In this document: positions 1-33,824 of the stretch, one piece after another
How the letters are laid out: every line of letters begins with the position of its first letter
Numbering within the stretch: the stretch's first letter is position 1
Assembly (NCBI GenBank): GCA_001563875.1
Contig: LKMN01000007.1
Span: forward strand, 1-33,824
Direction of reading: 5' to 3'
DNA length: 33,824 bases
Source: Nanohaloarchaea archaeon B1-Br10_U2g1
GTDB taxonomy: Archaea > Nanohalarchaeota > Nanosalinia > Nanosalinales > Nanosalinaceae
Made by a program: the position numbers and the translations under genes
The notes under the pieces: generated by a model
What the model saw: the letters and a program-made list of their open reading frames with translations, nothing else
What the model was told of the DNA's origin: nothing
The model's database searches: none

Positions 1-14
1 CACGATTCTCGTTT

Positions 15-491
15 TTAATAACTTGTTTCTTCCAGTTCATGCTCTAAAATTTTATTTCCGTTCTTATCAAAGTAGAAGACTCCTTCAAACTGTTTATTGT
101 CCAACATTAGAGGTATCCAGTACCTGTCATCTGGCCACATCTTGCCGAGCGGTATTTCGTCTGTTTTGAACCATTCGGGATTAGCTTCTTCTGTCTCTCG
201 AGGTTCGCCTTTGTACTGGCTTGTCCGGAATACATCTACATCCATGAAAGGCTTGTCTCCGAAATAAAACTGTAGTTCTCCTACTTTCTCAAGTTTCTCT
301 ATCTCCAACCTAGTTTCTTCTTTAACCTCTCTTTTGGTGGCCTCTTTTGAGGATTCACCTTCTTCTATTTTCCCTCCTGGAGCGTTGTAAAGTCCTTCTC
401 CAAGACCTCTCTTCTTTTTGATTAGAAGTACTTCGTCTTCATCAAAGACAAAACAGAGGTTGGCAGACATCTCAAATTCATCTCTATCCAT
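15..491 (-). CDS. MTH1-like Nudix hydrolase (oxidised purine NTP diphosphatase)
   Basis: A 158-residue Nudix protein, probably cleaving oxidised purine nucleoside triphosphates such as 8-oxo-dGTP to monophosphates to clean the nucleotide pool. The Nudix box runs at about residues 40-62 (GGKIEEGE, then KREVKEETRLE); the usual Gly near the box end is Arg61. After the box the resemblance to human MTH1 continues: a MDVDVF strand at about 83-88 and the WPDD motif at 119-122, which in MTH1 holds the Trp and two Asp that bind the oxidised base. Length matches MTH1 (about 156). The start is uncertain: Met8 is equally plausible and fits the MTH1 N-terminus, and a TATA-like stretch lies near 497-510. 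It is followed by the window edge and preceded by a 68-nt gap, so it is probably transcribed alone. Family assignment is firm; the exact substrate is inferred from motif similarity. Confidence 0.9.
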   Translation of the reverse strand: MDRDEFEMSANLCFVFDEDEVLLIKKKRGLGEGLYNAPGGKIEEGESSKEATKREVKEETRLEIEKLEKVGELQFYFGDKPFMDVDVFRTSQYKGEPRETEEANPEWFKTDEIPLGKMWPDDRYWIPLMLDNKQFEGVFYFDKNGNKILEHELEETSY

Positions 492-559
492 AGCTAGATT
501 TAGATAAGTGTATGAACCTTCTTTTAGATTACCTCTTCAAAGCTGAAAAATTCTTCCTG

Positions 560-1042
560 CTATATGGTTAGTGATAATAGAAATAAGAGTAGCATAACAA
601 AGGTTAGGGCTACCTTAGCGAATATAGAACTCAATAAAGCCATAGTGGTTGTTATGCTTGATTGAAAAGCTTTTTCAGAATCTTTTCCTAACATTATCTC
701 TCTTAAGAATACTACTCCTGCTACCCCAATTATTATGCCGAAAGGCCCGGTGAAGAGGAAAAGTAGTCCTGCTGCTATGCCTGCCATCAAAGCTGTTTTC
801 TGAGATGCTCCTGATTTATCAGCTCCTATATATGTTGCGATGTAATCAACCGCGATAGCAAATATTCCTGTAAATATGATTACACCAAAAAGTATGGGTC
901 CTGGCGTGCTGTAACCGGTGCTCCACCAGTACAGAAAAACGCCTATGACTGAGAATAATGGTCCTGGTAGAGACGGTACAATACTTCCTACAATACCGAT
1001 TAACAATAATGCTAGAGCAGCAAAGAGGTATAGAGAGGTCAT
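560..1042 (-). CDS. DUF456 family integral membrane protein
   Basis: A 160-residue membrane protein, nearly all hydrophobic, with about four to five membrane segments and glycine-rich helices. It matches DUF456 as I know it: an early SLPGPL motif at about 24-29, then a Gly-rich segment, a short cytoplasmic linker with charged residues at 119-126 (LGKDSEKA), and a final hydrophobic helix. The biochemical function of DUF456 is unknown. The ATG overlaps the stop codon of the upstream SDR gene by four bases (ATGA), so the two are co-transcribed and probably translationally coupled. Confidence 0.8.
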   Translation of the reverse strand: MTSLYLFAALALLLIGIVGSIVPSLPGPLFSVIGVFLYWWSTGYSTPGPILFGVIIFTGIFAIAVDYIATYIGADKSGASQKTALMAGIAAGLLFLFTGPFGIIIGVAGVVFLREIMLGKDSEKAFQSSITTTMALLSSIFAKVALTFVMLLLFLLSLTI

Positions 1043-1920
1043 TCGTTACCTTCTAAATACTCTCTTACTGTTATAAGTTCGCCCATGTTCTTGTGGAACT
1101 GTTCTAAACTGTTGTCTTGGACTGTGTTATCGATTTTGAGAGAGTGGTACTGGTCCAGACCAAAGGGCACAAAGTCCAGATGTTCAGACAAGGTCAATCC
1201 ATACTTCACTGCTATCAGCGGTACAGGCAGTACTTTCAGACCTCTTCCTTTCTGTTTTTCAACTGTCTTAGATATCTCTGCCAATGTTAAGACTTCAGGA
1301 CCTCCTATATTGTAGGCCTGATCTATGTGTTTCTCATCTTCAACAGCTTCTAAAAAGAGGTCTGCTATGTCCTCGACGTAGATAGGTTGAAACCGGTTTC
1401 TACCTCCTCCGGGAAGGAAGGTTAGATATGGTGTCAGAAGGCTTTCTGTAAAGTTTAGAAACTGTCCTCCTTCGCCGAATATTACCGAGGGCCGGAAGAC
1501 TGTCCAGTCGAGTTCAGAGTCTTTAACCTGTCTCTCCGCTTCGCCTTTAGTTCTAAGATAAGCAGTATCCGCATCTGTTTCGGCTCCCAATGCACTCATA
1601 TGTATGTAACGAGAGATGTCCGAAGAACGGCATTCTTCCAGCACATTTTCTGTTCCTTCAAAATGTACTTTCTCGTATGGTACAGAAGGCTTTTTGAGAG
1701 GCGAAAGACCTACAAGATGGATGACGGTATCGAACTCCTCGAAGTTCAAAGTATCCGGATCCGTCACGTCACATTTAATAGCTTCTACGTTAGGAGGTAG
1801 GTCTAGGACAGTTTTTTCGGGGTTAAGCCCTCCTACAGTTACGTTATGTCCTGAATAAGCTAGTCTGTGTGCAAGATGGGATCCTACAAAACCTGTTCCT
1901 CCTGTTACAAATATCTTCAT
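1039..1920 (-). CDS. NAD(P)-binding SDR, NDUFA9/complex I-like epimerase family
   Basis: A 293-residue atypical short-chain dehydrogenase/epimerase-like protein. The Rossmann glycine motif GGTGFVG is at residues 7-13, an acidic CDVTD strand end at 50-54, and a YxxxK pair at Tyr121-Lys125 with Ser109 before it, so the SDR catalytic set looks intact. The C-terminal part (FRPSVIFG, about 142-149; QPIYVEDIA, about 178-186) is typical of the NDUFA9-like subgroup, whose members bind NAD(P)H and often act as structural or redox-sensing proteins. The substrate cannot be told from sequence. It is the first gene of an operon with the DUF456 protein (four-base overlap). A 7-bp AT-rich inverted repeat lies in the promoter immediately upstream. 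Confidence 0.82.
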   Translation of the reverse strand: MKIFVTGGTGFVGSHLAHRLAYSGHNVTVGGLNPEKTVLDLPPNVEAIKCDVTDPDTLNFEEFDTVIHLVGLSPLKKPSVPYEKVHFEGTENVLEECRSSDISRYIHMSALGAETDADTAYLRTKGEAERQVKDSELDWTVFRPSVIFGEGGQFLNFTESLLTPYLTFLPGGGRNRFQPIYVEDIADLFLEAVEDEKHIDQAYNIGGPEVLTLAEISKTVEKQKGRGLKVLPVPLIAVKYGLTLSEHLDFVPFGLDQYHSLKIDNTVQDNSLEQFHKNMGELITVREYLEGNE

Positions 1921-1925
1921 TATAT

Positions 1926-1945
1926 TAATATTTTGTTTAATATTA
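1926..1945. promoter_or_regulatory. AT-rich inverted repeat in SDR promoter
   Basis: TAATATT and AATATTA form a perfect 7-bp inverted repeat separated by TTGTTT, starting 6 nt before the SDR start codon. It overlaps the region where a leaderless archaeal TATA box would lie, so it may be promoter, operator or simply AT-rich sequence. Confidence 0.35.
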
Positions 1946-2005
1946 GTATTAGAGTTTTTGGAGCTAGATCGATAACTTTTGGCAGCTTAGTTAGAATGGA
2001 GGCTT

Positions 2006-2359
2006 TCAGAAGCGAATGCTCTGACGCGGTTGAGTCTTGTCAGGATGCGGATCTAGGAGTTGATACTCTTTGTCCTCAACGTTTGCAAACTGTCCGCAGG
2101 ACGGGCATCGGCCATAACCGTTATGCTCCGAATTTACTTTTTCAGAGTATCCGCATACACACTCTAAACGGCTTGACATAGGATCTACCTTTAGATCAAT
2201 CCTTTCAAGTATTGTTCCCCGAGAGAAGTATTTGAAGAGCTGTTCAAACCTTTCAGGTTTACAGAGGTTTTCATTAATCTCAACATGGGCTGAGCCGTTT
2301 GTCGAAACGCTTGAAAGATCCTGCATAACCTCAATTAGAACATTTCCTAACTTCTTCAT
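2006..2359 (-). CDS. HypA-like zinc-ribbon protein without the nickel-binding N-terminus
   Basis: A 117-residue protein whose layout resembles HypA/HybF, the nickel metallochaperone of hydrogenase and urease maturation: an N-terminal alpha/beta part, a FxxGTI-like stretch (FSRGTILE at about 45-52), and a zinc ribbon with Cys67, Cys69, Cys85 and Cys88. In true HypA the chain starts Met-His-Glu and His2 binds nickel; here it starts MKKLGN, and the first cysteine pair is CxC rather than CxxC. No hydrogenase gene is present in the window. It may be a HypA relative with a structural or different metal role, or an unrelated zinc-ribbon protein. The segment before the ATG contains TAAGAGGAT, a weak ribosome-binding-like sequence. 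It stands alone, downstream of the initiator tRNA gene on the same strand. Confidence 0.55.
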   Translation of the reverse strand: MKKLGNVLIEVMQDLSSVSTNGSAHVEINENLCKPERFEQLFKYFSRGTILERIDLKVDPMSSRLECVCGYSEKVNSEHNGYGRCPSCGQFANVEDKEYQLLDPHPDKTQPRQSIRF

Positions 2360-2542
2360 CTATATCCTCTTACAGTCATTTCTGTTTCTCTGATCACTAC
2401 CCTTCCCCATACACAAGTACAGGGATACAGCCATTTAATTAAGTTAAGGTATCAGTGCTCTGAATACCATTAGGGATTAAAGAGGTTCTCAGAGATTTTA
2501 ACTCATTAAAATTGTGTGATTAACAATAGAAATTAACTTAGT

Positions 2543-2617
2543 TAGCGGGGCGTGGATTTGAACCACGGACCTCCGGGTTATGAGCCCGACGAGCACTCCT
2601 GGCTGCTCCACCCCGCT
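2543..2617 (-). tRNA. initiator tRNA-Met (CAT)
   Basis: The minus strand folds into a complete 75-nt cloverleaf: acceptor AGCGGGG/CCCCGCT, D arm GAGC/GCTC, anticodon stem TCGGG/CCCGG with loop CTCATAA (anticodon CAT), T arm CGTGG/CCACG with loop TTCAAAT, discriminator A. The first pair is A1-U72 and the anticodon stem carries three consecutive G-C pairs, both marks of archaeal initiator tRNA. CCA is not encoded and there is no intron. The gene runs toward the HypA-like gene. Confidence 0.95.
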
Positions 2618-2639
2618 TCAACCTAATTTTAACATGTCT

Positions 2640-2685
2640 GACTGGTTTTGAATCAGTCAAATCGGTTTTCAACTGGTTAACAGTT
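2640..2685. promoter_or_regulatory. two inverted repeats sharing ACTGGTT between tRNA-Met and rnhB
   Basis: Two short dyads lie side by side in the spacer between the tRNA-Met gene and RNase HII. The first, 2640-2658, pairs GACTGGTT with AATCAGTC over eight positions (one G-T). The second, 2671-2685, pairs AACTG with CAGTT. Both contain ACTGGTT. They lie 23-68 nt upstream of the tRNA 5' end and about 110-155 nt upstream of the RNase HII start, so they could be operators for either. The rest of the spacers at 2360-2542 and 2686-2761 shows only AT-rich sequence and possible TATA boxes. Confidence 0.3.
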
Positions 2686-2761
2686 ATGCTTCTTGTCTGA
2701 AGCGTATGAATGAATCTGTGCGGTGAATCTTTTAAACTATGTTCCAGGTTTTCCGGGGAAA

Positions 2762-2771
2762 GGATAAAAAC
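2762..2771 (+). promoter_or_regulatory. TATA box deciding the RNase HII start
   Basis: GGATAAAAAC is centred about 29 nt before the ATG at 2796, the spacing expected for a leaderless archaeal transcript. It lies inside the extended reading frame that begins at 2739, which argues that 2739 is not the true start. Confidence 0.55.
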
Positions 2772-2795
2772 ATCGGAGATGTCATACAGGTTTCT

Positions 2796-3458
2796 ATGGT
2801 AAAGGTGCTTGGAGTAGATGAGGCTGGCAGAGGTCCCGTAATAGGAAGTATGTTTATTGGAGGCTTCATGGCAGAAGAAAGCGATTTAGAAAAAGTTGAA
2901 GAACTAGGAGTTAAAGACTCTAAGAAACTTTCTAACGTTAAAAGAGATTCAATAGATGAAGTACTGGAAAACTATGGAGATACTTTTCTTAAGGAGGTAG
3001 AAGCTTCTGAAATAGATGAGCTCCGAGAGATAATGTCGATAAACGAAATTGAGCTACAGGCATTTGTAGATGTGATTGAAAGAGCAGATCCCGATAAAGT
3101 CTTCGTTGATTTGCCGGAGCCTGACGGAGACCGTTTCATTAGAAAGATGAAGAAAGAGCTACCTCGTAGGTTCCAAGATATTGAGTTTGTGGCAGAACAC
3201 GAGGCAGATGATACCTATCCAATAGTCTCTGCAGCCTCAATTGTAGCCAAATCTGCTCGTGAACGGCATATCAAGAGGCTTCAGGAGAAGTATGGCTACG
3301 ACTTCAAATCAGGTTACCCTCATGACAAACCAACCATAAAGTTCTTGGAAAGATTTGTTGAAGAAAAGGGAGAGCTGCCGCCAGAAACACGTAAATCTTG
3401 GAGTACGGCTGAGAGGATTCTGAAGGAGAATAGCCAGAGCGGTCTAGAAGACTTCTAA
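2796..3458 (+). CDS. rnhB: ribonuclease HII
   Basis: A 220-residue RNase HII that cleaves the RNA strand of RNA-DNA hybrids and nicks at single ribonucleotides in DNA. The family signature VDEAGRGPVIG comes a few residues after the start and supplies the first Asp and Glu of the metal site. A further Asp lies in the KVFVDLP strand, and HEADDTYPIVSAASIVAK gives the last Asp and the conserved Ser-rich helix. The frame is open from 2739, but archaeal RNase HII proteins begin a few residues before the DEAGRG motif, and a TATA box lies 29 nt before the ATG at 2796, so I chose 2796. Length is normal for archaeal family members. The next gene, EndA, has its own promoter. Confidence 0.93.
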   Translation: MVKVLGVDEAGRGPVIGSMFIGGFMAEESDLEKVEELGVKDSKKLSNVKRDSIDEVLENYGDTFLKEVEASEIDELREIMSINEIELQAFVDVIERADPDKVFVDLPEPDGDRFIRKMKKELPRRFQDIEFVAEHEADDTYPIVSAASIVAKSARERHIKRLQEKYGYDFKSGYPHDKPTIKFLERFVEEKGELPPETRKSWSTAERILKENSQSGLEDF

Positions 3459-3461
3459 TAC

Positions 3462-3469
3462 AATAAAAA
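3462..3469 (+). promoter_or_regulatory. TATA box of the endA gene
   Basis: AATAAAAA is centred 28 nt before the ATG at 3494, right after the RNase HII stop codon. This spacing supports the start at 3494 over the in-frame ATG at 3476. Confidence 0.55.
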
Positions 3470-3493
3470 GAATAGGTGTTAACTTTCCTGTTT

Positions 3494-4033
3494 ATGGTCA
3501 AAGCCGAAATCACAGAGACCTCTATAAAGATCTGGGACGGGGAAGACGCAGAGAAAGTCCATGATGAACTCTACTATGGAAAGTACGTTGAGGAGAATTA
3601 CCTCGAGCTTTCACTAGTTGAAGCTATGCACTTATATGAAAGAGGAGAGCTCGACCTAACCGAGGACGGTGAGAAGCTAAGTAGAGACCAGGCCTTCCAA
3701 ACTTTCTCAGGGAAAGACGAAGAGTTTGACCACAAGTATGCAGTATACTCTGATCTACGTGAGAGAGGTTACATCGTTAAGACAGGGTTTAAATTCGGAA
3801 CCCATTTTCGTGTATATCCGCGAGGAGTAAATCCGTACAAGGACGGGCCTAAAGAAGATAGAGAACACACAAAATGGATTGTACATGCTGTTCCTGAAAA
3901 CTACAATCAGAACTACCAAGAAATGTCCCGAGCTGTACGTCTAGCACAGAACATCCGTGCAAAAATGCTTTGGGCAGTAGTTGACTCAGAAAGAGAAGTT
4001 ACCTACTACCAAGTCGGGCGTGTGACACCTTAA
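3494..4033 (+). CDS. endA: tRNA-splicing endonuclease, alpha4-type
   Basis: A 179-residue tRNA-intron endonuclease that cuts the bulge-helix-bulge motif of pre-tRNAs. The chain has the N-terminal domain, the linking YGKY segment, and the C-terminal catalytic domain beginning near DLRERGYIVKTGFKFG. The catalytic triad is visible as Tyr108 (FRVYPRG), His125 (EHTKWIVH) and Lys157 (NIRAKMLW), close to Tyr115, His125 and Lys156 of the Methanocaldococcus jannaschii enzyme as I recall it. One-domain length indicates a homotetramer (alpha4). Haloarchaea usually carry the fused double-length alpha2 form, so this supports a lineage outside Halobacteria. The frame opens at 3476, but the MVKAE start at 3494 with a TATA box 28 nt upstream fits better. 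Confidence 0.92.
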   Translation: MVKAEITETSIKIWDGEDAEKVHDELYYGKYVEENYLELSLVEAMHLYERGELDLTEDGEKLSRDQAFQTFSGKDEEFDHKYAVYSDLRERGYIVKTGFKFGTHFRVYPRGVNPYKDGPKEDREHTKWIVHAVPENYNQNYQEMSRAVRLAQNIRAKMLWAVVDSEREVTYYQVGRVTP

Positions 4034-4065
4034 ATTTTTATGGATGGTTCTATAACTAATTTAAC

Positions 4066-4587
4066 ATGGCTTACAGAAGTTTGTCGTATCCTCTGGACTC
4101 CCCTAATATAAACAAACGTAGATGGGACTTTTGGAACGATTTGGGAATGGATATAGAGCAAATAGATGATTTACGTGCCTTGAGCCAGACACTTAAGACG
4201 ACAACTCTCGAAAAGAAGCCTGTCAACGAGTACAGAAAAGACTTCACCAAACTAGGTGAAGAAGTAGAAGGAGAGATGAGTGTAGATGCTCTTTCTCAAG
4301 TGGATCTTTTTCTGGAAGAAGGAGAAGAAGTAACGGTAAGAGCCTTTGAAGCCAGTTCTTGGCCTGAAGAGGTCTATGATATCCGGCTGGAGGCGGTGGA
4401 TCCTCAAAGTATATCTGAACGTAAAAGAGAGGTTTATGAGAGAGGTTCTATAGTGCTCACAGACGTTCCTCCAGAGGTTGATGACAGAATAACATATGGC
4501 GGAGTCTATGACTTTACTCCTATCCATTTCGGAAGCTATATTGTAGAGCCTGTTGACACAGAACGTAAAGATTTTGGGTATAACTAG
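4066..4587 (+). CDS. hypothetical acidic protein
   Basis: A 173-residue soluble protein I do not recognise. It has no signal peptide, membrane segment, cysteine pair or nucleotide-binding motif. The N-terminal third is basic and helical (INKRRWDFWNDLG, about 15-27). The rest is acidic, with predicted beta-strands around VTVRAFEASSWPEEVYDIRLE and GSIVLTDVPPEVDDRITYGG. A TATA-like AATTTTTATG (4033-4042) lies 28 nt before the ATG, so it has its own promoter even though it follows endA by 32 nt. It ends 22 nt from the convergent rhomboid gene. Coding is supported by halophilic acidic composition and the promoter; function is unknown. Confidence 0.75.
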   Translation: MAYRSLSYPLDSPNINKRRWDFWNDLGMDIEQIDDLRALSQTLKTTTLEKKPVNEYRKDFTKLGEEVEGEMSVDALSQVDLFLEEGEEVTVRAFEASSWPEEVYDIRLEAVDPQSISERKREVYERGSIVLTDVPPEVDDRITYGGVYDFTPIHFGSYIVEPVDTERKDFGYN

Positions 4588-4609
4588 CCTTAAATCCTTT
4601 CTACTCTCT

Positions 4610-5500
4610 CTAAACTTCCAAGGGGTTGAAAACTGAGGCTTTTCTAGCATATCTTTCCTGAAGTTTCTTACCAAAGTAAACTCCTACCAGTAGCCCTGCT
4701 AGGTGTGCTGATGATGCGAAAGGCCAAACCTGTACTCCTAAGACTCTTAATAAGACGTTGAATGTTTCGAAAGCTCCAAAGGCGTACAAACCTGTCTTAA
4801 TCTTCATAGGTATTATAAAGAACAGAAGTATATCGGCTTTAGGATAAAGCATTGCTACAGCAGCAAATACCGCAACTACTGCGCCTGATGCTCCTACTGC
4901 TGAACCTAGAAGTTCTGGGTTGTCATGAATCAAGTTTAGAAAGTTTCTGAAAACTACAAAAGCCATACTTGCCACTATGCCTGAAGCAAAATAGAACTTA
5001 ATGAACCTCTTGCTGCCTATCAGTCTCTCTAATGCGGTCCCGAAAAAGTAGAGAGTGATCATGTTGGCAAACAAGTGTAACTCGCTTCCATGTAGAAACA
5101 TCACTGATACGATGCTCCAGGGAACCTGCGCTAGCTCGGATAGATCTGACTGAAGCGCGAAATTTTCATATACAATATTGTCCGCAGGGGTAGGCCCTAG
5201 AGATAGCTGTAAGAGATATATGAATGATGTGAAAAGTATTATAGAAAGTGTGTGGCTGTTCCGGAAAGTATTGAAAATATCTTTAGCTATAGACGGTTTA
5301 TGGTTTCTCTTTGGAGGAGTATTCTTCACTTCTTTCTCTTTAAACCATTTATCGTTCTCTTCTTTCTCCTTTTCAATAGACTTCTCAAGTCCTTGACAGT
5401 CATGGTTTTCTGGTAGACGGTGTTCGGAACAGAACTTTTCGCCACAGTAGCGGCATTTAAAGCTCATATCTTCCTTACCACATTTTGAACACTCCGTCAT
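4610..5500 (-). CDS. rhomboid intramembrane serine protease with N-terminal AN1 zinc finger
   Basis: A 296-residue fusion. Residues 1-36 form an AN1-type zinc finger with Cys4, Cys7, Cys16, Cys19, Cys24, His27, His33 and Cys35 placed as in the family. A charged linker (about 37-75) leads to a rhomboid core with about six membrane helices. The rhomboid catalytic dyad is present: Ser205 in GASG (203-206) and His266 in SSAHLAG; His142 and Asn146 in HLFANM match the conserved HxxxN of helix 2. It should cleave single-pass membrane proteins within the bilayer. AN1-rhomboid fusions are known in haloarchaea; the finger may recruit a cytosolic partner or substrate. A TATA box (ATGATAAAAATG, near 5521-5532) lies about 26 nt upstream of the start. 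Confidence 0.9.
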   Translation of the reverse strand: MTECSKCGKEDMSFKCRYCGEKFCSEHRLPENHDCQGLEKSIEKEKEENDKWFKEKEVKNTPPKRNHKPSIAKDIFNTFRNSHTLSIILFTSFIYLLQLSLGPTPADNIVYENFALQSDLSELAQVPWSIVSVMFLHGSELHLFANMITLYFFGTALERLIGSKRFIKFYFASGIVASMAFVVFRNFLNLIHDNPELLGSAVGASGAVVAVFAAVAMLYPKADILLFFIIPMKIKTGLYAFGAFETFNVLLRVLGVQVWPFASSAHLAGLLVGVYFGKKLQERYARKASVFNPLEV

Positions 5501-5568
5501 ACGGAAACTTCCTCAACCACATTTTTATCATAACGGATTCAGAACAAGAAGAAAAAGGAGAGAAGCTA

Positions 5569-7272
5569 TTATAGAAACTCTGAGAGCTCTGAAACCTCTA
5601 CTCTTTCCTGCTCTGTAGAGTCTCTATCTCTTACTGTAACCGTTTCCGGGTCATCTTCGAGAGTCTCGTAGTCGACTGTTATGCAGTAAGGTGTACCAAC
5701 TTCATCCTGTCTTCTGTACCGTTTACCGATATTCCCGGTATCGTCATATTTGACTGAAAAACCTTCATCTCTCAGTTGGGAAGCTATCTCCCTAGCTTTC
5801 TCGCCTAAACCGTCTTTATCCATTAAAGGGAATACAGCTACTTCTGTAGGAGCAACTTCCTCTGTTAAACGCAAGACGGTTCTCTTCTCGTTGTCAACCT
5901 CGTCCTCGTCATAAGCATGAGCTAAAACTGTGTAAACCATTCTGTCGATACCGAATGAAGGTTCTACGACATGAGGGATAATGTGTTCTCCGGTTTTAGT
6001 CACTGTTTTTCTTTCAAAATTACATTTTTCTGTAGGTATCTCAAAGCTCTTGTTTTCCAGTTTGGCCTCTACAGTCTCTCCTTGGAATTCCTCCGGACTT
6101 TTCTTGGCTTTCTCCTGAATTTTCTCAGCAATTTGAGCTGCTTTGTTGCCGTATTCGGGTCCCAGGAAACCCATATCTGGATCTGCTTCTGTCACCTTTT
6201 TCTCGATCGGCTCATCGTATTCTTTGAAGACAGTATAGTCTTCTTCGCTGTACTCATCGTGTTTCTTAAGGTCGTAGCAGCCTCTGTACGCGAAACCGGT
6301 TATTTCTATCCAGTCTCCGTCGACTTGACTTTCCGCATCCCAGCAGTCGGATGCGTAATGAGAGAGTTCGTCGTTCTGATGCTGTCTAAAACGGAAACGT
6401 TCCATGTCGACACCTATGCTTCTGTACCATTCTGTAGCTAAACCTAGATAGTAGGCTATCCAATCTGATTTGATGACGTCCTGTTCAACAGCTTCCTTTA
6501 CTGTCATTTCCTCACCTCTCTTATCTTTGTTTTGTGCTTCTCTGGAGTAGAGTTTCAGCTCGATATCCTCTACGTCAGAGATAGGAGGTCTGTCTTCTTC
6601 AGGATCAATGAAATGTTCAAGTTCGGCTTGTGTGAGCTCTCTGACCCTGACTAGACCTTTCCGTGGCGAGATTTCGTTTCTATAGGACTTACCTATCTGT
6701 GTTATACCGAACGGTAGCTGGTTCCTCATGTACTCTTTGAATCTGGGGAACTCGACGAAAATTCCCTGAGCTGTCTCAGGTCTTAGATATCCTTTCTGTC
6801 CTGATCCGGGTCCTATACTAGTCTTGAACATCAGGTTGAAGTCTTCAACCGGTATGTCTGATAGATCTTCTTCACAGTTCGGACATTTTAGGCTGTTTTC
6901 TCTGATAATCTCCTCTATCTTGTCGGTTGAGAATCCTTCTGCTTCACCTATCCCCGTATTATCTTCGACTATATGGTCAGCTCTAGAAGAGGTTCCGCAC
7001 TCAGGACATTCTATAATCATGTCATCAAAGGTTTCTAAATGTCCTGAAGCTTCGAAAACTGCTTCAGGCATTATTGTAGGTGCTTCTATTTCTCTGTGTC
7101 CCAAAGAATCGGAGAATTTGTTTCTCCAGCTGTTTTCTATGTTACGTTTTAGTTCAGCTCCTTCAGGACCAAATGTTTGGAATCCTGCAACTCCTCCATA
7201 GGCTTCAGCAGTCTGTGAGAAAAATCCTCTTCTTTTAGACAGCTCAGAAATTTTTCTTGTTAAATCTTCCAT
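5569..7272 (-). CDS. glyS: glycyl-tRNA synthetase, archaeal/eukaryotic class II type
   Basis: A 567-residue alpha2-type glycyl-tRNA synthetase that charges tRNA-Gly. The N-terminus KRRGFFSQTAEAYGG and GFQTFGPEGAELKRN are characteristic. A zinc-binding insertion has CPECG (about 99-103) and CPNC (about 134-137). Class II motif 2 contains YRNEISPRKGLVRVRE, the FRQH glycine-pocket segment follows, and motif 3 contains EPSFGIDRM. The C-terminal anticodon-binding domain begins around APTEVAVFPL and has the RRQDEVGTPYCITVD segment. Length and domain order are normal. It has its own strong TATA box 27 nt before the ATG. Confidence 0.97.
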   Translation of the reverse strand: MEDLTRKISELSKRRGFFSQTAEAYGGVAGFQTFGPEGAELKRNIENSWRNKFSDSLGHREIEAPTIMPEAVFEASGHLETFDDMIIECPECGTSSRADHIVEDNTGIGEAEGFSTDKIEEIIRENSLKCPNCEEDLSDIPVEDFNLMFKTSIGPGSGQKGYLRPETAQGIFVEFPRFKEYMRNQLPFGITQIGKSYRNEISPRKGLVRVRELTQAELEHFIDPEEDRPPISDVEDIELKLYSREAQNKDKRGEEMTVKEAVEQDVIKSDWIAYYLGLATEWYRSIGVDMERFRFRQHQNDELSHYASDCWDAESQVDGDWIEITGFAYRGCYDLKKHDEYSEEDYTVFKEYDEPIEKKVTEADPDMGFLGPEYGNKAAQIAEKIQEKAKKSPEEFQGETVEAKLENKSFEIPTEKCNFERKTVTKTGEHIIPHVVEPSFGIDRMVYTVLAHAYDEDEVDNEKRTVLRLTEEVAPTEVAVFPLMDKDGLGEKAREIASQLRDEGFSVKYDDTGNIGKRYRRQDEVGTPYCITVDYETLEDDPETVTVRDRDSTEQERVEVSELSEFL

Positions 7273-7293
7273 AAGAAATCAACTCTCAAGGAA

Positions 7294-7304
7294 TTTTTTA
7301 TAGT
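7294..7304 (-). promoter_or_regulatory. TATA box of glyS
   Basis: On the minus strand ACTATAAAAAA is centred 27-28 nt before the glyS ATG at 7272, the clearest example in the window of the leaderless-promoter spacing. Confidence 0.6.
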
Positions 7305-7346
7305 GAGAACTAGAAAGGTTTTGAAAGTTCGAAAATTTATCGTTGA

Positions 7347-7361
7347 ACCGGTTGAGCCGGT
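7347..7361. repeat. GC-rich inverted repeat in glyS-pgk spacer
   Basis: ACCGG and CCGGT form a 5-bp inverted repeat around TTGAG, between the divergent glyS and pgk promoters. It may be an operator; the spacer (7273-7480) otherwise holds only promoter-like AT-rich segments. Confidence 0.25.
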
Positions 7362-7480
7362 CCAAAACATCCACCCTTGATTGGCATTGTACTTCTGATT
7401 AAGAATGTACGAAGAAAGTTTTTAAGCATGTTCTATAAACGGAACCGGTAAAAACCATGGTCTAAAACCCTTATACAGTT

Positions 7481-8656
7481 ATGAATACTTTGGATGATGT
7501 GGATGTTAAAGGTCGTAAAGTCATACTTAGGACTGATATCAATCTGCCTGTGGAGGACGGTCATCCGAACAAGACAGTACGTTTCGACCGTTACATGGAA
7601 ACTATACAGGAGCTTTCTGATAGAGGAGCAAAGACGTTAGTTGTAGCCCATCAGGGAAGACCAGAGAGAGACGACTTTATATCGCTAGAGGAGCATGTTG
7701 AAATGGTTTCTGAGGAACTAGGTCAAGACACGGTTTTCATAAACTCTTTTTTCGGTAGTGAACTAGATGAAGAGTTTGAAAATCTTGAGAAAGGGGAGGT
7801 AGCTCTACTTGAGAATATACGTCTGCTTTCTGAGGAGCTGGAATCAGCAAGCTCTGAACAACACAGTAAGGATCTATTCATCGAAAATCTGGCAGAGAAA
7901 GCAGATCTTTATGTGAACGATGCCTTTTCAGTAGCTCATAGAGCCCATGCTTCGGTTATGGGTTTTGAGCCGCTTTTGGAATCTATAGCTGGAAGGGTAA
8001 TGCAACAAGAGTTAGAAAACTGTAGAAAGATACGTGAAGAGCTAGAAGAACCACTTCTAGTTCTTGGAGGAGAAAAACCATCTGATATAATAGGGGTTAT
8101 CGAAGAACTGGTTGAAAAAACAGATAAAATTCTTTTAGGAGGTATACCGGGAGAACTATCTCTAATTATAAAGGGTAACAATCTTGGAGAAAAGAGAGAG
8201 TGGATAGAGAAGAACGGTTTAGATGAGGAAAAAGAAACACTGGAAAGGCTGCTAGATAACCACGGCGATAAGATAATCGTTCCTGTGGACGTAGAAACAG
8301 GTCAAAGTTCTAAAAAACCTGGAAAAATAGGTGGAGAGGAAATGGTGTGGGACATAGGAAGAGAAACAGCCTCAAACTATGCAGAAGAGATAAAAAACGC
8401 GGAAACAGTGCTTATGAAAGGACCTATGGGAGCCTTTGACCAAGGGCACGGTAACGGTACAAGAAAGATAGTAGAAGCTATCGCCGAATCTGAGGGTTTC
8501 ACCGTTCTAGGAGGAGGACATACATCCTCGCTGGTGCAAAGGTTTGGACACAGTCTAGACGATTTCTCCCATGTGTCCATAGCTGGAGGAGCATTCGTAA
8601 GATTCATGTCGGGAGAAGAGCTTCCGGCTGTAAAATCACTGGAGAAGTATTCATAA
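7481..8656 (+). CDS. pgk: phosphoglycerate kinase
   Basis: A 391-residue phosphoglycerate kinase that interconverts 1,3-bisphosphoglycerate plus ADP and 3-phosphoglycerate plus ATP. The N-terminal substrate motif RTDINLPVEDG (about 17-27) is intact, followed by HQGRPERDDF, NDAFSVAHRAHAS with the basic patch, and LVLGGEKPSD. The C-terminal ATP-binding signature GPMGAFDQGHGNGT and the closing VLGGGHTSSLV are present. Length is normal for archaeal enzymes. GGTAAAAACC (about 7447-7456) is about 30 nt before the ATG. The enzyme indicates that at least the lower part of glycolysis operates. Confidence 0.96.
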   Translation: MNTLDDVDVKGRKVILRTDINLPVEDGHPNKTVRFDRYMETIQELSDRGAKTLVVAHQGRPERDDFISLEEHVEMVSEELGQDTVFINSFFGSELDEEFENLEKGEVALLENIRLLSEELESASSEQHSKDLFIENLAEKADLYVNDAFSVAHRAHASVMGFEPLLESIAGRVMQQELENCRKIREELEEPLLVLGGEKPSDIIGVIEELVEKTDKILLGGIPGELSLIIKGNNLGEKREWIEKNGLDEEKETLERLLDNHGDKIIVPVDVETGQSSKKPGKIGGEEMVWDIGRETASNYAEEIKNAETVLMKGPMGAFDQGHGNGTRKIVEAIAESEGFTVLGGGHTSSLVQRFGHSLDDFSHVSIAGGAFVRFMSGEELPAVKSLEKYS

Positions 8657-8681
8657 ACTTGTAAGACGTGAAGAAATGTTT

Positions 8682-9449
8682 ATGAGAGTTGAACAGTTAG
8701 GAGAAGGAAAGCCAGAGTTCGCGGTAGTAGGTTTAGTGCATGGAGACGAGCCATGTGGTAAAAAAGCTATCGAAAAGTTTCTCAACGAAGAACACGACTT
8801 GAAAAAGCCTGTGAAGTTTATTATAGCAAATGAGAAAGCTCTGGAAGAAGATAAACGTTTTATAGAGGCAGACCTGAACCGTAGCTTTCCAGGAGACAGA
8901 GAATCTGACATGTATGAGGAAAGATTGGCGGCTGAACTATTGGAGGAGCTTGAAGACCTAACAGTTCTAGATATACATTCAACTCGTTCTTATCCGAAGC
9001 CTTTCGCAACTATGAAAAGTTTCCGCGAAACTGATAGAGAGCTTGTCGAGTCAACAGGAGTCAATAAAGCAGTACTGTTCGAAGATGGTTCAGGCACATT
9101 AACAGAGTTCGTAAACGGCATTATTGTTGAATCAGGTTTTCAGAAGTCGGACCAAGCAATTGAAAACGCTTATAGTATAATCAAAAACTTCTTAGCAGCT
9201 CATGGCGTAATAGATGATGATTACGTGCTGTCAGAGCCGGAGTATTATCGGTATGAAGAGACTGTTGAAGGAGACTACGAGTTCTTGGCCGAGAACTTTG
9301 AGAGAGTTAGAGAAGGAGAGGTATACGCTAGCAACGCCGATAGGGAACTAGAGGCTGAAAGAGATTTCTATCCTGTGCTGATGTCTACAGAAGGCTACAA
9401 GGGGATGCTGGGTTTTAAGGCCGAAAAAATAAGTCAGATTGATTCGTAG
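8682..9449 (+). CDS. succinylglutamate desuccinylase/aspartoacylase family zinc hydrolase
   Basis: A 255-residue member of the AstE/AspA family (M14-like zinc carboxypeptidase fold). The zinc ligands are visible as His20 and Glu23 in VHGDEPCG and His99 in LDIHST. The substrate-binding ADLNRSFPG (about 63-71) is also present. A candidate catalytic Glu lies in the GTLTEF or IIVESGF stretch. Family members hydrolyse N-acyl amino acids or amide bonds; the substrate here is unknown. The frame opens at 8676, but TCATAAAC (8651-8658) is about 27 nt before the ATG at 8682, so I prefer that start; the TATA box overlaps the pgk stop codon. Confidence 0.85.
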   Translation: MRVEQLGEGKPEFAVVGLVHGDEPCGKKAIEKFLNEEHDLKKPVKFIIANEKALEEDKRFIEADLNRSFPGDRESDMYEERLAAELLEELEDLTVLDIHSTRSYPKPFATMKSFRETDRELVESTGVNKAVLFEDGSGTLTEFVNGIIVESGFQKSDQAIENAYSIIKNFLAAHGVIDDDYVLSEPEYYRYEETVEGDYEFLAENFERVREGEVYASNADRELEAERDFYPVLMSTEGYKGMLGFKAEKISQIDS

Positions 9450-9481
9450 AGAATAAAAGAACGTCTGTTGATTCATTATAT

Positions 9482-10627
9482 ATGCCTGAAGAAGAGTTTG
9501 AGGTAACCCCCTGGGACGTTGAAGGAAATGTAGACTACCATAGACTGATTGAAAAGTTCGGTACAGAAAAAGTCGATGAAGAGTTAAAAAATAGAATAGT
9601 TGAAAACGCAGGGGAAAACCACCTCTACCTGAAGAGAGACTTTATCTTCTCACACAGAGATATGGATAAGGTTTTAGAGGACTATGAGGAGGGCGAAGAC
9701 TTCTTCCTATACACAGGGATAGGTCCTTCAGGAAAGATGCATATAGGTCATATTATATCCTTCTATATCACGAAATGGATTCAACAACAGTTTGATGTCA
9801 ATGTTTACATCCAGGTTACAGATGATGAGAAGCACTGGGACCGTGGAATGAGCTTTGAGGAGATAGAAGAAAACGCAGAACACAATATCAGAGAGATAGC
9901 AGCAGTAGGGTTCGATCCTGACAAGACGTTTATCTTCAGAAACCGCGAATACATGGGTAACATGTACGATGCAGCTGTTAAAATAGCAGGGAAGATAAAC
10001 AATTCTACAGCACAATCAGTCTTCGGATTTGAAGGCTCAACCAACATCGGCATGAATTTCTGGCCGGCAATCCAGTGTTTACCAACGTTTTTTGAAGACA
10101 AAAGATGTCTGATACCGGCAGCAATCGACCAAGATCCTTACTGGCGTATACAGAGAGATATAGCAGAAAAGTTCGGTCATGAGAAGACGGCTGCAATCCA
10201 CTCAAAGTTCATACCGGCTCTAACCGGACCAGAGGGCAAAATGTCTAGCTCTAAACCGAAGACAGCAATAATGCTTGACGACTCTGCAGAAGAGATAGAA
10301 GAAAAAGTTAAGAAATACGCGTTCTCCGGAGGAGGAGACACCTTAGAAGAACATAGAAAAGAAGGCGCAGATCTTTCAGTAGATGTCTCGTACCTGTGGC
10401 TTCATAGCCTGCTCCTAGAGGATGATGAGAGAATGAAAGAGATAGCCGAAAAATACTCTAGTGGAGAAATGCTTACAGGAGAGATTAAACAGGTGCTTAT
10501 CGATGAGTTGACAGAGTTCCTTTCAGAACATCAAGAAAGAAAAGAGAATGCTGATAGACTGGTGGAGAAAATGATGTATGAAGGAGAGCTGGCTCAAAGG
10601 ATGTGGGATAAAAAGATAACACTTTAG
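9482..10627 (+). CDS. trpS: tryptophanyl-tRNA synthetase, archaeal/eukaryotic type
   Basis: A 381-residue class I synthetase that charges tRNA-Trp. The HIGH motif is in GPSGKMHIGHI (about 83-93) and the KMSKS equivalent is KMSSSKP (about 255-261). VTDDEKHWDRG and AIDQDPYWRIQRDIAEKF, typical of archaeal and eukaryotic TrpRS, separate it from the bacterial type. The C-terminal alpha-helical anticodon-recognition part is complete (ending QRMWDKKITL). AATAAAAG (9452-9459) is 26 nt before the ATG, consistent with a leaderless mRNA. The neighbouring genes are on the same strand but have their own TATA-like boxes. Confidence 0.96.
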   Translation: MPEEEFEVTPWDVEGNVDYHRLIEKFGTEKVDEELKNRIVENAGENHLYLKRDFIFSHRDMDKVLEDYEEGEDFFLYTGIGPSGKMHIGHIISFYITKWIQQQFDVNVYIQVTDDEKHWDRGMSFEEIEENAEHNIREIAAVGFDPDKTFIFRNREYMGNMYDAAVKIAGKINNSTAQSVFGFEGSTNIGMNFWPAIQCLPTFFEDKRCLIPAAIDQDPYWRIQRDIAEKFGHEKTAAIHSKFIPALTGPEGKMSSSKPKTAIMLDDSAEEIEEKVKKYAFSGGGDTLEEHRKEGADLSVDVSYLWLHSLLLEDDERMKEIAEKYSSGEMLTGEIKQVLIDELTEFLSEHQERKENADRLVEKMMYEGELAQRMWDKKITL

Positions 10628-10666
10628 AAAACCTAATTAACAAGCGTCTAGAAAACTTGTTTTGAA

Positions 10667-11509
10667 ATGCTTCCTGAGTTAATCTACAGAGAAGAAAAAT
10701 TAAAGGAATACAAGTTTTTAGTTCTCTTAGGAGTCTTGGCAAGTCTAACAGGATATATACTAGCAAATCTTCTGTTTCCCTCGCAGATAGGGCTTACAAC
10801 TGTCGTTTTCGCATCTATACCTCTAGTCTATCCTTTAACACAGTTCTTCTTGGAGAGGGAGAAAGCCGGGACTTCTCACCTAGAAGAACTGAAGGTGTAC
10901 CTCTCGCTGTTTGCGGGACAGGTACTAGCTTTCGCTTATTTAGGCCACACAAAACCTGAAAAGTTTGAATTACAGATAAACCAGTTTGCAGAAAATATGT
11001 CGGGTATAGAAGCAACTGGCAACTTTTTTGCGGACTCGCTGTTCTTATCAATATTTTCGAATAATATCACGCTTTTCCTACTGATATTTCTTGTATCGCT
11101 AATAATAGCTTCTGCAGGAGCGTTTGTTCTTACGTGGAATGCATCTGTGATGGGTGTTTTCTTCAGTCAGCTGATAGCAACGATGCCCTTGTCACGTGAA
11201 GGACTTTTCACCTGTGCCGAAGGAGCTTTGAGTGATGCAGGGCTATCAAACCCTTCTTTTCTGTGTTATGTTCCTCATGCAGGGTTTGAAATCTCCGGTT
11301 TCATACTGGCGGGTATAGCGGGATCGCTGATGTCTGCGTCACTGTACCGAGAACACTTTGGAAAAGAGTTATGGGAAGATTACATGCTGCTTTTGATGCT
11401 TGGTATAGGACTTCTGGCTATAGGTGCATCATTGGAGACAGGTAGGTTACTGCTTCTACTGTTATCGCTAGCTTACTCCACAGCTGTAGCTTACAGGATG
11501 ATGGTCTAG
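10667..11509 (+). CDS. SpoIIM/DUF95 family membrane protein
   Basis: A 280-residue polytopic membrane protein with about six helices. The DUF95/SpoIIM signature is present: FSNNITLFLLIFLVSLI followed by a Gly/Ala-rich helix, then a loop and YVPHAGFEISGFILAGIAG, which contains the PHAxxE motif seen across the family. The stage II sporulation name comes from Bacillus; in archaea the family is common, and its role is unknown, possibly membrane remodelling or transport. CTAATTAAC (about 10632-10640) lies about 31 nt upstream. The 38-45 nt spacers to trpS and pheS suggest a loose cluster rather than a tight operon. Confidence 0.83.
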   Translation: MLPELIYREEKLKEYKFLVLLGVLASLTGYILANLLFPSQIGLTTVVFASIPLVYPLTQFFLEREKAGTSHLEELKVYLSLFAGQVLAFAYLGHTKPEKFELQINQFAENMSGIEATGNFFADSLFLSIFSNNITLFLLIFLVSLIIASAGAFVLTWNASVMGVFFSQLIATMPLSREGLFTCAEGALSDAGLSNPSFLCYVPHAGFEISGFILAGIAGSLMSASLYREHFGKELWEDYMLLLMLGIGLLAIGASLETGRLLLLLLSLAYSTAVAYRMMV

Positions 11510-11553
11510 AGTTCGGCTTAACTATTAAAGTTTAAAAGGTCTAAAACCTCGGT

Positions 11554-12966
11554 GTGAAACTCTCAACACAGGCAGTCAAGGTTTTAGAAGAGCTTAAAAT
11601 GGAAAGCCCAAAGTCTATAGAGAAGTTTGAAAAAGACGGATACGACCAGTCAATGGTTAACAGGGCCGGGCTTGAACTCCAAGAAAGAGACTTGGTAGAG
11701 CTTGAAAAAGAGACCGAATTCCTGTACGAGCTGACTTCGGAGGGTGAAGAAGTGCTTGCAGAGGGTTCTCCAGAATACAGGCTTATACAACGAGTTGCGG
11801 AGAGTTCTGAAGAGATAGCAGATCTTCAAGACCTTAACTTGGATGTAGCTCTAGGAAAGGCACGAGAAAAAGGGTGGATCCAGATCAGCGAAGGAGAAAT
11901 CTCGATAACAGAAAAAGGTAGAGAGAATTTAGGAACAGATCCTGTAAGTGTTAGACTGGAAAACCAAGACTTTTCTGAAGGAGATAAAGAGAGAGGACTA
12001 GTAGAAGAAAAAACTAAGAGTCTAAGAACTCTGGTACTAACTGACAAAGGAGAAAAAATAGATGTTAATGATGTAGTTGAAAAATTTAATGTTGAAGCAT
12101 CAGTTAAGACGCCTAGGATTGGTAAGAAACATTTCTATAAAGAGATAACAGACTATGCAAGACAGACATGGATAGAGATGGGTTTCGAGGAGATGGATGG
12201 AGACTTTGTAGTTCCCAGCCTGTTGAACTTTGATGCTTTGTATACTCCTCAGGATCATCCAGCAAGAGAGATGCACGACACATTCTTCCTCAAAAACCCT
12301 GAAAAGGCAGATCTCTCTGAGTACGGAGATAAAACTGAGCATATAGGAGAAACCCATAAAAACGGCTGGAAAACAGGAAGTAAAGGATACGGAGGCGAAT
12401 GGAAAAGAGAGGAGGCCGAAAAAAATGTTTTGAGAACACATACAACAGCTGTTTCGGCCAGAAGGCTTCATGAAATGGACATAGGTGAAGAAGAACTTCC
12501 CAAAAAACTGTTTATAGTAGGAAGGAACTTTAGAAATGAAACAGTTGATAGAACCCACTTGGCAGGATTTATACAGACGGATGGAATCGTTGTAGGTAAA
12601 AATCTTAACTTCAAGAACTTGAAAGGATACTTGAAAGAGTTCTTCGAAAGCATGGGGTATAACGTAACCGAAGAGAGAGGCCACAAAAACGTGAGGCTGA
12701 TACCTTCTTACTATCCTTACACAGAAATGAGTATAGAGCCTCAGGTATGGGATGAAGAACATGAAGCATGGCTAGGGATAGGAGGAGCAGGTATGTTCCG
12801 TCCAGAAGTAGTAAAGCCTTTACTCGGTTTCGAGGCAACTGTGCTCGCTTGGGGTCTAGGTGTGCCAAGGATAGCTATGAAGGCTGCCGAGATAGAAGAT
12901 ATACGAGAGCTTTACAGAAACGATATTGAGATACTTGAAGAAACACCTGTATGGAGGCCTGAATAA
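11554..12966 (+). CDS. pheS: phenylalanyl-tRNA synthetase alpha subunit
   Basis: A 470-residue catalytic subunit of the (alpha-beta)2 PheRS. The N-terminal about 190 residues form winged-helix domains (VKVLEELKMESPKSIEKF; VELEKETEFLYELTSEGEEV) as in archaeal and cytosolic PheRS. The class II core includes motif 2 in RTHTTAVSARRLHEM, the phenylalanine-pocket region, and motif 3 in GAGMFRPEVVKPLLGF and GLGVPRIAM. The start is GTG at 11554. Two TATA-like stretches (TATTAAAG, GTTTAAAAG) lie 20-28 nt before it. pheT begins one base after the stop codon, so the subunits are made from one mRNA. Confidence 0.95.
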   Translation: MKLSTQAVKVLEELKMESPKSIEKFEKDGYDQSMVNRAGLELQERDLVELEKETEFLYELTSEGEEVLAEGSPEYRLIQRVAESSEEIADLQDLNLDVALGKAREKGWIQISEGEISITEKGRENLGTDPVSVRLENQDFSEGDKERGLVEEKTKSLRTLVLTDKGEKIDVNDVVEKFNVEASVKTPRIGKKHFYKEITDYARQTWIEMGFEEMDGDFVVPSLLNFDALYTPQDHPAREMHDTFFLKNPEKADLSEYGDKTEHIGETHKNGWKTGSKGYGGEWKREEAEKNVLRTHTTAVSARRLHEMDIGEEELPKKLFIVGRNFRNETVDRTHLAGFIQTDGIVVGKNLNFKNLKGYLKEFFESMGYNVTEERGHKNVRLIPSYYPYTEMSIEPQVWDEEHEAWLGIGGAGMFRPEVVKPLLGFEATVLAWGLGVPRIAMKAAEIEDIRELYRNDIEILEETPVWRPE

Positions 12967-12967
12967 A

Positions 12968-14608
12968 ATGCCGAATATAGAGATAAACAAAGACAAGTTC
13001 AAAGAACTTTTAGGAGAAGACATTGATGACGAGAAACTCTTAAAGGAAGCATCATATCTTGGTGCTCACTGGCACAGTATAGAACAGGATAAAGCGGAGG
13101 TAGAAACCTATCCTAACAGACCGGATCTACTGAGTGTTGAAGGGCTGGCAAGAACTTACAAAGCCTTTTTCGGGTTGAGTACAGGTCTACCAGGCTATCA
13201 TGTCAATGAAGGTGAAATTGAGCTTGAAGTTGACAAGTCTGTCGAAGAAGTGAGGCCCTATATAGGAGGAGCTGTTGTAAGAGAGGTTGATCTTACAGAA
13301 GAACTGATAAACAATCTGATTCAGCTACAAGAAAAGCTCCATGAAACCATGGGGAGACGTAGAGACAAGCTTGCAATAGGTCTGCACGATCTATCGGTGC
13401 TTGAACCAAACTTTAGATATACTGCGGTGAAGCCTGAAGAGGTTTCCATGGTTCCTCTAGGAAAAGACAGGGAGATGCAGCTTGGGGAGATAGTTGAAGA
13501 ACATGAGAAAGGTATCGAGTACTCATGGATACTTGAAGACCACGAAAAATACCCTATAATTAAGGATTCGGGAGGAAACGTTCTCAGCTTCCCTCCTATA
13601 ATCAATAATCAGCTGACTGAAGTCGATGAAAAGACTAAAGAGATATTCGTAGATGTAACCGGCAAAAACAAGGAGGCTGTACACAAATGCCTGAATATAA
13701 TAGTCACAGCATTAGCTGACAGAGGAGGAAGGGTAGACTCTGTAAATGTTGATGGAGAGGAGCTTCCAGATCTTAGTCCAACACGTATGGAGCTGGAACT
13801 AGACTACCTGAACAGTGTGTCAGGTTTAGACTTGTCAAGAGAGGAGGCAAGCGAACTCCTGAAGAAGATGAACTATGGCGTAAAAGCAGGTAAAGAGATA
13901 GGAGTCGAGATACCGGCCTACAGAACCGATATTATGCACCAGTATGATCTTATAGAGGACGTAGTGATAGCATATGGCTATGATGATATAGAGTCAGCGC
14001 TTCCTCAAGTAGATCAGATAGGGGAGCAGAAAAGCATAGAAGATTTCTCCTCAATAGTACGTCAGATAATGACTTCTGCGGGAGCCTTAGAAGCTAATAC
14101 ATACTTCCTTTCAAGCAAGGAAAAACTTTTCGATAGAATGGAACAGGAAGAACAAGAGATAGTTGAAATGAAGAATCCTCTAACCCGAGACTACTCTGTT
14201 TTAAGGAACTGGCTATCACCATCAATGTTGGAGGTATTAAACAACAATAAACATCATAGCTATCCTCAAGAGTTCTTCGAGACGGAAGATGTGGCTTTAA
14301 TCGATGATTCCAGTACAGGTTCAAGTAACAAGAGGAAACTGGCATATGTAGTATCAGATGAAGGTGTAGACTTCAACGATGCAAGAAAAAGGTTGCAGGT
14401 TCTAGGCCGAGATCTAGGAATACGGTTCAATGTAAAAGCCAGCGAAAAACCCTTCTTCAAAGCTAACCGGTCGGCAGATATATTCTTAGAAGAAAAGAAG
14501 GTAGGCTTCATTGGAGAGTATAACTCTAAGGTTTTAGAGAGCTGGGAGCTTGAGAAAGAAGTAGCTGGCTTTGAACTTGATTTGGAAGAGGTCCAAAATT
14601 ATAGATAA
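12968..14608 (+). CDS. pheT: phenylalanyl-tRNA synthetase beta subunit
   Basis: A 546-residue beta subunit of PheRS, archaeal type without the long bacterial EMAP extension. The N-terminus MPNIEINKDKFKELLG and the segment ETYPNRPDLLSVEGLARTYKAF are typical. A B3/B4-like domain lies in the middle and the B5 domain around DLSPTRMELELDYLNSVSGLD. The C-terminal part is the degenerate class II core (VIAYGYDDIESALP; MKNPLTRDYSVLRNWLSPSM). The frame is open from 12926 inside pheS, but the conserved N-terminus begins at the ATG at 12968, one base after the pheS stop, so I chose that. Translational coupling with pheS is likely. Confidence 0.95.
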   Translation: MPNIEINKDKFKELLGEDIDDEKLLKEASYLGAHWHSIEQDKAEVETYPNRPDLLSVEGLARTYKAFFGLSTGLPGYHVNEGEIELEVDKSVEEVRPYIGGAVVREVDLTEELINNLIQLQEKLHETMGRRRDKLAIGLHDLSVLEPNFRYTAVKPEEVSMVPLGKDREMQLGEIVEEHEKGIEYSWILEDHEKYPIIKDSGGNVLSFPPIINNQLTEVDEKTKEIFVDVTGKNKEAVHKCLNIIVTALADRGGRVDSVNVDGEELPDLSPTRMELELDYLNSVSGLDLSREEASELLKKMNYGVKAGKEIGVEIPAYRTDIMHQYDLIEDVVIAYGYDDIESALPQVDQIGEQKSIEDFSSIVRQIMTSAGALEANTYFLSSKEKLFDRMEQEEQEIVEMKNPLTRDYSVLRNWLSPSMLEVLNNNKHHSYPQEFFETEDVALIDDSSTGSSNKRKLAYVVSDEGVDFNDARKRLQVLGRDLGIRFNVKASEKPFFKANRSADIFLEEKKVGFIGEYNSKVLESWELEKEVAGFELDLEEVQNYR

Positions 14609-14620
14609 AAATAGAGGCTT

Positions 14621-14703
14621 GGGTTGGCGGATGACGAACCCTGCGGGACACAGATAGTTTAGTATCTGTTATTTGAGTGCTGACGCCATCTCCAACCTCC
14701 TTT
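14621..14703 (+). ncRNA. candidate structured RNA with box C/D-type kink-turn
   Basis: The 113-nt spacer after pheT has a clear RNA-like architecture. TGGCG (14625-14629) pairs with CGCCA (14684-14688). Directly inside, ATGACGA (14631-14637) and CTGA (14680-14683) match boxes C (RTGATGA, one mismatch) and D. They give the kink-turn pattern: a three-nt bulge ending in U, two sheared G-A pairs, a C-U mismatch and a G-C pair. A perfect 7-bp hairpin ACAGATA/TATCTGT (14650-14669, loop GTTTAG) fills the interior. An alternative outer stem GGTTGG/CCAACC (14622-14627 with 14692-14697) overlaps the first, and AGAGG/CCTTT followed by ACA (14704-14706) could be an H/ACA-like end. GATAAAAAT (about 14604-14612) could be its promoter. 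Class is unsettled: atypical box C/D sRNA, H/ACA-like sRNA, or a structured pheT 3' end. Confidence 0.5.
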
Positions 14704-14721
14704 ACAAGAAGTCTTCAAGCT

Positions 14722-14910
14722 TTATTTTATCTCTGATTCGGTAGGCACTATAAGCCAGGCTATTAGGTAGAATAACGGTGATGTGCCTGTAAAGATCAGG
14801 ACTATAAGTAGAAGCCTTATTAGGGTTGGATCGATATCGAATGCTTCGCCCAGTCCTCCACATACTCCTCCGAGAATCCTGTCGGACTCAGATCTGTAGA
14901 TACGTTTCAT
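14722..14910 (-). CDS. PspC-domain small membrane protein
   Basis: A 62-residue single PspC (phage shock protein C) domain: a short basic N-terminus, the conserved ILGGVCGGLGEAFDIDPTLIR segment (about 12-32), and one membrane helix LLLIVLIF...FYLIAWLIVP. PspC proteins sense or respond to membrane stress in bacteria; archaeal stand-alone copies are common but not well characterised. No other Psp genes are nearby. ACTTTATCC about 25 nt upstream may be its TATA box. It lies between the candidate RNA gene and ndk. Confidence 0.85.
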   Translation of the reverse strand: MKRIYRSESDRILGGVCGGLGEAFDIDPTLIRLLLIVLIFTGTSPLFYLIAWLIVPTESEIK

Positions 14911-14967
14911 AACTGGAAGTTTAGCTGGATAAAGTTAAGAACATGAGGGGAGAAGTAGATATGGTTT

Positions 14968-15453
14968 CTACCGTACTTCTTCCTCGTGTGTGTGAGAGTA
15001 TTCGTGTAGCTCCTCCTCGTTGAACCAGATTTCAATCTCTCTTTCCTGTTCACCTGGCTCTGCTGCGTGTATAATGTTCTTATAATGGCGTCCTTCTGCG
15101 TCAGCGTGATCCATTGACATATGTGCGTAACGCCCTCTGATCGTTGCGGGGTGTGCATCTCTTGCGGATGTGTCTCCTACTATTTTACGTACGTTTTCTG
15201 CTGCGTGTACGCCTTCTAGAACCATTGCCACAACAGGTCCCTGTTTCATGTATTCTGCAAGTCCATCGTAGAATGGTTTGTCTACGTGCTCTTCGTAATG
15301 CTGTTCTAACAGCTGGTCTGTCGCTTGTACCATCTTCATTCCTTCGATTTTGAATCCTGCGTCTTCAAATGTTGTAACTATTTCCCCTACTAGCCCTCTC
15401 TTAACTGCGTCGGGTTTGATAGCTACAAATGTTCTTTCAACGTGTTCTGCCAT
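14968..15453 (-). CDS. ndk: nucleoside diphosphate kinase
   Basis: A 161-residue NDP kinase that moves the gamma-phosphate between nucleoside tri- and diphosphates through a phosphohistidine. The start RTFVAIKPDAVKRGLVGEI carries the conserved Lys13. RDAHPATIRGRYA is present, and the active-site histidine is His129 in NIIHAAEPGE, where most bacterial enzymes read NxxHGSDS; haloarchaeal-type enzymes also vary here. The C-terminal tail is extra acidic and His-rich (HEYSHTHEEEVR). Upstream on the same strand are a possible TATA (GATTTAAGG, 30 nt before the ATG) and a better one (TTTTTTATAG, 15511-15520) that would leave a leader of about 35 nt. Three TGTAwTACA palindromes lie farther upstream. 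Confidence 0.95.
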   Translation of the reverse strand: MAEHVERTFVAIKPDAVKRGLVGEIVTTFEDAGFKIEGMKMVQATDQLLEQHYEEHVDKPFYDGLAEYMKQGPVVAMVLEGVHAAENVRKIVGDTSARDAHPATIRGRYAHMSMDHADAEGRHYKNIIHAAEPGEQEREIEIWFNEEELHEYSHTHEEEVR

Positions 15454-15532
15454 TGTTTTTACAACCTCTCTAAACCCTGATTTAAGGGAGGAAGATTTTT
15501 AACTTGGTGGCTATAAAAAACCTAGACAGTCA

Positions 15533-15592
15533 TGTATTACAGGTGTATTACAATAAGCTCATGAGGCAAAATTATGTTAATTTTGTAATACA
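15533..15592. promoter_or_regulatory. three TGTAwTACA palindromes upstream of ndk
   Basis: TGTATTACA occurs at 15533-15541 and 15544-15552, and its complement TGTAATACA at 15584-15592. Each is a 9-bp palindrome (TGTA-N-TACA). The first two are 11 bp apart centre to centre, about one helical turn. They lie upstream of the ndk promoter and just after the stop of the minus-strand membrane gene, so they are probably operator sites for an unknown regulator. Confidence 0.5.
15567..15585. repeat. AT-rich hairpin, possible terminator or operator
   Basis: CAAAATTA and TAATTTTG form a perfect 8-bp inverted repeat with loop TGT, directly downstream of the membrane protein gene that ends at 15594 and touching the third TGTAATACA site. 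It could be a transcription terminator for that gene or part of the regulatory array. Confidence 0.4.
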
Positions 15593-15593
15593 T

Positions 15594-16040
15594 TCAGTTG
15601 AATATGTCTGTTTCGCTGTCTTCTATATCTCTGTAGAAAGTGTTTTCACAGCCCAATAGATCAATCTCTTCCTTCTCGTACCATTCTTCTCCCGTCATAT
15701 TTTCGTACTCTGCGTCACTAAGCCACTCCATTTCTTGGGTGTCTGAATCACAGATATTGTAAGCTTGAACCATCAGTTCGGCTTCAGCTCTTCGATAGTA
15801 GTCTTCTGAACCTGGTTCAGGGTGTGTATAGTTATCGTAGTTGTATGTTGTATGAGTTTCTTGGTTTATGCCGAGACATATACCGATATCAAACCCTACA
15901 CATTCATTATCTATCTCGACGGGACCTACCTCTACAGGTTCGGAAGCTGTAAGATTGCCGAAACCGATTAAGAGTATAATTACTACCGCTGTTAGACCTA
16001 GGTATTTCAGTTTCTGTTCGAGATCCTCTGATAAATCCAT
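15594..16040 (-). CDS. membrane-anchored extracytoplasmic hypothetical protein
   Basis: A 148-residue protein I do not recognise. After a charged N-terminus (MDLSEDLEQKLKYLG) a single membrane helix runs at about residues 13-30. The rest is very acidic and probably outside the cell, with four cysteines (Cys47, Cys55, Cys97, Cys130) that could form two disulfides, and candidate N-glycosylation sites (NYTH, NMTG). It is divergently oriented from herA with a 90-nt spacer and has no evident partner. Coding is supported by composition and the anchor topology. Confidence 0.7.
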   Translation of the reverse strand: MDLSEDLEQKLKYLGLTAVVIILLIGFGNLTASEPVEVGPVEIDNECVGFDIGICLGINQETHTTYNYDNYTHPEPGSEDYYRRAEAELMVQAYNICDSDTQEMEWLSDAEYENMTGEEWYEKEEIDLLGCENTFYRDIEDSETDIFN

Positions 16041-16130
16041 CTATTAACTATGTACGGAGGACAGATTCTTAAATCACCGGTCCAACTGTGTTGAAGAATT
16101 TATCAAGCTGCAGGTCCATCCCTTCTAATA

Positions 16131-19100
16131 ATGCAACTGGGAACAATAGAGGGAAAAGTAGATACCTCAACATTCAAGTTTCGAGCAACTGAGGAAGTGA
16201 AGAAGTTTGATTTTATATCGGTGAAAAGCAACGATGTATGGATACTAGCACAGGTAGAAGAAGTAAAGAAGCATCCTGACGGTGAGACAATTGCCAATGC
16301 CAATATAATAGGTTACAGGGACAAAGGACTGACCAAAGCTCCTAGAAGAGTGATTGAACCGGATTCGATAGTCTACCGAGCGGACCAAGAACTGATATCT
16401 GACACGCTGGGCTTGGAGCAGGACGGTCTTAGAATAGGTAACCTTGAGACCAATGAAGATATAGATATTTTTGTAAACAAAGAGAACTTCTACAAACACT
16501 TCGCGGTTTTAGCACAGACAGGAGCTGGGAAATGCGTGATGCCAGACACTGATGTTCTAATGAGTGATGGGTGTCTAAAACCTATAAAACAGATCTTTGA
16601 TGAAACAGATCAGGTCCTAAAAAAGGATGAGGAAGAAGAGTTACGACAGCTAAATTCTTGTTCAGTAAAAGCTTTGGATGAAGATTACAAGCAGACTGAC
16701 GCGGACGCACTCTACGCTTACAGGAAGAAGGCAGAGAAAATACTTGTAATAAAGACAGAGTCAGGAAGAGAGGTTGAGGTGACTCCAGAGCATCCTCTAA
16801 TGGTTGCAGAAAACAGCTATGGATTCCAAGAAGCCGGAAAAATAGAAGAAGGTAATCATATAGCTGTTCCAAGAGAAATCGAAACTTTTGAAGACCAAAG
16901 CATCAGTATCTCAGAGCAAAGTCTCTCAGAAAGTCATGAAATCAGTGAGAAAAGACTTGAAAGAGCTAAAAATTATAAGAGGTATAAAGAGCTTGAAGAA
17001 AAAGGACTTAGTTTGGGAGAGATTGAACTAGAGATCGATCAGTCTCGAAGCACTATAGAGAACTGGAAATACAGAGACAATAGACCTAAAGAAGCAGACG
17101 GATTCTTGACCTCGATTAACTCAAACGGAATCCGGATACCGGAAAGATTCAGCTCTGAGCTCTCAGAATTTCTGTCACTGTTGATAGCAGAAAGCGCAGA
17201 ACAGCAGTCGGAGGGAAGCTACAGAATAATATTCACTAACAACGACGAAAGATTAATACAGGGGTTCAAACAACTCTCCAAAAAACTATTCGGCATCCAA
17301 GCCTCAGAAATGAGAGAGAACGCAGTATACATAGACTCAACTCCGCTAAAACAGTTTCTGGAAGAGATAGGTTATACGCCGCTCTCTAAATCTCGGGGAA
17401 AACACGTACCTAACTGCGTACATAAAGCATCAAAAGAGAACAAAAGACAGTTTTTACAGACTTTATTTGACTGTGAGGGCTGCGTAGAAGACCACGAGGT
17501 CACTATATCCTCTGCAAGCGAACAGCTGATAAACGATATAGCTTACCTACTACTGGAATTCGGGATAGTTGGAAGACTACGTAGCAAAAAGAAAAGAGCA
17601 ACTAATTCCGATCATGAAGGCAACGTTTATTACGAACTCTCGATTAGCGGAGTAGATTTCATGACAAAATTTGCCGAAAAAATAGGGTTCGGCATAGAAA
17701 GAAAACATAACAAGCTTGAAAATTACATAGAAACCAAAGAAGGTAACACCAATACAGACATCATACCTATAGATGGAGAGTACTTGAAAAACGAAAGGAA
17801 AAAAGTAGGACTATCTCAGCGTGATCTCTCAGAATGTGTAGACTCTCATCCAACACTTATCTCGCTCTATGAAAGAAACGAGAGGAGGCCATCCCGACAG
17901 AAGTTCAAGAAAATCTCTGAAAAGCTAGATAGCAAGCTATACTCGAAACTCGCTGATTCCGGTGTTCTTTGGGACAAAATAGAGTCTATAGAAGAAATAG
18001 AGTACAATGGGTATGTCTACGATCTAACTGTTAGAGAACACCACAACTTTATAGCGGGTAAAGGAGGAATAGTATGTCATAACAGCTATCTCACCGGAGT
18101 ACTTATTGAAGAGATGCTTGAGAAAGATCTCCCTGTACTTATAATTGATCCTCACGGAGAGTACAGCTCTCTAAGCTTACCAAACGATGACAATCCTGAA
18201 AACGCAAGGAACTACAAGATTAAGGAGTACTCCCCAAACACGGATATAAACCAAGATGCGTTACCTCTAAGCTTCTCCTCCGTTAACATGGAGAAAAATG
18301 AGCTGCTAGATGTTATACCTGACTCTCTGACCAACTCTCAGATGGGAGTGCTTTACAACTCTTTGAAAAGGCTGAGAGAAAAGGAGGGGGATTATACCTT
18401 GAATGACTTAATGGATGCCGTATCTCACGAGGATTCAACAGCTAAATGGAATCTGCTTAACTCTATGGAGCAACTAGAGCAGTCAGGACTTTTTACTCCT
18501 GATCCTGTAGATCTTGAAGAGCTTCTAACTCCGGGAGAAGCCACTATAGTCAATCTGAGAGCTGTGGAGCCTAATCCCGCGGAGATGACAGCTTACTCTT
18601 TGGCGAAGAGACTTTTCGACCTGAGAAAGGAGAACCGTATACCGCCTTTCATAATGGTTATAGAGGAGGCTCACAACTTCGCTCCTGAGAAAGGCTTCGG
18701 TAAAGCGCTTTCAAGCGATATACTGAGAAAGATAGCCTCAGAAGGCAGGAAGTTCGGACTCGGTATAGGAGTGATAAGTCAGAGACCGGCACGTATCGAC
18801 AAAAACGTGCTTTCACAGTGCAACACACAGTTTATACTTAGAGTTACAAACCCAAACGACTTGAAGGCTATATCCAAGTCTTTTGAAGGCATTACTTCTG
18901 AGGTAGAGTCTATGATAAAGAGTCTTCCTCCCGGAGTATCTTTTGTTCTAGGTAACGAGTATCCTGTTATGACGGATGTGAGAACACGTAAATCTAAACA
19001 CGGAGGAACAACTCAGACTTCCGAGACGTATGTCCGGAAGGAGAAGATAAAGATGTTCGAGCCTAAGAAGAGGATAGATGAGCTTGAAACGGAGAAGGGG

Positions 19101-19532
19101 GTAAAGTACGAGGCCGCTTACTATCCTCTTTACCGCGTAAAGAATGAAGGCAAAGAATTTCTAATAGATGCCGTCAACGGAGATGTTAAGGCTGAAAGAG
19201 AAGAGATATCGGACAGAGAGGAAGAGGTTTTGGAGAAGATATCTGAGGGCTACAACAAGAGCGAGATAATGGATGAGCTGGGTATAACTCTTTCACGAGT
19301 TACAACTTCTGTGAAGAAACTTAGAGAGAAGGGCTATGTTGATGAAGATATGGGTCTGGAAGAAACTCTTTTTGACTTCGGTATAGAGGAAGAAAGGGTT
19401 GAAGAAGAGAAGCTGATAGATATAGAGAAGTCTCCGGAGGATTTAGGCTTAGATGAGTATGAATTGGTGTATTATATCTACTATTCTCGGGAAGACGAGG
19501 TTTTTGATCCTGTTCTGGTCCAGGAAATCTGA
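16131..19532 (+). CDS. herA: HerA-type DNA translocase ATPase containing an intein
   Basis: The 1133-residue precursor would splice to a 616-residue HerA-family hexameric ATPase, which in archaea pumps DNA during end resection with NurA, Mre11 and Rad50. Residues 1-110 resemble the HAS-barrel. The P-loop AQTGAGK (128-134) is interrupted right after Lys134 by the intein and resumes with Ser652 (SYLTGVL). Walker B is MVIEEAHNF with Glu845-Glu846 (328-329 after splicing). SEGRKFGLGIGVISQRPARI and a possible arginine-finger region follow. A winged-helix segment lies near residues 1026-1071 (REEEVLEKISEGYNKSEI), then an acidic tail. No nurA, mre11 or rad50 lies in the window. TTTATC about 32 nt upstream may be the TATA box. 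Confidence 0.92.
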   Translation: MQLGTIEGKVDTSTFKFRATEEVKKFDFISVKSNDVWILAQVEEVKKHPDGETIANANIIGYRDKGLTKAPRRVIEPDSIVYRADQELISDTLGLEQDGLRIGNLETNEDIDIFVNKENFYKHFAVLAQTGAGKCVMPDTDVLMSDGCLKPIKQIFDETDQVLKKDEEEELRQLNSCSVKALDEDYKQTDADALYAYRKKAEKILVIKTESGREVEVTPEHPLMVAENSYGFQEAGKIEEGNHIAVPREIETFEDQSISISEQSLSESHEISEKRLERAKNYKRYKELEEKGLSLGEIELEIDQSRSTIENWKYRDNRPKEADGFLTSINSNGIRIPERFSSELSEFLSLLIAESAEQQSEGSYRIIFTNNDERLIQGFKQLSKKLFGIQASEMRENAVYIDSTPLKQFLEEIGYTPLSKSRGKHVPNCVHKASKENKRQFLQTLFDCEGCVEDHEVTISSASEQLINDIAYLLLEFGIVGRLRSKKKRATNSDHEGNVYYELSISGVDFMTKFAEKIGFGIERKHNKLENYIETKEGNTNTDIIPIDGEYLKNERKKVGLSQRDLSECVDSHPTLISLYERNERRPSRQKFKKISEKLDSKLYSKLADSGVLWDKIESIEEIEYNGYVYDLTVREHHNFIAGKGGIVCHNSYLTGVLIEEMLEKDLPVLIIDPHGEYSSLSLPNDDNPENARNYKIKEYSPNTDINQDALPLSFSSVNMEKNELLDVIPDSLTNSQMGVLYNSLKRLREKEGDYTLNDLMDAVSHEDSTAKWNLLNSMEQLEQSGLFTPDPVDLEELLTPGEATIVNLRAVEPNPAEMTAYSLAKRLFDLRKENRIPPFIMVIEEAHNFAPEKGFGKALSSDILRKIASEGRKFGLGIGVISQRPARIDKNVLSQCNTQFILRVTNPNDLKAISKSFEGITSEVESMIKSLPPGVSFVLGNEYPVMTDVRTRKSKHGGTTQTSETYVRKEKIKMFEPKKRIDELETEKGVKYEAAYYPLYRVKNEGKEFLIDAVNGDVKAEREEISDREEEVLEKISEGYNKSEIMDELGITLSRVTTSVKKLREKGYVDEDMGLEETLFDFGIEEERVEEEKLIDIEKSPEDLGLDEYELVYYIYYSREDEVFDPVLVQEI
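16533..18083 (+). other. intein in the HerA P-loop with LAGLIDADG domain and two HTH modules
   Basis: This 517-residue in-frame insertion begins with Cys1 (CVMPDTDVLMSDG, block A) and ends GIVCHN before Ser (+1). Block B has Thr84 and His87 in VTPEHPLM, block F is YVYDLTVREHHNFIAG (494-509), and the penultimate His516 and Asn517 are intact, so splicing should work. The middle holds two LAGLIDADG helices: FLSLLIAES (213-221) and QTLFDCEGCV (309-318), both with Glu in place of the usual Asp, so nuclease activity is possible but uncertain. A helix-turn-helix-like stretch lies near 146-182 and a Cro/C1-type HTH near 416-465 (LKNERKKVGLSQRDLSE). Insertion next to the P-loop lysine is a typical conserved-site choice. 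Confidence 0.93.
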
Positions 19533-19581
19533 CCTTTTTTATTTATAAGATTCAAGGTTCCGTGTTATACTTACAGAGATA

Positions 19582-19655
19582 GGGTCCATGGTCTAGTTGG
19601 TTATGACGTCGCCCTTACAAGGCGAAGATCCCCAGTTCGAATCTGGGTGGACCCA
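19582..19655 (+). tRNA. tRNA-Val (TAC)
   Basis: A complete 74-nt cloverleaf: acceptor GGGTCCA/TGGACCC, D arm GTCT/TGAC, anticodon stem TCGCC/GGCGA with loop CTTACAA (anticodon TAC, valine), T arm CCCAG/CTGGG with loop TTCGAAT, discriminator A. CCA is not encoded and there is no intron. TTTATAAG (about 19541-19548) upstream is a likely TATA box. Confidence 0.95.
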
Positions 19656-19662
19656 TCCGTAT

Positions 19663-19684
19663 ATAACAAACCCGGATTTGTTAT
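19663..19684. terminator. perfect hairpin just after tRNA-Val
   Basis: ATAACAAA and TTTGTTAT form an 8-bp stem with loop CCCGGA, starting 8 nt after the tRNA 3' end. It is not followed by a T-run, so it may be a transcription stop, a processing signal or an operator for pth2, whose TATA-like TACTTAAAATTC lies about 32 nt before its ATG. Confidence 0.4.
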
Positions 19685-19732
19685 CACCGGTAAGTACTTA
19701 AAATTCAGTCAGTAATGATGTAGCATAAGCAT

Positions 19733-20077
19733 ATGAAATATAAACAGGCAATTGTCTTAAATACCGACCTGGAAATGTCTAAAGGGAAGAGCGTGGCCCA
19801 AGCATGTCATGCGTCCCTAGAAGCCTATAAGAAAGCAGATAAAGACGTAAAAAACAACTGGTCGGAAAAAGGACAGAAAAAAGTCATACTTTCAAAAGGT
19901 GACGAAAGCCTGAGAGAGCTACACACTAGAGCCAAACATAATAAATTACCGGCTCACCTAGTAAAGGATGCAGGAAGAACCGAACTCAAGCCCGGAACAA
20001 AAACCGCGGTAAGTATCGGCCCTGCAGAAGAGTCGGAGATAGACAATATAACAGGACAACTTGAGCTGATAAAATAA
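19733..20077 (+). CDS. pth2: peptidyl-tRNA hydrolase 2
   Basis: A 114-residue Pth2 that frees tRNA from peptidyl-tRNA dropped by ribosomes. The family core is complete: KQAIVLNTDLEMSKGKSVAQACHAS (about 4-28) with the conserved Lys and Gln/Ala/Cys/His helix, KKVILS, and the C-terminal DAGRTELKPGTKTAVSIGPA segment. Length is normal for archaea. Its stop codon shares one base with the truD start (TAATG), so the two are translationally coupled. Confidence 0.95.
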   Translation: MKYKQAIVLNTDLEMSKGKSVAQACHASLEAYKKADKDVKNNWSEKGQKKVILSKGDESLRELHTRAKHNKLPAHLVKDAGRTELKPGTKTAVSIGPAEESEIDNITGQLELIK

Positions 20078-21234
20078 TGATCGAAGAAAGAATGGAATGG
20101 GAATACTACACGGATACTCCTGGAACAAAAGGAGAGATAAAAGAACAAGTAAAAGATTTCATAGTAACAGAGCTAGCATCTCACGACTTTGATGAAGACG
20201 GAGACCATCTCATAGTCAAACTAAGAAAACAGAACATGACTACAATGGAAGCGGTCTCCAAACTTTCTAACATGCTCCACATATCAAAAGATAGGGTAGG
20301 ATACGCAGGAAACAAAGACAAGAGAGCAGTAACAGAACAGTATATCTCAGTAGAAGGAGTAGACGAAACAGAAGTAAGACAGGTATTCACAGATGAGTTT
20401 GACCTAGAAGTTGAAGGAAGAAACGGATATATAGGACTAGGAAACCTAGATGCAAACCGTTTCGAGATAACTGTAAGACAGCTCAACCTACCTATTGAAG
20501 ATCTCAGAAACAGGTCACTAAAAATAGTTGACGAACTTGATGGAAAGTTCCCCAACTACTTCGGAAGACAAAGATTCGGATCTGCAAGACCTATAACGCA
20601 TCAGGTCGGAAGACTGATTCTGCAAGGCGACTACGAAGAAGCAGTATGGACATACATCGCAAAGCCTTACGACGAAGAATACAAGAGCATAAGGAAGATT
20701 AGAACAGAGCTATGGGAGACAAGAGAGGTCGAAGGTGCGGCAGAAAAATTCCCCGAACAGTACAGATACGAAAAAGCACTTCTATACCATCTAACAAAGA
20801 ATCCTGGAGACCATCAAGGAGCGATTAAAAGACTTCCTGAAGGACTTCAGACGCTTTTCATCCATGCATATCAGTCATGGGTATACAACAGAGTTCTCTC
20901 ACAGCTCATAGAAGATGATTGGTTTGATCCCGAATATGAGATTCCTCTCGTTGGTTATAAGACAGACCTCAAGGATAACAGGCCGGAAAATCTTGTCAGA
21001 GAGATCCTTAAGGAAGAAGACGTTTCACAAGAAGACTTCAGACTACAAGAGTTCCCTGAACTAAGGTCTGAAGGAACCTACAGAAGAGCATTCGCAGACT
21101 TCAGAAACTTCGACGTGGTGGATATCGACGAAGACGATCTGAATATGGCTCAGAACAAGATGACTGTAAGGTTCGATCTGCCGAAAGGTGCTTACGCAAC
21201 AGTATTCTTGAGAGAGATTATGAAGAATGGTTGA
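20077..21234 (+). CDS. truD: tRNA pseudouridine(13) synthase TruD
   Basis: A 385-residue TruD that isomerises U13 in tRNA. VKDFIVTE near the N-terminus, the catalytic VGYAGNKDKRAVTEQ with Asp81, FPNYFGRQRFGSARP and HAYQSWVYNRVLS are the family motifs. The inserted TRUD domain lies in the second half (about 170-330), ending AYATVFLREIMKNG. The start at 20077 overlaps the pth2 stop by one base, consistent with a two-gene operon for tRNA metabolism. Together with tRNA-Val upstream the segment is a small tRNA-biology cluster, though tRNA-Val has its own promoter. Confidence 0.95.
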   Translation: MIEERMEWEYYTDTPGTKGEIKEQVKDFIVTELASHDFDEDGDHLIVKLRKQNMTTMEAVSKLSNMLHISKDRVGYAGNKDKRAVTEQYISVEGVDETEVRQVFTDEFDLEVEGRNGYIGLGNLDANRFEITVRQLNLPIEDLRNRSLKIVDELDGKFPNYFGRQRFGSARPITHQVGRLILQGDYEEAVWTYIAKPYDEEYKSIRKIRTELWETREVEGAAEKFPEQYRYEKALLYHLTKNPGDHQGAIKRLPEGLQTLFIHAYQSWVYNRVLSQLIEDDWFDPEYEIPLVGYKTDLKDNRPENLVREILKEEDVSQEDFRLQEFPELRSEGTYRRAFADFRNFDVVDIDEDDLNMAQNKMTVRFDLPKGAYATVFLREIMKNG

Positions 21235-21389
21235 AACATCTATGTAGGAGAGACTCGAAAATCCAGCTGCCGCCCTATAAGACTAGAAATCTCTAAACCA
21301 TGCAATAAAACTCTAAATTTCTTTTCCTGGGAAGATATAATGATTTTATGAAGTTAAGCAACCCTAATTACAGTTAGAGGTAGCAATCA

Positions 21390-22604
21390 GTGACACCAAT
21401 AGATTATCTATATCTTATGGTTTTCGCAATCATGGTTTTCTCATCTGTTATGTGGCTGTCGCTCTACACATTCAACAGAGATATAATAAAAAAGGATCCA
21501 GAACCTTCTAACTTGCCTCCAGTAACTTTTCTGGTCCCTGCTTACAACGAGGAAGAGAATATAGCAGAGACCTTGAAAGCTTTGATAGCTCAGAACTATC
21601 CTTCAGAAAAACTTGATATAATTGCTATAAACGATGGATCTGACGATGGCACTCTAAAGGAGATGAGGAAGTTCAAGGATAGAATAAAGATAATAGACAA
21701 GGAAAACAGCGGAAAAGCTAACTCTATGAATCAAGCGCTTCAAAAAGTTGAAACAGAGATAGTCGGCTGCATGGACGGAGACTCTTTTGCTGATCCTGAT
21801 ATGACCCGTTCAATGGTAGGCTATTTCGAGGATGAAACTGTTAATGGTGTTAGCCCGGCAATAAAGGTTCATAATCCTAAGACCTGGCCTCAGAAAATTA
21901 TCTGGGCCGAATATGTTTACCAAGTTTTCCTAAGAAAAATCTTCTCCCTATTCAACTCACAGTACGTGCTTCCTGGTCCTGGAAGCCTATACAGAACAGA
22001 TTTCATGCTGGAGAACGGAGGTTGGGATGAGGAAACGCTCACAGAGGATATGGAGATAGCCTTCCGTATAATAGAAAGTAAAGGTATACTCAAGAACAGT
22101 ACAAACGCATATGTATATACCATATCTCCGCCTACAGTTAGAGAACTTTTTAGACAAAGAATAAGGTGGTATAAGGGCTATATGAATAACTTTGTTAAGT
22201 ACAAGCACATAGTCTTCAATAAGGAGTATGGAAATATCGGCGTATTCTTCCTACCGTTCACAGTACTTTGGATATTCCTTCTAATGTTTCTCATAAGTCA
22301 CATGTCCTATAGGATACTTGGGAGACTTATTGAATACTACTATACCCTGGCTATGACAGGTTTCATGATCCCTTCACCACATATCAGTATTCAGAGCCTA
22401 ACATACTTCCACATATTTTACGGCTTATTCGTAGTCGTAGGTATTGGAACATTGCTGATAAGCTTAAAGGTGTCGGGTGAGAAACTAGAACTTAGAAAAA
22501 GGAAGATACATTATTTATTATTCCTGTGGATATATGCAATGTTATTCGCATCATTTTGGATTGCAGCAGCATTATCCAAGATAAGAGGTGATAAAAAATG
22601 GTAG
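21390..22604 (+). CDS. processive-type family 2 glycosyltransferase, membrane-bound
   Basis: A 404-residue GT2 enzyme related to cellulose/chitin/poly-GlcNAc synthases, probably building or exporting a surface polysaccharide from nucleotide sugars. An N-terminal helix (about 5-26) precedes the GT-A domain. That domain has LVPAYNEEENIAETL (about 48-62), Asp82 in NDGSDDGT, the DGDS metal site (Asp129, Asp131), TED (218-220) and QRIRW (256-260), all intact. Three to four C-terminal helices follow (about 277-400). The start is GTG at 21390 with AGAGGT nine bases before it. Its last seven bases overlap the next gene's start, so it leads an operon with a membrane thioredoxin-like protein and a small Cys protein. 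The sugar is unknown. Confidence 0.88.
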   Translation: MTPIDYLYLMVFAIMVFSSVMWLSLYTFNRDIIKKDPEPSNLPPVTFLVPAYNEEENIAETLKALIAQNYPSEKLDIIAINDGSDDGTLKEMRKFKDRIKIIDKENSGKANSMNQALQKVETEIVGCMDGDSFADPDMTRSMVGYFEDETVNGVSPAIKVHNPKTWPQKIIWAEYVYQVFLRKIFSLFNSQYVLPGPGSLYRTDFMLENGGWDEETLTEDMEIAFRIIESKGILKNSTNAYVYTISPPTVRELFRQRIRWYKGYMNNFVKYKHIVFNKEYGNIGVFFLPFTVLWIFLLMFLISHMSYRILGRLIEYYYTLAMTGFMIPSPHISIQSLTYFHIFYGLFVVVGIGTLLISLKVSGEKLELRKRKIHYLLFLWIYAMLFASFWIAAALSKIRGDKKW

Positions 22605-23266
22605 AAAGAGAAAGAACAGACTGGGAAATAATTGTTTTATCCGTTATAGCGACCGTCCTGATAATGTCGGGAGTTTATTTTATAGGAATACAGTTAAACG
22701 ACCATAAAGTCCACAGTATAGAAAGCGAGGTACAGAATATAGAGGCTGAACATCAGTCACAGATTATCGGCCAACAGCTTGCTGAAGATGCAGCAGAAGG
22801 TAACTGCGAGTCGATGAAGAACTGGAGAGATCACAGCTTCCCCGAGATGGAGGAGCTGAGAAGAGAAGTGCAGTCATACGAACAGTCGAACAAGTTTGAA
22901 CACTCAGAATATGAGACGGTTAAGACAAGGTATACTAACATGGTTCTGCAGAATATGCTAGAGGCACGTTCTATAGAAGAGAGCTGTAACGAGACAATGG
23001 GAGAGGTAATATACATATACACACAAGACTGTGAACCCTGTGAAGACCAGGGTACAGTGCTCAGCTACTTCCGTAGAAACACGGATAACACGTACGTCTA
23101 TCCATTAGACTCTGACCTGAACATGCAGCCAGTTAATTTCCTAGAAGAACACTATGATATAGATCATTATCCTGCCATGATAGTTGAAGGAGAACTATAT
23201 CAAGGATTTAAAGATAGGGAGGAATTCGGACAGATACTAGAAGATGAGATAGGTGGAGACATATGA
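22598..23266 (+). CDS. membrane-anchored thioredoxin-fold protein with CEPC
   Basis: A 222-residue protein: an N-terminal membrane helix (about 11-30), a helical and probably coiled segment (about 40-130) with Cys70 and Cys130, then a thioredoxin-like domain. The redox motif is Cys145-Glu-Pro-Cys148 (YTQDCEPCED), and cis-proline is Pro192 in HYPAMIV. The thioredoxin domain is outside the membrane with no cytoplasmic domain, so it is probably an extracytoplasmic thiol oxidase or isomerase acting on cysteine-bearing surface proteins. It overlaps the GT2 gene by seven bases and the next gene by four, so all three are expressed together. The substrate is unknown; the Cys-rich small protein next to it is a candidate. 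Confidence 0.83.
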   Translation: MVERERTDWEIIVLSVIATVLIMSGVYFIGIQLNDHKVHSIESEVQNIEAEHQSQIIGQQLAEDAAEGNCESMKNWRDHSFPEMEELRREVQSYEQSNKFEHSEYETVKTRYTNMVLQNMLEARSIEESCNETMGEVIYIYTQDCEPCEDQGTVLSYFRRNTDNTYVYPLDSDLNMQPVNFLEEHYDIDHYPAMIVEGELYQGFKDREEFGQILEDEIGGDI

Positions 23267-23559
23267 TTAACAATGTAGAAGATATCGATGGAAGAAAGTT
23301 CATAACGATAGCAGCAGTACTAGGCTTCTTGATTGGCGGTATAGCAGCTTATGTCTCAACAGAGGATGAGAGAGAATGCCAAGCAATGGAGGATGAGATA
23401 AGGGAAGGACAAACATTTGACGGTACTGTATCTTGTTATCCTCCAGGGGCTGTAGAAGTAGATCTTTCAGACGAACTTGATGATAGAACCGATCTGAAAT
23501 GTGCATGCCAGATAATACAAGATGACAGGACACGTACACTTCCGATAGTAACTAGCTAA
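23263..23559 (+). CDS. small membrane protein with four cysteines
   Basis: A 98-residue protein I do not recognise. Residues about 12-31 form a membrane helix (FITIAAVLGFLIGGIAAYVS), then an extracytoplasmic acidic domain with Cys39, Cys58, Cys80 and Cys82. The start overlaps the stop of the thioredoxin-like gene by four bases (ATGA), giving a three-gene operon with the glycosyltransferase. The even number of cysteines and the neighbour suggest a disulfide-bonded partner or substrate of that redox protein; this is inference. Confidence 0.72.
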   Translation: MINNVEDIDGRKFITIAAVLGFLIGGIAAYVSTEDERECQAMEDEIREGQTFDGTVSCYPPGAVEVDLSDELDDRTDLKCACQIIQDDRTRTLPIVTS

Positions 23560-23560
23560 C

Positions 23561-24442
23561 CTAAAATTCTTCAGAAAGCTTTATCTGGTTGCTACGACCT
23601 TCTTTGGTCTTATTTATGATCCCTTTTTCTTCTAGCTCGGATACAACTCCTGAAATCTTTGCCTTGGAGTATGATGACTGACTGACAATATCTTTTTGAA
23701 GCATTCTCCCATCATTAATCTTGATTAGTTCTAGTATCTCTACTTGATCTTGTTTAAGCTCGCCGTAAACCTCCTCAACTCTCTCAGCGTCGCTATCTTT
23801 CCTGTAGAAATGCAGTATTCCTATTATCAGTCCTAGAGTAACTAGAGGCAGTAGGTAGTTCAAGTATTCTAAGGTTAAGGAGGTATCATTGAAAGCTACA
23901 CGGTAGTCTAAAGTTTCACCCAGACCAGGATCTGTAGACCATTCGAGATAGATTCTGCCGTCTTCAGTGTCCATGTTGTAATCGTCTGGAGAGATAGTAG
24001 GGGTTGTAAGATTGTTCTCATCTATTATTTCGGCACCGGAAGGCAGTATGACTCTAAAGTTGTACTCATTTGTAGGTCGATATACAGAGTAAGTATATTG
24101 GAACATCTCCGCATCTTCCTGGCTGTTCACTATGTTCTCTAAACTAAACTCGAGGTTAACCGTAAAATCCTCTCTTTTATCTGTAGGACATCTTATTTCG
24201 GAGCCTACAGAAAGCTTTCTAATATCACAGTCGTACTGTTCGCCATCTATCTCAACATGCACGTTGTCCTTGGGGTATACAGTAATGTATGTGAACGCAG
24301 TTTGACTTAGTTCGTTTACGTCTACTTCAACTTCTGCCGTTGAATCAGCAAGATCCACTGTTACTGTTTCGCTCTCTATACTTGTAGCTGCAGCTGAAGA
24401 AACAAGCAAAATAAGCAGAACCACTGCGGAAAACTTCTTCAT
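23561..24442 (-). CDS. membrane-bound winged-helix regulator with extracytoplasmic sensor domain
   Basis: A 293-residue protein with a signal-like N-terminus (about 4-20), a beta-rich extracytoplasmic domain (about 22-190), one membrane helix (about 194-213) and a cytoplasmic winged-helix DNA-binding domain (about 228-290). The recognition region SSYSKAKISGVVSELEEKG is typical of MarR/TrmB-like archaeal one-component regulators (I recall similar haloarchaeal DUF7343/DUF7345-type architectures). It probably senses envelope state and controls transcription directly. Its stop codon lies one base from that of the convergent Cys-rich gene, so the target may be that operon or the surface-protein genes downstream, but no binding site is known. 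Confidence 0.78.
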   Translation of the reverse strand: MKKFSAVVLLILLVSSAAATSIESETVTVDLADSTAEVEVDVNELSQTAFTYITVYPKDNVHVEIDGEQYDCDIRKLSVGSEIRCPTDKREDFTVNLEFSLENIVNSQEDAEMFQYTYSVYRPTNEYNFRVILPSGAEIIDENNLTTPTISPDDYNMDTEDGRIYLEWSTDPGLGETLDYRVAFNDTSLTLEYLNYLLPLVTLGLIIGILHFYRKDSDAERVEEVYGELKQDQVEILELIKINDGRMLQKDIVSQSSYSKAKISGVVSELEEKGIINKTKEGRSNQIKLSEEF

Positions 24443-24481
24443 ACGTCTTTTACCGTGTCACACCAATAAATACGTTTTCCG

Positions 24482-24880
24482 TTAATCTTCCGACTTTCTA
24501 GATATAAGTACTCCGCCAGCACCCATCTGTGCATACTGGTGCATTGTTGTTGCAATGTTCTGTAAGACGTTCTGAGCCTCTCCGAGTTTCAGATCGTAGA
24601 TGTCGGGATCCTCGACCTGTACGTAGGTAGGACCATAGTTGATAACAGTCCTTACAACCTTCTCAAACCTTTCAAACTCTGCCACTACCTCTATTACTTG
24701 AGTATAACCCTCTTCTATATCTTCACGAGGATTATCCATCTTTTCAACATCATCTTTTTCTACCTCGAGCAGCTCCACACCTTTTTCAGATCTTATTGTC
24801 TCTATATGATCCTCTAGAGACTGTTCTACGGCTTCTTCTTCTACCCCGAGAGCTTCGAAAACCATCCATACCTTTACCAT
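24482..24880 (-). CDS. hypothetical acidic soluble protein
   Basis: A 132-residue soluble protein I do not recognise by name. It has an alpha/beta look: VKVWMVFEALGVEEEAVEQSLEDHI at the start, a charged middle, then VIEVVAEFERFEKVVRTVINYGPTYVQVEDP. The small fold and order (strand-helix-strand) look like a compact ferredoxin-like domain, but no catalytic motif stands out. A TATA-like TGTTTAAAG lies 27 nt before the ATG. It shares a 78-nt divergent spacer with the next gene, so the two promoters are back to back. Confidence 0.72.
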   Translation of the reverse strand: MVKVWMVFEALGVEEEAVEQSLEDHIETIRSEKGVELLEVEKDDVEKMDNPREDIEEGYTQVIEVVAEFERFEKVVRTVINYGPTYVQVEDPDIYDLKLGEAQNVLQNIATTMHQYAQMGAGGVLISRKSED

Positions 24881-24958
24881 AACATGTTTCTGTTCTAGGA
24901 AACTTTAAACAAGGTTTGATAGAAGGTTTTTATACAGTAGAGCCACTATTTCTGACTT

Positions 24959-25420
24959 ATGGATCCAAGTAATCTTAAGGAGGAAATACCAGGGAACAAG
25001 GAGGAGCTGAAAAATTCCTGTGAAGTATTACGTTCGGAATACAGTCTGGATAAAACGGAGTTCGGAAGATTTATGGTCGTGGTTTCGACTATTCTCCTAG
25101 TTGTTTCTGTACATTCTGTAGTGGTTCTAGATTCTACGGTTGAAAGTATAGGCGAATCAACCCATGAATTAGAGGGTTCTCACAGTATCTTGTCTGATGA
25201 TGATTTCCAAAGCGCTATCAATTCATTGGGCGGTATACAGGGAAGTGATGTTGACCAGCAGATAGCTATGGTTGCTGAAGGGTTCAATGATGCCGAGGCA
25301 GCGCTTGATGAGCTGAAGGAGACAGAGGAAGATCTTGAGGAGAGTAAGACAATGTATCAGTGGCTTGTTGTGACTGGTATAGCCGGCATGGTTGCAGGTC
25401 TATCGGTGATATTCGTCTAG
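24959..25420 (+). CDS. hypothetical protein with two membrane helices
   Basis: A 153-residue protein with a cytoplasmic N-terminus, one helix at about 37-57 (MVVVSTILLVVSVHSVVVL), an acidic extracytoplasmic loop with a helical segment (about 60-130), and a second helix at about 133-153 ending the chain. I do not recognise a family. The loop shape resembles a small dimeric sensor domain, but there is no signalling domain attached. TTTTTATACAG lies 27 nt before the ATG. The next gene is 58 nt away and starts the surface-protein block. Confidence 0.65.
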   Translation: MDPSNLKEEIPGNKEELKNSCEVLRSEYSLDKTEFGRFMVVVSTILLVVSVHSVVVLDSTVESIGESTHELEGSHSILSDDDFQSAINSLGGIQGSDVDQQIAMVAEGFNDAEAALDELKETEEDLEESKTMYQWLVVTGIAGMVAGLSVIFV

Positions 25421-25468
25421 TAACCGGCTTAAGTTATTAAGCATACGAAAGCTAATCTTTTACACAGA

Positions 25469-25474
25469 GGAGGT
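25469..25474 (+). promoter_or_regulatory. strong Shine-Dalgarno before the first surface-protein gene
   Basis: GGAGGT ends four bases before the ATG at 25479. Together with a TATA-like TTATTAAGC near 25433-25441 it implies a leader of about 16 nt, unlike the mostly leaderless genes elsewhere in the window. It supports the ATG at 25479 over the later in-frame ATG at 25509. Confidence 0.6.
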
Positions 25475-25478
25475 TAAG

Positions 25479-26858
25479 ATGGCCAGAAATTCTATTTATC
25501 CGTCGGTTATGAGAATCCTGTTCACTGCGGCCGTTCTAACAGTATTTTTGACTGGAGCCTCCGCTGAAACCTTTGGATCGGAAGAAGGACCTCTACCCGT
25601 TATAACACAGATTGATATCTATGATGTCTCAGGCCTAGAAGCGGAAGAAAGGAGTACTGATGGAGAGCTTGTTGCAGAGGGATTGAACGAAACATTTGAG
25701 ATAGAACAGCAGGATGAAACAAGGACCTACAGGTTTGACTTCACAGTTGTTAATGAAGGTGAGGAAGACTGGGTAATAGAAGATGAAGATGAGCTATCAC
25801 ACAAAGGTATCGATGAGTCATGGAGCACGGAAAGAGTATGGTACAACCTTACCGACGAAGAAGACTTTGAAGGAGGAGAGTTCGAAGAAGGCGTGGTTGA
25901 ATGGGATACATCAGGAGGAGTTCTAGGGACCGATGAAGAGATGAGCGCCCAGTACATTATAGATACTGATCAAGATCAATCACGGCTATACGAGCAAGAG
26001 TTCTTGGTGAACGTTACGTCCGACCAGTTTCCGAGCGACGATGATTTCGCTGGAAGCCAAGATAAACACGAACTTGATCTGGTTAAACTAGGCTTTCTCG
26101 AACTCGATATCGATCAACCGGTAGATGAGACAACGCTTCCTGCGGACAAAACGTTTAATCTGAACGGAACCGTTTCGTGTATCGAAGGAGAATGTGGAGA
26201 AGTAGAGTCCCTACCACGTTACAATCAGTCTGAAAGTCCTGACACACAGATACAGGAAGAGACAGGAGAACCCTTCCATACTGAAGGTTCAAACAGTTTC
26301 GAGTGCGAGCTAGGTTTTGAGGAGGAATGTGGTGTAGAATGGAGTGTAAACGCTACAGGAGAAACCGAGTCTTATCATTTGCTGGATATAAAGTCCTCTT
26401 CAGAGTTTGAAGAGATTGAAGACGAGAGCTCAGAGGATAGAGAGGTACAGATAAACCTCGTTATAATGATGGATCTGGAATGGGATGTTGTGGACTTCGG
26501 ACTTCTTGATCCTGGTGAAGAAGACCGTTCAGCGGAAGGAAATAATGAAATGAAGTACAATATAACTGTGGGGGATGATGCTAACGCTATAGACCATCTT
26601 TGGGTAAAGTCAACCGATCTGGAATCAACGGAAGATGAAGGCTACAGTATAGAAGCTGGTAACATAAGCCGGTCATTTGATAACGATGTTAACAACCTTT
26701 CAGACGCCAACAGACTCACAAACACATACCAGAGTATTAGGTCGGATATAAGTCCGGGAACAGTGTTAACAAACTATTTCTGGATTGATGTGCCGCAAGG
26801 GATAATTAGGGGAGATTACAGCGGAACAATGAGCTTTAAAGCTAACTCTACAAGGTGA
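25479..26858 (+). CDS. secreted acidic surface protein
   Basis: A 459-residue protein with a signal peptide (hydrophobic core about 12-27, likely cleavage after ASA at 29). The body is highly acidic and beta-rich, with many Asn-X-Ser/Thr sequons and Cys pairs (CIEGECGE; CELGFEEECG). No C-terminal membrane helix is present. The last about 110 residues resemble a beta-sandwich (YNITVGDDANAIDHLWVKS; GDYSGTMSFKANSTR), as in other archaeal surface proteins. No enzyme motif is seen. It opens a run of three surface-protein genes, all plus strand and closely spaced. It may be a cell-surface or secreted structural protein; identity is unknown. Confidence 0.75.
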   Translation: MARNSIYPSVMRILFTAAVLTVFLTGASAETFGSEEGPLPVITQIDIYDVSGLEAEERSTDGELVAEGLNETFEIEQQDETRTYRFDFTVVNEGEEDWVIEDEDELSHKGIDESWSTERVWYNLTDEEDFEGGEFEEGVVEWDTSGGVLGTDEEMSAQYIIDTDQDQSRLYEQEFLVNVTSDQFPSDDDFAGSQDKHELDLVKLGFLELDIDQPVDETTLPADKTFNLNGTVSCIEGECGEVESLPRYNQSESPDTQIQEETGEPFHTEGSNSFECELGFEEECGVEWSVNATGETESYHLLDIKSSSEFEEIEDESSEDREVQINLVIMMDLEWDVVDFGLLDPGEEDRSAEGNNEMKYNITVGDDANAIDHLWVKSTDLESTEDEGYSIEAGNISRSFDNDVNNLSDANRLTNTYQSIRSDISPGTVLTNYFWIDVPQGIIRGDYSGTMSFKANSTR

Positions 26859-26864
26859 GAACTT

Positions 26865-27620
26865 ATCAGAAAGACGATAATAATTCTGCTCTTAACATTT
26901 TTTATTACAGCTGTAGCCGGCACATCTTTTGGTTCATTTAGCTTTGAAAGCAGTAAGTTTTCTGAGGACTTGAACGCTACCTACACTTTGGGACTAATAA
27001 ATCCGGGAAATGAAACGGTTAAAGTAGAGCTTGATTATTCTGGCTCCGAAAACTACAACGTAACATTTGACAGACAAAGCTTTGATATGCCTCCTACAGA
27101 GGTCTCTAGTGAGCCTCAGAGATCCGGAAGCTACTATATGGGAGACGGACTTTACGCAGAGACTGAGGAAGTAGAGGTTTTGCTGGAAGCAAGTAGATAT
27201 AGAGAGTCGAATCAGATAGAGTTTCCGGTAACTGTGCATGCATCCCTTGATGAAACAGAGGGGACACAGGATACAGTCTACGTCCAGGAACATTTTCTGA
27301 ATCTCGAGATAGAGCCATCTCTGATACCTGAAGAACGTGAGGAAGAGGTTCCTGGATACCAGGAAAGATTCTGGGATGAGGCCCAGGACCTGACTAGTGA
27401 TGAGAACGAGTCTGAAGAACGTGAGGAAGAAGAGCAAGAAGAACAGATTGAGGAAGAGTTTAACTTTGAGGAAGACGAATCTGATTCTAGGGATGAAAAC
27501 CAAGGAAAACAAAACGTTACTGAGACAGAGGAGATAGAAGATTCAGAGGTTGATACGGTTACATATATCCTTCTCTTCGGCCTATTAGTCTCTCTAGTCT
27601 ATCTATACAGGGTTTACTAG
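26865..27620 (+). CDS. surface protein with signal peptide and C-terminal anchor, apparent ATC start
   Basis: A 251-residue protein if translation begins at ATC 26865; the first canonical start codon is TTG at 26970, which removes the signal peptide. From 26865 the frame reads IRKTIIILLLTFFITAVAG, a textbook signal peptide, and continues without stops into the body. AGGTGAG (26853-26859) sits at the right distance before ATC, overlapping the TGA of the previous gene. Bases 26859-26969 contain no ATG, GTG or TTG in this frame. The body is a beta-type domain, then a Glu-rich stretch (about residues 170-215) and a C-terminal helix (TYILLFGLLVSLVYLYRVY). The stop is followed directly by the next ATG. 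An ATC start, a sequence error, or TGA readthrough from the in-frame previous gene could explain the layout. Confidence 0.6.
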   Translation: MRKTIIILLLTFFITAVAGTSFGSFSFESSKFSEDLNATYTLGLINPGNETVKVELDYSGSENYNVTFDRQSFDMPPTEVSSEPQRSGSYYMGDGLYAETEEVEVLLEASRYRESNQIEFPVTVHASLDETEGTQDTVYVQEHFLNLEIEPSLIPEEREEEVPGYQERFWDEAQDLTSDENESEEREEEEQEEQIEEEFNFEEDESDSRDENQGKQNVTETEEIEDSEVDTVTYILLFGLLVSLVYLYRVY

Positions 27621-29450
27621 ATGAAAAACTTTCTGAAAGGACTGGGTATAGGAGTTTTAGCAGGAGCTTTAGTTCTGCTGTTCTCGTCTGCTTATGCTAC
27701 AGAAGGCTCAGATGTCAGCGTGGGTGTGACGACAGGATGTGAGCTAGGTCTTACATCTTTTGAAGGCCCGGGATACTACGATACTGGTGTCATGGGATCT
27801 AATGATACCGACCACTTTTCAGGATCTCTTGTAAATTCGGGGAACACTGATCTAGAGCTTCATTTCAATCTTTCAATCTATCCTGAGGATGATCCAACCT
27901 TACACCCTGACGTTGACGATGAGAACGGTTCCATAAAGCCTATGCCCTTAGACGGCCAACAGGGTAACTACACCTTCATCTCGAATCTTCCAAGTGAGAC
28001 GCAGACAGTCAACAACACCAGGTTTCAGAACTTTCTAATCCATTTTGCTTCAGGAGGTACCTTTGGACCTGGAAACTATACTGCTGAAGCTGTAGTAGAC
28101 TATGTCTGTGATGGGAACATAACGGAGGATGAAGATGATGAGTTGACAGAGCTCTCAACCTCGGAGGATAACGAAACCGAGAATGATGACAACGGCGGAG
28201 ATGAGGAGGAAAATGGACAGACAGATTATGATGTTGTTGAAGATACAGATGGTAACGTAACTGATGAGGTAGACTTTGAGATAATTGAAATACCGGCAGA
28301 TGGAGATGCTCCGGACGATGTCGGAGATGAGGACGATGTAGATTTCGAACTCGATGCCGATGCTATAATTGAGAGATTAAACGAGACAGGAGAAGTAGAC
28401 ACTGATGTGAACGAAACAGAGGATGTTGAATTAGCATTAGATGCAGTTATAGAGGAACTTGAAGAGGCTGCAGAGCTTGACACAGATGTTGATGAAGAGG
28501 AGGATGCTGATCCTCAGGAAGGAGATTCGGATGCTCCTGGAGAAACACCGGAGCCTGAACCCGAGCCGGAACCGGAACCCGATCCGAGACTAGAGATAGA
28601 GATTACGCCTGTTAACCATACCTATGACGCAGTCCAAGGCCAGTTCGCGCCCGCTGCCCTTGAGGTAGAGAACTTTGCTGATGAGCCTGTCGAAGATTTT
28701 GAGCTAGATCCGTTGATAGATGAGACTGACCCCGATTGGGGTGTGGAAACAGCTGATATAGACTCTATTGAGCCTGAAGAGGTGTTGGAAAGAGATGTTT
28801 ACGTTCAGCCTCCGAGCGATATTGAGCCAGGAGAGTATACCGTACCTGTTACAGCAGAGGATGAGGAAGTTGTAATGGATATAGATTACTTTACCGTTGA
28901 CGTAGAGGAGTCGGAGTTTGATCCGTTTATAGAGATAGTTGAAGCACCTCAGAATATCAATTTAGAGGTTGAAGAGGAAGAGGATATACCTATACTAGTT
29001 GAGAATGTTGGAGAGACCAACCTAACGAATATTGGAGGTCAGGTTCAGAACATAGATTCGTGCGGTAATGCTACAGTATCCGAAGTAGACTTCATGGATG
29101 AGAACGAGTCTGAATCGATGACTATAAACTTCAACGCCTCAGAGGAAACTGAGGAGTGTGAAACCACTCTTATTGTATCTTCCGAGGATGGGGCATACAG
29201 TTTTGCAGACATGACCGTAACCGTGGTTCCTGAGGAGGCTTTGTTGCCTCGTGAACAGGAGGTGCCTATAGTTGCGATTTCCTGGACCTTGTTGCTGGTA
29301 GCCTATGCGGTCATGAGGAAGAAATATGACTTGGACTCTGTAGTTGTTAACATCCCTTTCATACTCCTGATAATAGGGCAGACCATCATTATACTCTACC
29401 TAGTCGCACATTACTACGGACTGGCGGGCTCATCAATCCTGCCGTTCTAA
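27621..29450 (+). CDS. large acidic surface protein with internal repeat and Pro-Glu linker
   Basis: A 609-residue protein: signal peptide (about 1-27, AYA before TEG), a beta-rich N-terminal domain (about 28-165) with many Asn-X-Ser/Thr sequons, and a very acidic low-complexity segment (about 166-310). Next come a PEPEPEPEPEPDP linker (310-322), a domain resembling a stalk of beta-sandwich repeats (about 323-545), and two C-terminal helices (about 548-566 and 574-598). Residues 242-269 and 270-296 form a tandem duplication (ADAIIERLNETGEVDTDV and LDAVIEELEEAAELDTDV). The ATG follows the previous stop directly. The domain order suits a stalked surface protein or adhesin; function is unknown. 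Confidence 0.75.
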   Translation: MKNFLKGLGIGVLAGALVLLFSSAYATEGSDVSVGVTTGCELGLTSFEGPGYYDTGVMGSNDTDHFSGSLVNSGNTDLELHFNLSIYPEDDPTLHPDVDDENGSIKPMPLDGQQGNYTFISNLPSETQTVNNTRFQNFLIHFASGGTFGPGNYTAEAVVDYVCDGNITEDEDDELTELSTSEDNETENDDNGGDEEENGQTDYDVVEDTDGNVTDEVDFEIIEIPADGDAPDDVGDEDDVDFELDADAIIERLNETGEVDTDVNETEDVELALDAVIEELEEAAELDTDVDEEEDADPQEGDSDAPGETPEPEPEPEPEPDPRLEIEITPVNHTYDAVQGQFAPAALEVENFADEPVEDFELDPLIDETDPDWGVETADIDSIEPEEVLERDVYVQPPSDIEPGEYTVPVTAEDEEVVMDIDYFTVDVEESEFDPFIEIVEAPQNINLEVEEEEDIPILVENVGETNLTNIGGQVQNIDSCGNATVSEVDFMDENESESMTINFNASEETEECETTLIVSSEDGAYSFADMTVTVVPEEALLPREQEVPIVAISWTLLLVAYAVMRKKYDLDSVVVNIPFILLIIGQTIIILYLVAHYYGLAGSSILPF

Positions 29451-29972
29451 AATCATGCCTATATTTTTGAGACTCGTGCTAAGGATGCCAAGCATAAAGA
29501 AAAGTTTTACAGGTAGATTATAGAAAGGATCGACACCCAAAATGTCCAAGAACCGCTCTATATCTCCATGACCTCCTATAGTCAGCATTATTGAGAGAAA
29601 AGCTCCTGTACCTGCTGCAGTAAAGAAAGATGCCTCAAAGTTGTCCTCTCTTTTCAGTCCTAGAACACTGAAAGCTGAACCCATGACTATAGTTCCAATA
29701 TACCCTATACTGTAAAATAGAAGTAACTGGGTGTCGTTAAGTGTGCAGATAGGCTGTATAGAGGCATAAAAACCGTTAAGCAGGGAAAAACCAGGTTCTA
29801 TATTATAGAAACAGTCATAGAAAACAAGTACCGCTATATGTCCAAGTTCGTGTACCAGCTGTCCTCCCACAAGAAAAAACGCAAGAAATACCGATGCTAT
29901 AGATAGATTCTTGAGAAAGCTTTCCTTTCTCCCTGATTTCTCTAAATCTTTGTAGTATTTTTCAGGATACAT
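29433..29972 (-). CDS. membrane HExxH protein, M50-like
   Basis: A 179-residue protein with about five membrane helices. Helix 1 carries HELGH (His41, Glu42, His45), the zinc motif of membrane metalloproteases such as site-2 proteases. A canonical second-site NxxPxxxxDG motif is not seen; LDILGVDPFY near residue 145 supplies an Asp but not that pattern. It could be a divergent M50B-type peptidase or a membrane zinc protein without protease activity. It is the last gene of the minus-strand MoxR operon, four bases after the coiled-coil gene, and its 3' end overlaps the convergent surface-protein gene by 18 bases. Confidence 0.75.
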   Translation of the reverse strand: MYPEKYYKDLEKSGRKESFLKNLSIASVFLAFFLVGGQLVHELGHIAVLVFYDCFYNIEPGFSLLNGFYASIQPICTLNDTQLLLFYSIGYIGTIVMGSAFSVLGLKREDNFEASFFTAAGTGAFLSIMLTIGGHGDIERFLDILGVDPFYNLPVKLFFMLGILSTSLKNIGMILERQD

Positions 29973-29975
29973 TAT

Positions 29976-31439
29976 TCAACCGAGCTCTTCAACAGTCTGT
30001 TTAGAGGCATTTATAGCTTCCTGTATATCGATATTCTCCATATCTCCCGTATACTGATCTATATGCATTTTTTCGAAGAAATTCAGTACTCTCTGAAGAC
30101 TTTCGTTGTCAGCTCCTTCCAAGGTGTCTGAAAGCTCTTTATACGTCATTTCTCGGTCTATATTCTCGGTGTACTCCAGATAGCCTTTCATGATATGTGC
30201 TGTCTTTATGGCGGCCTCCTTATCATTCAGCTGTTCATACTTCTGAAGTATCTCTAGAACGTTTTCAGCGTTCATACCCTGCTTCTCCTGCTCTTCTTCC
30301 TCACTACCTCTATCGAATATGCCTGAGATCTTTGACTTGAACTGTTTAAGATCCTTTAAACGGTCTTTTTCATCTTTTGTTTCGTCTTTTGATTTAACAG
30401 CACCCATCAACATTTCAAGGTCTTCCTCTGCTTCCTCCCGGATTTCCTCCTCATCTTTCTCTTCTCCCTCTTTTTCACTTTTACTCTCCTCCTCAGGAAG
30501 ACTTTCACTTATCTTTTTCAGATCCTCAGTTGTTGCAGATTTCAGATCTTCCTCGTCGAATCCATGGTCTGTAAGCTCTTCTATGAGCTGTTCTCTCTCT
30601 TCTTTCTCATCTTTCAGCTCTTTTAAATGTTCTAGACTTATATCTTCAAGCTCTTCTTCTGTAAGCTCAATGTCCAGATGCTCCAGTATCTCTCTCTTCT
30701 CATCTAGCTCGTCACTCTCTTCTGTCTTCTTCTGGTCGGAGTTCCTCTCATCTTCTGGTTCTGTCTCCTGCTCTTCTTCAGATTCTGTATCTTCTCCTTC
30801 TATCTCTTTACTTACCTCATCCAAGGCGTCAGCTATCTCATCGTACTCCTCAGAACCTTCTTCTAAAGGCTCTGCCTCGGTTTTAGACTCTATTGTTTCT
30901 ATGTCTTGTTTCAGTTTTTCGATATCTTTTTCAGCTTCCTCTATATCTTCGTCTATATTCAGTTTGTCTATCTGTTTTTGAAGGAACCCTTTGGCGGTTT
31001 TACGGTCTTTAACTGTTTTTTCTGCATCCAGTAGTTCTTGAAGCTCATCGTTCCCTAGGTTGTGCTGTCTTACGTAGCCTTTAAGCTGGTCTACGGTCCC
31101 TCCTACAAGCTGTAAAAGTGTTTCTGTATCGATTTCCTCGGTCTCAGCCGCCTCCTGGAAGAGCTCATAATCTTCAAGCTCTGATATAATACTTTCTATA
31201 TGATCAATCTCCTCTTTTGCCAGGTTCAATGTACTGGATACTTCTCTTTCTTCAATACGTCTTTCCAAGAACTCTATAACAGTTTTACGCTTCTTGGAGG
31301 CTTTCTCCGTCTCAAGAATCTGCTGTAACTGTCTATCTGTAAGGCTGTTTTCTGAAACATACTTCTTTAGGTCGTTTACCGTCCCGTCTATTACAGCTAC
31401 TAGTTCAGGTATGTTCAGATCTTGGGTTTCTTCTGACAT
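29976..31439 (-). CDS. charged coiled-coil protein with duplicated N-terminal module
   Basis: A 487-residue soluble, extremely Glu/Lys-rich protein that I cannot place in a family. Residues 13-62 and 110-159 are two copies of one module; both read GTVxxLKxYV, then a predicted helix, then ExxxxxRKTxxxFLxxxI. Long acidic coiled coil and low complexity follow (about 160-395), including SAP-like helical pieces (ELTEEELEDISLEHLKELKD). A helical C-terminal domain (about 400-487) ends the chain. No signal peptide, membrane segment or ATP site is present. It sits between the VWA gene and the HExxH gene in the MoxR operon, so it may be a scaffold or client-binding partner of that system; this is inference. 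Confidence 0.78.
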   Translation of the reverse strand: MSEETQDLNIPELVAVIDGTVNDLKKYVSENSLTDRQLQQILETEKASKKRKTVIEFLERRIEEREVSSTLNLAKEEIDHIESIISELEDYELFQEAAETEEIDTETLLQLVGGTVDQLKGYVRQHNLGNDELQELLDAEKTVKDRKTAKGFLQKQIDKLNIDEDIEEAEKDIEKLKQDIETIESKTEAEPLEEGSEEYDEIADALDEVSKEIEGEDTESEEEQETEPEDERNSDQKKTEESDELDEKREILEHLDIELTEEELEDISLEHLKELKDEKEEREQLIEELTDHGFDEEDLKSATTEDLKKISESLPEEESKSEKEGEEKDEEEIREEAEEDLEMLMGAVKSKDETKDEKDRLKDLKQFKSKISGIFDRGSEEEEQEKQGMNAENVLEILQKYEQLNDKEAAIKTAHIMKGYLEYTENIDREMTYKELSDTLEGADNESLQRVLNFFEKMHIDQYTGDMENIDIQEAINASKQTVEELG

Positions 31440-31472
31440 ATAAAATAGAGTTTAAAGCTCGTTAATAATGTT

Positions 31473-32435
31473 TCATGGGAGAATGCTGTAACGTGTTGAA
31501 CCTAGAAGCCACTCAGTAACTATGAGTAAGGCAGCTAGGAAGATAAAGTAAACTGATATATCGGTCTCGACAGTAGTCCTCTCAAGCTCCATAATCGCGT
31601 CCTCAAGCTCTTCCTCATCTCCTACGGTTATGAAGTCGCCTCCCGTACTGTTAGAGACATGGAAAAGCTCCTCTGTATCAAGGTTAGGGTACTGTGCTTC
31701 GGTGGCATTTTCCCCATCTATAGTTCCGAACTCTGTATCGGTTGTGGCGTTCTCTTCAGGCGCTTCTCCTATGCCTACCGTGTTTATCTCAACGTTCTGA
31801 GACTGTGCGTACTCTACAGACTCGTTGATTTCGGTTCCAACTGTTTGACCTCCTTTGGTAACCATTATAACGCTTTTAGACTGATTGCTTTCTAACAGCA
31901 TTGAAGAGGATGCCTGTATTGCATCACCTAAAGCGGTTCCTGCCTCATCTCCCAACTCGATGTCTTCTATGCTCTGATGTAGTTCCTCACGGTCCTTTGT
32001 AAGCTCCTTCTCTTGTTCAACAGTTCCTGCAAAAGATATAACGCCTATGGAAGTGTCTTCGGTTGTCTGTGTTATGAAGTCCTGTGAAACATCTTTAGCT
32101 GCGTCGAAACGGTTAGGCTCTATATCGGATACAAGCATAGGGCTTGAGGAGTCAATAGCTACTACATAATCTGTTCCTGTTGACTGGACCTCTTGAACGA
32201 TAACAGGGCTTGAGATACCTACTATTAAGCTGGTTAGAGCTAGCATCTTTATGAAAAGTATGATGTTGCTTGATTTCAGGAAGTTCTTGCCCGCTACTTT
32301 CTGAAGTGTCTCGTAGTTACCGAACTTCATCGCTCGCTGTTTCTTCTTCTTTTTCGCCGCTAGGTAGAACAGAAGGATCAGTCCGTTAGCTAAGAGGAGT
32401 ATGTTCGCGTATTCATCTGTAAACATTAACTCCAT
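31473..32435 (-). CDS. BatA-like VWA-domain membrane protein with degenerate MIDAS
   Basis: A 320-residue protein starting at ATG 32435, one base after the DUF58 stop; the longer frame from 32504 runs inside DUF58. Helices at about 11-27 and 57-80 precede a VWA domain (about 88-290), and a C-terminal helix spans about 293-311, the topology of BatA. The metal site that normally reads DxSxS is DSSSPM (Asp95 to Met100), with Pro99 in place of the second Ser. Thr167 in AGTALGD is kept, and the usual (T)DG in the fourth strand is TKG (Lys194). Loss of Ser99 and the Asp suggests weak or no metal binding. The protein belongs to the MoxR-DUF58-VWA operon and probably presents a docking surface outside the membrane. 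Confidence 0.85.
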   Translation of the reverse strand: MELMFTDEYANILLLANGLILLFYLAAKKKKKQRAMKFGNYETLQKVAGKNFLKSSNIILFIKMLALTSLIVGISSPVIVQEVQSTGTDYVVAIDSSSPMLVSDIEPNRFDAAKDVSQDFITQTTEDTSIGVISFAGTVEQEKELTKDREELHQSIEDIELGDEAGTALGDAIQASSSMLLESNQSKSVIMVTKGGQTVGTEINESVEYAQSQNVEINTVGIGEAPEENATTDTEFGTIDGENATEAQYPNLDTEELFHVSNSTGGDFITVGDEEELEDAIMELERTTVETDISVYFIFLAALLIVTEWLLGSTRYSILP

Positions 32436-32436
32436 T

Positions 32437-33330
32437 CTACCAGGCCTCCCGGTTTCCGTCGAAGTACTCTGCGAAGCGTGCTGAGAACTTGTCGCGGGTA
32501 TCAAGCTTTATGAACGCAGATCCGCCTCCCTTGATTTTCTCCTCCAAAGCCTCTTCCTCCTGTCTCGCTTTCTCGTTGAACTGTTCTCTAACCTTACTAG
32601 TGTTTACAACTAGCTGTTCAGCTCCATCGGGGCTTTCAAAACGGAAGTTCCCGGAGTCCGGAAGCTTGTAGTCTCTGAGGTCTCTGGTGACAACACTCAT
32701 CACGTGTCTGAACTTCATACTTGCTAATGTCATCTTGCTCTTCCATTCTCCACCTGTCTCTAGGAAGTCAGATATTATAAAAAGCGAGGTGTTCTCCTTT
32801 ATCTGTCCTATAACATCGTCTATGGCATCTTCCATATCTATCTTTCCGCCGTAATGCTCTGGTTTTGTTATCTCGTCGATTATAAGATCGTACTGGTCTG
32901 TACCGCCTCTGGGCGTGATGAAAACTTGTTCTTCGTCTCCGTACATACAGAAGCCGACATTGATGTTGGCGTCGATGGATGCGTATGCCAGTGCCGCCGC
33001 AACGACCGCTGCATACTCCGACTTCAGCTTCTCTGCTGTACCAAACGTCATGGTATCTGAACAGTCTAAAAGTATGAATACATCCATGTCTACCTCTTCA
33101 TCGTACTCCTTAACGTAGAGGTCTGGTGTCCCCGCAGAGTTCTTCCAGTCGATCCTTGAGGCGTCGTCACTAGGTAAGTACTGTCTTAAACCTGCGAACT
33201 CTACTCCTGAAGGCTGGAACTGGCGTTTATACTTTAGAACGAAACGGAAAAGATCTGATACACGTTTTACCTCCGCGTCCAGACCCTGTCTGATTTCCTC
33301 TCTATCCAGTAAACTGTCTTCATCTTTCAC
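32437..33330 (-). CDS. DUF58 family protein with VWA-like fold
   Basis: A 297-residue cytosolic protein of the DUF58 family, the usual partner of MoxR ATPases. The DUF58 signature LRQYLPSDDASRIDWKNSA is at residues 48-66. The VWA-like metal motif DCSDT (89-93) is intact in its Asp, Ser and Thr, unlike the neighbouring BatA-like protein. The C-terminal part has the IISDFLE strand and a helical tail. It is encoded eight bases downstream of MoxR and one base upstream of the VWA gene, so the three are one transcriptional unit. DUF58 proteins are thought to bind the MoxR hexamer or its client; direct function is not established. Confidence 0.88.
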   Translation of the reverse strand: MKDEDSLLDREEIRQGLDAEVKRVSDLFRFVLKYKRQFQPSGVEFAGLRQYLPSDDASRIDWKNSAGTPDLYVKEYDEEVDMDVFILLDCSDTMTFGTAEKLKSEYAAVVAAALAYASIDANINVGFCMYGDEEQVFITPRGGTDQYDLIIDEITKPEHYGGKIDMEDAIDDVIGQIKENTSLFIISDFLETGGEWKSKMTLASMKFRHVMSVVTRDLRDYKLPDSGNFRFESPDGAEQLVVNTSKVREQFNEKARQEEEALEEKIKGGGSAFIKLDTRDKFSARFAEYFDGNREAW

Positions 33331-33338
33331 CGGTTAGA

Positions 33339-33824
33339 TCACCTTACCGGTACCCTGTCCACGATATTCTGTATAACATCTTCTATCTCGAGTCCTGCAG
33401 CCTCTCCCTCGTAGTTCAAAATTATCCTGTGGACGAAAACATCTTTTACAACCGCTCTGATATCTTCAGGTGTTACATAGTGACGGCCGTTGTACAGTGC
33501 GTTTGCTCTACCAGCTAAAGCCAGGTTGATTGAAGCTCTTGGTGTACAACCCCACGCAATGTATTCAGAGTACTCTAATCCGTACTGCTCCGGGTTACGT
33601 GAAGCATCAACCAGGTCAACAATATACTCCTTGATCTCGTCACTAACAGTTACAACCTTCGCAAACTCCTGGATATCAAGAACATCTTCGCTTGTAACAA
33701 CAGCTCCAACATCGAAGTCGTTGTCATCCATAACGTTGTTGTTCATGTCGATAATCTTCTGCTCGTTATGTTTCTTAGGATAATCCAGGTAGATCTTGAA
33801 AAGGAAACGGTCGATCTGAGCCTC
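33339..33824 (-). CDS. MoxR-family AAA+ ATPase, C-terminal part, cut by the window end
   Basis: The visible 161 residues are the C-terminal portion of a MoxR AAA+ ATPase; the reading frame runs off the window at 33824. It opens with EAQIDRFLFKIYLDYP, the conserved sensor-2-proximal segment of MoxR (usually PLPEAQLDRF), and continues through a lid domain with GCTPRASINLALAGRANAL and YVTPEDIRAVVKDVFVHRI. The in-frame Met at 33746 is internal, not a start. Walker A and B lie beyond the window. The gene begins the MoxR-DUF58-VWA operon; MoxR proteins act as chaperone-like ATPases that assemble or insert metals or cofactors in client complexes. Confidence 0.88.
   Translation of the reverse strand, partial: EAQIDRFLFKIYLDYPKKHNEQKIIDMNNNVMDDNDFDVGAVVTSEDVLDIQEFAKVVTVSDEIKEYIVDLVDASRNPEQYGLEYSEYIAWGCTPRASINLALAGRANALYNGRHYVTPEDIRAVVKDVFVHRIILNYEGEAAGLEIEDVIQNIVDRVPVR

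Follow-up and report, generated by a model that had tools for sequence, protein, structure and literature searches.

Organization of the surface-protein locus

The window, i.e., the whole stretch of 33,824 nucleotides analyzed here, belongs to an archaeal draft genome of 709,831 bases in 26 contigs (G000). Toward its end, a gene for a surface protein lies between two neighbors on the same strand, with the following features:

25479..26858, + strand: upstream gene, 459 amino acids, ATG start, a neighbor conserved in the family (open reading frame list, family search)
26853..26858, + strand: Shine-Dalgarno sequence AGGTGA with the TGA stop codon of the upstream gene inside it (sequence; identical in the sister species)
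26865..26867, + strand: proposed ATC start codon (frame free of NTG until 26970; the sister species has ATT at this codon, other family members NTG)
26865..27620, + strand: gene for the 251-residue surface protein, stop codon included (open frame, identity to the sister, third-position bias)
26865..26918, + strand: predicted signal peptide, residues 1-18 (Arg-Lys n-region, hydrophobic core, model helix 2-15)
26925..27314, + strand: predicted Ig-like beta-sandwich domain, about residues 21-150 (AlphaFold, Foldseek, weak FixG_C match)
27555..27614, + strand: predicted C-terminal membrane helix, residues 231-250 (model helix; hydrophobic segment conserved in nine homologues)
27621..29450, + strand: downstream gene, 609 amino acids, ATG start in the window (open reading frame list, ortholog comparison)

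From these predicted parts, the product is a membrane-anchored surface protein, and its gene belongs to a conserved gene cluster. The signal peptide would be cleaved after AVA. The Ig-like domain was modeled by AlphaFold with pLDDT values mostly near or above 90 and gave Foldseek matches to PapD-like, MSP, and FixG-related domains; the acidic stalk between this domain and the C-terminal helix was modeled with low confidence. In a Pfam scan of the gene and its neighbors, only a glycosyltransferase upstream scored above the cut-off, and the match to FixG_C was weak.

Some neighboring genes have peculiarities of their own. The sister orthologue of the downstream gene (L039:3574) has a possible ATT start, the alternative being a TTG inside its signal peptide. 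Another family member, G017, contains four matches to the upstream 459-amino-acid gene within ~14 kb (C7:485403-499100; L033 and L036 to L038), one of them with an internal TAA, which possibly represents a local expansion of this gene family with a decaying copy.

The reading frame lacks a canonical start codon before or within its predicted signal peptide

Direct reading of the sequence placed the TGA stop codon of the upstream gene at 26856-26858, followed by a 6-nt spacer (26859-26864), the ATC codon, and AGA AAG (Arg-Lys). The first-pass annotation had positioned this ATC six nucleotides past GGTGA and directly before Arg-Lys, and these coordinates proved exact. When the canonical genes of the survey described below were evaluated by the same measure, spacing peaked at 6 to 8 nt, which the spacer of the window gene fits; the 16S 3′ end, read in family member G008, is GGATCACCTCC. 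In the frame 26859-27620, also read directly, no in-frame ATG, GTG, or TTG was present between 26859 and the TTG at 26970, in agreement with the annotation. The codons upstream of this TTG encode IRKTIIILLLTFFITAVAGTS, a signal-peptide-like stretch. That a signal peptide is encoded there, as had been proposed, is supported by the hydrophobic stretch and the preceding Arg-Lys, both of which are kept in the sister species.

The proposed AUY start is conserved in the sister species

The only congener available for comparison, G001, carries the same gene after the same upstream gene (L008), with 65% identity over the whole length. Its start region reads AGGTGAAAACATT ATT AGA AAA ACC, compared to AGGTGAGAACTT ATC AGA AAG ACG in the window. 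The homologous codon in the sister is thus ATT, located behind an identical AGGTGA, and the two species differ by a 1-nt indel, with one extra base in the sister between TGA and the start. The frame, the Arg-Lys pair, and the hydrophobic stretch are conserved, as is the presence of a non-NTG AUY codon at this position. Counted from the ATC/ATT codon on, differences at the three codon positions amount to 11/8/24 in the first 35 codons and to 68/43/144 in the whole gene, with a bias toward the third position. As judged from these counts, coding constraint begins at the ATC/ATT codon, and the pattern of differences is that of translated sequence. In the sister, two consecutive ATT codons are present at the start, either of which could be the start there. 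The closest canonical codon there, a GTG, follows four codons later and lies ~20 nt away from the Shine-Dalgarno sequence; the window has ATA instead, and this GTG may be an alternative start in the sister.

These data bear on several other explanations for the window gene. Initiation at another codon, be it the unusual CTG 26889 or ATA inside the signal peptide or the later TTG 26970, is quite improbable. TTG 26970 is the first canonical codon of the frame, but a start there would lose the signal-peptide stretch according to hydropathy. CTG is in general a weak start codon, and CTG 26889 is CTT in the sister; the ATA common to both species lies more than 20 nt from the Shine-Dalgarno sequence. 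Loss of the start, leaving an early pseudogene or a silenced gene that is scarcely translated, would be in line with the reduced expression from weak start codons, about 10% of AUG in Staphylococcus aureus reporters (PMC13009471). It is nevertheless very improbable in view of the frame that is intact in both species, the 65% conservation with its third-position bias, and the retained Shine-Dalgarno sequence.

The first-pass annotation had also offered readthrough of the TGA at 26856 as an equally testable alternative, by which the upstream protein would be joined to the signal peptide, then serving as a membrane anchor. The upstream gene and the window frame are indeed continuous except for this TGA, so that the assertion of a shared frame holds for the window; it fails in the sister, in which the frames differ. 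As the extra base there puts the two genes into different frames, readthrough cannot be a conserved mechanism. The frame relation also varies in other family members, in which the downstream gene has its own NTG, and we regard readthrough as extremely improbable.

The second alternative raised was a sequence or assembly error converting ATG to ATC. ATC is one base off ATG and the genome is a draft metagenome assembly, but the separate assembly of the sister has ATT. ATG is absent here from both assemblies, which makes a simple base error in the window improbable. Moreover, starts of this kind are found in numerous genes and genomes, some of the latter assembled as single contigs, and independent errors would be needed in all of them. 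Taken together, we consider an error highly unlikely, and the surface-protein gene very probably starts at AUC 26865.

Start codons of homologues in the wider family

Alignment of the start with close relatives, a check suggested by the annotation, gave ATT in the sister and GTG, TTG, or ATG in other genera. The aligned residue is encoded by GTG in G008 (GTG AGG AAA), by TTG in G007, and by ATG in G009, G010, G011, and G018, and the homologues of G017 and G005 apparently start with GTG. In the G006 homologue, the first NTG is a GTG deep within the signal peptide, and the start is possibly an ATC behind GGAGGT, although this GGAGGT at the same time codes for conserved residues in the protein of the upstream gene. 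The AUY start of this gene is therefore conserved within the genus and certain in only two species, the window species and its sister, and beyond the genus NTG is used. Since the start codon of the gene varies freely across the family (ATG, GTG, TTG, ATC, and ATT), tuning or drift is favored over a dedicated switch. The ATT of the sister, the canonical codons at the same place in other genera, and further ATT/ATC genes of the lineage support the idea that ATC serves as start where ATG would be expected.

Probable AUC and AUU starts in other genes of the lineage

Further genes of this type were sought in stretches of G000, G001, G008, and G009, which are partly draft genomes. An initial automatic search for homology preceding the first NTG returned mostly antisense or other-frame shadow open reading frames and conserved promoter stretches; overlap and coding score were used to filter its matches, which were afterwards inspected by eye. 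In the survey proper, genes were predicted by codon usage, orthologues were paired, and conserved parts upstream of the first NTG were sought, the set comprising 1185 genes with reciprocal partners and the start calls being comparative. Sites were scored as Shine-Dalgarno positioned if they had a match of 5 or more bases at a spacing of 4 to 8, and the survey thus selects for Shine-Dalgarno matches. Among non-NTG codons positioned in this way, 6 of 17 ATC, 2 of 18 ATT, and 0 of 18 ATA codons lay in conserved coding sequence, as did 17 of 896 other codons. ATC and ATT together are thus enriched (8/35 versus 17/896; Fisher p about 1e-6, a value that is only approximate because neighboring sites are not independent). 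Several of the 17 other sites neighbor a true ATC within the gene concerned or result from spurious extension in the upstream direction. One ATT hit, G001_14, is probably false, having an ATG eight codons on that is common to its orthologues. With this hit removed, seven genes among the 1185 passed the strict test, two of which encode methionyl-tRNA synthetase (MetRS). A G000 gene with ATT versus ATG in its orthologue (L062:17744) was excluded, as an in-frame GTG lies within its Shine-Dalgarno sequence.

Upon individual comparison with orthologues, convincing candidates for AUC or AUU starts were found in at least seven further gene families, encoding RNA polymerase B″, a lipoyl acyltransferase, an antiporter, a Nudix protein, an ATP-grasp protein, an AAA kinase, and a prepilin. 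RpoB″ of G001 begins AAAGGTGATTACCC ATT CAG AGA, with the next NTG 80 codons on, whereas G000 has ATG there at 96% identity. RpoB″ served as a control across the family genomes, with ATG in 14, GTG in two, TTG in two, and ATT only in G001. At the G001 gene, as at the surface-protein gene, a TGA lies inside AGGTGA, an arrangement that would suit translational coupling. The lipoyl acyltransferase of G009 begins AGGTGATCCAAAA ATC, with the next NTG 57 codons on; G000 has TTG, and the Pfam lipoyl domain of the G009 protein is matched from residue 2. The Na/H antiporter of the same genome begins GAGGTGATAAACC ATC, and two homologues have ATG. Likewise, ATC in G001 corresponds to TTG in G000 for the Nudix protein and to ATG in G008 for the ATP-grasp protein, and ATT of the AAA kinase in G000 and G001 corresponds to ATG in G009. 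The prepilin-like protein of G000 begins GGAGGTGGTACCTGT ATC CTG AAA GGA CAG, with GTG in G008. A prepilin-like protein of G001 (L084:5450; GGAGGTGTACAAGT ATC CAG AGA AAA GGA) was without an orthologue in the sample. In MetRS and in the seven gene families above, starting at the next NTG would remove conserved domains.

As AUU stands at this position in the sister and a number of further family genes follow suit, AUC/AUU starts are, by this comparative evidence, customary in the lineage and do not result from a sequencing error. Gene callers as a rule choose ATG, GTG, or TTG, so genes with AUY starts may be truncated or lost; at risk of being cut off are the signal peptide of the surface protein, the lipoyl domain, and the MetRS N terminus.

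Methionyl-tRNA synthetase genes apparently avoid AUG starts

The MetRS gene of the window's genome (L066:2240-4303, minus strand) has an ATC behind AGGTG, and the next NTG follows 52 codons on. Within the family (MetRS loci L110 to L129), an ATC or ATT backed by a Shine-Dalgarno sequence is present at the MetRS start in 15 of 18 genomes, and 10 of these 15 have no in-frame NTG from the preceding stop codon to the conserved TSALPY core. An in-frame NTG occurs somewhere before this core in G002, G004, G010, G012, and G015; that of G012, a GTG near the start, is a real alternative. The GTG within AGGTGA lies 10 or 11 nt upstream of the ATC/ATT in the genomes counted by eye, G012 apart, and is therefore out of frame. 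In G003, G009, and G011, the TGA of AGGTGA is an in-frame stop codon directly before the ATC/ATT. The three exceptions among the 18 genomes are G016 (ATG), G005 (GTG), and G008 (L112), which has no in-frame NTG and could start either at an ATC directly adjoining AGGTGA or at a TTC with the usual spacing. By eye, a TATA-like box was also seen ~24 nt upstream of AGGTGA at the MetRS loci, which suggests that the leader of the mRNA is very short.

In a second archaeal family (f6; nine genomes of three genera; L164 and L225 to L232), MetRS has GGAGGT, or GGAGG in one genome, followed after 6 nt by ATA in 9 of 9 cases. In three further families (f3 to f5), MetRS mostly has an in-frame GTG inside a Shine-Dalgarno-like stretch, and these were left out of the count because this GTG is available; many others have ATG. 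Several MetRS genes of other families (L161, L163, L165, L158, L155, and L156) show the arrangement GTG NNN NNN TTY, in which the GTG is part of a Shine-Dalgarno-like stretch, and their start may be either the GTG or the TTT/TTC. MetRS of G055 (L169) reads GGGAGGTGTTTAG GTA, a possible GTA start, with ATG or TTG in relatives.

The persistent avoidance of AUG in MetRS suggests selection. A broader reading, to which we give somewhat less than even weight, is that archaea use AUH starts as a selected part of gene expression, with a fraction of genes in the family at AUC/AUU and with MetRS kept off AUG, including AUA in a second, distant family. Under this broader reading, a non-AUG MetRS start possibly links the availability of initiator Met-tRNA with start-codon stringency, by a logic similar to that of infC. 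The occurrence in two archaeal families raises the testable question of whether archaea regulate initiation via the MetRS start codon, MetRS being the enzyme by which the initiator tRNA is charged.

Initiation machinery and proposed mechanism

The initiator tRNA gene of the window is located apart from the surface-protein locus:

2543..2617, - strand: initiator tRNA-Met, anticodon CAT, A1:U72, GGG:CCC anticodon stem (ARAGORN, sequence)

An altered initiator tRNA or genetic code was rejected on the basis of these normal features, in a genome sampled in stretches; the tRNA-Ile(GAT) lacks the A1:U72 pair. Loss of aIF1, which was reported to disfavor noncanonical starts in archaea (PMC6237735), was dismissed as well, as 16 of 19 family genomes contain the gene, among them the two of the window's genus. 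Self-regulation of aIF1 of the infC type does not apply either, because the aIF1 genes read in family genomes have ATG starts and the window gene encodes a surface protein. With a normal initiator tRNA and with aIF1 present and starting at ATG, we infer that the ordinary initiator Met-tRNA mispairs at the third base.

In the proposed mechanism, small ribosomal subunits, many of which probably come from the upstream gene that ends inside AGGUGA, would be positioned 6 nt upstream of the AUC. Initiation would be by the ordinary initiator Met-tRNA (CAU), paired with A and U and mismatched at the third base alone; the protein would then carry methionine at its N terminus and keep its whole signal peptide, and it would be made at a lower rate than from AUG. 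More generally, AUY initiation would be enabled by a good Shine-Dalgarno sequence and, in operons, also by ribosomes terminating at the overlapping stop codon. We consider it very likely that the window gene is translated in this way, from AUC 26865 by initiator Met-tRNA, with placement by the Shine-Dalgarno sequence and, probably, some coupling to the upstream gene and a reduced rate, as one instance of a lineage-wide tolerance of AUC/AUU. The sequences themselves show the position of the AUC, its conservation, the lack of alternatives, the Shine-Dalgarno sequence, and the recurrence in other genes; use of the initiator Met-tRNA, coupling, and the reduced rate would follow from the proposed mechanism.

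Comparison with known systems

The bacterial infC gene, encoding IF3, starts with AUU or AUA, and IF3 rejects such codons, which results in self-regulation. The genes described here resemble infC in having a conserved AUH start behind a good Shine-Dalgarno sequence in place of AUG. They differ in that the discrimination factor aIF1 starts with ATG, the window gene encodes a surface protein, and the conserved case is MetRS. In S. aureus, the conserved starts of cvfC1 (AUU) and of ccpN and infC (AUA) are directed by extended Shine-Dalgarno pairing, and AUU/AUA reporters gave about 10% of the AUG yield, with up to 30% for ccpN in rich medium (PMC13009471). In contrast to this IF3-containing bacterium, which was studied by ribosome profiling and reporters, the archaeal family was analyzed by sequence comparison and has AUC/AUU starts and no convincing AUA. 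In Streptomyces, the GTC start of sigR sets the expression of this one gene and the stoichiometry of its operon, and a GTG inside the Shine-Dalgarno sequence had formerly been annotated as the start (PMC5472188). The window gene likewise has a noncanonical start, which may set its expression, whereas the sigR start is GTC, IF3 mediated, and experimentally proven.

In their study of start-codon switches in bacteria and archaea, Belinky et al. (2017) counted 1 AUG-to-AUU switch in 61,358 and 1 GUG-to-AUU switch in 5,080 (PMC5622118). AUU is thus a rare outcome in their catalogue of AUG/GUG/UUG switches, compared to the seven strict-test genes among 1185 obtained here; their work relied on annotations, which may hide such starts. 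Our searches of open-access literature gave no description of conserved AUC/AUU/AUA starts in archaea or of such starts in MetRS. AUH starts as such are already known from bacteria, and the archaeal cases, with the MetRS pattern foremost in interest, appear to represent a new variant of them.
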